From: Rahnella inusitata
Lineage (GTDB): Bacteria > Pseudomonadota > Gammaproteobacteria > Enterobacterales > Enterobacteriaceae
Direction: 5' to 3'
Assembly (NCBI RefSeq): GCF_003263515.1
Contig: NZ_JYDE01000015.1
Coordinates: forward strand, 1-64,000
Length of the DNA: 64,000 bases
The position numbers and the translations under genes are program-made. Each line of letters begins with the position of its first letter. Positions within the stretch are counted from its first letter, which is position 1. This document shows positions 1-64,000 of the stretch, in pieces. Under the pieces are notes generated by a model. It saw only the letters and a list, made by a program, of their open reading frames with translations. It was not told where the DNA came from and did not search any database.

Positions 1-19
1 GCCGCTCGGCCACCCCTCC
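1..19 (-). tRNA. tRNA-Ser, 5' end only (cut by window edge)
   Basis: Read on the minus strand, the first 19 bases give GGAGGGGTGGCCGAGCGGC, the acceptor 5' strand and D-arm start typical of a bacterial tRNA-Ser. The rest, including the anticodon, lies outside the window. In E. coli the gene next to yccA is serT, tRNA-Ser(UGA), divergently placed as here, so serT is the likely identity. The anticodon cannot be seen, so no symbol is assigned. A strong promoter sits just upstream. Confidence 0.75.
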
Positions 20-31
20 GCAACGAAGCGA

Positions 32-60
32 ACTATAAACAGTGCCGATCCTCTTGTAAA
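32..60 (-). promoter_or_regulatory. sigma-70 promoter of the tRNA-Ser gene
   Basis: On the minus strand there is a -35 TTTACA (60-55), a 17-base spacer and a -10 TATAGT (37-32). A GC-containing stretch precedes the tRNA 5' end at 19, as expected for a stable-RNA promoter under stringent control. The hexamers and the spacing are visible. The stringent-control reading is inference. Confidence 0.7.
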
Positions 61-173
61 GCCTGATCCCGTTCAATTGCCTGAAAAACAGGCATTCAAA
101 TCGCAAATGACGATTTATGCATCATTACGGCGATTTTGCCGTCAGGAATCCGCGCCCTGCCCCGTTCGGCGAG

Positions 174-188
174 GTAAAGAAGGGTAAA
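174..188 (+). promoter_or_regulatory. CpxR box upstream of yccA
   Basis: GTAAA, five bases, GTAAA: an exact match to the tandem CpxR recognition motif GTAAA-N5-GTAAA. It lies about 90 bases before the yccA start codon. yccA belongs to the Cpx envelope-stress regulon in E. coli, which agrees with this placement. A weak promoter (TTTAAT, 17 bases, TACACT) follows at about 195-223. Confidence 0.7.
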
Positions 189-279
189 ACGACTTTAATG
201 ACGCTGCGCAACTACTTACACTCCAGTCTGATTGTATTTTCACCGACTTCCATCATCTTATAAGAGTGAGAATTTTATT

Positions 280-942
280 ATGGATCGTTACGTTGCCTCT
301 TCGTCATCGCGCGCAGGCTCGTTGTTAAGCACACACCGGGTATTGCGTAATACGTATTTCCTGCTGGCCCTGACCTTAGGCGTTTCGGCCATTACTGCTA
401 CGGCGAGTACCGTTCTGCGTCTGCCCTCGCCTGGCTTTCTGCTGACGATTGTCGGTTTCTATGGCCTGATGTTCCTGACCTATCGCACGGCAAACAGCCC
501 GGCAGGTATTCTTTCCGCCTTCGCCCTGACCGGTTTTATGGGTTACACGCTGGGGCCGTTGCTGAGCTCTCTGCTGGCCGCCGGTGCGGGTGATATTATT
601 ATGCTGGCGCTCGGCGGTACTGCGCTGGTGTTCTTCTGCTGTTCAGCCTACGTGTTGACCACCCGTAAAGACATGTCGTTCCTGTCAGGCATGATGATGG
701 CTGGCTTTGTTGTCCTGCTGGTTGCGGTGATAGCGAACCTGTTCCTGCAAATTCCGGCGCTGTCTCTGGCCATCAGCTGCCTGTTCATTCTGTTCTCGGC
801 GGGCGCGATTTTGTGGGAAACCAGTAATATCATTCACGGCGGCGAAACCAATTACATTCGCGCTACCGTCAGCCTGTATGTTTCGCTGTACAACGTGTTC
901 GTCAGTCTGCTGAGTATTCTCGGTCTGTCATCGCGTAACTGA
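280..942 (+). CDS. yccA: Inner-membrane modulator of FtsH protease, Bax-inhibitor-1 family
   Basis: The protein has 220 residues, close to the 219 of E. coli YccA, and is recognisable throughout (TATASTVL near the N-terminus, [26 protein letters not shown]-type C-terminus). It has seven hydrophobic segments and a cytoplasmic N-terminal tail. In E. coli YccA is a slow substrate and inhibitor of FtsH, and it protects SecY when translocons jam. The start at 280 (MDRYVAS) is preferred over an in-frame TTG at 232, because it matches the family N-terminus and follows a GAGTGAG ribosome site. The CpxR box upstream suggests envelope-stress induction. Confidence 0.96.
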
Positions 943-992
943 TGACGCTTTATCAGGTGTAATCCACTGCTGATTTGTCCGAAGTAAATTGC

Positions 993-1017
993 AGCCCCGC
1001 TTCCCGCGGGGCTTTTT
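993..1017 (+). terminator. Rho-independent terminator of yccA
   Basis: An 8-bp GC-rich stem (AGCCCCGC / GCGGGGCT) with a 5-base loop is followed directly by a T-tract. It lies between yccA and tusE, so tusE must have its own promoter. Confidence 0.9.
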
Positions 1018-1078
1018 ATTTTGTCAGGCACGGCTTTTTGCTAAACTGGCCGCTGCATTTTTACAGGTTTGAGGTTGT

Positions 1079-1408
1079 ATGCTGGAGTTTGACGGTCAGG
1101 TTATTGAAACCGACGCACAGGGTTACCTGAAAAACAGTAAAGACTGGCAGGAAGGCATGGCGCCGCTGCTGGCAGAAGAAGAAGGTATCGAGCTGACCGA
1201 AGCGCACTGGGAAGTTGTGCGGTTCGTGCGTGAGTTTTACCTTGAATTTAACACGTCACCCGCCGTGCGCATGCTGGTGAAAGCCATGGCACAAAAATAT
1301 GGCGAAGAGAAAGGCAACAGCCGCTATTTGTTCCGGCTGTTCCCGAAAGGCCCGGCCAAACAGGCCACGAAAATTGCAGGCCTGCCAAAACCGGTAAAAT
1401 GCCTTTAA
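1079..1408 (+). CDS. tusE: Sulfur-relay protein TusE (DsrC family)
   Basis: At 109 residues it is the same length as E. coli TusE. TusE takes persulfide sulfur from TusBCD and passes it with MnmA to U34 of tRNAs in 2-thiouridine synthesis. The conserved penultimate cysteine (Cys108, in the C-terminal GLPKPVKCL) is present and is the sulfur-carrying residue. The conserved block [16 protein letters not shown] spans about residues 43-58. A GAGG ribosome site precedes the ATG. The gene is convergent with acyP, 9 bases away. Confidence 0.96.
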
Positions 1409-1417
1409 CACGTTGAA

Positions 1418-1696
1418 TCAGTATCTGATTTTGAAATCACTGTAATTGCCGGGTGCGGTTGGCTCACTGAGCACCCGATCCACCCGCGCATGTTTCGGTC
1501 CGCCCTGTTTCAGCCAGGCTAACAACTGATCCACTTTTTCCTGCTCGCCGCACATCACCACTTCTACGCTGCCGTCTTCCAGGTTTTTGGTGTAACCGGT
1601 GAGCCCTAATGCGGTGGCCTGATGTTGCGTGGAAAAACGAAAACCGACGCCCTGCACCATGCCGTGCACCCAGGCGGCTATACTGACTGTTGCCAT
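1418..1696 (-). CDS. yccX: Acylphosphatase
   Basis: The protein has 92 residues, like E. coli YccX. It hydrolyses carboxyl-phosphate bonds of acylphosphates. The signature VQGVGFR with Arg20 and the catalytic Asn38 in [14 protein letters not shown] are both present. The start at 1696 (MATVSIAAW) has a GGAGAGA ribosome site. An upstream in-frame start at 1753 would add 19 residues that are absent from the family. It diverges from rlmI across about 100 bases. Confidence 0.95.
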
Positions 1697-1794
1697 AATA
1701 ATCTCTCCGTTAGCGGTATGGTTCGTTGCAATTTCACCTGCATGACCGGACAATGTCGCTCTTTTTTGTCTCCGAACCGACAGAACCTAATTCT

Positions 1795-2988
1795 ATGACT
1801 GCACGTTTAATTCTGGCCAAAGGCCGCGAAAAATCCCTTCTGCGCCGCCATCCGTGGGTGTTTTCCGGCGCTGTTCAGCGCGTCGATGGCAAAGCCAATT
1901 CCGGCGACACTATTGATATTGTAGACAGTCAGGGCAAATGGCTCGCGCGCGGTGCCTATTCGCCATCATCTCAAATTCGTGCCCGCGTCTGGACCTTCAG
2001 CCAGGACGAAGAGATCGACATCGACTTCTTTATCCGCCGTTTACAGCAGGCGCAGAACTGGCGTAATTATATCGCCAAACGCGACGGTCTGGATGGTTAC
2101 CGCCTGATTGCCGGTGAATCTGACGGTCTGCCGGGTATCACCATCGACCGCTTCCAGAATTTTCTGGTCCTTCAATTGCTGTCTGCCGGTGCGGAATATC
2201 AGCGCGCGCCGCTGATTGCCGCCCTGCAACACTGCTACCCGGAATGTGCGATTTGGGATCGCTCCGACGTGGCCGTGCGTAAGAAAGAAGGTCTGGAAAT
2301 GGTGCAGGGGCATGTGCTGGGCGGTGAGCCTCCTGCCCTGCTGCCGATTCAGGAACACGGCATGAGCCTGCTGGTGGATATTAAAGAAGGCCATAAAACC
2401 GGTTTTTACCTCGACCAGCGCGACAGCCGTCTTGCCGCACGCAACTATGCCGCGGGCCGTGACGTGCTGAACTGCTTCTCATATACCGGTGCATTTGCCG
2501 TTTCGGCGCTGATGGGCGGTTGTACTAAAGTCACCAACGTCGATACCTCTCAGGCGGCGCTGGATGTGGCGCGTCAGAACGTCGAGTTGAATAAGCTGGA
2601 TCTGTCCAAAGCAGAATTTGTGCGCGAAGACGTTTTCCAGTTGCTGCGTAAATATCGCGCCGAAGGCAGACAGTTCGACATGATTGTCATGGATCCGCCG
2701 AAATTCGTGGAGAACAAGAACCAGCTGGCGAGTGCCTGCCGTGGTTACAAAGATATCAATATGCTGGCGCTGCAACTGATGCGCCCCGGCGGCATCCTGC
2801 TGAGCTTCTCCTGTTCCGGTCTGCTGCCTACAGATCTTTTCCAGAAGATTTTGGCCGACGCCGCACTGGACGCCCACCGCGAAATTCAGTTCGTCGAACA
2901 GTTCCGTCAGGCCGCCGACCATCCGGTCACCGGCGCTTATCCGGAAGGCTTGTATCTGAAAGGTTTCGCCTGTCTGGTGACAAACTGA
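1795..2988 (+). CDS. rlmI: 23S rRNA m5C1962 methyltransferase RlmI
   Basis: The protein has 397 residues. An N-terminal PUA-like domain (about 1-80) is followed by a Rossmann SAM-dependent methyltransferase domain, with [11 protein letters not shown] near the SAM site and the catalytic block [13 protein letters not shown] Cys-containing SCSG motif follows. RlmI methylates C1962 of 23S rRNA. The start at 1795 ([14 protein letters not shown]) matches the family. Upstream ATGs in the same frame at 1726 and 1753 would add residues without homology and overlap the divergent acyP leader. Confidence 0.95.
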
Positions 2989-2996
2989 TTGATCAC

Positions 2997-3020
2997 GGTG
3001 TGCTGTTTTGGCAGCACACC
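2997..3020 (+). terminator. Inverted repeat after rlmI, possible weak terminator
   Basis: A perfect 9-bp inverted repeat (GGTGTGCTG / CAGCACACC) with a 6-base loop lies 8 bases after the rlmI stop. No T-tract follows, so intrinsic termination would be weak. It may instead protect the mRNA 3' end. Confidence 0.5.
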
Positions 3021-3051
3021 GGCGAATGTTTAGCGGATTAAGTGGTCGAAA

Positions 3052-3079
3052 CTTGAAACAGCGCGTTTTATCTCCATAT
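3052..3079 (+). promoter_or_regulatory. Sigma-32 heat-shock promoter of hspQ
   Basis: The -35 element CTTGAAA (3052-3058) is exact. After a 13-base spacer comes CTCCATAT (3072-3079), which matches the sigma-32 -10 consensus CCCCATNT at all but one defined base. HspQ is a heat-shock protein in E. coli, so motif and gene agree. The hspQ ATG lies about 32 bases downstream. Confidence 0.82.
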
Positions 3080-3111
3080 AGAAGATAAGACACTAATTTC
3101 AGGAGATGACT

Positions 3112-3429
3112 ATGATTGCCAGTAAATTTGGTATCGGCCAGCAGGTCCGCCACAGAATGTTGGGCTATTTAGGCGTGGTAATCGATGTCGACGCGGAGTA
3201 TTCGCTGGAAAAGCCTGATGTCGCTGAACTCGCGACCGACGACTCTCTGCGAGCCGCACCCTGGTATCACGTGGTGATGGAAGATGATGAGGGCCAGCCG
3301 GTGCATACCTATCTGGCTGAAATTCAGATTGATCACGAGGCAGCACGGGCGCACCCAGAGCAAACGTCTTTGGATGATCTGGCCGCATCGGTTCGCAGCC
3401 AGCTTCAGGCGCCACGCTTGCGTAACTGA
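3112..3429 (+). CDS. hspQ: Heat-shock protein HspQ (hemimethylated-DNA-binding family)
   Basis: The protein has 105 residues, like E. coli HspQ. The conserved blocks [20 protein letters not shown] (residues 3-22) and [20 protein letters not shown] are intact. HspQ is reported to bind hemimethylated oriC DNA, to influence DnaA stability, and to act as a specificity enhancer of Lon. The start at 3112 (MIASKF) is chosen because it matches the family; the ATG two codons earlier overlaps the AGGAG ribosome site. It is driven by the sigma-32 promoter just upstream and ended by the hairpin at 3450. Confidence 0.95.
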
Positions 3430-3449
3430 TCATCAGCAAAGCACATTAA

Positions 3450-3475
3450 AACCGGCCATCGCAGCCGGTTTTTTT
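3450..3475 (+). terminator. Rho-independent terminator of hspQ
   Basis: A 7-bp stem (AACCGGC / GCCGGTT), a 7-base loop and an uninterrupted T-tract lie 20 bases after the hspQ stop, between convergent hspQ and yccU. Confidence 0.88.
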
Positions 3476-3524
3476 ATTTCGATTTTTGCCGTAAACGACG
3501 GTAAAAAAGATTGTTCGATAAGAA

Positions 3525-3938
3525 CTATTGTTCGATGCCCAGGCGTGGGATTTCGATTTTCGGGCAGCGATCCATCACCACTCTCAACCCGGCCTCTTTC
3601 GCCAGCACTGCGGCCTGTTCGTTGATCACACCAATTTGCAGCCACAGGACTTTCGCTTTAATCGCAATCGCTTCCTGCGCCACGCCGTAAGCGGCGTCGG
3701 CATTGCGGAACACATCGACCATATCCACCGGATGCGGGATTTCCGCCAGCGAAGCGACGACTTTCTGCCCAAACAGCTCCTGCCCGGCAAGTTTAGGGCT
3801 GACCGGGGTGACCTCATAGCCCTGAGAAAGTAAGTAAGCCATGACGCCGTAACTCGGACGCCCCGGATTGTCACTGGCACCGACCAGTGCGATGGTTTTC
3901 ACATTCTGCAGAATGTCGCGGATCTCATTGTCTTGCAC
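3525..3938 (-). CDS. yccU: CoA-binding domain protein YccU
   Basis: A 137-residue single-domain Rossmann-type CoA-binding protein, similar along its full length to E. coli YccU. The nucleotide-binding loop ALVGASDNPGRPSYGV lies at about residues 17-32, and VMDRCPKIEIPRLG forms the C-terminus. It resembles the CoA-binding domain of succinyl-CoA synthetase alpha subunits but lacks the ligase part. The precise cellular role is unknown. It is convergent with hspQ. Confidence 0.93.
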   Translation of the reverse strand: MQDNEIRDILQNVKTIALVGASDNPGRPSYGVMAYLLSQGYEVTPVSPKLAGQELFGQKVVASLAEIPHPVDMVDVFRNADAAYGVAQEAIAIKAKVLWLQIGVINEQAAVLAKEAGLRVVMDRCPKIEIPRLGIEQ

Positions 3939-4130
3939 GGGATTATCTCCTTTGACCTGTCTGAGCTAAGTGTAACTCAGCATCCGGATTCCGACAGTGC
4001 GGCGCTCATAAAAGGATAGCCAGACCTCAATCAGAAACGTGTGAATTTAAAACATTTTGTAAAACTTTGACACACTATCAGCGTTGCTGAATAATAGACG
4101 ATGAAGAACGTTGTGTTTGAGGAGAGAAGA

Positions 4131-4790
4131 ATGAAAGTCTGTCATGCGCTGGTCGCATTAGCGAGTCTCAGCCTGATGGCGTCAGCTTCGGCGACCTCCC
4201 TCAAACTTTCGCCAGACGTAGATGTTCTGGTGATCGACGGCAAACTGATGTCTGGTGCTATTCTCAAAGGTGCTGAAAGCCTCGAACTCGATGGCGGTCA
4301 GCATCAGATCCTGTTCCAGGTCAGCAAAAGTGTCCATTCTGCCGCACCGCAAACGCCTCTGCTTTACCATTCTCCGGCGTTTATCGTCACCTTTAACGCG
4401 CAAGGCCACCGCTCTGTTTCCTTCGTTCTGCCTTCATTAGACAGCGAAAAAGAAACCGTTCAGTTCACCCACGTGATGAATTATCAGCTGGTCAATGAAC
4501 AGGGACGTCAGATTAAAACTCAGCGAGATGTGCTGAATATGTTTAATCCCGAACAGGTCGCTGACGCTGAAAAACTCATGATGACTTACAACCTGTCCGG
4601 TGCACGCGCAGCCGTGCCGTCGTTTGCCAAAAATAACGCTGAAAGAAAAACGGTAATGGCTCGCAAAATGCCTTCACAGATTGAGATAACTTATCTGCAT
4701 CCGCTGTGGACGCGTCTCGCCGCCAATGCCGGCATCGAACAGTTTTTGCTCTGGTTTAAACTGCCGGTGAAACAAGAACAAGCGTCGTAA
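4131..4790 (+). CDS. csgI: DUF2057 periplasmic protein, curli inhibitor CsgI/YccT family
   Basis: The protein has 219 residues. A Sec signal peptide (about 1-20, ending ASASA) is followed by the DUF2057 fold with TSLKLSPDVDVLVIDGK. It matches E. coli YccT, described there as a periplasmic inhibitor of curli subunit polymerisation (CsgI). Similarity after residue 100 is looser, so function in this organism is inferred. The start at 4131 has a GGAGAGA ribosome site and gives a proper signal peptide. The in-frame ATG at 4101 lacks both. The family also occurs in species without curli genes. Confidence 0.85.
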   Translation: MKVCHALVALASLSLMASASATSLKLSPDVDVLVIDGKLMSGAILKGAESLELDGGQHQILFQVSKSVHSAAPQTPLLYHSPAFIVTFNAQGHRSVSFVLPSLDSEKETVQFTHVMNYQLVNEQGRQIKTQRDVLNMFNPEQVADAEKLMMTYNLSGARAAVPSFAKNNAERKTVMARKMPSQIEITYLHPLWTRLAANAGIEQFLLWFKLPVKQEQAS

Positions 4791-4908
4791 CTTAATCTGC
4801 ATCACGCATTCTCTTTCTTAACGCCAAATTATTGCCCCCGCCCTATGCAGTAAAACCCAGTTTCAGTATTCTGTGATCCACTCTTACTTTCGCGTTGAAG
4901 GGAATTAG

Positions 4909-5370
4909 ATGGACTTCACAACCCGCACGATCGCCAAAAAAAAACATATTGCTCTTGTCGCGCACGATCATTGCAAAAATACTCTGATGAAATGGGTGGA
5001 TAAAAACGTCGCTGAACTTTCTAAGCATGTCCTTTATGCCACCGGCACGACGGGGAATCTGGTTCAGCGCAACACCGGGATTAATGTCAAAAGTATGCTA
5101 AGTGGCCCGATGGGCGGCGATCAACAGGTCGGTGCGCTGATTGCGGAAGGGAAAATTGATATGCTGATTTTTCTGTGGGACCCGCTCAATGCTGTTCCGC
5201 ACGATCCGGATGTCAAGGCGCTGCTGCGTCTGGCAACGGTGTGGAATATCCCCGTCGCCACTAACCTGTCTACCGCTGACTTTCTGATCCAGTCACCGCT
5301 ATTCCAGTCAGAGGTTGAAATTACCATCCCTGATTATCAGCGCTATTTGTGGGCACGCTTAAAAGAATAA
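4909..5370 (+). CDS. mgsA: Methylglyoxal synthase
   Basis: At 153 residues it is one longer than E. coli MgsA. It converts dihydroxyacetone phosphate to methylglyoxal plus phosphate, a bypass relieving sugar-phosphate stress. The catalytic base Asp71 (GPMGGDQQ), His98 and Asp101 (NAVPHDPD), and the phosphate-binding ATGTTGN loop (44-50) are present. The glyoxalase-type hydrolase gloC, which would help clear the product pathway, is also in this window at 41.2 kb. Confidence 0.97.
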
Positions 5371-5380
5371 TTTCTCGAAG

Positions 5381-5402
5381 GGCCCGGCAATCCGGGCCTT
5401 TG
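5381..5402. terminator. Terminator between convergent mgsA and helD
   Basis: A 7-bp GC-only stem (GGCCCGG / CCGGGCC) with a 4-base loop. It is flanked by AA on one side and TTTG on the other, so it probably works in both directions. It occupies almost the whole 34-base gap between the two stop codons. Confidence 0.75.
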
Positions 5403-5404
5403 CG

Positions 5405-7459
5405 TTATGGTTTCCGCTGCACCGGTACGCCGATATCTTCCAGTTGCCCGATAAACACCGACGGGCGCGCTTTATCCTGCATCAGCCAGACCTGATGCTT
5501 TGCACGGGTCATCGCCACGTACAGCAAGCGCCGCTCTTCCGCATCCATGAAATTCTCCGGCTCCGGCAGTAACGCCTGTTCCAGCACCGATTCACGCGCC
5601 GGTGCGGGGAATCCGTCATTGCCTTCATGCAGCCCGACAATAATCACGTATTCCGCCTCCTGACCTTTACTGGCGTGAATGGTCATAAATTCCAGGTTCA
5701 GTTTCGGCCAGCGCGTGGCCGCTTTCTCCAGAATTTGCGGGCGCAGATGATGATAGCGCGCCAGCACCATAATTCGCTCTTCTGCCGTGACATAACCACT
5801 GAGCTTATCGAGCAGTTTTTCCATCTGATCCTCAGGAAGGATCACAACGTTTTTCTTGTTGCCCTTCGTCAGGCTGTTAAGCGGTTTTTTGAGCTGATAC
5901 GGATTCTGCTGGACGAATTTATTGGCGATTTCACCAATGCGATCGTTAAAGCGATATGTGGTGTCGAGCGCGCATTGCGCGCCTTCACCAAAGTTCTCTG
6001 CAAACGCCGTTGTCAGTGAAAGCTCAGCGCCACTAAAACGGTAAATCGCCTGCCAGTCATCGCCGACGGCAAACAGACTGGTGTGTTTGTTGAGTTTTCG
6101 CAGCGCAGAAAGTAGCTGCGCCCGCTGTGGCGAAATATCCTGAAATTCATCCACCAAAATGTGTTTCCACGGACTGACGAAACGGCCTTTCTCCAGAATA
6201 TTAACGGCCTGATGGATAAGCCCGGAAAAATCGACGGCGCCCTCTTCTTTGAGAGCAGTTTTCCACGCTTTCAGGAACGGGGCCATCAGGCGGATACGTT
6301 TCTGGAAAAGCTCTTTCACTTCTTCCGGCGCGGCCTCAATCATCTCCGCCTGACTGCCGCCGTGCATGCGCATCAGGCTTAGCCAGCGTTCAAGACGGCT
6401 GCCCAGACGTTCGGCCAGCGCTTTATTCTTCCAGTAATCGCCTTCCGGCACCGTCCATTCCAGCTCTTCAGTCATCCACTGACGCCAGCCGCTGGCCTGC
6501 ACTTTTTTCTCGGCACACTGTTGTTGCCAGGTTTTGATGAGCAGGCTGCGGCGCGCTTTGGCATCGGTTTCCAGTTTGCTTATCTTCGGCGCTTTCTTGC
6601 TACCTTCCTGAATAATCTGTAAGGCCAGCGCATGGAACGTCTTGGCTTTGATGCCGTCGGTGTGCAGACGATCTTTAATGCGGGTGTTCATTTCATCAGC
6701 GGCCTGACGGCCAAACGCCAGCAGCAGAATTTGCTCCGGGTGTGCTTCCTGACGGCGCAGCAACCAGCCAGCGCGCGCCACCAGCACCGATGTTTTGCCG
6801 CTGCCCGCGCCAGCCAGTACCAGAACCGCATCTTCGCCATTGACAACTGCGCGGCACTGACTGTCGTTGAGCCCGGAAGCTTCAACGGTGTCGAAGAAGT
6901 CACGATTCTCAGCAATCACCCGTTCAGTCCAGGCCAGATTGCGCCGTTCTACGCTGCGCTTACCCTGTTCGAGCCAGCGCAGGCAGGTCTGATAATCATC
7001 GCGGCAGTTATCAAAATCATTCAAACGCTCAACCGGTACCGGTATGGCGGTAAAAGCCCCAGCGATGTCTTTTTGCACATCAGCAAGATCGACACGTTTG
7101 AACCATTTATCCTGCTGCTCAATGTGTTCTATTTTTTGAACTTGCCCGTGCAATACCCCGGCACTGACGTCGCTCATTTCAACGCTCCAGCTCTGCCAGA
7201 CCTTGAGCAAATGCTGATAAAAACGCTGCGTTTCCTGCCATTCCGTGCCGTGCAGGCGCACGACTTTTTCATCCGGCAGTTCGAATTCCAGCTCACCCCA
7301 GACAATGCCGCGTTTGCAGCGGATCTGGATCAACTGATTGAAAGGGATCAGATAGTGATGTTTGTCGCCGCTGACTTCAACGCCCGCGTTCAGCATGCGT
7401 ACCCGGTTGTAAGGGTGCTGTGCCAGATGTTTCCCGAAAGAAGTCGATTTCAATTCCAT
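5405..7459 (-). CDS. helD: DNA helicase IV
   Basis: The protein has 684 residues, exactly the E. coli HelD length. It is a superfamily 1 UvrD/Rep-type 3'-5' helicase with an N-terminal HelD-specific domain (about 1-180). Walker A AGAGSGKTS lies at about residues 217-225, Walker B/DEFQDIS in the middle, the motif III-type GDDWQAIYRFSG next, and the C-terminal motif VAMTRAKHQVW near 650. It acts in RecF-pathway repair. It is transcribed divergently from yccF across about 200 bases. Confidence 0.97.
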   Translation of the reverse strand: MELKSTSFGKHLAQHPYNRVRMLNAGVEVSGDKHHYLIPFNQLIQIRCKRGIVWGELEFELPDEKVVRLHGTEWQETQRFYQHLLKVWQSWSVEMSDVSAGVLHGQVQKIEHIEQQDKWFKRVDLADVQKDIAGAFTAIPVPVERLNDFDNCRDDYQTCLRWLEQGKRSVERRNLAWTERVIAENRDFFDTVEASGLNDSQCRAVVNGEDAVLVLAGAGSGKTSVLVARAGWLLRRQEAHPEQILLLAFGRQAADEMNTRIKDRLHTDGIKAKTFHALALQIIQEGSKKAPKISKLETDAKARRSLLIKTWQQQCAEKKVQASGWRQWMTEELEWTVPEGDYWKNKALAERLGSRLERWLSLMRMHGGSQAEMIEAAPEEVKELFQKRIRLMAPFLKAWKTALKEEGAVDFSGLIHQAVNILEKGRFVSPWKHILVDEFQDISPQRAQLLSALRKLNKHTSLFAVGDDWQAIYRFSGAELSLTTAFAENFGEGAQCALDTTYRFNDRIGEIANKFVQQNPYQLKKPLNSLTKGNKKNVVILPEDQMEKLLDKLSGYVTAEERIMVLARYHHLRPQILEKAATRWPKLNLEFMTIHASKGQEAEYVIIVGLHEGNDGFPAPARESVLEQALLPEPENFMDAEERRLLYVAMTRAKHQVWLMQDKARPSVFIGQLEDIGVPVQRKP

Positions 7460-7666
7460 ATCATCACACCGTGTTTTCTTTTTATTCCTGACGGAAAAAT
7501 AGTATGCGTTATTTTACATCTTCAGAGTGGTAAAGCGTATTTAGGAGTTCCCCTTTGAACAGCAGAGGCGATCCGCTCCACAAAACAAGGTAGAATAAAG
7601 CAGGTGTTTCCATTTAGTGAACATGAAATCTTTTAACATTTTTAATAACTTCGGGAAGATCCCAAC

Positions 7667-8128
7667 ATGCGCACTGTACTCAATATTCTTAACTTTGTTT
7701 TAGGTGGTTTTTTCACCACGCTCGCCTGGCTGTTCGCCACGCTGGTCAGTATTGTGCTGATTTTTACCCTGCCGCTGACCCGCTCCTGCTGGGAAATCAC
7801 CCGCCTGTCACTGCTGCCGTTTGGTAATGAAGCCGTCCATGTCGATGATTTATATCCTGAGAGACGTAATGCCGTGCTCTCCGGCGGTGGCACCCTGCTG
7901 AATATCTTCTGGTTGATTTTCTTTGGCTGGTGGTTATGTATTTCTCACATCGTTGCGGGTATCACCCAATGTATCAGTATTATCGGGATTCCTGTTGGCA
8001 TCGCGAATTTTAAAATCGCCGCGATCGCTCTCTGGCCTGTCGGCCGCCGCGTGGTCTCTGTCGAGCTGGCCAAACAGATGCGTGAGGCCAATGCCGCCCG
8101 CCTTCGTGAAAATGGCCGTATTCGCTGA
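7667..8128 (+). CDS. yccF: YccF-domain inner-membrane protein
   Basis: A 153-residue protein with two YccF repeats: VLGGFFTTLAWLFATLVSIVL-type helices near the N-terminus, and a second copy containing WLIFFGWWL and GIPVGIANFKIAAIAL. It closely follows E. coli YccF (148 residues). The molecular function is unknown. It lies 52 bases upstream of yccS in the same orientation, so the two are likely cotranscribed. Confidence 0.93.
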   Translation: MRTVLNILNFVLGGFFTTLAWLFATLVSIVLIFTLPLTRSCWEITRLSLLPFGNEAVHVDDLYPERRNAVLSGGGTLLNIFWLIFFGWWLCISHIVAGITQCISIIGIPVGIANFKIAAIALWPVGRRVVSVELAKQMREANAARLRENGRIR

Positions 8129-8180
8129 ATAAAACTGCTTTTTAATGACCGTGACTTTTTTTGTTTAACGTGGGGTTTTC

Positions 8181-10322
8181 GTGCTCTCTATTGCACCAGG
8201 TTTAAGGCGTTACGCCTATAACAGCAATGTTCTTTATCACATCAGGATTTTCATTGCTCTGGCGGGTGCCGCAGCGGTGCCATGGTGGTTAGGTCAGACT
8301 ACGCTGACCATACCCCTGACGCTGGGCGTGGTTGCCGCAGCGCTCGCCGACCTCGACGACCGGCTGGCTGGCCGTCTGCGCAATTTGCTGATTACGCTGG
8401 TGTGTTTTTTTATTGCATCGGCTTCAATAGAGCTGCTCTTCCCCCATCCGTGGCTGTTTGCGCCCGGCCTGATGCTCTCAACCTGCGGATTCATTTTGCT
8501 GGGCGCACTCGGTCAGCGCTACGCCACTATCGCGTTTGGCGCGTTACTGATTGCGATTTACACCATGCTTGGCACCAGTATGTACCATATCTGGTATCAG
8601 CAACCGCTGCTCCTGCTGGCAGGTGCCATATGGTATAACTTGCTGACTCTTGCCGGGCATTTGATCTACCCTATCCGCCCCCTTCAGGATCAGATTTCCC
8701 GCTGTTTCACTCAGCTGGCCGCCTATCTGGAAGCCAAGGCGACCTTGTTCGACCCCGATCAGGAAGACAATAATCAGCAGCTGGTGGAACTCGCGATGGC
8801 CAACGGGCAGTTGGTTGCCACGCTGAACCAGACCAAAAATACGCTGCAAACCCGCCTGAAAGGTGACCGTGGGCAGAAAGGCACGCGCCGCACGCTGCAT
8901 TACTATTTTGTCGTGCAGGATATTCACGAGCGCGCCAGTTCTTCCCATGTGAAATACCTGAAACTCAGTGAACAGTTCCACCACAGCGACATCCTGTTTC
9001 GCTTCCAACGCCTGATGAGTATGCAAGCGCGCGCCTGTTCTCAACTTTCACAGTGCATTCTTTATCGTCAGCCCTACTCGCACAACAGCCAGTTCGAGCG
9101 TGCCTTTGCGCGACTCGAAGAAGCGCTAAAACGCCTGGAAGCGCAGGGGGATCATCGGGAAATGTTACAGGCATTGCGTCATCTTTTACGCAACCTGCAT
9201 GCGATCGATGCACAGCTGGCAAACATTGAGTCAGAGCAGTCAGAACCTGAGAATCATTCCGGCAAGAGTCCTTTTGCCGAAGATCGGTTAACCGGACTGG
9301 ATGATATCTGGCTGCGCATTTCGCGGCATTTTACGCCGCAGTCGGTGCTGTTTCGCCACGCCATTCGCATGTCCGTCGTACTCTTTGTCGGATATGTGTT
9401 TATTCAGGTAAGCGGAATGAATCACGGATACTGGATTTTGCTGACCAGCCTGTTTGTTTGTCAGCCCAACTATAGCGCGACGCGTCGTCGTTTAGCGCTG
9501 AGGATTATCGGCACACTGGCCGGTATCGCGATCGGTATTCCGATCCTGTATTTCGTCCCTTCCGTTGACGGTCAGATGATCCTGATTGTCATCAGTGGAC
9601 TGTTATTCTTCGCATTTCGTACCGTGCAATATGCGCAGGCCACCATGTTTATCACCCTATTGGTGTTGTTGTGTTTCAATTTGCTGGGCGAAGGTTTCGA
9701 AGTGGCCATACCGCGTATTATCGATACGGTGATTGGCTGTGGGATTGCGTGGGCGGCAGTGACCTATATCTGGCCTGACTGGAAATTCCGCCAGATTGAC
9801 AAAGTGGTCAGCAAAACCTTTGAAGCTAACTGCCGCTATCTGGATGCTATTTTGGTCCAATATCATCAGGGCAAAGATAACAGCCTGGATTACCGTCTGG
9901 CACGTCGTGATGCGCACAACTGCGATGCCGAATTGGCTTCCGTGGTCTCCAACATGAGCTCAGAGAAAAATAACGATCCTGCTACGCTCGAAGCTGCGTT
10001 CAGACTGTTATGCCTCAATCACACCATGCTGAGCTACATTTCAGCACTCGGTGCGCACCGGGAAAAACTTGAAGATACGGAAACACTTCGCCTGCTCGAT
10101 GATGCGGCATGTTGTGTGGATGGTGCTCTCAATCATATGCCGACAGAAACAGACCGGATTCAGCGTGCGCTTAATCATCTGACTGCGCGGATCCAATTAC
10201 GAACGACAGAATCCGACAGTAAAGAACAGCTCGTACTGCAGCAGATTGGTTTGCTGGTGGCTCATTTACCTGAGCTCACCAGCCTGAACAACAAAATTCT
10301 GCCCGGACAAAGTCATCTCTGA
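8181..10322 (+). CDS. yccS: FUSC-family inner-membrane protein YccS
   Basis: A 713-residue protein with two sets of about five transmembrane helices (about residues 20-160 and 395-525). Each precedes a cytoplasmic helical domain, the layout of the fusaric-acid-resistance (FUSC/AaeB-like) family. GMNHGYWILLTSLFVCQPNYSATRRR marks the second membrane block. It matches E. coli YccS along its length. The transported substrate is unknown. It ends 19 bases from the convergent tfoX. Confidence 0.93.
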   Translation: MLSIAPGLRRYAYNSNVLYHIRIFIALAGAAAVPWWLGQTTLTIPLTLGVVAAALADLDDRLAGRLRNLLITLVCFFIASASIELLFPHPWLFAPGLMLSTCGFILLGALGQRYATIAFGALLIAIYTMLGTSMYHIWYQQPLLLLAGAIWYNLLTLAGHLIYPIRPLQDQISRCFTQLAAYLEAKATLFDPDQEDNNQQLVELAMANGQLVATLNQTKNTLQTRLKGDRGQKGTRRTLHYYFVVQDIHERASSSHVKYLKLSEQFHHSDILFRFQRLMSMQARACSQLSQCILYRQPYSHNSQFERAFARLEEALKRLEAQGDHREMLQALRHLLRNLHAIDAQLANIESEQSEPENHSGKSPFAEDRLTGLDDIWLRISRHFTPQSVLFRHAIRMSVVLFVGYVFIQVSGMNHGYWILLTSLFVCQPNYSATRRRLALRIIGTLAGIAIGIPILYFVPSVDGQMILIVISGLLFFAFRTVQYAQATMFITLLVLLCFNLLGEGFEVAIPRIIDTVIGCGIAWAAVTYIWPDWKFRQIDKVVSKTFEANCRYLDAILVQYHQGKDNSLDYRLARRDAHNCDAELASVVSNMSSEKNNDPATLEAAFRLLCLNHTMLSYISALGAHREKLEDTETLRLLDDAACCVDGALNHMPTETDRIQRALNHLTARIQLRTTESDSKEQLVLQQIGLLVAHLPELTSLNNKILPGQSHL

Positions 10323-10341
10323 TAAGCATGCCCCGTGCGAG

Positions 10342-10995
10342 TCAACTAGCTGCGACGTTATGTGTATTTTGTCGTTGCTGCTCCAGCTGCTCTTGCTGAT
10401 GGTTGTACCACTGAGTTAACAACTCACGGGATGCCATTGGCAGAGCCGCTTCATGAAAGCCCAGAATTGCGCCTTCAAGGGCCATCAATATGTTGATACT
10501 CAGATCCTTTTTGACTGCGCAGAGCTTTTCATACGTCACGCACGCCCCTTGCAGGCGAAGATCATCTGAGTTTTCGATACCCACTTCCCACAGCATTCTT
10601 TCTAATGCCAGCGTCAGATTGGGTAAGTCTTTGAGCCGCCCGGCTTCGTTGTTTTTTCGTCTGTCGATATCACGCTGCATTCCTCGCAGAGAAAGCATTG
10701 CCATCCGACGCAATGCTCTGGGCTTCTCCCACTGGGCTTTACTCACCTTAAAATAACGGAGCAGGACGGCCATCCCGCGTTTACGATAAATCAGCCTTTC
10801 CATGCCCTGCTCACAAAAATACTGTTCGGTTTCTTGGCTCGCACGCAGATACAGTTCACCGTCTGAGACCAGGGCAAACATCACGCGATTAGCCGATAAA
10901 CTGTACCCTCCAAACTGGGAGCGGGCGCGAATATTACCTAATGAAGCGAAGAGTTCCATACATTGAAGAATACGTTTTTTTGACTGAGTTATCAT
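10342..10995 (-). CDS. tfoX: TfoX/Sxy-family competence regulator
   Basis: A 217-residue protein with the two TfoX domains: an N-terminal part (about 10-95, FGGYSLSANRVMFALVSDGELYLRA) and a C-terminal helix-hairpin-helix-like part (about 115-200, LKDLPNLTLALERMLWEVGI). It matches E. coli Sxy. Sxy works with CRP at CRP-S sites to switch on DNA-uptake genes. A CRP-S-like site upstream fits the autoregulation known in E. coli. A likely target, comEC, lies in the same window. Confidence 0.92.
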   Translation of the reverse strand: MITQSKKRILQCMELFASLGNIRARSQFGGYSLSANRVMFALVSDGELYLRASQETEQYFCEQGMERLIYRKRGMAVLLRYFKVSKAQWEKPRALRRMAMLSLRGMQRDIDRRKNNEAGRLKDLPNLTLALERMLWEVGIENSDDLRLQGACVTYEKLCAVKKDLSINILMALEGAILGFHEAALPMASRELLTQWYNHQQEQLEQQRQNTHNVAAS

Positions 10996-11070
10996 TGCGT
11001 TATCCTTTTCATATTAATTCCATACACCCCATTTATGGGTTAGCTAAACAGCTAAAATCAAAATACGCAA

Positions 11071-11086
11071 TGCGACGCATCCCGCC
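11071..11086. promoter_or_regulatory. Candidate CRP-S site upstream of tfoX
   Basis: TGCGA-CGCATC-CCGCC matches the CRP-S core TGCGA-N6-TCGCA at 8 of 10 positions, with one half-site perfect. The centre is about 83 bases upstream of the tfoX start codon, so a class II promoter would leave a leader of about 40 bases. No convincing -10 was seen, which limits confidence. Confidence 0.42.
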
Positions 11087-11151
11087 AAATACAAAATGCA
11101 TTTGCAGCCTGTTACCTTCGAAATTTGCGAGATATCTTGGAAAAAATTGGG

Positions 11152-11180
11152 TTGATCTTTGTTCATCGCCAGAGTACTGT
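11152..11180 (+). promoter_or_regulatory. sulA promoter
   Basis: -35 TTGATC (11152-11157), a 17-base spacer, and -10 TACTGT (11175-11180), which is the first half of the LexA box. As I recall it, the E. coli sulA promoter has the same two hexamers and the same overlap with the operator, so LexA directly blocks RNA polymerase. Confidence 0.85.
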
Positions 11181-11194
11181 ACATTCATACAGTA
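11175..11194 (+). promoter_or_regulatory. LexA (SOS) box of sulA
   Basis: TACTGTACATTCATACAGTA contains CTGT-N8-ACAG and fits the 20-base SOS box consensus with symmetric outer arms. It overlaps the -10 of the sulA promoter and lies 20 bases before the start codon. This is one of the clearest regulatory sites in the window. Confidence 0.95.
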
Positions 11195-11214
11195 ACTCAC
11201 TGGGGTACATCACT

Positions 11215-11721
11215 ATGCGAACTCAACAACATGCAAATCATCATTTTAGTCAGCTTGCTTTGCCGGTAAGTCATCCACAGGTAAATACGTCTGCATCCCT
11301 GAATAATGGTCTGATCACTGAGTTCGTCTATAGTGCGAGCCAACCTGCTTTTGCCCAGTTATTGCTGCCTCTGCTTCAACATCTCGGCACACAGTCCCGC
11401 TGGTTGTTATGGCTTACGCCACAACAAAAACTGAGTCGTGTTTGGTTGTCTCAATCGGGCTTACCTGTCGATAAAATGGTTCAGGTGAATCAAATTACGG
11501 CAATGTCGACAGTAGATGCGATGGAAAAAGCGCTGCAAACAGGAAATTACAGCGTGGTGTTGGGATGGCTACCCGAATTGAACGATATGGAGAGAGAAAG
11601 ACTGCAAATTGCAGCACGTCAGGGAGGGGCTTACGGGTTCATTATGAAGCCAACAAATGAGCAAAGTTCAGCCAATGGACATCACTCAACAGTAAAAATT
11701 CACTCTTCTGTATATCATTAG
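11215..11721 (+). CDS. sulA: SOS cell-division inhibitor SulA
   Basis: The protein has 168 residues. The conserved core [27 protein letters not shown] (about 40-67) and [13 protein letters not shown] are typical of SulA, which binds FtsZ and halts septation during DNA damage. The C-terminus KIHSSVYH keeps the terminal Tyr-His recognised by Lon in E. coli. The N-terminal 35 residues are variable, as in other species. The start at 11215 follows a GGGG ribosome site. An in-frame codon at 11125 would lie upstream of the promoter. Confidence 0.93.
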
Positions 11722-12077
11722 TTCAAATTAGGAATGTTCTGATGAAAATAATACGGAACTTAGTGATTTGTGCTGGAACAAGCGCCAAAGCCAGTAAAAA
11801 CGGGCATTCCTGACGCAGATATCCTCCAAGTTTTGTCAACAAAAGGTCAAACACGTTAAGAAATGTGTACATTTTTCCCTTTTTTTCCACGGTGTTAACA
11901 CTTCAAGCTTGTAAGTTTCGCGCCACGTTGTAGACTTTACAACGCCAAGGTTGCTCTATAATGCCAACGTAAAGTGGCAAGTTCCTAATTGACGCAATAA
12001 CCTTGGCGTAAGGATTTTAACCAAGGGCTTACAGCTTAAAGCTCAATTGCCTATTTGGATGATAACGAGGCGCAAAA
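11722..12077 (+). promoter_or_regulatory. sulA-ompA intergenic region with ompA promoter and long leader
   Basis: The first about 200 bases show no gene and no clear terminator. A -10 TATAAT lies at 11957-11962, preceded by GTTGTAGACTTTACA, a stretch that resembles the E. coli ompA promoter as I recall it; the best -35 is TTTACA at 11936-11941. Transcription from about 11969 gives a leader of about 110 bases. It ends in GATAACGAGGCGCAAAA before the ATG, the same ribosome-site block that MicA pairs with in E. coli ompA. MicA control is therefore likely but inferred. Confidence 0.65.
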
Positions 12078-13154
12078 ATGAAAAAGACAGCTATCGCATT
12101 AGCAGTGGCACTGGCAGGTTTCGCTACCGTAGCGCAAGCCGCCCCTAAAGATAACACCTGGTATACCGGTGGTAAATTGGGCTGGTCCCAATACCATGAC
12201 ACTGGTTTCGCAAATGCTTACGAAGGTATCGGCAACGGCCCTACCCACGAAAGCCAACTGGGTGCAGGTGCGTTCTTGGGTTACCAAGCGAACCAATACC
12301 TGGGCTTTGAAATGGGATATGACTGGCTTGGTCGCATGCCTTCTAAAGGCAGCGTAAACAACGGCGCGTTCAAAGCACAAGGCGTTCAGCTGGCTGCTAA
12401 ACTGAGCTACCCACTGACTGACGAACTGGACATCTACACCCGTCTGGGTGGTATGGTTTGGCGTGCAGACTCTAAAGGTAACTTCAACAATGGCGCAGCT
12501 GGCCGCATCAGCGACCACGACACCGGTGTTTCTCCACTGGCAGCCGTTGGTCTTGAATACGCAGTTACCAAAAACTGGGCTACCCGTCTGGATTACCAGT
12601 GGGTTAACAACATTGGTGACGCAGCTACTGTTGGCGCACGTCCTGATAACGGCATGCTGGCTGTGGGTGTTTCTTACCGTTTCGGTCAAGATGAAGCCGC
12701 TGCTCCAGTTGTTGCTCCAGCACCAGCACCAGCTCCAGTTGTAGAGACTAAGAAATTCACTCTGAAATCTGACGTTCTCTTCAACTTCAACAAAGCGACT
12801 CTGAAACCAGAAGGCCAACAGGCTCTGGATCAGCTGTACAGCCAGTTGAGCTCAATCGATCCTAAAGACGGTTCTGTTATCGTTCTGGGTTACACCGACC
12901 GTATCGGTTCAGAACAATACAACCAGAAACTGTCTGAGCAACGTGCTCAGAGCGTAGTAGATTACCTGGTATCTAAAGGTATCCCTGCTAACAAGATCTC
13001 TGCACAAGGCCAGGGTAAATCTAACCCAGTTACTGGTTCTACCTGTGACTCCGTTAAAGGCCGTGCTGCTCTGATCGACTGCCTGGCACCAGACCGTCGT
13101 GTAGAAATCGAAGTTAAAGGCTACAAAGATACTGTTACTCAGCCACAGGCTTAA
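12078..13154 (+). CDS. ompA: Outer-membrane protein A
   Basis: The protein has 358 residues. A signal peptide (1-21, ending AQA) is followed by an eight-stranded beta-barrel (about 22-200). An Ala-Pro-rich hinge ([11 protein letters not shown]) leads to a C-terminal peptidoglycan-binding OmpA domain (about 225-350) with the conserved [16 protein letters not shown] region and a cysteine pair (STCDS, LIDCLA). It is slightly longer than the 346-residue E. coli protein, mainly in the surface loops. OmpA anchors the outer membrane to the cell wall and serves as a phage receptor. Codon use is strongly biased, as expected for an abundant protein. Confidence 0.98.
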
Positions 13155-13184
13155 TAACACTCTTTAGCTTTTACTACAGATATC

Positions 13185-13212
13185 AAAAACCCCGCCAAGG
13201 CGGGGTTTTTTT
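13185..13212 (+). terminator. Rho-independent terminator of ompA
   Basis: AAAACCCCGC-CAAG-GCGGGGTTTT followed by more T: a 10-bp perfect stem with a tetraloop and a long T-tract about 30 bases after the ompA stop. The A-tract on the other side means it could also work for transcripts from matP, which converges on it. Confidence 0.95.
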
Positions 13213-13291
13213 ATGTCTTATTTTTATGACTGAAGGTGGATTTTGGTTCAGCAACTTCAGTATTATTCATGACACACTAATGATGAGCAGA

Positions 13292-13750
13292 TTAGCTGTC
13301 TTGTTTGCCCAGAATCTGCTGCAAATCTTCTTTCAGTGAAGACATCTGATTAGCGTATTTCTCTTTACGTTCAGCGTCTTCGAGCAGTTGAATAATTGTA
13401 TCGGATAACGTCGCACCACGTCGTTGCGCAAGCCCAGCCAAACGCTGCCAGACCAGAAACTCAAGATCGATGGACTTCTTACGGGTGTGCTGATGTTCGG
13501 CGTTGAAATGGCGTTTGCGGCGCGCACGAATAGTTTGTTTGAGACGATTTTCCAGTGCCGGATTCATATTGTTAGCAATCCAGTCCATGACCTTCACCGG
13601 CTCACTTTCCAGACTGAGAAGTTGATTCACCGATTCCTGGGCAGCGCTGTTCTCTAAATGGCGGGTGATCCGCTCACCTTCCCGGTGTTTTTTGACCAGA
13701 TACTTCCATTTCCAACCACTTTCCAGATTTTCCAGTTGCTGATATTTCAT
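13292..13750 (-). CDS. matP: Ter macrodomain organiser MatP
   Basis: A 152-residue protein with the MatP four-helix N-terminal region ([26 protein letters not shown]-type start). This is followed by a ribbon-helix-helix DNA-binding segment ([24 protein letters not shown], about 90-113) and a C-terminal coiled coil (about 125-150). MatP binds matS sites, compacts the Ter macrodomain, and links it to the divisome through ZapB. A matS-like sequence occurs 2.7 kb away at 16424. Confidence 0.96.
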
Positions 13751-13960
13751 CGTGAACTCTTATGTGACCACGTAACTTTACTAAGCATAACAGCTTTGTT
13801 TCATTTTTCACTGCAAATAAACCCGCATATTTTGTTTGTTTTTTGCGCACCCGTTCAGCAATGTGCAGTAACTCGAATTCGGTCGTGACTCTCATTGTAT
13901 GCAGCAGTGTTTATTCTTGTATAATCGCACTTTCCCTTTTTATAGAAAACAGCTAACACA

Positions 13961-15727
13961 TTGACCAATAACCGACTTGACTGGCAGCTTTTACTGCCCG
14001 ACTCCGCGCCTTACGAGGCAATCTTTGCAACGGCTGCCCAGTTAGCCCCTGTCGATTTCGCTGGAACTCAGCCTCGGCTGGAAAATGGTTTAACGCTGTT
14101 TTGTCATCCCCGCTCGCGCCCCCGCTTTATGATCCTTAAAGCGCAAGAAAATCGCGAGTATCTTTCCCGTATCTCCAATGTGGTCAGCGATCTGGTGCCT
14201 GAGCCGGATGACATCGTCGGGAACCGCTATCATATTGAAGGTAACAAGGTGACATTGCTGGCGGCTAAATCGGCAGAAGATCCCTTTGCAGCCAAGTTTA
14301 CCTGCCAGTACCGCGAATGGATTGAACCTGAACAGCTGTTTGGCTGCGTCCGTGTGTATAAAGACCAGATCCAGCTTGAACCAGGTCTGGTGCATAACAT
14401 CAACGGTGGCGTGCTGGTATTGTCGATTCGCAGCCTGCTCGCTCAGCCACTGATGTGGTTACGTCTGAAGCAGATGATTACTGAAGGGCAATATCATTGG
14501 GTATCACCTGATGAAACACGCCCTTTGCCCGCGACCATTCCGCCGATGCCGTTGGATATCCGCGTGATTCTGGTCGGTGATCGTCTGTCTCTGGGAGATC
14601 TCAGCGATATGGAACCGGAGCTGATGGATTCTTCCATCTACGGTGAATTCGAAGCTGACCTGCCACTGACCGAACTGAGCGACATGGAAACCTGGTGTGG
14701 ATATGTCAATACGCTGGCGGATGAGCTGGAAGTCCCACGACTTGCTGCGGATGCGTGGCCAGAGTTTCTGAAAATAGCAATCCGGCAGAGTACCGATCAG
14801 GGCAGCCTGACATTAGACCCGGTATGGCTGAATATGCAACTTAGCGAAGCGGCTCTCTACAATGAAGACGAGCTTCTGAGCGCTAAGGCGTTAGAAGCGG
14901 CGTCCAATGCCCGCGCATGGCGTGAGAGCTATTTGCAGGAACGCATGCAGGATGAAATTGAGCTGGGGCAGATCCGCATTGAAACCGAAGGTGAAGTCGT
15001 CGGTCAGATCAACGGCCTCTCCGTTCTGGAATATCCAGGGCACCCGAGGGCGTTAGGTGAACCTTCACGCATTAGTTGTGTCGTACACACCGGCGACGGC
15101 GAATTTACTGATGTCGAACGTAAAGCGGAACTGGGCGGTAATCTTCATGCCAAAGGTATGATGATCATGCAGGCCTTTTTGATATCCGAGTTAGAGCTCG
15201 ACCAGCCACTGCCCTTCTCCGCCTCGATTGTGTTTGAGCAGTCTTACGGAGAAGTGGATGGCGACAGCGCCTCCCTTGCTGAACTTTGCGCATTGATCAG
15301 TGCGCTCTCGATGCAGCCGATTAACCAGCAAATTGCGGTGACTGGCTCTGTCGATCAGTTTGGGAACGTGCAACCTATTGGTGGCGTTAATGAGAAAATC
15401 GAAGGTTTCTTCGAAGTTTGTCAACGTCGCGGTTTGACCGGTAAGCAAGGGGTCATTCTGCCAACCAGCAACGTGCGTAACTTGTGTCTGCATCCGCAGG
15501 TTCTTGACGCCGTTCGCGAAGGCCAGTTTCATTTATGGGCAGTAGACAACGCAGCCGAAGCGCTGCCAATCCTGACCGGACTGATTTACTCAAACGAAGG
15601 GGAAGGTGAAGAAGAGCGCCCGAGTTTGTTGGGGTTGATTCAGCAGCGCATTGCGCTGGCAACATCGCAAGGTGGCCCGCGTTATCCCTGGCCTCTTCGC
15701 TGGTTGAACTGGTTTAATCACAGCTGA
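13961..15727 (+). CDS. lonH: Lon-like protease LonH (YcbZ)
   Basis: A 588-residue protein, near the 586 of E. coli YcbZ. Its N-terminal part is a degenerate AAA-like region without a clear Walker A. The C-terminal Lon protease domain (about 355-560) has the catalytic Ser in VDGDSASLAEL and the catalytic Lys in GGVNEKIEGFF. It is presumed an ATP-independent Lon-type peptidase; substrates are unknown. The only start giving the family N-terminus is TTG at 13961 (MTNNRLDW), with a weak ribosome site, so expression is probably low. Its stop codon is inside the fabA FadR operator. Confidence 0.9.
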   Translation: MTNNRLDWQLLLPDSAPYEAIFATAAQLAPVDFAGTQPRLENGLTLFCHPRSRPRFMILKAQENREYLSRISNVVSDLVPEPDDIVGNRYHIEGNKVTLLAAKSAEDPFAAKFTCQYREWIEPEQLFGCVRVYKDQIQLEPGLVHNINGGVLVLSIRSLLAQPLMWLRLKQMITEGQYHWVSPDETRPLPATIPPMPLDIRVILVGDRLSLGDLSDMEPELMDSSIYGEFEADLPLTELSDMETWCGYVNTLADELEVPRLAADAWPEFLKIAIRQSTDQGSLTLDPVWLNMQLSEAALYNEDELLSAKALEAASNARAWRESYLQERMQDEIELGQIRIETEGEVVGQINGLSVLEYPGHPRALGEPSRISCVVHTGDGEFTDVERKAELGGNLHAKGMMIMQAFLISELELDQPLPFSASIVFEQSYGEVDGDSASLAELCALISALSMQPINQQIAVTGSVDQFGNVQPIGGVNEKIEGFFEVCQRRGLTGKQGVILPTSNVRNLCLHPQVLDAVREGQFHLWAVDNAAEALPILTGLIYSNEGEGEEERPSLLGLIQQRIALATSQGGPRYPWPLRWLNWFNHS

Positions 15728-15738
15728 TCGGAGTTGTT
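15722..15738 (+). promoter_or_regulatory. FadR operator of fabA
   Basis: AGCTGATCGGAGTTGTT matches the FadR 17-mer consensus (AACTGGTCNGACCTGTT type) at most positions, and closely resembles the E. coli fabA FadR site as remembered. FadR activates fabA when acyl-CoA is absent. The site overlaps the last codons and stop of lonH (stop at 15725-15727). Confidence 0.7.
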
Positions 15739-15739
15739 C

Positions 15740-15757
15740 AGCTTACAGCTGTAAGCT
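15740..15757 (+). promoter_or_regulatory. FabR operator of fabA
   Basis: AGCTTACAGCTGTAAGCT is a perfect 18-base palindrome. It fits the FabR pattern AGCnTACAnnTGTnnGCT known from fabA and fabB, and lies immediately after the FadR site and 38 bases before the fabA ATG. FabR represses unsaturated fatty acid synthesis. The palindrome is visible; assignment to FabR rests on motif and context. Confidence 0.75.
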
Positions 15758-15795
15758 AATCTTCGCCCTTCATTAAAATAAGGCTTACATAGAAC

Positions 15796-16314
15796 ATGGT
15801 AGATAAACGCGATTCCTATACGAAAGAAGACCTCATAGCTTCCGGCCGCAGTGAACTCTTCGGCGCTGGCGGTCCTCCGTTACCGTCAGGCAACATGCTG
15901 ATGATGGATCGCATCGTCAAGATGCAAGAAGATGGTGGCACCCATGGCAAAGGCTATGTAGAAGCTGAGCTGGATATCAATCCGGACCTGTGGTTCTTCG
16001 GCTGCCACTTCATCGGTGACCCGGTGATGCCTGGTTGTCTGGGTCTGGACGCCATGTGGCAGTTAGTGGGCTTCTACCTGGGCTGGCTCGGTGGCGAAGG
16101 CAAAGGCCGCGCCCTCGGTGTCGGCGAGGTGAAATTCACCGGTCAGGTTCTGCCAACGGCTAAAGTGGTGACTTATCGCCTGAACTTCAAGCGCGTCATC
16201 AACCGTAAACTGATCATGGGCGTCGCCGATGGTGAAGTACTGGTTGACGGTGTGGTGATCTACACCGCAACCGATCTGAAAGTCGGTCTGTTCAAGGACG
16301 CTGCTGCGTTCTAA
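15796..16314 (+). CDS. fabA: 3-hydroxydecanoyl-ACP dehydratase/isomerase
   Basis: A 172-residue hot-dog-fold enzyme, the same length as E. coli FabA and nearly identical in the core. Catalytic His71 ([14 protein letters not shown]) and Asp85 (GLDAMWQ) are present. It dehydrates 3-hydroxydecanoyl-ACP and isomerises trans-2 to cis-3-decenoyl-ACP, the branch point to unsaturated fatty acids. It has its own promoter region with adjacent FadR and FabR operators. An AAGG ribosome site lies upstream, and a strong terminator follows. Confidence 0.98.
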
Positions 16315-16337
16315 ACGTTTAATACCGCGTTTGACAG

Positions 16338-16369
16338 AACGGCGAGCCTGTAAGGTTCGCCGTTTTTTT
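16338..16369 (+). terminator. Rho-independent terminator of fabA
   Basis: A 12-bp stem (AACGGCGAGCCT / AGGTTCGCCGTT, one G-T pair), a 3-base loop and seven T residues, 24 bases after the fabA stop. Confidence 0.93.
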
Positions 16370-16423
16370 ATGCCTGATGATTTTGTTTTTATTATTTTTA
16401 TTGAGAACACTTTGACGGGAATC

Positions 16424-16436
16424 GTGACTGCGTCAC
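16424..16436. other. matS-like site
   Basis: GTGACTGCGTCAC has both perfect 5-base arms of the MatP target GTGACRNYGTCAC. Its only departure is T in place of purine at position 6. It lies between the convergent fabA and rmf terminators, a non-coding position typical of structural sites. The matP gene itself is 2.7 kb away. Function is inferred from motif only. Confidence 0.5.
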
Positions 16437-16451
16437 CCGGGCCCTACAAAC

Positions 16452-16476
16452 GAAAACCTCCGCGCGCAGCGGAGGT
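16452..16476 (-). terminator. Rho-independent terminator of rmf
   Basis: On the minus strand ACCTCCGC-TGCGC-GCGGAGGT is followed by TTTTCG: an 8-bp GC-rich stem with a 5-base loop and a short T-tract, 28 bases after the rmf stop. Confidence 0.85.
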
Positions 16477-16503
16477 CGTTCCTTATTCTGACAGAGCTGT
16501 CGC

Positions 16504-16671
16504 TTAAGCGTTTACAGCCCTGACCTCCATGGCTTGTCGCCAACCCCCGAGCCAATGTGATCGGGCATCTAATGATTGGTAGGGGCAAATCTCTTTTGAG
16601 CGCCCGCCGATACCTGCTTGGTAACCACGTGATTGTGCCCGTTCCAGGCGATCGCGTTTTTGTCTCTTCAT
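16504..16671 (-). CDS. rmf: Ribosome modulation factor
   Basis: A 55-residue protein translated by hand from the minus strand. It begins MKRQKRDRLERAQSRGYQAG and contains GGRSKEICPYQ and HWLGGWRQAME. Length and sequence match E. coli Rmf. Rmf binds 70S ribosomes in stationary phase and, with HPF, forms inactive 100S dimers. It is highly basic. An AAGG ribosome site lies five bases before the ATG. It sits between fabA and pqiC as in E. coli, with its own promoter and a structured leader. Confidence 0.96.
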   Translation of the reverse strand: MKRQKRDRLERAQSRGYQAGIGGRSKEICPYQSLDARSHWLGGWRQAMEVRAVNA

Positions 16672-16699
16672 GCCTTATATCCCTCATTTATTCAGGTCT

Positions 16700-16738
16700 A
16701 GGTGGAAAGAAAACAGTGGTACGCTTCTGCGTCCACCT
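16700..16738 (-). ncRNA. Structured 5' leader of rmf
   Basis: In the minus-strand transcript an outer stem AGGTGG / CCACCT (16738-16733 with 16705-16700) can enclose an inner hairpin ACGC-AGAA-GCGT. A competing form pairs GTGG with the nearer CCAC (16719-16716). The predicted start point falls at or within the outer stem, so the mRNA would begin in a hairpin. Such 5'-terminal structures are known to lengthen mRNA half-life. Effect here is inference. Confidence 0.45.
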
Positions 16739-16742
16739 CTAA

Positions 16743-16771
16743 CAAATAGCCGTTATCGCAAACGAGGTCAA
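16743..16771 (-). promoter_or_regulatory. rmf promoter candidate
   Basis: On the minus strand: -35 TTGACC (16771-16766), a 17-base spacer, -10 TATTTG (16748-16743). Transcription would start near 16737 and give a leader of about 65 bases. Hexamers and spacing are visible. Growth-phase or ppGpp control is known for E. coli rmf but not demonstrable here. Confidence 0.6.
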
Positions 16772-16870
16772 TGCTCAAAATTCACGCCAATGTCATAAAT
16801 TTGAGATATTTTATCGGATTGCGCGCAAATAAATCGCGTCTCAGGATTCACATCTGGCTGATCACAAATA

Positions 16871-16909
16871 AAAAATCCCGGCGTCTGAAATTCAGAAACC
16901 GGGATTTTT
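16871..16909 (-). terminator. Rho-independent terminator of pqiC operon
   Basis: AAAAATCCCGG ... CCGGGATTTTT with an inner TCTGAA / TTCAGA arm forms a long two-part hairpin. A- and T-tracts flank it on both sides. It lies 37 bases after the pqiC stop on the minus strand and separates pqiABC from rmf. Confidence 0.9.
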
Positions 16910-16946
16910 ATAATTTAGCTTAAATAAAATTAAGCTTAAAAGTTTT

Positions 16947-17516
16947 TTATCTGACCTGTGCGGCTATCTGGCTTGCTTCATGCTGCCATCCGGTCGCCAG
17001 GGTTCTGACCAGAGCGTCATACCCGTCTTCACCCTGTTTCATATTCAGTGCAAAATCACGCTGAACGGTCTGCCCCTGACGAGTCAGCGTCCAGCTACCA
17101 CTTACCACGACGATGCCATCATATCGGCCGTGGAAACCAGTGACGTTCACATTCAGCACATCCTGATCGTCAGAACTGGCTGGCTGACCTGAAACCAGAT
17201 AGCCGGGCAAATCCCGGCGCAGATAAGTCACCAGTGATTGCTGAAGCTGCTGATCCAGCGGGCTTGCCCACAGGTTATTTTGCGTCAGCGTGTATTGCAC
17301 ATCATTAGTCTGATACACCAGCCCCGAACCTGCCAGATAATCAGCCACGCTCACGTGCTCAACCCACAGCTTACGCTGCTCGACCATGCCGGATGACAAC
17401 ACGTTGCCCTCTGCCGGTGCGCTGCTCAGCACAGGCAACTGATAGTAGGTTTTCTGGTCACTGCTGCTACAGGCAGTCAGGAATAATGCAAAGACGACGG
17501 GTATCCATTTTTTCAT
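16947..17516 (-). CDS. pqiC: Outer-membrane lipoprotein PqiC
   Basis: A 189-residue DUF330 lipoprotein. The signal peptide ends in a lipobox (LTAC, lipidated Cys about residue 16) followed by SSSDQ. The next residue is not Asp, which agrees with outer-membrane sorting. It partners PqiA and PqiB in lipid trafficking across the envelope. Its start codon overlaps the pqiB stop by one base (TAATG), so the two are translationally coupled. Confidence 0.93.
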   Translation of the reverse strand: MKKWIPVVFALFLTACSSSDQKTYYQLPVLSSAPAEGNVLSSGMVEQRKLWVEHVSVADYLAGSGLVYQTNDVQYTLTQNNLWASPLDQQLQQSLVTYLRRDLPGYLVSGQPASSDDQDVLNVNVTGFHGRYDGIVVVSGSWTLTRQGQTVQRDFALNMKQGEDGYDALVRTLATGWQHEASQIAAQVR

Positions 17517-19168
17517 TATTTGGCCTTCTTCGGCTGAGGATCATCTTGCCCTGGGGCGGCGAAAATCAGAGCGTTACTTTTCTGGTTCAGCGTTTTAAGC
17601 ACCGGCTGAAGCTCGCGCAAGGTCTTATCAAGACTTTGCATATCGCCCACCAGATTGCCGTACGCAGGTGAACCCGGCTGGAAACCTTTAAGGCTGCGGT
17701 TAAGCTGGATCAGCGTCTGCTGCATATCCTGAGGTAGCGCCTTAATCTCTTTGCTGCTGACAATCGCATTCAGAGACTCGATGGTTTTCTGCGTGGATTT
17801 CATCGTTCTCTGACTTTCGGCCAGTGTACTGGTGGCTTCACGCAGCATAGGTTCGATCGGCAGATTGTTGATTTTATCCAGCGTGGTCATCAGTTTTTGC
17901 TGGATCTGCGCGAATCCACCACTCACGGTCGGCAGCAGTTTATGTCCGGCAACTTCCAGCGGCCCTTTCCACGGTTTTTCATTCGGATAGAAATCCAGAT
18001 CGACATACATCGAACCTGTCAGCAAGTTGGCTGATTTCATCGAGGCACGCAGTCCCTGCGAGATACCATCACGAATATGATCGGCAATGTTGAAATCGCT
18101 GCCGAGCAACTGCGCAAAACGATCCGGTTCAATGCGGATCAGAACAGGAATACGATAGTCGTTCGCAATTTGCTGTTTCAGCGCATTGATCGGGAAAGGT
18201 ACTTCTGAAACCGTACCGAGCCTGATGCCGCGGAATTCGACCGGTGCCCCCGGTTGCAGGCCGCGAATAGAATCAGAGAAGAACATCACGTAATCCATGT
18301 GGCGGGTATACAGCGATTCCTGAATACTTTTCTGATCGTCAAACAGCTGGTAGTTATCGCCGTTTTTCGCTTCCTGGCCCTGCGTCCAGCCATTAGGAAT
18401 ATCAAAACTGACGCCACCGCTAAACAACGTGGTCAGCGAACCCATTTCTACACGCATACCGGCGGCTGACATGTCAAAGTTCACGCCGCTGTCTTTCCAG
18501 AAGCGAACATTGTCAGATACCAGCGTGTCGTACGGCGCGCGGATGAACAGCTGATATTTGATATTACGGGCTTTCGGATCAAAGTGGCTGGTTTCAACCG
18601 TACCTACCTGGAAACCACGGAACAGCACAGGGTCACCGGGGCTAAGCTGACCAGAGCGTTCACTCTCGAGAACCACGCGGATACCTTTAGCATCCGGCGA
18701 GGCCAGCGGCGGAGAATCATCAAGTTTATATTCTGATTTTTCGCCGCCTTTATTGCCCGGTTGTAGCTGGATATACGCCCCGGACAACAATGTGCCCAGA
18801 CCGGAAATACCTTCGCGGCCGATTTGCGGTTTCACCACCCAGAACACCGAATCATCACGCAGCATTTTTTCCATACCGGTGTTCAGACGCGCCTTGATGA
18901 TCACCTGCTGCAGGTTCTCGCTCAACGTCACGGACTCTACTTTACCCACATCGACGTTTCGGCTTTTGATGGTGGTTTTCCCGCCCTCAATCCCTTCCGC
19001 CGTCGTGGTGATCAGAGTGACTTCCGGTCCCTGATGGCTGTAGTGGTAAAACAGGATCCATGCCCCGATCAGCGCAGTGACAATCGGAACAATCCACACT
19101 GGTGACCAGCGTTTAATCTTTTCTACTTTGGCAGTTCCGTCATGCTCTGCCATATTATTTCCTGCCAT
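17516..19168 (-). CDS. pqiB: MCE-domain intermembrane transport protein PqiB
   Basis: A 550-residue protein, close to the 546 of E. coli PqiB. It has one N-terminal transmembrane helix (about 24-45, VWIVPIVTALIGAWILFY), three MCE domains (about 50-140, 165-260 and 290-395), and a C-terminal helical region (about 430-540) that forms the needle in the hexamer. The ATG at 19168 has an AAGGAG site seven bases upstream and overlaps pqiA by 14 bases. It is a paraquat-inducible, SoxRS-linked gene in E. coli; no SoxS site was recognised here. Confidence 0.96.
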   Translation of the reverse strand: MAGNNMAEHDGTAKVEKIKRWSPVWIVPIVTALIGAWILFYHYSHQGPEVTLITTTAEGIEGGKTTIKSRNVDVGKVESVTLSENLQQVIIKARLNTGMEKMLRDDSVFWVVKPQIGREGISGLGTLLSGAYIQLQPGNKGGEKSEYKLDDSPPLASPDAKGIRVVLESERSGQLSPGDPVLFRGFQVGTVETSHFDPKARNIKYQLFIRAPYDTLVSDNVRFWKDSGVNFDMSAAGMRVEMGSLTTLFSGGVSFDIPNGWTQGQEAKNGDNYQLFDDQKSIQESLYTRHMDYVMFFSDSIRGLQPGAPVEFRGIRLGTVSEVPFPINALKQQIANDYRIPVLIRIEPDRFAQLLGSDFNIADHIRDGISQGLRASMKSANLLTGSMYVDLDFYPNEKPWKGPLEVAGHKLLPTVSGGFAQIQQKLMTTLDKINNLPIEPMLREATSTLAESQRTMKSTQKTIESLNAIVSSKEIKALPQDMQQTLIQLNRSLKGFQPGSPAYGNLVGDMQSLDKTLRELQPVLKTLNQKSNALIFAAPGQDDPQPKKAK

Positions 19169-20420
19169 CTTGTGGCTCCTTTGTAGACTTCATTCCGGCA
19201 CGATCCCAAATGAGCCTTGGGTCAAACGTCATTGCAGCGAACATAGTGAGGATGACGACGCCAGCAAACAGCAGCGCGCCGATGTCCGGATAAATACTCA
19301 TGAGCTGCCCCATTCTTACCAGCGCAGAAAGTACCGCAATTACAAACACGTCGATCATCGACCAGCGGCCAACAAATTCAACCAGTTCATAAATCACATG
19401 CAACCTTTCACGGTCGATTTCTTTATTGCTGTTTGCGTCCCAGCATAGCCACGCAATAGCAATCATTTTTAAAGTCGGCACCATGATACTGGCGATAAAA
19501 ATCACCATGGCAACCGGGTACGAACCGTCACTCCACAGCAGTACGACACCTGCCATGATCGTCGAAGGCATCGGGGTTCCCAATACCTGCGTGATCATAA
19601 TTGGCAGCAGATTCGCCGGGAGATATAACAAAATTGAAGTGACCAGCAGCGCCATCGTCCATTGCAGGCTGTTCTTACGCCGTGCGTGTCCTTTACTTTT
19701 ACAACGCCCGCACTCGCTCTGATCGACCGGCAAAATCGCCATGCAGCAGTGACAGGAGCGAAGTCCCTGACGCAGACCGCTTTCACCCACGCGAACCGGT
19801 TGCTCCACCGCCGGTGCTGGCTCGATGTGCTGCCATAGCCAGAAACGATCGGTGCACTGGAAGGCCCGCAGTTGCAGTAAACAAAACAGGACATAAGGGA
19901 TGAAACTGGTACCGACTCCCACGTCACCGTAGGCCATCAGTTTCACGAAGCTGACCAGAACGCCGGCGAGAAAAATCTCCACCATGCACCAGCTTTTCAG
20001 CCTGAACATGGTGCGGGCGATACTGACTTTCCAGTGGACGGGAATATTCATCCCCTGATAAAGGATGATGATCGACATCATGCAGATTGCCGGAAGCAGC
20101 TGCACCACGATCATAAACAGTGATGCCATACTGGCGTAATCTTCTGACACCAATACCTGCGGGATCTGCACCAGCGTGACTTCGCTGCTCAGCCCGGCAA
20201 CATTCATGTTTACAAAGGGGAAAAGGTTGGCCAGCACCAGCATAAATAAGGCGCTGATTGCGTAACCGACAGGACGTCTGCGTGGTTCATTCCAGCGGGT
20301 TGTCAGCGTTGTATGACAACGGGGACACACGGCTTTTTGCCCGATATGCAGACCAGGTATTGCCACCAGCATGTCGCATTGGGGGCATAAAATGTGCGGG
20401 CCATGGGCATCAGAACACAC
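19155..20420 (-). CDS. pqiA: Inner-membrane protein PqiA
   Basis: A 421-residue protein with two PqiA domains, each starting with a zinc-ribbon-type cysteine set. The first is CPQCDM ... CPRCHTT (about residues 12-40) and the second CHCCMA ... CGRCKSKG (about 220-245). Each is followed by four transmembrane helices. It is the membrane partner of the PqiB tunnel and is assigned by close similarity to E. coli PqiA. It is the first gene of pqiABC, 81 bases downstream of uup with an intercistronic hairpin between. Confidence 0.95.
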   Translation of the reverse strand: MCSDAHGPHILCPQCDMLVAIPGLHIGQKAVCPRCHTTLTTRWNEPRRRPVGYAISALFMLVLANLFPFVNMNVAGLSSEVTLVQIPQVLVSEDYASMASLFMIVVQLLPAICMMSIIILYQGMNIPVHWKVSIARTMFRLKSWCMVEIFLAGVLVSFVKLMAYGDVGVGTSFIPYVLFCLLQLRAFQCTDRFWLWQHIEPAPAVEQPVRVGESGLRQGLRSCHCCMAILPVDQSECGRCKSKGHARRKNSLQWTMALLVTSILLYLPANLLPIMITQVLGTPMPSTIMAGVVLLWSDGSYPVAMVIFIASIMVPTLKMIAIAWLCWDANSNKEIDRERLHVIYELVEFVGRWSMIDVFVIAVLSALVRMGQLMSIYPDIGALLFAGVVILTMFAAMTFDPRLIWDRAGMKSTKEPQDGRK

Positions 20421-20453
20421 AATCGACTCCTCAATAGCGGAAAGGCCAAAGAT

Positions 20454-20489
20454 ATCGGCAACCGGTTATCCATTAGACCGGTTACCGAT
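20454..20489 (-). other. Intercistronic hairpin between uup and pqiA
   Basis: A 13-bp stem (ATCGGcAACCGGT / ACCGGTTaCCGAT) with a 10-base loop. The single C-A mismatch on the plus strand becomes a U-G pair in minus-strand RNA, so the structure is complete only in the direction the genes are transcribed. There is no proper T-tract. It may be an mRNA processing or stability element, or a weak attenuator, after uup and before pqiA. Confidence 0.6.
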
Positions 20490-20501
20490 AAGCGTACAGT
20501 G

Positions 20502-22406
20502 TTAGCCGTTTTTCTGCGCTTCCAGCGCTTCCCAACGTTCGAACGCCTGCTCTAATTCCTGCTCTGCCGCAGCGAAAGCGGCAAGCACTTGCTGAGTTTC
20601 TTCATGAGGAAGTGTGAAGAAGTTCGCATCGCTCATCTGCTGTTGCAGTGCTTCAATTTTCTCTTCCAGTGTGCTGATTTGCAGAGGCAATTGTTCCAGC
20701 TCACGTTGTTGATTATAGCTGAGCTTGTTCGCCGTGCGTTTGGCCGGTTCTGCTTTAGGTTGTGCAGACGGCTTACTTTCGGTCGGCGCAACCTGACGGA
20801 TTGGCTTCTGGTTACGGCGCTGCTGCTGCGCATCAAAATAGCCGCCCACATAGCTATTGATCACACCGTTGCCTTCGTAAATCCAGCATTCTGTCGCCGA
20901 GTTATCGACGAACTCACGGTCATGGCTCACCAGCATCACGGTGCCCTGATAGCTGTCGATCATCTCTTCCAGCAGCTCCAGCGTTTCCACATCCAGGTCA
21001 TTGGTCGGTTCATCGAGAATCAACAGGTTGCTTGGACGCAGGAACAATTTAGCCAGCAGCAGGCGGTTACGTTCGCCGCCTGACAGCGCTTTCACCGGCG
21101 TCATTGCGCGTTTCGGGTGGAACAGGAAGTCCTGCAGGTAACCCAGCACATGGCGGGAACGACCATTGACCATGACTTCCTGTTTACCTTCGGCAAGGTT
21201 ATCCATCACGGTACGTTCAGGATCAAGTTCGGCACGATGCTGATCGAAGTAAGCCACTTCCAGCTTGGTACCGCAGTGAACGCGGCCGCTGTCGGCCTGA
21301 ATCTGACTTAACATCAGTTTGAGCAACGTGGTTTTACCACAGCCGTTCGGACCTACCAGCGCAATTTTATCACCGCGCATGACTTGTGCAGAGAAGTGGC
21401 TTACCAGCTGCTTACCGGCAATCGCGTAGCTGACATCTTCCATTTCGAAGACAATCTTGCCGGACGTTGAGGCTTCAACAACCTGCATTTTGGCGGTGCC
21501 CATCACTTCACGACGGTCTGAACGCTCTTTACGCAACGCTTTCAGAGCACGAACGCGGCCTTCATTACGGGTACGACGCGCTTTAATGCCCTGACGGATC
21601 CAGACTTCTTCCTGCGCCAGTTTCTTGTCGAATTCAGCATTTTGCAGTTCTTCAACACGCAACGCTTCTTCTTTCGCCAGCAGGTAAGCTTCGTAGTTGC
21701 CGGGATAGGACACCAGTTTACCGCGATCGAGATCGACAATCCGGGTCGCCATATTGCGGATGAAAGAACGGTCATGGGAAATGAAGATGATGCTGCCCTG
21801 AAACTCTTTCAGGAAGTCTTCCAGCCACGCGATACTCTCGATGTCCAGGTGGTTGGTCGGTTCGTCGAGCAACAAGATTTGCGGCGCGCTGACCAGTGCA
21901 CGGCCCAGCGCAGCTTTACGCAGCCAGCCGCCGGACAGAGATTTCAATTCGGTATCCGCATCCAGCCCCAGTTTCAACAGCACTTCGTTGATCCGGCTGT
22001 CGAGCTGCCAAAGGCCCTGATGATCGAGGATCTCCATCACCTGCGCCAGTTTGTTCATGTTCTTTTCGCTCGGGTCAGTTTCGACCAGATGCGAAATGGC
22101 GTGATAGGCCTTCAGATGCTCAGCCTGCTCAAATACGCCTTCAGAGACGAAATCAAACACGGTACCGGCAACGTTACGTGGCGGATCCTGTTGCAGACGC
22201 GCCACAATCAGATCCTGTTCGTACACGATGCGCCCGTCATCGAGCGGCACTTCGCGGTTCAGAATTTTCATCAGCGTCGATTTACCGGCGCCGTTACGGC
22301 CAACAAGGCAAACGCGCTCGTTTGGCTCAATGTGCAATTCGGTGTTATCCAACAGCGGCGAGTCACTGAATGACAGCCAGGCACCTGACATACTAATTAA
22401 CGACAT
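20502..22406 (-). CDS. uup: ABC-F ATPase Uup
   Basis: A 634-residue ABC-F protein with two ABC modules. The first has GRNGAGKST (about residues 36-44), LSGGWLRKA and LLLDEPTNHLD. The second has GPNGCGKTT (about 352), LSGGERNRL and LILDEPTNDLD. A charged C-terminal coiled-coil DNA-binding domain (about 560-634) completes it. It is soluble, with no membrane segments. In E. coli it affects precise excision of transposons and ribosome or fork processing. It starts 5 bases after the rlmKL stop, so it is cotranscribed. Confidence 0.97.
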   Translation of the reverse strand: MSLISMSGAWLSFSDSPLLDNTELHIEPNERVCLVGRNGAGKSTLMKILNREVPLDDGRIVYEQDLIVARLQQDPPRNVAGTVFDFVSEGVFEQAEHLKAYHAISHLVETDPSEKNMNKLAQVMEILDHQGLWQLDSRINEVLLKLGLDADTELKSLSGGWLRKAALGRALVSAPQILLLDEPTNHLDIESIAWLEDFLKEFQGSIIFISHDRSFIRNMATRIVDLDRGKLVSYPGNYEAYLLAKEEALRVEELQNAEFDKKLAQEEVWIRQGIKARRTRNEGRVRALKALRKERSDRREVMGTAKMQVVEASTSGKIVFEMEDVSYAIAGKQLVSHFSAQVMRGDKIALVGPNGCGKTTLLKLMLSQIQADSGRVHCGTKLEVAYFDQHRAELDPERTVMDNLAEGKQEVMVNGRSRHVLGYLQDFLFHPKRAMTPVKALSGGERNRLLLAKLFLRPSNLLILDEPTNDLDVETLELLEEMIDSYQGTVMLVSHDREFVDNSATECWIYEGNGVINSYVGGYFDAQQQRRNQKPIRQVAPTESKPSAQPKAEPAKRTANKLSYNQQRELEQLPLQISTLEEKIEALQQQMSDANFFTLPHEETQQVLAAFAAAEQELEQAFERWEALEAQKNG

Positions 22407-22411
22407 AAACT

Positions 22412-24532
22412 TTATTTTTCCTCGCCAGCATGGGACAGCAGCCAGCAGTTATGAATTTGACGATTACGGGCGAAATCCTGTGACAGGGTTTGGCTGGTGA
22501 TTTCTTTCGCGCTCAGACCCAGCTTGCTCAGTCCGTCGAGATCCATCTGGAAACCGCGCTTATTGTTGGAGAACATGATGGTACCGTTGCGACGCAGGAT
22601 ACGCTTCAGATCTTTCATTAATGAAAGATGATCGCGCTGAACGTCGAAACTTTCGGCCATGCGTTTGGAGTTAGAGAACGTCGGTGGATCGATAAAGATC
22701 ACGTCAAACTGTTCGTCGCACATGCCGAGGTAAGACAGGCAATCCGCCTGAATCAGGCGATGCTGACGACCGGTCAGGCCGTTAACGCGCAAGTTTTTCT
22801 CCGCCCACTCCAGATAAGTACGGGACATATCTACGGTGGTAGTGCTGCGTGCGCCGCCCAGACCTGCATGGACACTGGCGGTGCCGGTGTAAGCAAACAG
22901 GTTAAGGAAGTCTTTACCGTTACTCATCTCGCCCAGCATTTTACGCGCGATGCGGTGATCGAGGAATAAACCGGTATCGAGATAATCGGTCAGGTTCACC
23001 CAAAGCTTGGCATTAAACTCTTCAACCAGCTGGAATTCACCTTTCTGCGCCAATTTTTCGTACTGGTTGGTGCCCTTCTGACGTTCGCGAGTTTTCAACA
23101 CCAGCTGGCTGGATGAAACATCCAGCACGGAGAGCGTAGCATTTATCACGTCGAACAGACGCTGACGGGCTTTTTGCGCATCAACCGTTTTTGGCGGTGC
23201 GTATTCCTGAACCACGACTTTGCTGCCATAGCGATCGACGGCCACGTTGTAATCCGGCAAATCGGCGTCATACAGGCGATAACATTCGATCCCCTGCTGT
23301 TTGGCCCATTTTTCCAGTTTTTTGACGTTCTTGCGCAGACGGTTGGCGTAATCTTCGGCCATTTGCACGCCCGCAGCGCCGGTCGGATTTTCCGACAGCT
23401 GATAGTTTTTCTGCACGCATTCCAGCGGGCCATTTTTCGCTTTGAACTGGCGGTCGGCGCGCAATTGCACGCAGCTCAGCAATTCAGGCGATGCGCTGAA
23501 TAGAGACAGCTGCCAGCCGCCGAACTGCATCTTCATGATGCGGCCCAGCTGGTTATGCAGCGCAATCAGCGCCGGTTCACTTTCCAGACGCTCGCCGTAT
23601 GGCGGGTTGCTGATGACGGTGCCGGTCGGGCCTTCAGGTAACGGATTCACCAGTTTACCGACTTCAGCGGCTTCGAAACTGATCAACTCTGAAACACCCG
23701 CACGACGGGCGTTGGAGCGCGCCATCTCGATCACACGACTGTCGATATCAGAGCCAAAGAAACGCGAGGTGGTTTCCTGCACGGCGCGGCGGGTGCGTAC
23801 CTGCGCTTCCGTTGTCAGTTCACGCCACAGTTCGGTATCAAATTTATTCCAGCCGGTGAAACCCCAGTGCGGGCGATGCAAGCCCGGCGCGCGATCGGCA
23901 GCGATCATGGCCGCTTCGATAAGCAAAGTACCGGAACCACACATCGGATCCAGCATCGGTGTGCCCGACTGCCAGCCGGAACGCATCACGATCGCGGCTG
24001 CGAGGTTTTCTTTCAGCGGTGCCTGTCCGGCCAGATCACGGTAGCCGCGCTGATGCAGGCCTTCACCGCTCAGATCCAGCGCCACGCTGGCGGTGTCACG
24101 TTGCAGGAAGACGTTAACGCGGATGTCAGGCAACTGCTTCGCGACGTTAGGACGTTCGTCCATTTTGCGGGTAAAGCTGTCAACGATGGCATCTTTGACT
24201 TTCAGTGCACCGTACTGACTGTTGCGAATTTCGTCGTTCAGGCCGCTGAAATGGACCGCGAAGGTTTTATCGACGCTGAAAATTTCCGGCCAGTCGATCG
24301 CCATCACGCCCATATACAGGTCTAAGTCACTGTGGACTTTGAATTCGTTCAGAGGCAGAAGGATGCGCGAAGCCAGACGGCTCCACAGCAAGCTTTTATA
24401 CATCAGGCGATCGTCACCTTCAAAATGCACCCCTCCCTGCACAACTTTGCAGGCTTGCGCACCCAGCGTTTCCAGTTCGCTTTTTAACAGTTCTTCCAGT
24501 CCACGCGCCGTGCTGGCAAACAAAGAGTTCAT
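22412..24532 (-). CDS. rlmL: Bifunctional 23S rRNA methyltransferase RlmKL
   Basis: A 706-residue fusion. It has an N-terminal THUMP domain (about 45-155), the RlmL m2G2445 methyltransferase (about 160-390, with [13 protein letters not shown] and the catalytic SNPPYGERL), and the C-terminal RlmK m7G2069 methyltransferase (about 450-700, with [13 protein letters not shown] and [12 protein letters not shown]). The fusion form is typical of gamma-proteobacteria. It is first in a minus-strand operon with uup and pqiABC. It is divergent from ycbX. Confidence 0.97.
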
Positions 24533-24642
24533 ATCGACATATCACCAAAAATAAAATAGTTGCGCATTATAGCTAATCCCGGGCGCTTGTCATAAAGTCT
24601 CTGGTTCTCTTTTAGGATCAAAAATCAGAGAGGCGATATTAA

Positions 24643-25746
24643 GTGCCCATTCTTTCACGTTTATTTGTTCACCCGATAAAATCCATGCGCGGCCTGCAAG
24701 TTTCACATGCGCTGGTCACGGCGACGGGTCTGGCGTTTGACCGCCAGTTTATGCTGACGGATCCTCAGGGCATGTTTATTACTGCCCGGCAGTATCCGAA
24801 TCTGGTGTTGTTCACCCCGGTTCTGTTACCCGATGGCCTGATGATTGCCGCACCAGAAGGCGACAGCATCAGTGTCAAATTCGCTGAATTCAATGGTCAG
24901 AACGCGCCGACAGAAGTCTGGGGCAATCAGTTTACCTCACTCATCGCGCCAGAACCGGTAAATCGCTGGTTAAGTGGTTATTTAAAGCGTGAGGTGCAAC
25001 TGCGCTGGGTCGGTGAAGAACCGACCCGTCGGGTAAAAAAACACCCTGACGTGCCACTGTCGTTTGCCGACGGATTCCCGTATCTGTTGATTAATGAAGC
25101 CTCCATGCTGGATTTACAAGGTCGCTGTCCGGTCGGCGTCAGAACGGAGCAATTTCGCCCGAACATTGTGGTCAGCGGCGCTGAGGCTTATGCCGAAGAT
25201 ACCTGGCAGACGATCCGGATCGGCGAGGTTATTTTTGATCTGGTCAAACCCTGTAGTCGCTGTATTTTCACGACGGTCAGCATTGAGAAGGGGCGCAAGC
25301 ATCCCGGCGGTGAACCGCTGAAAACGCTGCAAAGTTACCGTACGGCCAGCGATGGCGATGTTGATTTCGGTCAGAACATGATTGCCCGTAATACCGGCGT
25401 GATACGCGCAGGCGATAACGTGGAGGTGCTGGCCACCAGACCACCCCGCCCTTATGGCGCCGGTGACGTGGTAGAAAGCATTGAAGCACCTAAAGGCAGC
25501 GCACAGGCTCTGACAATTAATTATCAGGGCACAGAATTTACCGGCAACAATCAGCAGATTTTACTTGAACAGCTTGAGTTACAGGGGTTACGCATCCCTT
25601 ATTCCTGCCGGGCGGGAATTTGTGGAGCCTGTAAAATGACGCTACAAAACGGGCAGGTTTCGCCGCTCAAAGAAAGCGCAGTGGGAAAAGACGGGACGAT
25701 TTTGGCATGCAGCTGTATTCCGGCATCAGACATCGTGCTCGGCTAG
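24643..25746 (+). CDS. ycbX: MOSC / 2Fe-2S protein YcbX
   Basis: A 367-residue protein with an N-terminal MOSC beta-barrel (about 1-110), a MOSC molybdenum-cofactor domain (about 110-265, with the conserved Cys in [11 protein letters not shown]), and a C-terminal ferredoxin domain (about 285-365) whose ligands are visible in [12 protein letters not shown] and ACSC. In E. coli YcbX reduces N-hydroxylated base analogues such as 6-hydroxylaminopurine. The start is GTG at 24643, chosen by family alignment ([17 protein letters not shown]), preceded by an AGAGAGG ribosome site. Confidence 0.94.
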
Positions 25747-25814
25747 AATATTTGAAACTGGCAGGAAGGTCAGGCGGCTTTATCAATATTTGATTCAACC
25801 CAAAAGATAAAGGA

Positions 25815-26363
25815 TTAAACCGCCTGATCGTACAGGTCGCGATGGCTGGTGCGGACAACGGCTGGCATCAGACGATCGTGCATAATCTTAATCGCATCAC
25901 CCAGAACCATTCCGCGCCCGGCCACAGTCAGCCTTTCCTGCGCCAGCAGGCACAGGCTGGCATTGTCACCGGATTCCACAATCAGTAATGTGGCCTGCTC
26001 ACCGCTTTCCATCACCTGCACCTGGGCAAGTTGTCCGTTACCTGGCTGGAAAGGATGAACCTGCTGACTGAAATGCCAGCTCTTAGGCATCAGGGGTTTT
26101 AAGAAGCGATAAGCGACTAAGGCATTTAATACTAATTCTGCGCGTTGCTCAGCCCCGAGTTTAATCTGTTTGCATTGCTCTTCGAAATCAAAATATAACG
26201 CGGCGTCATCAACGCAAAATGTCATATCGCCGAACGCGTCAGGCGTTAACATTTTAGCCGGAAAACGGGAACGAAAAATCATGCCATTGGCCAGATCCAG
26301 CATCAGCCGGTCATGTTCAGCATCAAAATACCAACGCCAATTATCATCTGGTTTGATTTTCAT
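25815..26363 (-). CDS. zapC: Cell-division protein ZapC
   Basis: A 182-residue protein. The N-terminus [14 protein letters not shown] and the block [16 protein letters not shown] identify ZapC, an FtsZ-ring-associated bundling protein of Enterobacterales. The start at 26363 matches the family and has an AGGA ribosome site. The ATG at 26396 would add 11 residues with no counterpart. It is convergent with ycbX and located upstream of pyrD, as in E. coli. Confidence 0.94.
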
Positions 26364-26550
26364 TTCGTCATCCTGTTCACCCTCAATGCCCGCCAATCTG
26401 ACTTCATTACCTGCTACTCCGTTAAGAATAGAATTTTTTATAATGAAAAGAAATCAGACAAATCCTGAGTCTTAATTAAGGTCAGTGGACAAAATATAGA
26501 CGAGCCGGGTTGATAAATAAACCCCTGACTCGTCCTGAGGATGAAAAAGA

Positions 26551-27561
26551 TTAGATATGGGTAACAATATCTTTGATGAGACGCGGGCCTTTGAAGATAA
26601 ATCCGGAATATATTTGAATTAAAGACGCACCCGCCGCCATTTTTTCGCGCGCTGCGGTTAAAGAATCAATCCCGCCGACGCCAATAATAGGAAGGCGACC
26701 TTGTAATTCATTCGACAACATGCGGATGATTTCTGTACTGCGCAGCTGCACCGGACGTCCGCTGAGGCCACCCACTTGTTCGCAATAATTAAGTCCCTGA
26801 ACAAGTTTGCGATCGAGCGTTGTGTTGGTCGCAATAACGCCATCCATATTATGACGCACCAGACTGTCGGCTATTTGGATCAGTTCTTCTTGTGAAAGAT
26901 CCGGTGCGATCTTCACGGCAACCGGGACATATTTCTGGTGACGCTGCTGAAGTTCAAGCTGCTTATTCTTGATCGACGCCAGTAAATCATCCAGCGCTTC
27001 ACCGTATTGCAGCGAACGTAATCCCGGCGTGTTTGGCGATGAAATATTCACCGCAATATAGCCCGCATGTGGATATACCTTCTCCATACAGGTCAGATAA
27101 TCATCTTTACCTTGCTCAACCGGGGTATCTTTATTCTTACCAATATTAATGCCGATGATACCGCCAAAACGGGATTTCTTGACGTTATTGACCAGATTAT
27201 CGACGCCGTGGTTATTAAAGCCCATGCGGTTAATCAGGCCTTCTGCTTCAACAATACGGAATATACGGGGCTTATCATTTCCGTCCTGCGCACGCGGCGT
27301 AACGGTGCCCACTTCCACAAATCCAAAGCCCATTGCGCCAAACGCATCAATACAGGTGCCGTCTTTATCCAGACCCGCGGCCAGACCTAATGGGTTTTTA
27401 AAAGATAATCCCATGCAGCTGACAGGCTTGGTTGGGACAGACTGGCGGATCAAAAATTCAAGGGGAGTGCCGGAAATGCGGCTCAGCTGACGAAAGGTTA
27501 ACTCGTGGGCGCGCTCTGGATCGAGCTGAAACAGTGCTTTCCTGACAAGAGGGTAATACAT
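26551..27561 (-). CDS. pyrD: Dihydroorotate dehydrogenase, class 2 (quinone)
   Basis: The protein has 336 residues, the E. coli PyrD length. The N-terminal helices (about 1-40) mediate membrane and quinone contact. A TIM barrel binds FMN, with [10 protein letters not shown], the catalytic-loop Ser in [12 protein letters not shown], and IGVGGIDS near the C-terminus. It is the fourth step of UMP synthesis. Upstream lie a PurR-type box and a promoter whose start region is C-rich (ACCGCCCCG), as in the CTP-sensed start-site switching of E. coli pyrD. Confidence 0.97.
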
Positions 27562-27598
27562 GGAGACTCCTGGATTCCCGGTGGCTAGACGGGGCGGT

Positions 27599-27627
27599 AT
27601 TATCGACTAACCGTCGGCCAATTGGAA
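27599..27627 (-). promoter_or_regulatory. pyrD promoter candidate
   Basis: On the minus strand: -35 TTCCAA (27627-27622), a 17-base spacer, -10 GATAAT (27604-27599), then a run of C at the expected start. A transcript starting on these C residues begins with CCCCG, which can pair with CGGG just before the ribosome site. This is the arrangement through which CTP levels control pyrD translation in E. coli. The regulatory reading is inferred. Confidence 0.5.
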
Positions 27628-27664
27628 ACGATAACCGGCCATTTGTGGCAATAAATGCGTTTAT

Positions 27665-27680
27665 GCGCAAACGATTACTT
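27665..27680. promoter_or_regulatory. PurR box upstream of pyrD
   Basis: GCGCAAACGATTACTT matches the PurR consensus ACGCAAACGTTTNCNT at 12 of 14 defined positions. pyrD is a PurR target in E. coli. The distance from the predicted promoter (about 80 bases upstream of the start point) is larger than expected for simple repression, which lowers confidence. Confidence 0.5.
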
Positions 27681-27877
27681 TCTATTTACTTTCGATTCAC
27701 GTTTTACGTCCTTCTGTGTTTCCCCCTGCGCCTGCCTGGCTGCCTTCTTTATCCGTTTTGTGACTATGAATAGCCAAAATTGAGATTTCCGCTCCCACTG
27801 CGTTGCCTGCTAGTTTTAATTCACTTTGTTAAGAAAAATGATGGTTCTATAACATATTGTTATAAGGAAGAATAAAC
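27681..27877 (+). promoter_or_regulatory. ssu operon upstream region
   Basis: This AT-rich stretch precedes ssuE. A perfect 15-base palindrome, ATAACATATTGTTAT, lies at 27849-27863, just before the AGGAAG ribosome site. In E. coli the ssu promoter is activated by Cbl and influenced by CysB, LysR-type regulators that bind AT-rich, partly symmetric sites. The palindrome could be such a site or a leader hairpin. No confident -35/-10 pair was assigned. Confidence 0.4.
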
Positions 27878-28459
27878 ATGCGCGTTATTTCCCTGGCAGG
27901 CAGCCCCCGACAGCCGTCCCGCTCTTCTTCCCTGCTGGCGCTCAGCCACCAGTGGCTGGCAAGCCGTGGTGTGGAAGTTTTTACCTACAATCTTCAGGAT
28001 TTCTCCGCTGATGATCTGCTATTCGCAAATTTCTCCAGCCCGCAGCTCAAGCAACTGATTGCCGAACTGGCGAGCGCAGACGGATTGATCGTCGCCACGC
28101 CGGTGTACAAAGCGTCGTTTTCCGGCGCACTGAAAACGCTGCTGGATTTACTGCCTGAACGCGCACTCGACCACAAAGTTGTACTGCCGCTGGCGACTGC
28201 CGGTTCTATCGGCCACATGCTGGCAGTGGATTATGCCCTCAAGCCGGTCCTCGCCTCGCTGAAAGCGCAGGAGGTTTTGCAGGGTGTGTTCGCCGATGAC
28301 AGCCTGATTACTGATTATCACACCTTCCCTGCGACGCTGGACCCGGCCCTTGCCGGGCGCCTGAACGAATCCCTGGAAAACTTTTATCTGGCACTCAGCC
28401 GCCGCCGGCCTATTGCGAACTCCGCAGCCTCTCTTTCAGCGCAAGTTTTGCGCGTCTGA
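27878..28459 (+). CDS. ssuE: NADPH-dependent FMN reductase SsuE
   Basis: A 193-residue flavodoxin-fold flavin reductase. It has the nucleotide-binding start [14 protein letters not shown] (about 5-18) and the [22 protein letters not shown] block (about 72-93). It supplies FMNH2 to the monooxygenase SsuD for release of sulfite from alkanesulfonates. It is the first gene of a five-gene operon in the canonical E. coli order ssuEADCB, with AGGAAG upstream of the ATG. Confidence 0.96.
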
Positions 28460-28476
28460 CTAAAAAGGAATTCACC

Positions 28477-29457
28477 ATGACTGCGTCATTCTCCTTGTCA
28501 TCACTACGCCGCCTGCCGGTAGTTGCCGGTTTGCTGACCAGCCTTCTGCTCAGCGCGTACGCCGGAGCAGAAGAAAAAGCGCCGGAGCAGCTGCGCATCG
28601 CTTACCAAAAAGGATCTGTCGGACTGGTGCTGGCGAAATCGCACAAACTGCTGGAAACGCGTTTTCCCGATACCAAAATCACCTGGATCGAATTCCCTGC
28701 GGGACCGCAAATTCTCGAAGCACTTAACGTCGGCAGTATTGATTTAGGCGGCACCGGTGATTTGCCACCGCTGTTCGCGCAGGCAGCGGGCGCAGATTTG
28801 TTGTATATCGGCTCGGAACCGCCAAAGCCAAAAGCAGAAGTCATTCTGGTCGATAACGACAGCCCGATCAAAAGCGTCGCCGATCTGAAAGGTCATAAAG
28901 TTGCCTTCCAGAAAGGTTCCAGCTCGCACAATTTACTGATCCGCGCCCTGCAACAGGCGGGGCTTAAGCTCAGCGATATCCAGCCGGTGTATCTGACGCC
29001 CGCCGATGCACGCGCGGCCTTCCAGCAGCATGACGTCGATGCCTGGGCCATCTGGGATCCGTACTACTCCGCCGCACAGGTTCAGGGAAATGTCCGGGTG
29101 CTGACGGACGGTTCATCGTTGCATCAGACCGGTTCCTTCTATCTTGCGCCGAAAAAATATACCGAAGCCAATCCGCAGTTTATCCAGCAGGTTCTGACGG
29201 TGTTAACGCAGGCGAATGCGCTGACCAAAACCGATCGCGACCAGAGCATCAAGCTGCTTTCCCAGTCGATGGGCCTGCCGGAAAAAGTGGTGGCGTCGTA
29301 TCTGGATCATCTGCCGGATTTGCCCATCACGCCCGTCAGTGCTGAAACGGAAAAGCGCCAGCAGCAAACCGCCGATCTGTTCTACGAAAACCATATTTTG
29401 CCAAAGCAGGTCGAAATCAAAGACCGCATCTGGAAACCGACAGTACAAGCGGACTGA
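28477..29457 (+). CDS. ssuA: Alkanesulfonate-binding periplasmic protein SsuA
   Basis: A 326-residue SBP of the NMT1/aliphatic-sulfonate type. A Sec signal peptide (about 1-31, ending AYAGA) precedes the mature domain starting near EEKAPEQLRIAYQKGS. The conserved block LKGHKVAFQKGSSSHNLL and the DAWAIWDPYY motif are present. It delivers substrate to the SsuCB importer. It follows ssuE by 17 bases. Confidence 0.96.
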   Translation: MTASFSLSSLRRLPVVAGLLTSLLLSAYAGAEEKAPEQLRIAYQKGSVGLVLAKSHKLLETRFPDTKITWIEFPAGPQILEALNVGSIDLGGTGDLPPLFAQAAGADLLYIGSEPPKPKAEVILVDNDSPIKSVADLKGHKVAFQKGSSSHNLLIRALQQAGLKLSDIQPVYLTPADARAAFQQHDVDAWAIWDPYYSAAQVQGNVRVLTDGSSLHQTGSFYLAPKKYTEANPQFIQQVLTVLTQANALTKTDRDQSIKLLSQSMGLPEKVVASYLDHLPDLPITPVSAETEKRQQQTADLFYENHILPKQVEIKDRIWKPTVQAD

Positions 29458-29515
29458 ATATCCGACTATTTAACCGCCACCCACGAGCGGAAACGAACGA
29501 GAGAGGAGTAACCCT

Positions 29516-30670
29516 ATGAGTCTTAACGTATTCTGGTTTTTACCTACCCACGGCGACGGTCGCTATTTAGGCACTGAAGAAGGTGCGCGCGTCGTTGACC
29601 ACGGTTATCTGCAACAGATCGCACAAGCGGCCGACCGCTTAGGATTCGGCGGCGTGCTGCTGCCTACTGGCCGTTCATGCGAAGACTCATGGCTGGTAGC
29701 CGCCTCACTGATTTCCGTTACCCAGAGGCTGAAATTCCTGGTGGCGCTGCGTCCGGGGATTATCTCCCCGACGCTGGCGGCGCGTCAGGCGGCAACGCTC
29801 GACCGGCTGTCGGGTGGCCGCGCGCTGTTTAATCTGGTGACCGGCGGCGATCCGGCTGAGCTGGCCGCTGAAGGTCTTCATCTTAATCACAAAGAGCGTT
29901 ACGAAGCCTCTGCCGAATTCACCCGCATCTGGCGTCGCGTGCTGGAAGGCGAAACGGTGGATTACGAAGGCAAACACATTCAGGTTAAAGGCGCGAGCCT
30001 GATGCATCCGCCGGTTCAGTACCCTCGCCCGCCGCTGTATTTCGGCGGTTCGTCTGAGGAAGCGCAGGATCTGGCGGCAGAACAGGTCGAGTTGTATCTG
30101 ACATGGGGCGAGCCACCGGCTTCGGTGAAAGAAAAAATTGATCAGGTTCGTGCGAAAGCCGCTGCCCATGGTCGTACGGTGCGCTTCGGGATCCGTCTGC
30201 ACGTGATTGTGCGCGAAACGAATGAAGAAGCCTGGCAGGCCGCCGACCGCCTTATCGCCAACATTGATGATGAAACCATTCAACGCGCACAGGCGGCATT
30301 TGCCAAAACTGATTCCGTTGGACAGCACCGTATGGCGGCGTTGCACGGCGGCGATCGTAACAAACTGGAAATCTACCCGAATCTTTGGGCTGGCATCGGC
30401 CTCGTACGCACCGGCGCAGGCACTGCGTTGGTAGGCGACGGTCCAACCGTGGCGGCACGTATGCAGGAATACGCCGATCTGGGCATCGACACCTTTATTT
30501 TCTCCGGTTATCCGCATCTGGAAGAAGCCTACCGCGTCAGCGAGTTGCTGTTCCCGCATCTGGATCTGGCGAAACCGGAAGATGAGCAGGTGGTGAAGAA
30601 AGCTATTTTGCCGCGCGGTGAACTGGTTGCTCACGACTTTGCCAACAAAAAAGTCGCCAGCCAGCATTAA
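29516..30670 (+). CDS. ssuD: FMNH2-dependent alkanesulfonate monooxygenase SsuD
   Basis: A 384-residue bacterial luciferase-like TIM-barrel enzyme. Family blocks are [16 protein letters not shown] at the N-terminus and [15 protein letters not shown], plus [18 protein letters not shown] near the C-terminus. It cleaves C1-C14 alkanesulfonates to aldehyde and sulfite under sulfate starvation. A GAGAGGAG ribosome site lies upstream. Confidence 0.97.
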
Positions 30671-30681
30671 GGAGAACAGAC

Positions 30682-31473
30682 ATGACCTCATCACAACGCT
30701 GGTTAGACCGTATTTTGCCATGGATTGTACCGGTGGCGCTGATCGGCGGCTGGCAGCTTGCCGTCGAAGCGGGCTGGTTATCCAACCGCATTCTTCCCGC
30801 GCCCAGCGCGGTGGTCGAGGCGTTCTGGACACTGGCGAAGAGTGGCGATCTGTGGCAAAACCTGAAAATCAGCACCTTCCGCGCACTGACCGGTTTTGCT
30901 ATCGGCGGCAGCCTGGGTTTGCTGCTCGGCTTTATCACCGGGCTTTCCCGCTGGGGCGAACGCCTGCTCGACAGTTCCCTGCAAATGTTGCGCAATATTC
31001 CCCATCTGGCGCTGATCCCGCTGGTGATTTTGTGGTTCGGCATTGATGAAACCGCCAAAATTTTCCTGGTCGCCCTGGGAACGCTGTTTCCGATTTACCT
31101 CAATACCTATCACGGCATCCGCAATATTGACCGCGGCCTGCTGGAGATGTCGCGAAGCTATGGTTTATCCGGTTTCCCGTTGTTCATTCAGGTGGTGTTA
31201 CCGGGCGCGCTGCCGTCGATTATGGTCGGCGTCCGCTTTGCGCTCGGGTTCATGTGGCTGACGCTTATCGTCGCTGAAACCATTTCTGCCAATTCAGGGA
31301 TCGGTTATCTGGCCATGAATGCGCGCGAATTTTTACAAACTGACGTCGTCGTGGTCGCCATCGTGCTGTACGCAATCCTTGGCAAACTGGCCGATATTTT
31401 AGCCCGCCAGCTGGAAAGTGTCTGGCTGCGCTGGCACCCCGCTTATCAGAAAAAACAAGGAGACGCCGCATGA
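30682..31473 (+). CDS. ssuC: Alkanesulfonate ABC transporter permease SsuC
   Basis: A 263-residue BPD-type permease with about six transmembrane helices. The EAA-type cytoplasmic loop is in [30 protein letters not shown] (about 155-184), where it contacts SsuB. It starts 11 bases after ssuD and overlaps ssuB by four bases (ATGA), indicating translational coupling. Confidence 0.95.
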
Positions 31474-32252
31474 GCGCCCCTGCACGTATCCCGCAAGGCA
31501 CGCCGGTTACGCTTTCCGGCATCACTAAAAAGTACGGCAACCGCGCCGTGCTCAATGACATCAATCTGCGCATTCCGCCCGGCCAGTTCGTGGCGGTGGT
31601 TGGCCGCAGCGGCTGCGGGAAAAGTACGTTATTACGCCTGCTCGCCGGTCTGGAAAAAACCACGCAGGGCGAACTGCTCAGCGCCAGCGCCCCGCTCAGT
31701 CAGGTGCGTGACGATACGCGGCTGATGTTTCAGGATGACCGTCTCCTGCCGTGGAAGAAAGTGATCGATAACGTCGGGCTGGGCTTAAAAGGCAAATGGC
31801 GTGAAGCCGCGCTGGCGGCTTTGGAAGAGGTCGGACTGGCGGATCGCGCCGATGAATGGCCTTCGGCACTGTCAGGTGGACAAAAACAGCGTGTGGCGCT
31901 GGCGCGTGCGTTAATCCATCGTCCACGCCTGTTGTTACTGGATGAACCGCTCGGCGCACTGGATGCCCTGACGCGTATCGAAATGCAAAGTTTGATCGAA
32001 CGCCTGTGGCAGCAGCATGATTTTACCGTGCTGCTGGTGACGCATGATGTCAGTGAAGCCGTAACGGTCGCCGACCGGGTGATCCTTATTGATCAGGGGC
32101 AGATTGGGATGGATTTGACGGTAGATTTGCCGCGCCCACGCCGTAAGGGGTCGGTAAGACTGGCAGAGCTGGAAGCCGAAGTGCTGGAGCGCGTTCTGAC
32201 GCCACAGCCTGCGCCGACGGTTTCACTGGAGGCGAAACGGGCGCAGCGATAA
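31470..32252 (+). CDS. ssuB: Alkanesulfonate ABC transporter ATPase SsuB
   Basis: A 260-residue ABC ATPase: Walker [10 protein letters not shown] (about 45-53), signature ALSGGQKQR, Walker [13 protein letters not shown], and the H-loop in VTHDVSEA. A Pro-rich C-terminal tail of about 30 residues is common in SsuB. It is the last gene of ssuEADCB, with a terminator 27 bases after its stop. Confidence 0.96.
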
Positions 32253-32278
32253 CGTATTTTTGAGATCTTTGGATGTAA

Positions 32279-32304
32279 AAAGGGCGATGTTTCCATCGCC
32301 CTTT
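32279..32304. terminator. Terminator between convergent ssuB and pepN
   Basis: An 11-bp stem AAAGGGCGATG / CATCGCCCTTT with a 4-base loop. The T-tract is longer on the minus strand (TTTTTACA), so it serves pepN best. On the plus strand it can also stop ssuB transcripts. Confidence 0.88.
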
Positions 32305-32322
32305 GTCATTTCTGTTTTTTGA

Positions 32323-34938
32323 TTACGCGTCTAACGCTTTGGTGATTTTCTCGAACAAATCACCGGACAGATTTTCCAGCCCTTTCAGCTGTTCCAGCGC
32401 TTTGCGCATCTGCGCCTGACGGCCTGCATCGTAACGTTTAAGACGAATCAACGGCTCGATCATACGTGCCGCCACCTGCGGGTTACGGGTGTTCAGATCC
32501 GTCAGCATTTCGGTCAGGAACTGATAACCGCTGCCGTCCGCTGCGTGGAACGCAGAAGGATTGGCAGAAGCGAATGCGCCAATCAAAGAACGTACGCGGT
32601 TCGGGTTGCCCATGCTAAACGAGCGGTGATTCAGTAATGAACGTACTTTCTGCAGGACGTCGGCAGCCGGGCTGGTGGCTTGCAGGATAAACCATTTATC
32701 CATCACCAGACCGTCGTGATGCCAGCGCTCATCGTAAGCCGCCATCAGCGCCTCGCGGCAAGGCAGTTGCGCAGAAACCGCCGCAGACATCGCGGCCAGA
32801 GAATCGGTCATGTTGTCTGCCTGCTCAAACTGAGTTTTCACCAGCTGATCGGCCAGCGTCACATCGGCAAAGGCCAGATAGCGCAGGCAGGTGTTACGCA
32901 GGGTACGTTTACCGATATCTTCATGGACCACGCGGTAGCCCGGCAGACGGTTAGCGTTGTAAACGGCAAGGAACTCATCGGCCATTTCGGTGGCCAGACA
33001 GCGGGTAATCGCTTCATGCACGGCGCTTATCGCTTCGGGATCGATAATGTCGAACAGCTCGGCAATCTCGTTATCCGACGGCAACGTGAGGATCTGCGCC
33101 GCCAGGCCCGGATCGATGTTCTCATCGAGCAATACCGCGCGGAACGCATCGGCCACGTGCAGCGGCAGAGACAGCGGCTGTTTTTGCTGGTGACGCGCGA
33201 CGTTCAGCTTGATGTAAATTGCCAGCAGGCTTTGAGCCGCATCCCAGCGGGCGAAATCGTTACGCGCGTACTTCATCAGGAAGGTCAGCTGATGATCGCC
33301 CCACTTGTAATCGAGTTTCACCGGCGCGGAGAATTCACGTAATAAAGAAGGCACCGGCGGCGCTTCCACGTCTTCGAAGATGAAAGTCTGCTCAGCTTCG
33401 GTCACGTTGAGCACGTTGCTGACAATCTGACCATCCTGCTTCAATGCAATGACGTTGCCCTGCGGGTCATACAGCTCGATATCCAGCGGGATGTGCAGCG
33501 GCAGCTTTTCGGTCTGATCTGGCGTCGGCGGCGTTTTCTGGCTGACGGTCAGCGTGTACTGCTGTTTTTCAACATCATAGTCGTCGCGCACGGTCAGGAC
33601 TGGCGTACCGGACTGGCTGTACCAGCGGCGGAACAGCGACAAATCGACATTGGACGCATCTTCCATTGCCTGCACGAAATCATCACAGGTCGCTGCGCTG
33701 CCGTCATGACGTTCGAAATACAGCTGAATACCGGCCTGGAATTTCTCTTCGCCCAGCAGGGTGTGCAGCATGCGGATAACTTCAGAACCTTTCTCATACA
33801 CCGTCAGGGTGTAGAAGTTGTTCATTTCAATGACTTTATCCGGACGGATCGGGTGCGCCATCGGACTGGCATCTTCAGAAAACTGTGCGCCACGCATGAC
33901 GCGGACGTTATCGATACGGTTAACCGAGCGCGATCCGAGATCGGAGCTGAATTCCTGATCGCGGAAAACGGTCAAACCTTCTTTCAGGCTCAGCTGGAAC
34001 CAGTCGCGGCAGGTCACGCGGTTACCGGTCCAGTTGTGGAAGTATTCATGGCCGATCACCGCTTCAATACCGAGGTAATCTTTGTCGGTGGCGGTTTCGG
34101 CTTTTGCCAGCACGTATTTGGAGTTAAAGACGTTAAGGCCTTTGTTTTCCATCGCGCCCATATTGAAGAAATCAACCGCGACAATCATGAAGATGTCGAG
34201 ATCGTATTCCAGATTGAAACGGGTTTCGTCCCATTTCATGGATTGTTTCAGGGATTCCATCGCCCAGCCGGCGCGATCAAGATTGCCGCGGTCAACAAAC
34301 AACTCCAGCGCCACATCGCGGCCTGAACGGGTTTTAAAGGTATCGCGCAACACGTCGAAATCACCCGCCACCAGCGCAAACAGGTAGCAAGGTTTCGGGA
34401 ACGGATCCTGCCATTTGATCCAGTGCTTGCCGTCTTCCAGTTCGCCCTGGTCGATACGGTTACCGTTAGACAGCAGGTAAGGATAGCGGGCTTTATCGGC
34501 CACGATGCGGGTGGAGAAACGCGCCAGCACATCAGGGCGATCGAGATAATAGGTAATGTGGCGGAAACCTTCGGCTTCACACTGGGTACACAGCGCGTCG
34601 CCGGACAGGTATAGGCCTTCCAGCGCGGTGTTTTTCGCCGGATGAATTTCGTTAACAATCGCCAGCTCAAATGCTTCCGGGAGGCCGTCGATCACCAAAG
34701 TGCCTTCCTGTAACTGATACTTCGGCCAGTCCTGACCGTTGATTTTCAGACTGACCAGCTGGAGGTCTTCACCGTTGAGCGTCAGGGAAGCCCCTTCTGC
34801 GCCCAGACGTTTGATCTGGCTGATGGCCGTCACGACCGTCTTTTGTGCATCAAGCTCGAAATTAAGGTCGATATCCGTGATGGTGTAGTCCGGCGCACGG
34901 TAATCGTGGCGGAACTTGGCTTGCGGCAGTTGAGTCAT
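32323..34938 (-). CDS. pepN: Aminopeptidase N
   Basis: An 871-residue M1-family zinc metallopeptidase, one residue longer than E. coli PepN. It has the GAMEN substrate-recognition motif (about 260-264) and the zinc site HEYFHNW (HExxH, about 297-301) with the downstream Glu in KEGLTVFRDQEF. A C-terminal DUF3458 domain of superhelical repeats (about 545-870) follows. It is the main broad-specificity cytosolic aminopeptidase. It diverges from pncB across a 482-base region. Confidence 0.98.
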   Translation of the reverse strand: MTQLPQAKFRHDYRAPDYTITDIDLNFELDAQKTVVTAISQIKRLGAEGASLTLNGEDLQLVSLKINGQDWPKYQLQEGTLVIDGLPEAFELAIVNEIHPAKNTALEGLYLSGDALCTQCEAEGFRHITYYLDRPDVLARFSTRIVADKARYPYLLSNGNRIDQGELEDGKHWIKWQDPFPKPCYLFALVAGDFDVLRDTFKTRSGRDVALELFVDRGNLDRAGWAMESLKQSMKWDETRFNLEYDLDIFMIVAVDFFNMGAMENKGLNVFNSKYVLAKAETATDKDYLGIEAVIGHEYFHNWTGNRVTCRDWFQLSLKEGLTVFRDQEFSSDLGSRSVNRIDNVRVMRGAQFSEDASPMAHPIRPDKVIEMNNFYTLTVYEKGSEVIRMLHTLLGEEKFQAGIQLYFERHDGSAATCDDFVQAMEDASNVDLSLFRRWYSQSGTPVLTVRDDYDVEKQQYTLTVSQKTPPTPDQTEKLPLHIPLDIELYDPQGNVIALKQDGQIVSNVLNVTEAEQTFIFEDVEAPPVPSLLREFSAPVKLDYKWGDHQLTFLMKYARNDFARWDAAQSLLAIYIKLNVARHQQKQPLSLPLHVADAFRAVLLDENIDPGLAAQILTLPSDNEIAELFDIIDPEAISAVHEAITRCLATEMADEFLAVYNANRLPGYRVVHEDIGKRTLRNTCLRYLAFADVTLADQLVKTQFEQADNMTDSLAAMSAAVSAQLPCREALMAAYDERWHHDGLVMDKWFILQATSPAADVLQKVRSLLNHRSFSMGNPNRVRSLIGAFASANPSAFHAADGSGYQFLTEMLTDLNTRNPQVAARMIEPLIRLKRYDAGRQAQMRKALEQLKGLENLSGDLFEKITKALDA

Positions 34939-35420
34939 AAAAAACCTTTTGGCGTTTTCATAGTTTATGGTGATGACGATTTATGGCGTTGAAGGGTGTT
35001 CCTGTCATCAGCACAGGGCTGCACAGAACCTGACGCGACCTTCATACTTTCTCTCTAAACTCTAACACAGGCATCAGGAAATCCCAGATTGTTGCAAGGT
35101 TGTGAGTTCGTATGCGCACCTTTCAACCAAAACACAGAATTTTGTTCGCGCTGTCCACCAGGAAGACTTATCCGCCTCACCAAATGTAATCAATTTGTGC
35201 CTTATTTATTGCGCAAATTAGCGCAAATCACCGTACACCCCGCCTGTGAGCACATTTTGGCCTCGACCCGTCACGGACAATTATGATGTGATGAGGGTTC
35301 TTTGGCGGGATATTACGGTATACTTCACAGACTTTTGCTGTTTTATTCAGAACGTTTTTATTACGGAACGGTTGTTTGTGTTCAAACACTCAGTTTCTGA
35401 CGAGGATGCTGTAAAGCGCT
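34939..35420. promoter_or_regulatory. pepN-pncB divergent intergenic region
   Basis: No gene is supported in these 482 bases; short ORFs here have no recognisable product. A -10-like TATACT lies at 35319-35324 toward pncB without a good -35. A 6-bp inverted repeat, TGTTTG-TGTT-CAAACA, lies at 35373-35388. It resembles the NadR motif TGTTTA-N6-TAAACA known at pncB, but its spacer is two bases shorter. The direct repeat GCGCAAAT occurs twice near 35213-35228. NadR control is therefore only a suggestion. Confidence 0.4.
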
Positions 35421-36626
35421 ATGACTCCATACGCCTCCCCGATTTTGACTTCGCTGTTAGATACCGATGCCTACAAGCTTCATATGCAGCAAGCGGTTTT
35501 CCATCGTTATCACAGTATCAGCGTGGTGGCCGAGTTCCGTTGCCGCGGTGATGAACTGCTGGGCGAATACGCCGGTGAAATCCGTCAGCAAATCCAGTTG
35601 ATGAGCGAACTGGCGCTGACCGACGATGAGTTCACCTACCTCTCCGGGCTGCCTTTCTTTACACAGGACTATCTCAGCTGGCTGAAAACGTTCCGCTATA
35701 ACCCGGAACACGTCACCGTTTCCGACCGCGACGGCCATTTGCATGTGCGCATCGAAGGGCCGTGGCGTGAAGTCATCATGTGGGAAGTGCCGCTGCTGGC
35801 GGTTATCAGTGAAGTGGTACATCGCCATCGTTCACCGCTAATCACGGCGCAAATGGCGGTCGAACAGCTGCGTAAAAATCTGGTCAGCTTTAATGAGCAG
35901 GCCTCTGATATCGATCTTTCCGCTTTCCGGCTGATGGATTTTGGCACACGCCGCCGTTTCTCGGGCGAGGTGCAGGAAGCGATTGTCAGCACGCTGAAAA
36001 GTGAATTCCCTTATCTGGTCGGTACCAGCAACTACGATGTCGCCCATAAGTTGCAACTGGCGCCGGTCGGAACGCAGGCACATGAATGGTTTCAGGCGCA
36101 TCAGCAAATCAGCCCGGTGCTGGCCAACAGTCAGCGCGCGGCGCTACAAGCCTGGCTGGATGAGTACCCTGATCAGCTCGGTATCGCCCTGACTGACTGC
36201 ATAACCATGGATGCTTTCCTGCGTGATTTCGGACCGAAATTCGCGAACGCGTATCAGGGTCTGCGCCATGATTCAGGGGATCCGTTTGAGTGGGGTGAAA
36301 AAGCCATCGCGCATTATCACGCACTGGATATTGATCCGATGACTAAGACGCTGGTGTTCTCCGATAATCTCGACCTGGATAAGGCACTGCATTTATATCG
36401 CCATTTCCACAAGCGGGTGAATTTAGTATTCGGCATCGGTACGCGCCTGACCTGTAATATTCCCGGTGTGAAACCGCTGAATATCGTCATCAAACTGGTT
36501 CAGTGTAATGGTAAGCCAGTGGCGAAACTTTCCGACAGTCCGGGAAAAACCATCTGTCAGGATAAAGCGTTTGTGAAAGCGCTGCGCAAAGCATTTGATC
36601 TGCCACTGGTCAAAAAAGCCTCCTGA
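35421..36626 (+). CDS. pncB: Nicotinate phosphoribosyltransferase
   Basis: A 401-residue protein, like E. coli PncB (400). The conserved [17 protein letters not shown] start carries substrate-contact residues. The autophosphorylated His is expected in the [20 protein letters not shown] region. [18 protein letters not shown] and [10 protein letters not shown] identify the C-terminal part. It makes nicotinate mononucleotide for the NAD salvage (Preiss-Handler) pathway. The ribosome site is weak; the start is chosen by family match ([16 protein letters not shown]). Confidence 0.96.
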
Positions 36627-36635
36627 TCTGCCGCG

Positions 36636-36674
36636 AAGTGCCGGGAAATGACCTCCGGCGCTTTGCTGATTTTT
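36636..36674 (+). terminator. Probable terminator of pncB
   Basis: A 9-bp stem AAGTGCCGG / CCGGCGCTT (one G-T pair) with a 10-base loop is followed by TTTGCTGATTTTTTA. The T-tract is split, so strength is moderate. Confidence 0.6.
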
Positions 36675-36901
36675 TATCCCGCGTATTTCCTTCCTTATAT
36701 AGATGATATTCAATTTGCTCGGCTTTCATTCATTCACTCAATAATTTTCGTGTATACCCGCCCCTGCCTGACAATTCTTACACCACGACGTTGATTTCTG
36801 CTTGTGTCCTGAGAAAGGCTAAGTAACATAGCAAAATCCCTTTTTACAGGGTGTCCATTATTTCTTAGTCAACATCTGTATATAAAGAAAGAGAGAAATC
36901 T

Positions 36902-38302
36902 ATGAGCGTTGTGCCTGTAGTCGACGTACTGCAAGGCCGTGCTGCGGTTGACAGTGAAGTCACCGTACGCGGTTGGGTACGTACCCGGAGAGATTCTAAA
37001 GCTGGTATCTCATTCCTCGCCGTTTATGACGGCTCCTGCTTTAATCCATTACAGGCCGTCGTCAATAATTCTCTGCCCAATTATCAGGATGAGGTTCTGC
37101 ATCTGACGACCGGCTGTTCTGTTGAAGTGACAGGTACTGTTGTCGCCTCCCCTGGCGAAGGCCAGAGCTTTGAGCTGCAGGCGACTGCGATTAAAGTCGT
37201 CGGCTGGGTGGATGATCCTGATACATATCCGATGGCGGCTAAACGTCACAGTATTGAATATCTGCGTGAAGTGGCACACCTGCGTCCGCGTACCAACCTG
37301 ATTGGCGCGGTGGCACGCGTGCGTAACACCCTGTCTCAGGCAATTCACCGTTTCTATCATGAAAACGGCTACTTCTGGGTGTCGACGCCGCTGATTACAG
37401 CTTCCGATACCGAAGGTGCTGGTGAGATGTTCCGCGTGTCCACGCTGGATCTGCAAAACCTGCCGCGTACTGACAAAGGCGAGATCGATTTCAGCGAAGA
37501 CTTCTTCGGTAAAGAATCCTTCCTGACCGTTTCTGGTCAGCTGAACGGTGAAGCGTACGCCTGTGCATTGTCCAAGGTGTACACCTTCGGCCCGACCTTC
37601 CGTGCAGAAAACTCCAACACCAGCCGTCACCTCGCTGAATTCTGGATGGTGGAACCGGAAGTGGCCTTTGCCACACTGGACGATATTGCATCATTGGCTG
37701 AAAACATGCTGAAATATGTTTTCCAGGCCGTGTTGAACGAACGTTCAGACGATATGGCTTTCTTTGCTGAACGCGTAGACAAAGATGCGGTTGCCCGCCT
37801 TGAGCGTTTTGTAACCTCTGATTTCGCGCAGGTGGATTACACTGAAGCAGTAGAAATCCTAATGAATTGCGGTCAGAAGTTTGAGAACGCTGTTTCGTGG
37901 GGTGTGGATCTTTCTTCAGAACACGAACGTTATCTTGCTGAGCAACACTTCAAAGCGCCGGTGGTAGTGAAAAACTATCCGAAGGATATCAAATCCTTCT
38001 ACATGCGTTTGAACGATGATGGCAAAACCGTCGCGGCGATGGACGTATTAGCGCCTGGCATCGGTGAGATTATCGGCGGTTCTCAGCGTGAAGAACGTCT
38101 GGATGTATTGGACGCGCGAATGGTTGAAATGGGACTTAAAACTGAAGATTATTGGTGGTATCGCGATCTTCGTCGTTACGGCACTGTGCCACACTCCGGC
38201 TTCGGTTTGGGCTTTGAACGTTTAGTCGCCTATGTCACCGGCGTACAGAACGTCCGCGACGTGATTCCGTTCCCACGCACACCACGTAATGCAACCTTCT
38301 AA
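36902..38302 (+). CDS. asnS: Asparaginyl-tRNA synthetase
   Basis: A 466-residue class IIb synthetase, the E. coli AsnRS length. An N-terminal OB-fold anticodon-binding domain (about 1-110, [20 protein letters not shown]) precedes the class II catalytic core: motif 2 around [22 protein letters not shown] and motif 3 [15 protein letters not shown] near 440. The 275-base upstream region has no recognised gene. A GAGAGAAA ribosome site precedes the ATG. Confidence 0.98.
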
Positions 38303-38342
38303 TTAATTAAACTATTTTTTAATTAACAAAAACTTTACAAAA

Positions 38343-38376
38343 CTAAGGCCAGCATTGCTGGCCTTAGTCATTTTTA
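38343..38376 (+). terminator. Terminator of asnS
   Basis: An 11-bp stem CTAAGGCCAGC / GCTGGCCTTAG with a 3-base loop, followed by TCATTTTTA. It lies 40 bases after the asnS stop. Confidence 0.8.
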
Positions 38377-38407
38377 AAAATAGATCCCCGTCACAAAGTT
38401 CCCTAAA

Positions 38408-38603
38408 ATACACATTTTGTAATACATTCTTTCTCGCTGAAACATATTTAGTAATTTAGTAGCATTTTCGCTGTAGATTAAGCGAACCTCGGATGGAATA
38501 GTGCGTTCAGACACAGGAGACACCAAACTTTCATGAATAGTTCCCCAAAGAATTATTGACGGCAGTGGCAGGTGTCCGAATAAAACCAATGAGGGTAATA
38601 ATA
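38408..38603 (+). promoter_or_regulatory. ompF promoter, OmpR-box array and MicF-target leader
   Basis: Bases 38408-38469 align, from memory, with the three OmpR boxes F1-F3 of E. coli ompF (blocks like GAAACATATTTAG and TTTAGTAGCATTTT). A -10-like AATAGT lies at 38497-38502. The leader then carries GACACCAAACTTTCATGAATAGTTCC and ATTGACGGCAGTGGCAGGTGTC-type blocks, and GAGGGTAATAATAATG at the start. These nearly match the E. coli ompF leader targeted by the sRNA MicF. OmpR and MicF control are inferred from this conservation. No sRNA gene is seen here. Confidence 0.65.
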
Positions 38604-39716
38604 ATGATGAAGCGCAACATTCTTGCAGTAGTAATCCCAGCTCTGTTAGTCGCTGGTGCAGCTAATGCAGCAGAGATCTATAACAAAGACGGCAACAAAC
38701 TGGATTTGTACGGTAAAGTTGACGCACGCCATAACTTCTCTGACAACGCTGGTGATGATGGCGACCAGACCTATGTTCGTTTCGGCTTCAAAGGCGAAAC
38801 TCAAATTACTGACCAACTGACCGGTTACGGCCAGTGGGAATACAACGTTCAGGCTAACCATGCAGAAAGCGCTGGCGACGAAGGCAACAAAACTCGTCTG
38901 GGCTTCGCAGGTCTGAAATTCGGTGATGCAGGTTCATTCGACTACGGTCGTAACTACGGCGTAATCTACGACGTAATGTCCTACACCGACCAATTGCCAA
39001 TCTTTGGTGATGACACCATGTACCAGAACAACGACAACTTCATGGTTGGTCGTGGTAATGGCATGGCAACTTACCGTAACAGCAACTTCTTCGGTCTGGT
39101 TGACGGCCTGAGCTTCGCTGTACAGTACCAGGGCAAAAACGACGAAGGTCGTGACGGTCGTGGCGCAGTTGACTCCAACGGCGACGGCTGGGGTACTTCT
39201 GCTGCATACGCACTGGGCAACTCTGGTGTTAGCCTGACTGGTGCTTACTTCTCTTCTAACCGTACCTCTACTCAGAAAGCTGACGGTAACGGCGACAAAG
39301 CTGACGCATACGCATTCGGCGCGAAATACGACGCTAACAACCTGTACCTGGCAACCTTCTACGGTGAATCACGTAACACCACCGATTACGGCAACCCAGA
39401 TGCGATTGCTAACAAAACTCAGAACTTCGAAGTGGTTGCACAGTACCAGTTCGACTTCGGTCTGCGTCCATCCATCGCTTACCTGCAGTCTAAAGGCAAG
39501 CAGCTGAACGGCTTCAGCGACAACGGCGCAACCTACGCTGGCGGCGATGCTGACCTGGTTAAATACGTAGAAGTTGGTACTTACTACTACTTCAACAAAA
39601 ACATGTCTACCTACGTTGACTACAAAATCAACCTGCTGGACGACAACAGCTACACCAAAGCCGCCGGTCGCAGCACCGACGACACTGTGGGTGTTGGCTT
39701 GCAATACCAGTTCTAA
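38604..39716 (+). CDS. ompF: Trimeric general porin, OmpF ortholog
   Basis: A 370-residue protein. The signal peptide (1-22, [22 protein letters not shown]) precedes [16 protein letters not shown]. It is a 16-stranded beta-barrel with RYNYGV-type loop residues, and it ends in the C-terminal aromatic (QYQF) required for BAM assembly. Loops differ from E. coli (Asp/Gly/Asn-rich). Synteny between asnS and aspC and the conserved leader favour ompF over ompC. The start at 38604 is the first of two ATGs after GAGGGT; the in-frame codon at 38556 lies inside the leader. Confidence 0.93.
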
Positions 39717-39759
39717 TATCGCTTAACGATGCGCTTACGGGCGCATCAAAGTGGATATC

Positions 39760-39785
39760 AAGGCAGAGCTTCGGCTCTGCCTTTT
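39760..39785 (+). terminator. Rho-independent terminator of ompF
   Basis: A perfect 10-bp stem AAGGCAGAGC / GCTCTGCCTT closed by a TTCG tetraloop, followed by TT. The cUUCGg loop makes it very stable. It lies 44 bases after the ompF stop. Confidence 0.92.
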
Positions 39786-39960
39786 GCATTTCTGATTTCT
39801 TAAAAACACCCTTTTCCATGCCCTTTTCATAAAATATTTTAATCTCGGATCCGCCCTCACAACTCTGCTTACTTTTTCCCGCAAACGGTTGGCAAAACGC
39901 GCGCTCTGGCGTTACCCTTAAGGCCTCTTTCGTACTATCAGGCTAATGGAAGTTTCCAAC

Positions 39961-41151
39961 ATGTTTGAAAAAATCACTGCAGCACCTGCCGACCCGATTC
40001 TGGGCCTTTCCGATCTTTTCCGCGCTGACGACCGCTCTGATAAAATCAATCTTGGGATTGGTGTTTATAAAGATGAGACAGGTAAAACGCCGGTTCTGGC
40101 CAGCGTGAAGAAAGCCGAACAATTCCTGTTGGAAAATGAAACGACCAAAACCTATCTGAGCATCGACGGATTGCCTGATTTTGCACACTGCACACAGGAA
40201 TTGCTGTTTGGCAAAGACAGCGCAGTGATCGCTGAAAAACGAGCCCGCACTGCTCAAACTCCCGGCGGCACCGGCGCACTGCGTATCGCAGCAGATTTTA
40301 TCGCCACCCAAACCAGCGCCAAACGGGTGTGGGTCAGCAACCCAAGCTGGCCGAACCATAAAAGCGTATTTAATGCTGCAGGTTTGGAAGTGGCTGAATA
40401 CAACTATTATGACGCGCAGAATCACTCCCTTGATTTCGACGGTATGCTTAAGAGCCTGAGTGAAGCACAAGCGGGCGACGTAGTGCTGTTCCACGGTTGC
40501 TGCCATAACCCAACCGGTATCGATCCTACACAGGAACAGTGGTCACAGCTGGCGGAGCTGTCCGTCTCGAAAGGCTGGTTGCCGCTGTTTGACTTCGCCT
40601 ATCAGGGCTTTGCGAAAGGTCTGGAAGAAGATGCCGGTGGCCTGCGTCTTTTCGTGGCAAAACACAAAGAATTGCTGGTCGCGAGCTCCTACTCGAAAAA
40701 CTTCGGTCTGTATAACGAGCGAGTGGGTGCCTGTACGATTGTGGCGTCTGATGCCGAAACCGCTGACCGCGCGTTTAGCCAGGTGAAATCCGTTATCCGT
40801 GCAAACTACTCTAACCCACCGGCACACGGCGCAGCCGTCGTCGCGACCATACTGGGTAACCCGTCACTGCGCGCGCTGTGGGAGCAGGAACTGAGCGACA
40901 TGCGTCAACGAATTCACCGCATGCGCCAGTTGTTCGTCACAACCTTGCAGGAAAAAGGCGCTAAACAGGATTTCAGCTTTATCATCAATCAGAATGGTAT
41001 GTTCTCATTCAGCGGCCTGACCAAAGATCAAGTTCTGCGTCTGCGTGATGAATTCGGGGTTTACGCGGTGAACTCAGGACGCATTAACGTGGCCGGTATT
41101 ACGCTAGATAACATGGCACCGCTGTGTGAAGCCATCGTCGCTGTGCTGTAA
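39961..41151 (+). CDS. aspC: Aspartate aminotransferase
   Basis: The protein has 396 residues, exactly E. coli AspC. It is a class I PLP-dependent aminotransferase; the Schiff-base Lys is in [15 protein letters not shown] (about residue 246). The Trp/Asn pyridoxal contacts (HNPTGIDP) and a substrate-carboxylate Arg near the C-terminus (NSGRINVAG) are present. It interconverts aspartate and oxaloacetate. The start at 39961 ([13 protein letters not shown]) is used because upstream residues from 39946 are not part of the family. Confidence 0.97.
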
Positions 41152-41175
41152 AACATAAGCAACGCTGCTCCATTA

Positions 41176-41207
41176 AAAAAGCCCGTCAGGAAACTGACGG
41201 GCTTTTT
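41176..41207. terminator. Terminator between convergent aspC and gloC
   Basis: A 14-bp perfect stem (AAAAAGCCCGTCAG / CTGACGGGCTTTTT) closed by a GAAA tetraloop, with A- and T-tracts on the two flanks. It can stop transcription in both directions. Confidence 0.95.
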
Positions 41208-41231
41208 GCTGTTCCTGAGGCGCAAAATAAA

Positions 41232-41879
41232 TCACCAGACCGGTAATTCATCCTGCAGGAAAGGGTTGGTTTTACGTTCATAACCAAAATCTGACATCGG
41301 CCCGTGACCTGGGATAAACACGATGTCATCGCCAAGCGGCAACAATTTGGTTTTGATCGAATGGATCAGCGCCTGATGATCACCGCGCGGGAAATCACTA
41401 CGGCCAACGCCACCTTTAAATATCACGTCACCGGAAACGGCTAAACGCGCTTTATCATTGATGAAAACGATATGGCCCGGCGTGTGTCCGGGACAATGCA
41501 GCACGGAAAGTTTCTCTTCGCCCACGCTGACATGATCGCCCTCTTCCAGCCAGGTATCAGGCGTCAGCGGGTCACAGTGGTCTAATCCGAACATCTGGCT
41601 TTGCGTTGGCAGTGCATCCAGCAGGAATTGATCTTCTGGATGAGGCCCAATCACCGGCACCTGATAATGTGCAGCCAGTTCCGCGGCAGCACCAACGTGA
41701 TCAAGATGACCATGTGTCAGCAGAATTTGGGTGACCAGTACGCCCTGAGCGGAGACTTCGCGGATGATTTTGGCTGCTTCGCCGCCCGGATCGACAAGCG
41801 CGGCCTGATTGGTTTTAGTACACCAAATCAGTGAGCAATTTTGGCTGAACGCCGTGACGGTAATGAGATGGGTTTTCAT
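41232..41879 (-). CDS. gloC: Hydroxyacylglutathione hydrolase GloC (YcbL)
   Basis: A 215-residue metallo-beta-lactamase-fold type II glyoxalase. The metal site THGHLDHVG (HxHxDH, about 54-62), a further His in HCPGHTPGH, and the Asp in [11 protein letters not shown] are present. It hydrolyses S-lactoylglutathione in methylglyoxal detoxification. The start at 41879 ([16 protein letters not shown]) has a GGAG site and matches the family. The ATG at 41927 adds 16 unrelated residues. Confidence 0.94.
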
Positions 41880-41930
41880 AAGGCTCCACAAAATGGCCTG
41901 TCCATTTGGGCAGGCCACTAATGACACACA

Positions 41931-42482
41931 TCACCAGGTCCGTGCAGGGCCGGTATCGATGTGCACAAAGTTACTTCGTGGATAATATCCTACACCACCC
42001 ATCCGCATTTTTAATGCTGCTTTGCGGATATTGCTCAGTTCGATGCCCTGAATGTGGAAATCCATCGCCTGACCCAGCGTGTGGTAACTGTGCTTGGCCA
42101 CACCACTTCCTGGTTCACGCATGCTGTTATTCGTCGCCAGCGAGCGGTAGCCAGAAATCAACTGCACGGGTTTATTCGTTCCTCCGAGCATGACCTGTAA
42201 GCGATAGAGATGATCGAACAAAGCGGGGTCGATGGACTTCACCTTTTCTGCCCGATAGTCCCTGAACAAATGATTCAACCGGGCCAATTCATCCTTGTTG
42301 TAACGCTTTCCATCAAAAAACTCAGTTTTGAGGGTTTCGCCAGTATTTAGATTATTAACGACCAGAATACGTGGACGAGGAGTGGAAAGAGTGGCGAACG
42401 CACGACTCGGAAGCAATGCAATCCCCATAGCGGCACTGCCTAATGCCAGCCATTTACGGCGATGTTTGTCGATTTCATTCAT
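41931..42482 (-). CDS. mepK: Murein endopeptidase MepK (YcbK), Tat-exported
   Basis: A 183-residue peptidase M15A-type LAS metallopeptidase. The N-terminus carries a twin-arginine signal (HRRKWLALGSAAMGIALLPSRAFA). Zinc and catalytic residues lie in SGYRS, SYHTLGQAMDFHI and NFVHIDTGP. MepK cleaves 3-3 (mDap-mDap) crosslinks, the very bonds made by the adjacent ldtD product. The start at 42482 matches the family; an in-frame codon at 42512 would add ten residues. It lies 51 bases upstream of gloC in the same direction. Confidence 0.93.
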   Translation of the reverse strand: MNEIDKHRRKWLALGSAAMGIALLPSRAFATLSTPRPRILVVNNLNTGETLKTEFFDGKRYNKDELARLNHLFRDYRAEKVKSIDPALFDHLYRLQVMLGGTNKPVQLISGYRSLATNNSMREPGSGVAKHSYHTLGQAMDFHIQGIELSNIRKAALKMRMGGVGYYPRSNFVHIDTGPARTW

Positions 42483-42659
42483 GAACAGTTTACTATCCGG
42501 TAAGAGTGTCAAAAAGGTGCAATGCCAGCACCGCCTCGAACCTTAACTTCCTAAATTGGGCGAGTCAAGGGACCCAAATATGCAAAACGAGCGTGCCAAT
42601 GGCTCACGCTCGTTCAATGGCCAAATACTCTGACCTTTATCAGACTAGTTTTACTGCAT

Positions 42660-44504
42660 TTATTGCAGTAATTTTTCTGCCTGAGGCAAGATTTGTGCGC
42701 CGGATCTCACAGTAGAATCATAATTGTAAATATCTGTACGGAATTGCGGCTTACCATCTTCCGCTACCCACGCTGTCAGATAAAACAGTTTTACCGGTAT
42801 GCGATGACGAATAGAGACGTAAGTGGTATTACCGCCCTGCAATGCAGAGGAAATACGCGTGTCATTCCAGCCCGCGTCCTGCAACAACATATTGGCCAGT
42901 TCAGAGGCTTTATTCACCCGCACACATCCTGAACTTAACGCACGAATATCTTTACTGAAAAGATTGTGATTCGGCGTGTCGTGCAGGTAGATAGCATCAG
43001 AACTTGGCATGTTGAATTTGTATCGACCAAGGGAATTGCTCGCGCCCGGTGCCTGTCGGATGCGATATGGGAAATGGCTCGGTGACACCATCGCCCAGTC
43101 AATCATCGTCGGGTCGATCACTTCTGCATCATTACTCCAGCCGGATAACACCTGATAACCGTGCTGCTGGAAGTACGTCGGGTTGTTGCGGGCTTTCGGC
43201 ACGATATCTTCACGCACTAAGGTCGTCGGCACGTTCCACGGCGGGTTCACCACCACGTTGTTTAATGCACTGCTCATCAGCGGCGTTTTACGGCTTGGAC
43301 GGCCAACAATCACCCGCGATGACAACACTTCATTACCGTTGAGATAATACGTCAGCTGGTAATTCGGAATGTTTACCATGATACCGGTGTTCACATTGCC
43401 CGGCAGAATACGCAACCGTTGAATGTTCAGCGCCAGCAACGTGGCACGCAGCTGCGGAGATGAATTTAGCCACTGACGCGTACGGGCACCGATAATGCCA
43501 TCCGCTTCAAGTCCCTGCCATTTCTGAAAACGCTTAACCGCCTCGACCAGATCCGGCGTGTACTGATTGTTAGATACCACAACAGGTGCTGCGGGAGCCG
43601 GGCTTTCAACTGACTGCACCGTTGGCAGAACATCTTGCACGGAAGTTGCCGACGGGCTCACCGCTGGCGTGGATGCCTGCGCTTTGTCAGCGCTTTCATC
43701 AACGGAAAGATCGTCATTTGCCGCGCTGCCAGGCACGTTGGGTGCGATGGTTTCATCCGTCGGCTTCGGCGCTTTGGCCTCGTCTGGCGGTGCGACCATC
43801 ATGCCGGTGCGGCTGAGAATTTCACGCAGTGCAGGAATGTCGTCACTAATCTGATCCGGACGCAGGCTGGTTGCGCCCGTTATCACCGGCCACGGGCGGT
43901 TATCCGCCAGCATGGTTTTCAGCGCATCGTGCATTTTTGCATAATAAGGATGTTGCGGTGTCAGCGTCGACAAATACTGTGCCGTCGTGCCCTGACGCAC
44001 AGCGAGCTGCCACTGGTTAATGACGGTCAGCGGTGGTGTGGTCATTTTGTACGGAACATTGCTATAAAGCCAGGTATCGCCTTTGGCCTCTACGCTGCTG
44101 GTGAACTGCAAATAGCCCAGCATCGCATCAGACAGCACGACGTCGCGTGCCATGCCAGTGACTTCGGGATCTGTCAGCCATCTAACCCATTGTGTAAACT
44201 GCGGCTGAATACCGGAAATAGCCAGTTCTGCGAGCTGCTGCTGAAATATCTGGACGGTTTCCCTGTCCTTCCACATAGGCTGCATGTGGTTCGATGCATA
44301 CAGTGATGAGAGGGAAGACAAATACAGCGGACGAATGCCTCGCGGTAAGAGTTCAGCTTGTAGCTGGCTCATGCTCTGAACGCTGGAGAGCGTGGCGGTG
44401 CGCACCGGCATAGTCGGTACAGTCGCCCAGGCAGCAAACCACGGCGACAGGCCGCTTGCCAGCAGGCAGCTGGCCACTAAAAACTTGAGAGACCTTTGAT
44501 TCAT
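42660..44504 (-). CDS. ldtD: L,D-transpeptidase LdtD (YcbB)
   Basis: A 614-residue periplasmic enzyme. It has a signal peptide (about 1-28), a scaffold domain, and a PGRP/PG_binding_1 domain (about 310-370, [20 protein letters not shown]). The YkuD catalytic domain (about 385-560) ends in the active-site motif [23 protein letters not shown]. It forms 3-3 peptidoglycan crosslinks. The second ATG (44504) is chosen: GGGAAG is six bases upstream of it but abuts the first ATG at 44510. A Pro/Ala/Ser-rich insert (about 245-310) is longer and more variable than the rest. Confidence 0.94.
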
Positions 44505-44809
44505 CAACATCTTCCCTTGCCTCCCGGTAAATTGCTCAATTTCATCCCCGAAATATTCCAGCGACTCTGTGATTAAGTATATAAAGAAAATTCATTTTTT
44601 GCGTAGAAACTCAATGAAATAGAGCCCTCGTCTGACCTAAAGACTCTAAGCCAGCGACCAGGGGAAATAAAGCTTTCATTAAACAGTTTCCGCACTGTTT
44701 TCAGCCAGTCGATTACATTTCAACCGGTGCGTTGGAAATGTCTCAGCAGATATAAGTAACTAACGGATAATCGCAATAAAACATAAGTTAAGTGAATAAA
44801 TACGTGTAA
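44505..44809. promoter_or_regulatory. ldtD upstream region
   Basis: About 300 bases separate the ldtD start and the mukB terminator. On the minus strand a -10-like TATACT (44581-44576) lies in TTTATATACTTAATC, about 75 bases before ldtD, without a good -35. No CpxR box was found, although ldtD is Cpx-regulated in E. coli. Nothing else recognisable. Confidence 0.4.
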
Positions 44810-44839
44810 AAAAGCCCCGGCATTTTTGCCAGGGCTTTT
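44810..44839 (-). terminator. Rho-independent terminator of the cmoM-mukFEB operon
   Basis: A 13-bp stem AAAAGCCCTGGCA / TGCCGGGGCTTTT on the minus strand (one U-G pair that would be a C-A mismatch on the plus strand), followed by TTTTTT. It lies 34 bases after the mukB stop. Confidence 0.9.
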
Positions 44840-44873
44840 GAAGTTCCACAGAAAATGTTGTCTGTAAAAGGGA

Positions 44874-47800
44874 TCAGGAAATATCAGCTTCCGTATTGGC
44901 CAGCACCGGTAATTCAGGTGGCGCAAAACCACGCAGGCCTACGACGTGTACATGTTCATTGTTACCAAACATCTTACGTACCAGTTTGTAGGTCGTGCCT
45001 TTTTCCGGGCTAATGTTTTCAGGTGCGGCGATGATCAGCTGCATTTCCAGACGGTCGCATAGTTCGAACAGCGTGGCGATGGATTTGGCATCCAGACGCG
45101 CCGCTTCATCCAGGAACAACAGGCGACACGGTGAAATGTCTTTACCGCGCATACGGCTCGATTCGTCTTCCCAGCTTTGAACAACCATAACCAGAATCGA
45201 CATACCGGTACCGATAGCCTCACCCGTCGACAGTGCGCCACTCTCTGCACGCAGCCAGCCGTCGGATCCTCTGTTAACTTCCACTTCCATCTCAAGATAG
45301 TTGCGGTAGTCCAGCAGCTCTTCACCAATGGTTTGCGGCGTACGCTGACCCATGTCGATTTGCGGATTGAGGCGCTGATACAACTTCGCCAGCGCTTCGG
45401 AGAAGGTCAGACGGTTGCTGCTGAACAGATCCTGATGCTGTTCCTGCTGTTCGGAAAGCACATCAAGCAAACCAGCATGAGCTTCGCGCACGTTAACGTT
45501 CAGACGAACGCTTTTCACCTGGCCGAATGCCACGGCCTGCAGGCCCTGGTTCAGCTGGCGAATACGATTTTGCTCGCGCTGAATCGTTTTACGGATGATG
45601 TTCGCCACGCTCTTAGAGCTTATCGCCAGTTGTTGCTCACGGGCGGTAAGTTCTTCGGTCAGGCGCCCCAGTTCAATTTCCATCTGTTCGATGGCTTCCA
45701 CTGGATCATCGGTACGGATAATGTCCTGACGGATGCGCTCACGCAGATGCTGATACACGGCGATATAAAACTGAATTTTGCGTTCCGGACGTTTCGGATC
45801 TTCGGACAGGCGCAGCACGTCGCGCAGGTGCTCGTTATCCGATACCGCCAGACGCAGCGCACCCAGTGATTTATCCGACATAGAGCGCAGTTCGTCGCCA
45901 TCCATGTACGCCAGTTCACGACGGTGCAGGCGGCGCTCAACGCCGTTGTCCTTCACCAGACGCATCACCGCACACCAGCCGGCTTTCGATGTCACGACCT
46001 GCTCGCGGCTCTGATGATAATCACGTTCCAGCTTACGGAGTTTCTTCTGCAGGTTATCCATTTCGGCTTCGCAGAAGGTGATCTGTTTTTCGAGTTGATT
46101 GCAGCGCGCACGGTTGGTGCTCAGTGCAACATGCAGTTCATCGCGACGGGTTTTGGCGCGCTCTTCGGCATTCGGATCGGCCTGAACGCCGATATCCTGC
46201 AATTCCTGACCCAGCTCTTTAAGCATGTCGCGCTTGGCATCGAACGAGCTCTTCAGCGAGGCCAGAACCTGACTGTATTGCGTGAACTGTGCCTGATGCT
46301 GACGCATTTGCTCACGCGCGCGGGTACGTTCCGCTTCCGCATGTTCAAGACGCTGACGCAGTTTGTCGTTGAGGTCAGCGTTTTCATTTAACATGCCGGC
46401 AGAGTCGGTGTAGCTGAAATGCGTGCGGCGCTGAACCACTTCGGTCAATGCAAAGGCCTGTTGTTTCGCCAGACGCTGCGCATGCTGTGCCTGCGCGTAA
46501 TCTTCCTTCAGCTGTTCGTGCTGTTCCGGATCGCTTTGCAGCACCGATACCAGCGGTTCCAGCTTGTTCAGAGAAATGCCGTGTTGCTGAATGAAACGGG
46601 CGGCGTCCTGCGCCTCTTCCATTTCATCGCGGATTTCTTCCACACGGTCAATCAGCGTTTCATCACACAGCAGGCCAACCCGCGGCTGCAATTTGTTGAG
46701 CATGCCGACGGCCTCTTTCGCCTGCTCAAACTGCTGACGCTGCTGCTGATTCTGGCCTTCATGCGCGTTCAGTGCACGTTCAAGCTCACCGCGACGGCCG
46801 CTCAAAGTACGAATGTCCGCTTCCGGATCGGCATCAAAAGCAACGGCCAGATGGCTGCCGATAAAGCGGCTGAAAGCCTGATGCGCACGCTGAATTTTTT
46901 GCACGTCAAACGACAACGTGGCATAACGCTCGGACAGGCTTTCGCGCTCTTTATGCAACGTTTCCAGACGGTTCTCACGTGCCGCACGGCCAAACAGCGG
47001 CACCTGCGGGAAATGGGAATAACGCCACTGACGATCTCCGGTTTTTACCAGTACCGCGCCCTGCATTTCATCGACTTCGAAAACATTATCATCGAAGGAT
47101 TGTGGATCCCCTTCGATCAGATACAAATCTTCCGGACAATCGTCCAGACCGTCTAACTGGTCGCGGATCAGCGATAAATCGGGTACCACAATCGCGTGGC
47201 GCGACGGACCGTAGAGCGCGGAGAAGTAAGGCGCATCGTCAATGGTCACGTCATCATAAATCTCAGACAGCAGCACGCCACCAAAACGCTCTGCCAGCGC
47301 AATCATGCGGGAATCTTCTGCACCACTCGGCTGGCTGAGGCGGGTAATCTGCCCTTCAATACGACGTTTACGCGCAGCCACTTCGTCACGTTCAACGGTG
47401 GTATCGCGTTCGCTTTCCAGCAACTGCTGCATGTACTCGGTCACCTGCTGGCTGTTTTCCAGCGGCTCTTTGCTCTGCTCGCTTAACTGGCTCAGGGCTT
47501 CCTGAGCTGCCAGCCAGACCGGCGCGCGGGCTGTCAGTTCGCGGATACGCGCCTGAGCCTGCTCTAATTCCTGACGCATTTCCATGCGACGCTCGCTGGC
47601 CTGCGATACCACGATCTGCAATTCTTCGATCTGTACTTCCAGCTCGCGCTGCATTTCGTCCAGATCTTCCGGCTGGACGTCCTGTCCGGTTCGTTTACAA
47701 AATTCCTGCAACTGACGCTCAGCGTCCTGTTGCTCACGCAGACGCCCTTCCAGTTCGGCCAGTCGCATCCGCAGCGGTTCAACGCGTTCTGCCTGATGCA

Positions 47801-49325
47801 CTTGCGAAGGCCACTCACGCAGTAACTCACGCGCGGTTTTCCAGGCATCGCTGCGACTGACTTCACCGGCGATTTTCACCACCAGCTGATAAGCCGTTTC
47901 GAACTGACTGTGCGCGGCTGATGCCACACTCATTTTTTGCTCGAGCATCAGCAGGATATCTGTCGCTTCCTGTTCCTTGCTCTGGAAGGTTTCCAGCCAC
48001 TCTTCGCTGTTCTGCGTGGTCAGATCGGGGATCTGGCACAGCTCACGAGCGCGTTCAATTGCCTGTAACGCCTGCTGATACTGAATCGCACGGGTTTGTT
48101 GAACATCCAGCGCCTGCTGGTAATCCGCCAGCTGGCTTTTCAGTTCATCCACTTCCAGCTCAGCCGCTTCGGCACGAGCCTCGTGCTCGGCGTGCAGCTC
48201 ACTGGCTTCTGCAACCACTTCGTTCTGCTCTTCCAGACGATAGGTCAGCTCTTCGAGGTCACTTTCGTAACGCTCGATTTTTTCCTGCTGACGCATGGCG
48301 GTCTGAACCAGACTCAGATGGTCGCTGGCGGCCTGATAATCGGTTTCCAGATCGCTTTGTGAACCGCTTTGCTCAGCCAGTTCACGCGCCATTTCAACGT
48401 GCCGATATTGTTCACTGGACAGCTGTTTACGGCTCGACAGCAACTCGTTACGCAACACCAATGCGCCATCTAAATGTTTACGGCGCTCATTGGCATGACG
48501 CATGTAGTCAGCAGCCACGTAGGAGGTAGCTTCAGAAATCAGATGCTTAAACAAATCACGGTCGGATTGCGTAACGCGGATCGCTTCGAGCGTCATGCGG
48601 TTTTCACGCAGTGCAGCTTCCATATCCTGGAAAGCTTTACGCACACCACTGTTTTCCGGCAACAGATAGTCGCGCAGGGAACGGGTGATGGCGCTGGAAA
48701 TCCCGCCGTACAGCGAGGCTTCGATCAGACGATAGAACTTGCTGCGGTCAGACGCCGAACGTAAGCGACGCGGAATGACACCCAGATCGAACATCAGCGC
48801 GTGGTAATCCGTGATGGAGTTGAACTGCTTAAACTGCACACCTTCCATCGCTTCGACGCGGTCTTTCAATTCCTGCAAAGACAGTACGCGCGCCTGACGT
48901 TCACCGACGGTTTCGGTCAGCATTTCGGTCGGATTCACCGCGACCGGCAGGCCCTGAATCGTAAAAGGTTTAATGTCCACTTTGCGATCGCGCCCGGCGA
49001 TTTGTTGCAGACGAACGCCGACCACGACGCGCTGATGGCGTGAGTTCACGACGTCCAGCACCGAGTAACAGACGCCCGCACGCAATTTACCGTGCAGACC
49101 TTTATCGCGCGAACCCGAGGTCGCCCCCGCTTCCGTGGTGTTACGGAAATGCAGCAACGTTAAATCCGGGATCAGCGCCGTGACGAAGGCGGCCATGGTG
49201 GTGGACTTACCCGCACCATTGCCCCCTGAAAGCGTGGTGACCAGTGAATCGAGGTCAAAGGTGCGGGCAAAAAAGCCGTTCCAGTTAACCAGCGTCAGTG
49301 AGCGAAATTTACCGCGTTCAATCAT
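44874..49325 (-). CDS. mukB: Chromosome condensin MukB
   Basis: A 1483-residue SMC-like protein (E. coli 1486). The N-terminal ATPase head has Walker [11 protein letters not shown] (about 33-42). Long coiled coils (about 290-640 and 800-1180) flank a hinge (about 650-790). The C-terminal head has the signature [16 protein letters not shown] and Walker [13 protein letters not shown]. With MukE and MukF it folds and segregates the chromosome, and MatP displaces it from Ter. Its start overlaps the mukE stop (ATGA). Confidence 0.98.
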
Positions 49326-50053
49326 TCCTGTTCATCCTCTGCGCTCTCGCGTGCTTGCTGTCCGGCCAGCGCTTCACCTTCTTCGGGTTCGTCATTTAAT
49401 GACAACACACTGTCGACGGGCATTGCTTCACCGTCACGGATCATCCGCAACTGGGCTTCGCGGGCGTCATCTCCGCTGCGGACATCGGCACCGAATCGGA
49501 ATACCGCTTCGGTAATGCGGAATTTGGTACTGTCGGCCCCCATGAAAAACACCATGCCCAGGCGGCGCAGACGGTTTAGGGAAGTCCTGACTTTATCCTG
49601 CAACTTCTGACGGTCTAAATCCGAGCCAGTTGAGCGCTGGTTAACGTATTTCAGCAGCTTGTTTTCATCGGCCAGGCTCAGCAATTCGTCATAGAGCTCC
49701 TGCTGGGTGAAAATACCTTCGTGCGCCAGACGCTCGGGACTGAGATACAGATAGCAGAGAATTTTCCCGACCATCATGTCCAGCTCAGATAAGACCGAAC
49801 GTGAAATAAGCGTCGTGGAGCGCGGCCGCAAATAGAAGAAACCTTCCGGTGCCCGGATCAATTCCACGTGATAGCGGCTGTAAAAGAGTTCCATTTCTTC
49901 CTGATAGTCCATCAGGAAGGCATGGTTATCCAGTTCATCAATGCCGATGTGGCGGCCAGAACGTAACTGGCTGTCGAGAGCAGGAAACACTGAGTTCGCC
50001 AGTGCCTGCGCCAGCTTAGCTGGCATTATGTGTTCAATATTTGTCGATGACAT
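49322..50053 (-). CDS. mukE: Chromosome partition protein MukE
   Basis: A 243-residue winged-helix kite subunit that links MukF to the MukB heads. Family blocks are [25 protein letters not shown] (about 11-35), [29 protein letters not shown] and [10 protein letters not shown]. An acidic C-terminal tail follows. The start at 50053 (MSSTNIEH) matches E. coli MukE. The long frame upstream to 50185 is inside mukF and is rejected. It overlaps mukF by 20 bases and mukB by 4. Confidence 0.95.
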
Positions 50054-51356
50054 GGGCCTGCACCTTGGCTCCGTAATCATTGATTGCCTGCCATTCGGCG
50101 TGCAACCCTGAAAAATCTGCTTCAGCCACACCAAGGCGCACAGCCTGGTCGACCACAATTCGCGCGACATCAAAGTGTCGGGCACGCGGATACTGCATGA
50201 GGTATTCGCGCATCACCATGCCCAGATTGAGCGGCGTTTTCTGTTGTTGGTAAACTTGTAATGCCTGTTCAATCAATGCCGCAAGTTGTTCGCGGATTTC
50301 ATTAAATTCTTCAAATTCGAGATCAGGCGGAAGTTCGCCGGTCACTTCTTCGCTGCGCAGCGCCAGTTCTTCGTCACGCATATCCAGCAGACGATCCGCA
50401 TTGGCAAAGGTCAGCGTCCATGGCTGATCGAAATAATTTTGCACCGACTGGCGCAGGCGCTGAGCGAACACGCGATTTTTATCCATGTCGATCGCAGTAC
50501 GGATAAATTTATGCACGTGACGGTCATAACCGATCCAAAGGTCAATCGCCTGCTGGCCCCAGCTGGTGATACGGTCAAGTTTGTTCTGCAAATCGAAGAC
50601 CAGCTTGTCGACAAAACTCAGATCCATGTCGATCATCGTGGCGTCCTGAATGCGCATCAGATGCGCCTGCAACAGATCACCCGCCGCTTCCAGCGTATCC
50701 TGCAACTCACGCAGCGTACCGGATGTTTCTGACAGAAGAAGTTCACAGCTGGAGATCGCCGCGCGCCAGTCTTTGTTGAGCAGACCGGCGATATCGTCTT
50801 TCACGCCCTGCTGCTGTTCATCCATGATGCGCTGGGTCATATCGATGCTGTCGAAGATTTCCGCGACAGAGTATTTGAGCGGTGCGTAAACATTGCGATG
50901 CCAGTGGAAATCATCGCCGCCTTCGTCAGCGGCGTCCGCCGCACGCTTGAGTTCCTGCGCAACAATCGAAAGCTGCATAGAGAGACGCAGCGTGGAGAAT
51001 TCGCGCTGACGGATATAATAATCTGAAATGCCGATCGCCAAAGGAGTCAGGCGATAAATGGCGTTGCCGTCTGCCAGCTCACTGACAAAACGGTTGAGCA
51101 AACGCTGACGCACCATGTCATTGATGGCGTTATTGGCACGTACGGTGACGGTCTCGTTGGTCTGCTCAAAACCTTTGCTGACGTGACGAAATGCATCGAC
51201 CAGTTCACCCTCACTCATTTCCCCATCAAGGCGCTCGCTGTTTAATGTGGCAATCGCCAGAAGAAAAGCCAGCCGCTCCGTTGGCAGCGAAATTGAGAAA
51301 TCATTTTTCCGTGCCCAGGCGACCAGTTCGGGTACAGTCTGGGAAAATTCACTCAT
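50034..51356 (-). CDS. mukF: Kleisin subunit MukF
   Basis: The protein has 440 residues, the E. coli length. An N-terminal winged-helix dimerisation domain (about 1-115) is followed by a four-helix bundle (about 120-290), an acidic linker that binds MukE (about 290-340), and a C-terminal winged helix (about 350-440) that contacts a MukB head. It overlaps the cmoM stop/start by four bases (ATGA) and mukE by 20 bases. Confidence 0.97.
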
Positions 51357-52138
51357 AATTCGTCCTTCAGAATGGGTTTGTGCGCCATCACGTGGATGTA
51401 ACGTCCCAAACTAACAAAAGGTTCCTGGCGGCAATAACGCTGTTCCAGCGCCAGAAGCTCGTCAAAATCCTGTTTATGTTGTTGTCTGTTTCGCAAATAA
51501 TCGTGGAACACTCTAACACCGGTCTTACCGCTTATCTGCATCTCAAGCTGTTCAAGCCACAGATAGACCTGCGCAGGCTCAAGCGGATGATCGGGTAACA
51601 ATGAGCTCTTTTTGATTTTTGGCACGCCGGCTTCAACATGACCGAAGTTGCCGAGGATCATATGCCGCATGACCAGACCGTGGATATTGTAAAACATCAG
51701 GGACAATGCGCCACCCGGTGCAAGACAATCGACCAGCGCAGCCAGCGCCTCCTGCGGTTCGGCCAACCACTCGATGACAGCATGGAACAATATCAGATCA
51801 ACCGGCTGTTCCAAATGTTCTGCGATGTGCTGAGCGGGGCATTGTACAAATTGCATGTTACCGCTCACACCCTTTTCAATCGCTGCTGCCTGAGCGCGAC
51901 GGATCATCTCACCTGAAAGATCGCACAACAAGACCTGATGTCCTAAAGCGGCCAGTTCACAGGCCATTTGTCCTTCACCGCCACCCGCATCTAAAATGCG
52001 CAACGGCCGCTGAGGCAAACTTTTCATCAACTCCTGCAGATCCTGACCCAGCACAGCCTGACGGATACGTCCCTTCGTTGTGCCGTAGATATTGCGCGAA
52101 AATTTTTCGGCCATATCGTCAAAATTACGATCCTGCAT
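51353..52138 (-). CDS. cmoM: tRNA cmo5U methyltransferase CmoM (SmtA)
   Basis: A 261-residue class I SAM-dependent methyltransferase. The SAM-binding motif [16 protein letters not shown] lies at about 47-61, followed by motif [12 protein letters not shown] and [12 protein letters not shown]. It makes the methyl ester of uridine 5-oxyacetic acid at tRNA position 34. It is the first gene of the cmoM-mukF-mukE-mukB unit, all overlapping, so tRNA modification and chromosome condensation share one mRNA, as in E. coli. It is divergent from elyC. Confidence 0.95.
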
Positions 52139-52306
52139 GAGGTGTTACCTGTTCACGGTTGAGCATTTTGCTGGAAACATACCTGCTGAATAATTCATAG
52201 TACAGCTATGTGGCTGCTATTTTGGCACAGGCGGACGTAGAATAAATCATCCTGAAGCGGAATCACGCCCGGATGTCGTTTTTTCACTCAAAAGGACCGG
52301 TTTCTG

Positions 52307-53086
52307 ATGTTGTTTATCCTTAAAAAGACCGTGGGCGGCCTGCTGCTTCCCTTGCCGTTTATTTTGCTGATCATGGCCTTTGCGCTGGTGTTGCTGTGGA
52401 TGACTCGCTGGCAGAAAACAGGAAAAGTATGTTTTTCGCTGAGTTGGCTGCTGTTACTGCTGCTGAGCCTGCAACCTGTCGCTGACAGTCTTCTGCGCCC
52501 GATAGAATCAGAATATCCGACGTATCAGCCTCAGGCGCATCCGCCGGTGAAATATGTCGTGGTGCTGGGCGGCGGCTATACCTTCAATCCTGACTGGGCA
52601 CCAAGTTCGAATTTAATCAGCAACAGCCTGCCACGCGTAGCAGAAGGGATCCGAATTTACCGCGCCAATCCGGGGGCAAAACTGATCTTTACCGGCGGCG
52701 CCGCGATGACCAATCCAGTCAGCAGCGCGGCGGTTGCCGGAAAAGTGGCAGAAAGTTTAGGCGTGCCTGAAAGCGATATCTTATTGCTGGATAAGCCGAA
52801 GGATACCCATGAGGAATCGCAGCAAGTCAAAATGCTGATCGGGCAACAGCCATTCGTGCTGGTTACCTCGGCCAATCACCTGCCGCGCGCTATGATTTTC
52901 TTCCATCAGCAGGGTTTGTCGCCGATACCTGCGCCGGCGAACCAGCTGGCGATCGACTCTCCGCTTAATCCATGGGAAAGAACCCTGCCGCAGGCCTTAT
53001 ATTTTTCCCACAGCGAGCGTGCATGGTATGAAACGTTAGGTCGCGCATGGCAATGGTTATCCAGAGACAAGGCTGCGGCAGACTGA
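52307..53086 (+). CDS. elyC: Envelope biogenesis factor ElyC (DUF218)
   Basis: A 259-residue protein with two N-terminal transmembrane helices (about 13-33 and 40-58) and a periplasmic DUF218 domain (about 80-245, VVLGGGYTFNPDWAPSS, KLIFTGGAAMTNP, VTSANHLPRAMIFF). ElyC affects peptidoglycan synthesis at low temperature and enterobacterial common antigen lipid-carrier use in E. coli. An AAGGA site lies upstream. Its stop is one base from the convergent ycbJ stop. Confidence 0.94.
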   Translation: MLFILKKTVGGLLLPLPFILLIMAFALVLLWMTRWQKTGKVCFSLSWLLLLLLSLQPVADSLLRPIESEYPTYQPQAHPPVKYVVVLGGGYTFNPDWAPSSNLISNSLPRVAEGIRIYRANPGAKLIFTGGAAMTNPVSSAAVAGKVAESLGVPESDILLLDKPKDTHEESQQVKMLIGQQPFVLVTSANHLPRAMIFFHQQGLSPIPAPANQLAIDSPLNPWERTLPQALYFSHSERAWYETLGRAWQWLSRDKAAAD

Positions 53087-53087
53087 C

Positions 53088-53981
53088 TTAATTTAGCCAC
53101 GGCAGCAGCTGTTGCCGTGCATAATCAAACTGGCGTCGGTCGAGCTTACCGGTATGGATCAGGTGTGCTACCGATTCCCAGACCAGATACAGCCAGCGCC
53201 GGGAAAGGAAGGTGTCCGAAACGGGCGCTTTCTTCAAATAGCTGAACAGCAATTGTTCACTCATGCCCTTTTCCCACAAACGGAACATATCAAACTCACG
53301 CGGTGCCCACAGCACGGTGCCTGGATTGATCATCGCCAATAGTTGATCGCTGCGCGGATCTTTAAGCATGCTGCGTAGCGAAAGATTACCGTGAACCAGC
53401 ACCGGCGTATCGTCAAAATCCTCAAACATGGCATCCAGACACTGGCGCGAGCGGAACAGCAGCGTGCGATCCTCAGGCGTGAGTTCGGGCGCCTGTAAGT
53501 TCGACAACGTGGCCCATAACACTTCTACACGTTGCGGATACCAGTTTTCCCAGCGATTCTCCTGCGTACTGTCGACCGAGCCCACGCAACCATGGCTGTC
53601 GATGCGGTGCCAGGCCAGCATCGCTTCCACGATTTGATCCTGCAATACCTGCCAGCGCTCGGGGGTTCGCGTAGGCGCTTCTGCCGAAACGCCCCGGAGG
53701 CGTTCGAGCAGCAGAATTTCTTGATAAGGTTTCTGGTGTGTGGTCACCATGCCGTATACGGTCGGCACGCGCACCACGCCTTCACGCGCCAGCATCGAGA
53801 GCTTGTAAGCCTCCTGTCCGGCAATGCCCAGACAGGTAAAGCTTTTCGCCATCAGCGGCATGGCGTAGCCCTGCTCATCGTAAAGTGAAAAAAGATGGGC
53901 ATAAGGCTGTTCACTTACGCATTCCAGGCGGGATAAACGCTCGCCCAGCACAATACTTAATTCGGCTTTTAGCTGTTCCAT
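53088..53981 (-). CDS. ycbJ: Kinase-like protein YcbJ
   Basis: A 297-residue protein matching E. coli YcbJ in length and sequence, usually classed as having a protein-kinase or aminoglycoside-phosphotransferase-like fold. In the position of the usual HGDxxxxN catalytic loop it has VLVHGNLSLRSML, with Asn in place of the catalytic Asp, and no clear DFG/DxD follows (LLAMINPGTVLW). It may therefore be catalytically inactive. The role is unknown. It is convergent with elyC. Confidence 0.85.
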   Translation of the reverse strand: MEQLKAELSIVLGERLSRLECVSEQPYAHLFSLYDEQGYAMPLMAKSFTCLGIAGQEAYKLSMLAREGVVRVPTVYGMVTTHQKPYQEILLLERLRGVSAEAPTRTPERWQVLQDQIVEAMLAWHRIDSHGCVGSVDSTQENRWENWYPQRVEVLWATLSNLQAPELTPEDRTLLFRSRQCLDAMFEDFDDTPVLVHGNLSLRSMLKDPRSDQLLAMINPGTVLWAPREFDMFRLWEKGMSEQLLFSYLKKAPVSDTFLSRRWLYLVWESVAHLIHTGKLDRRQFDYARQQLLPWLN

Positions 53982-54135
53982 AACGTTTTCGCAGTGACGA
54001 AATGAGTGGTTGTTATGATGGAAGCTTCAATGCAGGAATACCCCGTTTCAGATCAAACAAAAACCGGATAGTCGGGAGAGAAAGAGAAAGACATCACGCA
54101 AAAGGAAATGAATTTCATGTAAATCAGGAAAGAGT

Positions 54136-54161
54136 AAACGGAATGCGATGGCATCCCGTTT
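54136..54161 (-). terminator. Probable terminator of ycaR-kdsB
   Basis: On the minus strand AAACGGGATGC-CATC-GCATTCCGTTT forms an 11-bp stem (one G-U pair) with a tetraloop, 8 bases after the kdsB stop. The T-tract after it is short (GTTTACTCTTT). Confidence 0.62.
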
Positions 54162-54169
54162 GGGAATCA

Positions 54170-54919
54170 TCAGCGACTCAAGATTGCGCGCACGCGTTCT
54201 AAATCTTCCGGCGTATCAACCCCGACCGAAGGAATGGCCTTCGCCACGCCAACGTGGATTTTTTCACCGTACCACAGCACACGCAGTTGTTCGAGGAGTT
54301 CAATGTGTTCTAACTCGCTCGGCTCCCACTTAACGTACTGGCGGATAAACCCGGCGCGATAGGCATAGATACCAATATGGCGAAGGAATACATCGCCAAT
54401 AGTTTCTTTTGATATCGCAAAGCGCTCACGTTCCCAGGGGATTGCCGCCCTGGAAAAATACATCGCGTAACCCTGAACATTGCGCACAACCTTCACCGCA
54501 TTCGGGTTGAACGCTTCTTCGGCGGTTTCAATCGGCACGGCCAGCGTGGACATTCCCGCTTCGCTGTTGGCCAGATTTTCAGCCACCTGACGGATAATAA
54601 CTGGCGGGATTAACGGTTCATCGCCTTGCACATTAACGATAATTTCGTCATCGGCGAACTGACACAATTCGATTACTTCTGCCAGACGCTCAGTCCCGGA
54701 CTGATGATCCGCACGCGTCAGACACACTTCACCCCCGGCATCTTCAACAGCCTTCACGACTTCCGGGTGATCGGTCGCAACAATGACTCTCTTCGCGCCC
54801 GACTCTAACGCACGCTCCATGACATGGACAACCATCGGTTTGCCGTTGATATCTGCCAGAGGTTTACCCGGCAAACGGCTCGAACCATATCGGGCAGGAA
54901 TAATGGCAATAAAACTCAT
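54170..54919 (-). CDS. kdsB: CMP-KDO synthetase
   Basis: A 249-residue nucleotidyltransferase with the GT-A-like N-terminus [19 protein letters not shown] (about 3-21), [12 protein letters not shown] (about 95-106) and the [22 protein letters not shown] block. It activates KDO with CTP for LPS inner-core synthesis. Its start overlaps the ycaR stop by four bases. Confidence 0.97.
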
Positions 54920-55098
54920 GGATGCGTCTCATCAACAGAAAGTGGGCGGGCCTCATTTTCTAATAATACAGGAATGCCATCCCGGACGGGGTACGCAAGG
55001 CTGTCCGCTTTGCAGACCAGTTCCTGTGACTCTTTATTGAAGTACAACTTTCCGTTGCACACAGGGCAGGCAACGATTTCAAGCAAACGGTGATCCAT
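54916..55098 (-). CDS. ycaR: Trm112/UPF0434-type small protein YcaR
   Basis: A 60-residue protein beginning [19 protein letters not shown], with a single CPVC pair and the [11 protein letters not shown] block typical of the Trm112-like UPF0434 family. It matches E. coli YcaR in length. Function is unknown; it is coupled to kdsB by a four-base overlap. The start at 55098 has a CCGGGAG ribosome site. The longer frame to 55221 has no homology. Confidence 0.93.
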
Positions 55099-55281
55099 AA
55101 AATTCTCCCGGAGGCGAGTACGCCCATAATCTATGTGGCGCAGCGCGAAAATGCATTGGAAAACACAATACGACGGTGCCAGAGAATAGCATAACCGCCC
55201 GATCAGCGTTAATACCCACATCCCCAGGAAGAGGTAGAGAGAGAACGAAATGTAACGAGAAAATTTTCACTTTGTGATGAT
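55099..55281. other. Upstream part of ycaR-ycaQ gap
   Basis: No gene seen in this part. It contains the ycaR ribosome site and leader on the minus strand. No convincing minus-strand promoter was found, so ycaR-kdsB may depend on readthrough from ycaQ or on a weak promoter here. Confidence 0.4.
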
Positions 55282-55310
55282 TGCGTTACTGGCGGAGCCG
55301 GAGTAGAATT
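55282..55310 (+). promoter_or_regulatory. Promoter of the ycaR-ycaQ intergenic small transcript
   Basis: -35 TTGCGT (55282-55287), exactly 17 bases, -10 TAGAAT (55305-55310, five of six consensus bases). It points away from ycaR toward the small ORF at 55357. The start point would be near 55317, inside the CRP site, so CRP-cAMP would be expected to block it. Confidence 0.5.
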
Positions 55311-55313
55311 TTT

Positions 55314-55329
55314 TGTGAGCTACATCACA
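55314..55329. promoter_or_regulatory. Consensus CRP-cAMP site
   Basis: TGTGAGCTACATCACA has both perfect half-sites TGTGA-N6-TCACA. A weaker half-site TGTGA at 55274-55278 overlaps the -35 of the upstream promoter. Relative to that promoter the strong site sits at about +5, a repressing position. Relative to a second possible -10 (TAAAAT, 55353-55358) it sits at about -42, a class II activating position. Which is used cannot be told from sequence. Confidence 0.8.
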
Positions 55330-55356
55330 TAAATAACCTTCAATACGAGTTTTAAA

Positions 55357-55407
55357 ATGAAAACCATTAACAAAATCATCGCTATGTTCGCAAACTTCAG
55401 CAACTAA
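55357..55407 (+). CDS. Putative 16-residue amphipathic small protein
   Basis: The ORF encodes MKTINKIIAMFANFSN. Nearly every codon is one preferred in highly expressed enterobacterial genes (AAA ACC AAC ATC ATC GCT TTC AAC TTC AGC AAC TAA). Hydrophobic residues I4, I7, I8, F11 and F14 recur on a helical face and Lys2/Lys6 add positive charge, suggesting membrane-surface binding. A partial GAG ribosome site lies seven bases upstream. It resembles, from memory, the N-terminal part of the 28-residue AzuC of E. coli, another CRP-controlled small-protein RNA; this is a suggestion, not an assignment. Alternatively the region is only an sRNA. Confidence 0.5.
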   Translation: MKTINKIIAMFANFSN

Positions 55408-55438
55408 CATTGCGTGGCACCTGCTATCATCGTGAATC

Positions 55439-55472
55439 AACGGCTGCCTGAGGCAGCCGTTTTACTTTTTTT
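55439..55472 (+). terminator. Rho-independent terminator of the small transcript
   Basis: AACGGCTGC-CTGAG-GCAGCCGTT followed by TTACTTTTTTT: a 9-bp stem with a T-rich tail on the plus strand only. The minus strand lacks a T-tract here, so the hairpin is not primarily a ycaQ terminator. It therefore marks the end of a plus-strand transcript although no long plus-strand gene exists upstream. Confidence 0.82.
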
Positions 55473-56697
55473 AGCTTAGCTGCCAGCCGGAATTCCAGTA
55501 ACCCTCTAACACATCAGGAATTTTTAGGACACTCACCTGTTCAGCCCCCTGCCATAACGCAAACCGATTAACAGCACCGGTGATATCCTGCACCCGTCGG
55601 GATGTGATTCTTGTACCTGGCTCCAGATGCAAACTTTTGACCTCAAGGATTTTTTCCTTGCGATGCATTTTGGCATCTACGCGGCCAATGAGTTCGCCAC
55701 GTTGCAGAATGGGTAAGCTGAAATAGCCATACTGGCGTTTCGCTTCTGGCGTGTAACACTCGATCCGATATTCAAAATTGAACAACGTCGATGCACGCTT
55801 GCGGTCCCATACCACAGGGTCAAAGGGCGATAAAAGCGTCGTTACTGTAGACGTAATACCTGAATCAAGCGCCTGCTGTAACAGAGGCCATTGTTGCTGA
55901 TGCACATAAAAAACGCCCTCCAGTCCGTCAACTTCAACGGGCGTAATTTCCTCATCTGCCAGCAAATTCGCAATCACTTTTTTGGTATCAACACGTTTAA
56001 GCCGGTAATAATCCGCCAGCCACTCCGCCTTGAATAAACCGAGACATTGCGCGGACCGCCTGAGCATTTGAAACTCTGCCGCTTCTTGCGTCAGCGCCTG
56101 GGTCGCATCATCCCAGCCGGGCATAACACGTTCAGCCAGATCATAAACCCGGTGAAAATTACGCCGTTCAGCGACCATCAGCTGGCCCGACGTGAACAGG
56201 GTTTCCAGATGCTTTTTATGCGGTTTCCAGTCCCACCAGCCACTGTTCGGTTTCTTCTCGGCGCTGAAATCGGCTGATCGAACAGGACCCTTCTCAGCAA
56301 TATGGGCAAGTAACGCCTGAATATCGTTCTGGTGTTCATCGAACCATGCCTGCGAAAACTTCCATCCCATTTTCTGCGGATTTAACATGCGATGGCGCAG
56401 CAGACCGTAATCTTCGCTGGGGATAAAGCAGGCCTCATGCGCCCAGTATTCAAAAACCTTACCCGCTGACAGCGCGTCTTCCAGCCAATGCGGTGAATAA
56501 TTGCCAAGCCTGCTGAACAGCACCAGATACGGACTGCGGGCAACCACGCTTATTGTGTCGATCTGCAACAATCCCATAGTGCGGATTGCCTGCACAACAT
56601 CGTCGGCAGACGGTTTTTTGATCCGGGGTTTATAAAAGTTTTGAGCAGACAAATGCAGGGTGCGGGCTGAAACGAGAGATATAACCGGGTGAGACAT
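55471..56697 (-). CDS. ycaQ: DNA glycosylase YcaQ (AlkX, HTH_42 family)
   Basis: A 408-residue protein of the AlkZ/YcaQ family with tandem winged helices. The catalytic QxD motif is in GLLQIDTISVVARSPYLVLFSRLGNY (about residues 40-65), and LSPFDPVVWDRKRASTLFNFEYRIECYTP (about 280-308) is conserved. E. coli YcaQ unhooks interstrand crosslinks caused by nitrogen mustards. The C-terminal 50 residues differ from E. coli. The start at 56697 (MSHPVISL) has GGAT six bases upstream; the ATG at 56709 has no ribosome site. Confidence 0.9.
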   Translation of the reverse strand: MSHPVISLVSARTLHLSAQNFYKPRIKKPSADDVVQAIRTMGLLQIDTISVVARSPYLVLFSRLGNYSPHWLEDALSAGKVFEYWAHEACFIPSEDYGLLRHRMLNPQKMGWKFSQAWFDEHQNDIQALLAHIAEKGPVRSADFSAEKKPNSGWWDWKPHKKHLETLFTSGQLMVAERRNFHRVYDLAERVMPGWDDATQALTQEAAEFQMLRRSAQCLGLFKAEWLADYYRLKRVDTKKVIANLLADEEITPVEVDGLEGVFYVHQQQWPLLQQALDSGITSTVTTLLSPFDPVVWDRKRASTLFNFEYRIECYTPEAKRQYGYFSLPILQRGELIGRVDAKMHRKEKILEVKSLHLEPGTRITSRRVQDITGAVNRFALWQGAEQVSVLKIPDVLEGYWNSGWQLS

Positions 56698-56793
56698 ATC
56701 GGTATCCATGGCAGCAAATAAACTGTGGATACCGATAGCATATTTTTACCGGAGCGTAAAATTCAGCTCAACGGGGAATAACAAAATTCAGAA

Positions 56794-57006
56794 TCAGAAC
56801 GCGATAACATCAGCCGCTGAAGGGCCGTGCGCTACGCTGCGGTACGTAGTGAATTCGACACGCTGACCAGCATTCAGGGATTTATTTTTGGTATTCGCGA
56901 TGGAAGTACGCTGAACATAAATCTCAGAAGAACCGTCGAGCGGGCAAATAAAACCATAGCCTTTAGCCTGGTTGTACCATTTAACTAAACCCATTTTTAA
57001 CATCAT
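56794..57006 (-). CDS. Divergent cold-shock-domain protein
   Basis: A 70-residue CSD protein. The RNP1-type motif KGYGFI is at residues 15-20 and the C-terminal GPSAADVIAF is typical of Csp proteins. However, the RNP2 region, usually VFVHFSAI, reads IYVQRTSI: the His and second Phe that stack on nucleic acid are Gln and Arg, and a Cys precedes PLDG. RNA or ssDNA binding is probably altered. The start at 57006 has AAGGAT seven bases upstream. An extension to 57075 overlaps a strong leader hairpin. Compare the canonical csp at 57268. Confidence 0.85.
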   Translation of the reverse strand: MMLKMGLVKWYNQAKGYGFICPLDGSSEIYVQRTSIANTKNKSLNAGQRVEFTTYRSVAHGPSAADVIAF

Positions 57007-57027
57007 AATTTCTATCCTTTCTTTTGG

Positions 57028-57065
57028 GCATCCATGAACACACTTTTTTATTATTGTTCGGATGC
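57028..57065 (-). ncRNA. Leader hairpin of the divergent csp gene
   Basis: On the minus strand GCATCC-GAACA ... TGTTC-AT-GGATGC forms an 11-bp stem with a 2-base bulge and a 14-base A-rich loop. It can be extended by GGGC/GCCC outside with an internal loop. It ends about 10 bases before the ribosome site. This suggests temperature- or chaperone-sensitive translation, as in cspA leaders, but that is inference. Confidence 0.55.
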
Positions 57066-57185
57066 GTTTGCCCATTTCTAAGTTAATTTTTTTATAAAAA
57101 ACCTCTAATGAGCGAATTTGTTTTAACGATTATTTTTACTACTTTTACGACTTATCATCACGCCGTATGTATTTTTGCAGACATT

Positions 57186-57209
57186 AAAAACCCGCCGTCC
57201 GGCGGGCTT
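57186..57209 (-). terminator. Rho-independent terminator of the canonical csp gene
   Basis: On the minus strand AAGCCCGCCGGACGGCGGGTTTTT: a 7-8-bp GC-rich stem with a two- to four-base loop and a T-tract, about 60 bases after the stop at 57268. It separates the two csp genes, so the downstream one needs its own promoter. Confidence 0.88.
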
Positions 57210-57267
57210 TACTCTGCTGATATGAATAACGGATAAGGTTGTTTCATATCATCATGTTAGCCTCTTA

Positions 57268-57477
57268 TCAGAGAGCAATAACATTAGCAGCAGCAGGACC
57301 GCGCGGGCTATCCTGAATGGTATATTCTACACGCTGACCTTCGGCCAGAGTTTTGAAACCATCGGTGGCAATTGCAGAGAAATGTACGAAGACATCTTTA
57401 CCGCCATCAGCCTGCTCAATAAAACCAAAACCTTTGCTTTCATTGAACCACTTAACCTGACCCATTTTCTTAGACAT
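57268..57477 (-). CDS. Canonical cold-shock protein (CspC/CspE type)
   Basis: A 69-residue single cold-shock domain with intact RNP1 KGFGFI (15-20) and RNP2 VFVHFSAI. It is very close to E. coli CspE/CspC ([18 protein letters not shown]). It binds RNA and ssDNA and acts as an RNA chaperone or antiterminator. As I recall the E. coli order, no csp genes lie between lpxK and ycaQ, so the two csp genes look like a lineage-specific insertion or duplication. An AAGG ribosome site lies upstream. Which csp symbol applies cannot be decided. Confidence 0.93.
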
Positions 57478-57829
57478 GCTTAAAACCTTTTACGAAATAT
57501 AAAATCCTGCCATTCGGCAATGTTGGCCAATAGTTCAGACAATTACTTATGGGGAGGACTTAGAAGGTTCGTCTTGGAAGCGGAATCATCGGGAAAGAGA
57601 TAACGTCTGGGAGGAACTGCTTTACTCTACACTCATACATAAATAGCGCTGCAACACAGGCTGCACGCATTAACTCACACCCCTGAAACAATAGCAAGTG
57701 AAGTGCTGAAACAAATGTTATGATTTTCAAGATATGGATAAATAGTCTTTATAAATCATGCTCTTTAAATTTAAAAAAAAATATGTAAAATTTACCGAAG
57801 AACGGTGATCCTGACGAGTTTAAGGCAAA
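57478..57829 (-). promoter_or_regulatory. Upstream region of the canonical csp gene and 3' end of lpxK
   Basis: No gene in 352 bases. On the minus strand TTGCTA, 18 bases, TTAATG near 57660-57690 is a possible promoter. It would give a leader of about 180 bases, a length seen in cold-shock genes. Just after the lpxK stop, ACCGTTCTTCGGT followed by AAATTTTACATATTTTTTTTT may be a weak lpxK terminator. Confidence 0.4.
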
Positions 57830-58819
57830 TCAGTGCGATTTTTTAAGAATAAGATCGGTGATTCTTTGCAGTAATTTCTCAGCAAGTCTGCCCTGAATTT
57901 TTGCTTCAACGGGTAAATACCACCAGTTAGCCTGCGCAAAACCACGACATTTCACGGCATCTTTTTCGGTCATCAAAAGTATTTGACCCGATTGAGCCAA
58001 TCCAGAAAGTTGCTCAATCTGATAGGCTTTATGGTCCGCAAAAGCGACCTCTTTTTGCAACGTCAGCCCCAATTGTTTCAACGTGGCAAAAAAACGTGGC
58101 GGATGCCCTATTCCGGCCATTGCCACCACATTTCGCAATGCTGATGCATCTCGCTGTTCACCCGTCACCAGATTGACCGCTTTGCCAGGCTGTAAAATCA
58201 TCGCCAGCTCACCTGTTTCCGCAGTGCCACCGTTAGTAATGATGGCGTCAACGGAGCGCAGACGGGATGCACGTTCCCGCATTGGGCCTGCCGGCAACCA
58301 GTGACCATTGCCAAAACGTCTCACACCATCCACGACGACAATTTCGACATCCCGCTTAAGTGCGTAGTGCTGTAAACCATCGTCGGTAATGATCACATCC
58401 AATTCATGTTCAGCAAGTAACGCTTTAACCGCGTCAGAACGCAGCGGTGACACCGCAACCGGTGCCCCCGTCCGCTGATAAATCAACACGGGTTCATCAC
58501 CCGCCTGCGCTGTCGTCGTGCTTTCAGACAGCACCAGCGGATAGTGAGGTGATTTCCCACCGTAGCCGCGTGACACAACACCAACGCGAAATCCATGCAG
58601 TTGCAGCGTTTCCACCAGCCAGATCACCACCGGCGTTTTACCGTTACCTCCGGCGGTCAAATTACCGACCACCACAACGGGCACAGGTGCCCGCCAGCTT
58701 TTTTTTAGCCCTGATTTATAGCTGTAACGGAGGATCGTGGCTATCAGTCCATACAACCATGACAGTGGCAGAAGTAACCAGTAAAGCGGTGACTGACCTG
58801 ACCAGATGCGCTCAATCAT
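57830..58819 (-). CDS. lpxK: Tetraacyldisaccharide 4'-kinase
   Basis: A 329-residue P-loop kinase. It has an N-terminal membrane-associated helix (about 12-32) and Walker [13 protein letters not shown] (52-63). The [20 protein letters not shown] block carries the catalytic Asp pair. It phosphorylates the lipid A disaccharide at the 4' position on the inner membrane. It overlaps msbA by four bases, so lipid A completion and export are coupled in one operon. Confidence 0.96.
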
Positions 58820-60564
58820 TGGCCAAACTGCATCCGGTAAAGCTGTGAGTAAACGCCACGCTCTTCCAGCAGAACCGCATGAGAACCACGTTCAACAATG
58901 CGCCCGTCTTCGATCACCAGAATTTCATCAGCTTTTTCAATAGTCGATAAGCGATGCGCAATCACCAGTGAGGTACGGTTTTTCTGTAACTCATCAAGAG
59001 CGGCCTGAATTGCACGCTCGGACTCTGTATCCAGTGCCGAGGTAGCCTCATCGAGGATGAGGATTGGCGAATCACGCAGCAAGGCGCGGGCAATAGCAAT
59101 ACGCTGACGTTGACCGCCCGAAAGCAGCACACCATTCTCACCGATCACCGTATCCAGCCCCTGATCCATCTTGCTGATGAAGTCCATGGCATACGCCATA
59201 GTCGCCGCTTTTTCGATTTCTTCACGGGAATAGATGTCAGTACGGGCATAGGCGATGTTATTGGCGATGGTATCGTTGAACAGGTGGACATTCTGGGAGA
59301 CCAGCGCCACCTGATCACGCAGTGAAGACAACGTGTATTCACGTAAATCATGGCCATCCATCAGGATCTGCCCTTCCTGGATATCGTAGAAACGTGTCAG
59401 CAGGTTTGCGATGGTCGATTTACCTGAACCAGAGCGCCCCACCAGTGCCACGGTTTTTCCTTCCGGCAGGCTGAAAGAAATCTCACGCAGTGCAGGAATG
59501 TCACGTCCAGGGTATGTAAAGGTCACATTTTTGAATTCAACGTCACCTTTAGCTCGTTTGACTTCAAGTTTACCTTCGTCTTTCTCCTGCTCCATATCCA
59601 GAATAGAGAAAAGTGTCTGACAGGCAGCCATACCGCGCTGGAACTGGGAATTCACGTTAGTCAGGGATTTCAGCGGGCGCATCAGGGCGATCATCGATGA
59701 GAACACCACGGTGATTGTACCGGCACTCAGCGTTTCCATCACGGACGGGAAGCTTGCGGCATAGAGCACGAACGCCAGAGCCAGAGAAGCAATCAGCTGA
59801 ATGATAGGATCTGAAATCGAAGAAGCAGAGACCATACGCATACCTTGCTGACGCATACGGTTACTGACTTTATCAAAGCGCTGAGTTTCGACTTTCTGAC
59901 CACCGAAGATAAGTACTTCTTTGTGGCCTTTCAGCATCTGCTCGGCGCTGGTCGTAACTTGCCCCATGGTGTTCTGCATGGATTTACTGATGTTACGGAA
60001 ACGTTTTGACACCACGCGGATAACAACAGAGACGATCGGCGCAATCACCAGCAGGATCACTGACAGCTGCCAGCTGTAGTAGAACATCATGATGAACAGG
60101 CCGATAATCGACGCCCCTTCACGCACCACAGTCACCAGTGCGCTGGAGGAAGACGAAGCAACCTGCTCGGAGTCGTAAGTAATACGCGAGAGCAAGGTAC
60201 CGGTAGACTGTTGATCAAAGAAAGCGACAGGCATTCTCATCATATGGCCGAACAGACGGCGGCGCATATGCATGACCACTTTCCCTGAAACCCACGAGAT
60301 ACAGTAACTTGAAATATATCCGCTGACCCCACGCACAATCATCAGGCCGATAACGACCAGCGGCATCCAAAGTAAAATTGAGCGGTCGGCTTTACCAAAC
60401 CCATCATCAAGCAGCGGCTTCAGCAAAGACAGCATGAAGGTATCACTGGCGGCGTTGGCGACCAGTGCAATAGCCGCAGCAATCAGCCCGGCCTTAAAAG
60501 GTGTGATCATCGGCCATAGGCGACGGAATGTCTGCCACGTCGAGAGATCTTTATCGTTCATCAT
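58816..60564 (-). CDS. msbA: Lipid A export ABC transporter MsbA
   Basis: The protein has 582 residues, identical in length to E. coli MsbA. Six transmembrane helices (about 25-310) are fused to an ATPase domain with Walker [10 protein letters not shown] (about 376-384), Q-loop [10 protein letters not shown], signature LLSGGQRQR, Walker [12 protein letters not shown] and the H-loop in [13 protein letters not shown]. It flips lipid A-core across the inner membrane. It lies downstream of comEC with a 38-base gap. Confidence 0.98.
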
Positions 60565-60602
60565 GCAATATCAACCAGCATCGAAAGAAATAGCGGTCTA
60601 TT

Positions 60603-62879
60603 CTACTCATTATCTTCTGATACTCCAAACCGGTGGTGGTACCAACGGGGGATTAATTGCTCACGTAAGCCCTTAATTGCCCAATATTCATCATAAATGA
60701 AGATACTCAGCTGGCCTGATACAGAGGTCGAGTGCCAGTCATAGCGGGCTTTGTTGTATCTGCTAACAACTTTATGCGCAGGAAGATGCCATTTATTAAA
60801 TCTCGCTGCCGATGCCATCGCCACTACCGGCTTTACGGCCCGCAGGAAAGGGGGTGAAGAGGATGTATTGCTGCCGTGATGTGGCACCTGAAGCCATGTG
60901 GACTGTAACCCCTTTCGCTCCTTTTTGATTAACGCTTTTTCGCTACCGGCCTCAATATCGCCCGTCAACAGCAGACTGAATGTGCCGTCATCAACGCGAA
61001 TGACACAACTGTCATCGTTACGTGCATCCGTCGTCGACGTCAACGGCCACAAAATGTCGAAGTTCAGCCCTTGCCATCGCCAGTGCTCCCCGGCAATACA
61101 AGAGAGATGCCCCACAGAGGGAGAACTGTCACGCAGGCTCGCCTTCGGATACATCGCCTGTAAAATTTCGAGCCCTCCACGGTGATCCTTATCATCGTGG
61201 CTGATGATTATTTGCTCTAACTGGATATTCCTCCAGCGCAGCAGTGGCGCGATATTTTGTTCTGCCGCCGAGCCCCCTTCCCAGCGATTGCCGGTATCGT
61301 AAAGAATTCCTCTGCCATTTTTGCTGATAAGCACCGATAGCCCGTGTCCGACATCCAGCATATCCACCCGCCAGCGCTCAGGTGCCATGCGAGTGAGCCA
61401 ACACAGAGAGACTACGCATAATGAAATCAGCAACGACAATCGATGCCTGATATCGCTTAGTCGCCAAAAGAGAACGAACAGCCAGCCTGAGAAACTGATG
61501 AGCAAGAAGGATTCCCCCAGGGTAAACCAGCTCCCGGAAAAAGGTTCAACGCCCCACATAGCCAGGCTAAGGGTTTGATCCGCCATTTTCCAGATGATGA
61601 TTTGCGCCCCTGACATCCAGCCAGAAGGGAATAAATTAATGATTAGCGCCATCAGGACTAACGGCACAGTCACCATCGAAACAATCGGTACCGCCCACAT
61701 GTTTGCCAGAAAAGACGATGGATTCAGGCCATGAAAAATTGCGACCTGCAACGGTAGCAAAAGCAACGTCATACCCGCTTGGAGATGTCCCCAGCGCAAG
61801 AAAGACCAATACCAGGCATGCTGAAAACGCGCAGATAACGGCATCCATTGAAACCAAAAAACCAGCGATGCTACGGCAAAACAAGACAGCCAGAAACTGT
61901 CCGACAGAATATTCATCGGGTCAGCCAGTAACAATAACGCGACGCCCCACAACCAGACCTGCCAGGGATGGCAACTTATACGAAAAAACCTCAGCACAAT
62001 CCATAGCGAGACTGCCAATGCCGCGCGTAATGCGGGGGCATTACAACCTGAAAGCCATGTATACGTCAGCAGAAATATCTCGCTGACCAGTAGAGTGAAG
62101 CGGTAATCAATCAACCTTATCGGGAGGAAAAACTGCATTCCCCGCGCCAGCCACCAGCCAAATAAGGCAGCAATACCAATGTGCAGGCCGGAAATCGCCA
62201 CGAGATGAGCGATGCCGGTTCTTTGCAGCAAAATCTTCTCATCGCCATTAATTAATCCCTTTTCACCAAAAGCTAAGGCGATTAGCACTGGCGTATTCGC
62301 CAGTTCTGGCATTTCAGCTTGTACGCGATGGATGAATTGCTGGCGGAACGAGCTCCCGCCCTCCAGCATTTCGCCTTGCCGGATTGTCGCAGTCAGCGGT
62401 GCATGCTGCGCCAGCGCCCATCGTTGGGCATCAAATCCTCCTTCATTTAACAGGCTGTGGACAGGACGAAAACTGGCGATCAATTTCCACTTTTGTCCTG
62501 CTGATAGGGCTGTTTCTGCTCCTTCCCATTTAGCACGAAATAGTATCGCCGGGAAAATCTGCTTCCCGCCTACCTTTTCAATTTTGAAAAACTGAGATGT
62601 CACACCGCCCTGCCCCAGATTAATAGTTTGCACGCTGGCGACAACCTCACGATTGGCACCCATAAGCGTAAGCGTCTGCTCAATCAGGCTGCTGCCCTGC
62701 ATGCTCGCCCAAACGAAACTCAGCAATGCGATCATCGTCAGTCTGATTATCTTTCGGCGTGAGCCCCACAGAATCCATGCGAAAAAGCACATCGCCGCAA
62801 GCCACTGCATTGAAGGCAATTGAGCAATAAATACCAGCGGCGCCATACCTGCAATGACCGCGACAGCGACCTCTTCCAA
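60603..62879 (-). CDS. comEC: ComEC/Rec2-type DNA-uptake channel (YcaI)
   Basis: A 758-residue protein with an N-terminal membrane region, the competence domain (about 200-470, LVAISGLHIGIAALFGWW), and a C-terminal metallo-beta-lactamase-like domain (about 515-740, DVGHGLSVLI, ISHDDKDHRGGL, LLTGDIEAGSE, VPHHGSNTS). It moves single-stranded DNA across the inner membrane in competent bacteria. The listed start is TTG at 62879, without a ribosome site. Four codons earlier, ATC at 62891 has a GAGGG site six bases upstream and aligns with the E. coli start (MKI), so the true start may be that non-canonical codon. Confidence 0.9.
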   Translation of the reverse strand: MEEVAVAVIAGMAPLVFIAQLPSMQWLAAMCFFAWILWGSRRKIIRLTMIALLSFVWASMQGSSLIEQTLTLMGANREVVASVQTINLGQGGVTSQFFKIEKVGGKQIFPAILFRAKWEGAETALSAGQKWKLIASFRPVHSLLNEGGFDAQRWALAQHAPLTATIRQGEMLEGGSSFRQQFIHRVQAEMPELANTPVLIALAFGEKGLINGDEKILLQRTGIAHLVAISGLHIGIAALFGWWLARGMQFFLPIRLIDYRFTLLVSEIFLLTYTWLSGCNAPALRAALAVSLWIVLRFFRISCHPWQVWLWGVALLLLADPMNILSDSFWLSCFAVASLVFWFQWMPLSARFQHAWYWSFLRWGHLQAGMTLLLLPLQVAIFHGLNPSSFLANMWAVPIVSMVTVPLVLMALIINLFPSGWMSGAQIIIWKMADQTLSLAMWGVEPFSGSWFTLGESFLLISFSGWLFVLFWRLSDIRHRLSLLISLCVVSLCWLTRMAPERWRVDMLDVGHGLSVLISKNGRGILYDTGNRWEGGSAAEQNIAPLLRWRNIQLEQIIISHDDKDHRGGLEILQAMYPKASLRDSSPSVGHLSCIAGEHWRWQGLNFDILWPLTSTTDARNDDSCVIRVDDGTFSLLLTGDIEAGSEKALIKKERKGLQSTWLQVPHHGSNTSSSPPFLRAVKPVVAMASAARFNKWHLPAHKVVSRYNKARYDWHSTSVSGQLSIFIYDEYWAIKGLREQLIPRWYHHRFGVSEDNE

Positions 62880-62988
62880 TGAGATTTTGATGGCGTTCCC
62901 TCTACGTTCATCATACGACCACCCTGGTCAGATTCTGGCTGGAGTATGGTATTGAGATTGATAGGGGACAAGCAGAAGAACGACGGAA

Positions 62989-63004
62989 TGCGAGACGTTA
63001 CGCA
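62989..63004. promoter_or_regulatory. CRP-S (Sxy-dependent CRP) site of comEC
   Basis: TGCGA-GACGTT-ACGCA matches the CRP-S core TGCGA-N6-TCGCA at 9 of 10 positions. A minus-strand -10-like TATCAA (62963-62958) lies about 33 bases downstream, placing the site near -45, close to a class II position. The leader would then be about 60 bases. CRP-S sites need both CRP and Sxy; tfoX/sxy is in this window. Confidence 0.65.
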
Positions 63005-63048
63005 AATAGGGGGGAGAGATTGAGGAAGAAATTTGGAGAATTTAAACC

Positions 63049-63080
63049 AAAAAAAACGGCGCCTTGAAAGGCACCGTTTT
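63049..63080 (-). terminator. Rho-independent terminator of ihfB
   Basis: On the minus strand AAAACGGTGCCTT / AAGGCGCCGTTTT (one U-G pair) followed by eight T. It lies 43 bases after the ihfB stop and insulates comEC from ihfB and rpsA transcription. Confidence 0.93.
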
Positions 63081-63122
63081 AGCATTCGCTATAGGCAGTC
63101 ATTCACGATTCAGGCCGAAACC

Positions 63123-63407
63123 TTAACCATAAATGTTCGCGCGATCACGCAGCTCTTTGCCCGGCTTGAAGTGAGGGACATACTTACCGTCCAGCTCAAC
63201 TTTGTCACCAGTTTTAGGGTTGCGCCCAACACGCGGAGCACGGTAGTGAAGAGAAAAACTGCCAAACCCACGGATCTCGATGCGTTCACCATCAGCCAAG
63301 GTTGCAGCCATATGTTCAAGCATCTCTTTCACTGCATCCTCAACGGCTTTCGCCGGGATATGAGAGTGCTGGCCAGCAAGTCTTTCAATAAGTTCAGACT
63401 TGGTCAT
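63123..63407 (-). CDS. ihfB: Integration host factor beta subunit
   Basis: A 94-residue HU/IHF-family protein almost identical to E. coli IhfB. The DNA-intercalating arm [30 protein letters not shown] (about 62-91) carries the conserved Pro, and [13 protein letters not shown] precedes it. With IhfA it bends DNA by about 160 degrees. It lies 60 bases downstream of rpsA as in E. coli, with an AGGTAAT ribosome site. Confidence 0.98.
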
Positions 63408-63467
63408 ATTACCTCCAAGCTTTGCAGCTAAACTACCGTATTGGGGCGGCAGAACCGCCCCCCGTCA

Positions 63468-64000
<533 letters not shown>

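Follow-up and report, generated by a model that had tools for sequence, protein, structure and literature searches.

A conserved family of probable CRP-repressed microprotein genes in Enterobacterales, represented by a 16-codon open reading frame between ycaR and ycaQ of Rahnella inusitata

Several bacterial transcripts under CRP control carry very short open reading frames (ORFs). AzuCR is repressed by CRP, and a link between AzuC and GlpD is reported in the passages of PMC8672173 that deal with it. For Spot 42, the sections on its microprotein SpfP in PMC8672173, PMC10339803 and PMC11188072 report that SpfP binds CRP. In Vibrio cholerae, VcdRP is outlined in part of PMC8672173 as a CRP-repressed RNA that also encodes a small protein, VcdP, acting on carbon metabolism. 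Finally, the passage of PMC4376681 on Ysr206, an sRNA of Y. pseudotuberculosis, states that it is detected only in a crp mutant and that CRP binds cooperatively, with more than one site predicted.

The locus described here lies in a stretch of 64,000 nucleotides of Rahnella inusitata DNA, called the window. Between ycaR and ycaQ, both on the minus strand, a plus-strand unit occupies positions 55281-55472; on direct reading, a promoter, a CRP palindrome, a leader, an ORF, 31 bases and a terminator follow one another in this order (Table 1). Neighbouring genes were named by reading their proteins and the gene order, ycaQ-ycaR-kdsB being arranged as in K-12. The predicted transcription start is at about 55316, which puts the centre of the CRP palindrome at about +6. 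In the preliminary description, the unit was given a TTGCGT-N17-TAGAAT promoter, a perfect CRP site and a hairpin terminator on the plus strand only. The promoter is present as claimed, all ten consensus bases of the CRP site are in place, and the terminator scan agrees on the hairpin and its strand; the start, formerly near 55317, and the CRP centre, formerly about +5, required small corrections. A strict promoter scanner found no promoters at the unit, because TTGCGT/TAGAAT falls short of its cut-off.

Table 1. Elements of the unit in the window, with positions counted from the first nucleotide of the window
Feature	Position	Strand	Remarks
-35 element TTGCGT	55281-55286	+	direct reading; promoter conserved in family
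-10 element TAGAAT	55304-55309	+	17-base spacer after -35
CRP palindrome TGTGAGCTACATCACA (TGTGA-N6-TCACA type)	55314-55329	+	10/10 consensus bases; overlaps predicted start
Leader, 27 bases	55330-55356	+	weak Shine-Dalgarno-like ACGAG
ORF, 16 codons and stop, peptide MKTINKIIAMFANFSN	55357-55407 (ATG to TAA)	+	pN/pS 0.15 on codons 12-16
Short 3' stretch, stop to hairpin, 31 bases	55408-55438	+	
Block CACCTGCTATCATCGTGAA within 3' stretch	55418-55436	+	core ATCATCGTGAA
Intrinsic terminator, 10-pair hairpin and T-rich tail	55439-55472	+	terminator scan

The terminator consists of the hairpin AACGGCTGCC-TGA-GGCAGCCGTT (55439-55461) and the tail TTACTTTTTTT (55462-55472), and its final bases run into the end of ycaQ, which is on the opposite strand. 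Folded from the predicted start, the RNA has this hairpin in its minimum-energy structure; beyond it, the centroid fold holds one 3-pair helix only. At this place, Rfam gave no match at the gathering score and none to Spot 42. A sub-threshold DnaX match (E 0.023, with a weaker one at E 1.3), placed over the hairpin on the minus strand, was read as the terminator hairpin itself. Elsewhere in the window, at 57182-57665 on the minus strand, a cspA thermoregulator RNA (Rfam RF01766, E 5.6e-23) lies over a cold-shock-like gene.

The unit in the window belongs to a conserved gene family. A DNA similarity search of 198 genomes of the taxonomic family gave matches in 30, with the ORF in 27 of these. 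The family itself was collected with a DNA pattern drawn from the ORF only, ATGANNNNNNTNNANAARATHATYGCNNTNTTY, which was searched with at most one mismatch in 392 enterobacterial genomes. It matched 113 genomes at 116 places, all of which were examined; with the reversed pattern as control, there were 6 matching places in 5 genomes. Within the window there is one match, where 0.06 would be expected even at three mismatches. As two loci (L069 and L070) are identical, the places reduce to 115 distinct ones, and 111 family ORFs remain once four chance-like loci (L048, L053, L067 and L073) are set aside because of their place and peptide.

A scan of named species with the same pattern, without mismatch, gave at least 120 stretches. 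Among the matches listed, 77 loci have a CRP site of 9-10/10 and 43 do not (at most 8/10). All 77 of the former have an ORF of 16 (35 loci) or 23 (42 loci) codons from the ATG of the pattern, and none of the 43 has either length. The listed loci with a CRP site come from Rahnella, Rouxiella, Yersinia, Hafnia, Sodalis, Serratia sp., Pectobacterium, Dickeya, Brenneria, Samsonia, Enterobacter, Citrobacter, Kosakonia, Kluyvera, Raoultella and others, all of them Enterobacterales with one exception (L240); those without come from cyanobacteria, Bacteroidota, Clostridia and others, with no enterobacterial locus among them. The named loci overlap the 392-genome set in part and are therefore not an independent sample. 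The exception, in a record named Chryseobacterium sp. 18061, has atpC and glmU beside the family ORF and is probably an enterobacterial contaminant or mislabelled.

No Pfam or NCBIfam model matched the family relatives, and no Rfam family matched the units L001, L022 and L028, the latter a weak negative in that azuCR in L031 also went unreported by Rfam. As to presence in E. coli, a distant-mode blastn search of 20,395 records with four queries and E up to 1 gave no match, again a weak negative in that the class C query also missed azuC, despite containing an AzuC-like ORF (see below). In K-12, the gap between ycaQ and ycaR is 51 bp only, and the atpC-glmU gap, inspected by eye, has neither the CRP palindrome nor the ORF. 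A text search of one collection of papers found the family peptide strings in none of them; in the same collection, nothing was returned on a small protein and CRP at atpC-glmU, the titles listed for an sRNA at ycaR-ycaQ were unrelated, and those listed for CRP-repressed small proteins and Yersinia Ribo-seq had no bearing on the family. The main text of a microprotein survey of Enterobacteriaceae (PMC11188072) names no Rahnella, atpC, glmU or AzuC; its 67,297 clusters lie outside the main text, so that the ORF of the window may be among them.

Family members occupy four chromosomal homes: ycaR-ycaQ (class A), atpC-glmU (class B), ghxP-lpxP (class C) and ychJ-rssA (class D). Class A, to which the window belongs, comprises 44 distinct loci with 16 codons from the aligned start. 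The aligned codon is ATG in 36 of the 44 and non-ATG in the remaining 8 (ATC in seven, ATA in L066); in seven of these eight, an ATG or GTG stands just before it, and L066 has neither. The 45 loci of class B adjoin atpC and are followed by glmU or a pectate-lyase-like gene; they encode 16 (12 loci), 22 (1) or 23 (32) residues. In class C (19 loci), the ORF adjoins ghxP, lpxP being within reach at 10 of the loci, and has 23 (15 loci) or 24 (4) residues. Class D, with 23 residues, comprises three distinct loci in Yersinia, in genomes that also carry class A. Such second Yersinia copies at ychJ-rssA were noted at L119, L121, L125 and L228, with a two-site CRP promoter (one site read out at L228). 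Downstream of the family ORF, the genes vary: ycaQ is convergent in class A, glmU or a pectate-lyase-like gene follows class B, lpxP is convergent in class C and rssA is co-directional in class D. As no gene is constantly found downstream, the reading of the family ORF as the leader peptide of one particular gene, or as an attenuator, was rejected.

Upstream of the ORF, the CRP site provides an independent test of the family, because the search pattern says nothing about CRP. A site of at least 9/10 lies within 110 bp upstream of 109 of the 111 family ORFs, 104 of these sites being perfect (109/115 if the four chance-like loci are retained). By contrast, the same loci yield none at 9,892 other ATGs and none at 2,367 other ORFs of 12-30 codons. 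Two class A loci deviate: L021 (genome G104) keeps the ORF with the CRP site absent, and L066 (genome G051) keeps the ORF with a CRP site of 8/10 and the usual start codon absent. In addition, a promoter-like TTGnnn-N16-18-TAnnnT lies immediately ahead of the CRP site in 109/111 units, as against 26/2,300 random control stretches. Across family units, the gap between the -10 element and this proximal site is 1-8 bases, so that the site covers the predicted start site; its distance to the start codon ranges from 18 to 43 bases. In the leader, many other family members have AGGA or GAGG, as judged by eye.

A CRP site that lies over the transcription start blocks RNA polymerase. Given this behaviour of CRP promoters and the site over the predicted start, we infer from the position of the site alone that CRP would act here as a repressor. 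In classes B, C and D, furthermore, two palindromes bracket the promoter. Two sites of at least 8/10 are found in 41/45 units of class B, 19/19 of C and 3/3 of D, and in 1/44 of A. They are 57-58 bases apart in 38/41, 19/19 and 3/3 of the class B, C and D units, respectively (60/63), and the distal site ends 6-7 bases before the -35 element in 40/45, 19/19 and 3/3. Such an arrangement would suit repression, an argument that does not apply to the window's class because it has a single CRP site.

The ORF itself is under purifying selection in frame, as judged from comparison of its copies. Among the 31 distinct class A ORFs that start with ATG, pN/pS is 0.17 over the whole ORF and 1.3-1.7 in the two other frames and in antisense. 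Since the search pattern fixes most of codons 1-11, the whole-ORF value is flattered, and the fair test is that of codons 12 onward. There, pN/pS is 0.147 in class A, 0.193 in class B members of 23 residues, 0.335 in those of 16 residues and 0.406 in class C, while the other frames of classes A and B give 0.87-1.83. In the window, the codon adaptation index (CAI) of the ORF, with E. coli ribosomal-protein codons as yardstick, is 0.888, a value reached by 9/966 16-codon stretches of the long ORFs of the window and by 5/20,000 random synonymous versions; the class A median, 0.686, is below it. The preliminary description had seen almost only preferred codons in this ORF, which is borne out, and had proposed alignment across genera as a check, in which ORF change proved mainly synonymous with the frame kept, the CRP site and promoter conserved, and the terminator mostly so. 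Its observation as a whole is confirmed, and its core reading of the locus, namely a plus-strand unit under CRP control in which a 16-codon ORF is translated, is supported by these comparisons.

It is likely that the unit is a CRP-repressed gene for a 16-residue amphipathic microprotein of the glucose state, with a logic similar to that of AzuCR. Promoter-like and operator-like elements, coding selection, a terminator and wide conservation can be read from the sequences, and two marks of a CRP-repressed microprotein transcript are found among them: a putative CRP site placed to occlude the promoter and a short ORF under protein-level selection. Transcription, repression rather than activation, and binding of the peptide to a membrane or an enzyme are extrapolated from these. 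In the proposed mechanism, sigma-70 RNA polymerase would start at about 55316, and transcription would stop at the hairpin after about 150 nt. CRP-cAMP would bind over the start site and block transcription, so that RNA and peptide would be made at low cAMP, as on glucose. The 16-mer has a polar K/N/K face and an I-I-I-F-F face, and its amphipathicity is equalled by 57/5,000 shuffles; it would most likely bind to the inner membrane or to a partner protein. As AzuC, SpfP and VcdP have roles in carbon metabolism, described in passages of PMC8672173, PMC10339803 and PMC11188072, the peptide would by analogy most likely adjust a carbon-metabolism step when glucose is plentiful.

A hairpin with a T-rich tail is found within 200 bases past the stop in 33/44 units of class A (27 of the 33 within 32 bases of the stop), 34/45 of B, 18/19 of C and 0/3 of D, compared with 32/345 control stretches. 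The scan found none in 11/44 units of class A, including that of Serratia sp. AKBS12 (L013), 11/45 of B, 1/19 of C and 3/3 of D, and as it demands perfect pairing, imperfect hairpins are missed. In class A, the sequence of the hairpin changes between genera and the hairpin stays. Besides encoding the peptide, the RNA might have a function of its own. As in AzuCR, Spot 42 and SgrS, the transcript would then be a dual-function RNA, whose untranslated regions, either the CACCTGC block or the leader, would base-pair with mRNA targets. The block CACCTGCWATCATCGTGAA, between stop and terminator, is kept in the six units of the window's genus, and CCTGC, the complement of which, GCAGG, is Shine-Dalgarno-like, occurs in the leader or 3' stretch of 31/43 class A units against 3.7 expected from shuffles, a motif chosen after looking and counted in units related by descent. 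Nevertheless, the core of the block is present in those six units of the 44 in class A and in no other, CCTGC occurs in 8/45 units of class B, 0/19 of C and 0/3 of D, and just 31 nt separate the stop from the hairpin. An additional pairing function is rather unlikely. CCTGC or CACCTG recurs in the untranslated parts of class A, and ACACCTG can be seen by eye in the azuCR leader.

Other explanations fare worse than the CRP-repressed microprotein gene. A tiny amphipathic peptide encoded by an intergenic unit could also be the membrane-active, toxin-like member of a type I toxin-antitoxin pair. However, the mean hydrophobicity of the window peptide is 0.32 and it has no strongly hydrophobic stretch. 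Moreover, 110 of the 113 matching genomes have a single match (three Yersinia-type genomes have two), the link to a metabolic regulator, CRP, is conserved, and no promoter for an antisense RNA was found by the scan, which also missed the sense promoter. A toxin is very unlikely. Slightly less probable still, and largely refuted, is a non-coding CRP-controlled sRNA in which the ORF is incidental; such an RNA would account for a short transcription unit with promoter and terminator, yet pN/pS is low on the pattern-free codons (0.15-0.41, compared with 0.87-1.83 in other frames of A and B), ORF length is confined to two values in the 77 listed named loci with a CRP site, and the untranslated parts differ between genera. 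Finally, the second reading in the preliminary description, an RNA starting near 55364 with CRP as class II activator, is rejected as extremely improbable: the CRP centre does lie 41.5 bases upstream of about 55363, but the -10-like TAnnnT is at the required place in 15/110 units only, the conserved ORF start would be left untranscribed, the conserved promoter is upstream of the CRP site, and the gap that holds steady across the family is that from the -10 element to the CRP site, whereas the one between that site and the start codon varies.

With the CRP-repressed reading, the small set of microproteins under CRP control gains an apparently unannotated family. The comparative record of this family, with a near-fixed length, a near-fixed operator and four homes, is far clearer than that of a single locus. 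As each unit is tiny and self-contained, with its own operator, the role of a glucose-state microprotein can be asked directly. The family also raises the question of why some genera carry it, AzuC, both or neither. More generally, a pattern that joins an ORF with a regulator site can reveal 16-codon genes, which annotation tends to skip.

With respect to known systems, the window family is not AzuC. The AzuC profile (NF033642) scores over its cut-off in 59 of the 198 genomes, and 29 of the 54 genomes of this set with a family ORF also hold AzuC, at different places. The three genomes of the window's genus in the set have the family and no AzuC match, and the genome of the window (G000) has no match to NF033642 at E 0.1. 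Nor did the AzuC model match the four relatives compared with it, which have 23-24 residues, or one second ORF of class C (entered with one wrong residue), in a tool whose minimum of 20 residues leaves the 16-mer of the window below it. The preliminary description had likened the start of the peptide to that of AzuC. This resemblance is at the level of chance, as 254/2,000 shuffles of the window peptide score as well; two 23-residue relatives gave 92 and 573 of 2,000, and the relative MKLINKIIAMFANYSN gave 13/2,000 as a best-of-several choice. With the profile result in its genome, this led to the rejection of AzuC orthology for the window peptide.

A different relation to AzuC appears in class C. 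There, a second conserved ORF of 27-28 residues, of the M.IVRKINQILKALGKTYRGVNPHAIFR type, comes right after the ORF of 23-24 residues and makes the unit a two-microprotein operon (L015, L016, L020, L022, L023, L039, L041, L049-L051, L087-L090, L113-L116 and L127). Its local score to AzuC is reached by 0/5,000 shuffles, the resemblance being clearest in the C-terminal half and overall identity being 25%. It is present in 10 of the 198 genomes, at the class C place in nine; the tenth (G048) is a weak match. AzuC, the window family and the second ORF of this Pectobacteriaceae-type operon might descend from one cassette that was re-sited repeatedly in Enterobacterales, with two CRP dimers shutting out the polymerase at three of the four loci and the window's class keeping only the start-overlapping site. 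In such a cassette, a TTGA -35 element with a CRP site lying 6 bases upstream would drive a microprotein that starts MK(L). The cassette would be found at the four loci described here and at azuCR, mostly with one family copy per genome, as a microprotein system of the glucose state; where two dimers act, they would flank the promoter at a distance of 57-58 bases from each other. Such a common origin is a tentative idea, somewhat on the doubtful side.

The promoters themselves are alike. CRP-N6/7-TTG[AC] precedes AzuC in 11/12 loci fetched and in E. coli, and it is likewise found in 62/67 units of classes B, C and D. In AzuC, the second CRP site lies 30 bases after the first, whereas the spacing in classes B, C and D is 57-58 bases, which puts the second site past the -10 element; the window's class, unlike AzuC and the other three classes, is without the distal site. 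AzuC has 28 residues, compared with 16 in the window, and is a separate gene at its own place, which in E. coli is yecJ-yecR and differs from all four family loci. Among the other systems, VcdP (29 residues, with an RNA of more than 300 nt, in another taxon) is set apart from the window family by its description. Spot 42 and SpfP (15 residues) resemble the proposed gene in having a CRP-repressed short RNA with an ORF of nearly equal length; the SpfP sequence appears unrelated. Ysr206, as portrayed in the passage of PMC4376681 cited above, would agree with a unit that has two sites, as the ychJ-rssA copy of Yersinia does, and could, as a lead only, be one of these family units. As for AzuCR, the parallel drawn in the preliminary description probably holds for the regulatory logic; the promoter module is common to three of the four locus classes, and does not extend to the window's own class. 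AzuCR and the family have in common a very short ORF that starts MK, CRP sites at the promoter and a short terminated RNA, which in the family is predicted.
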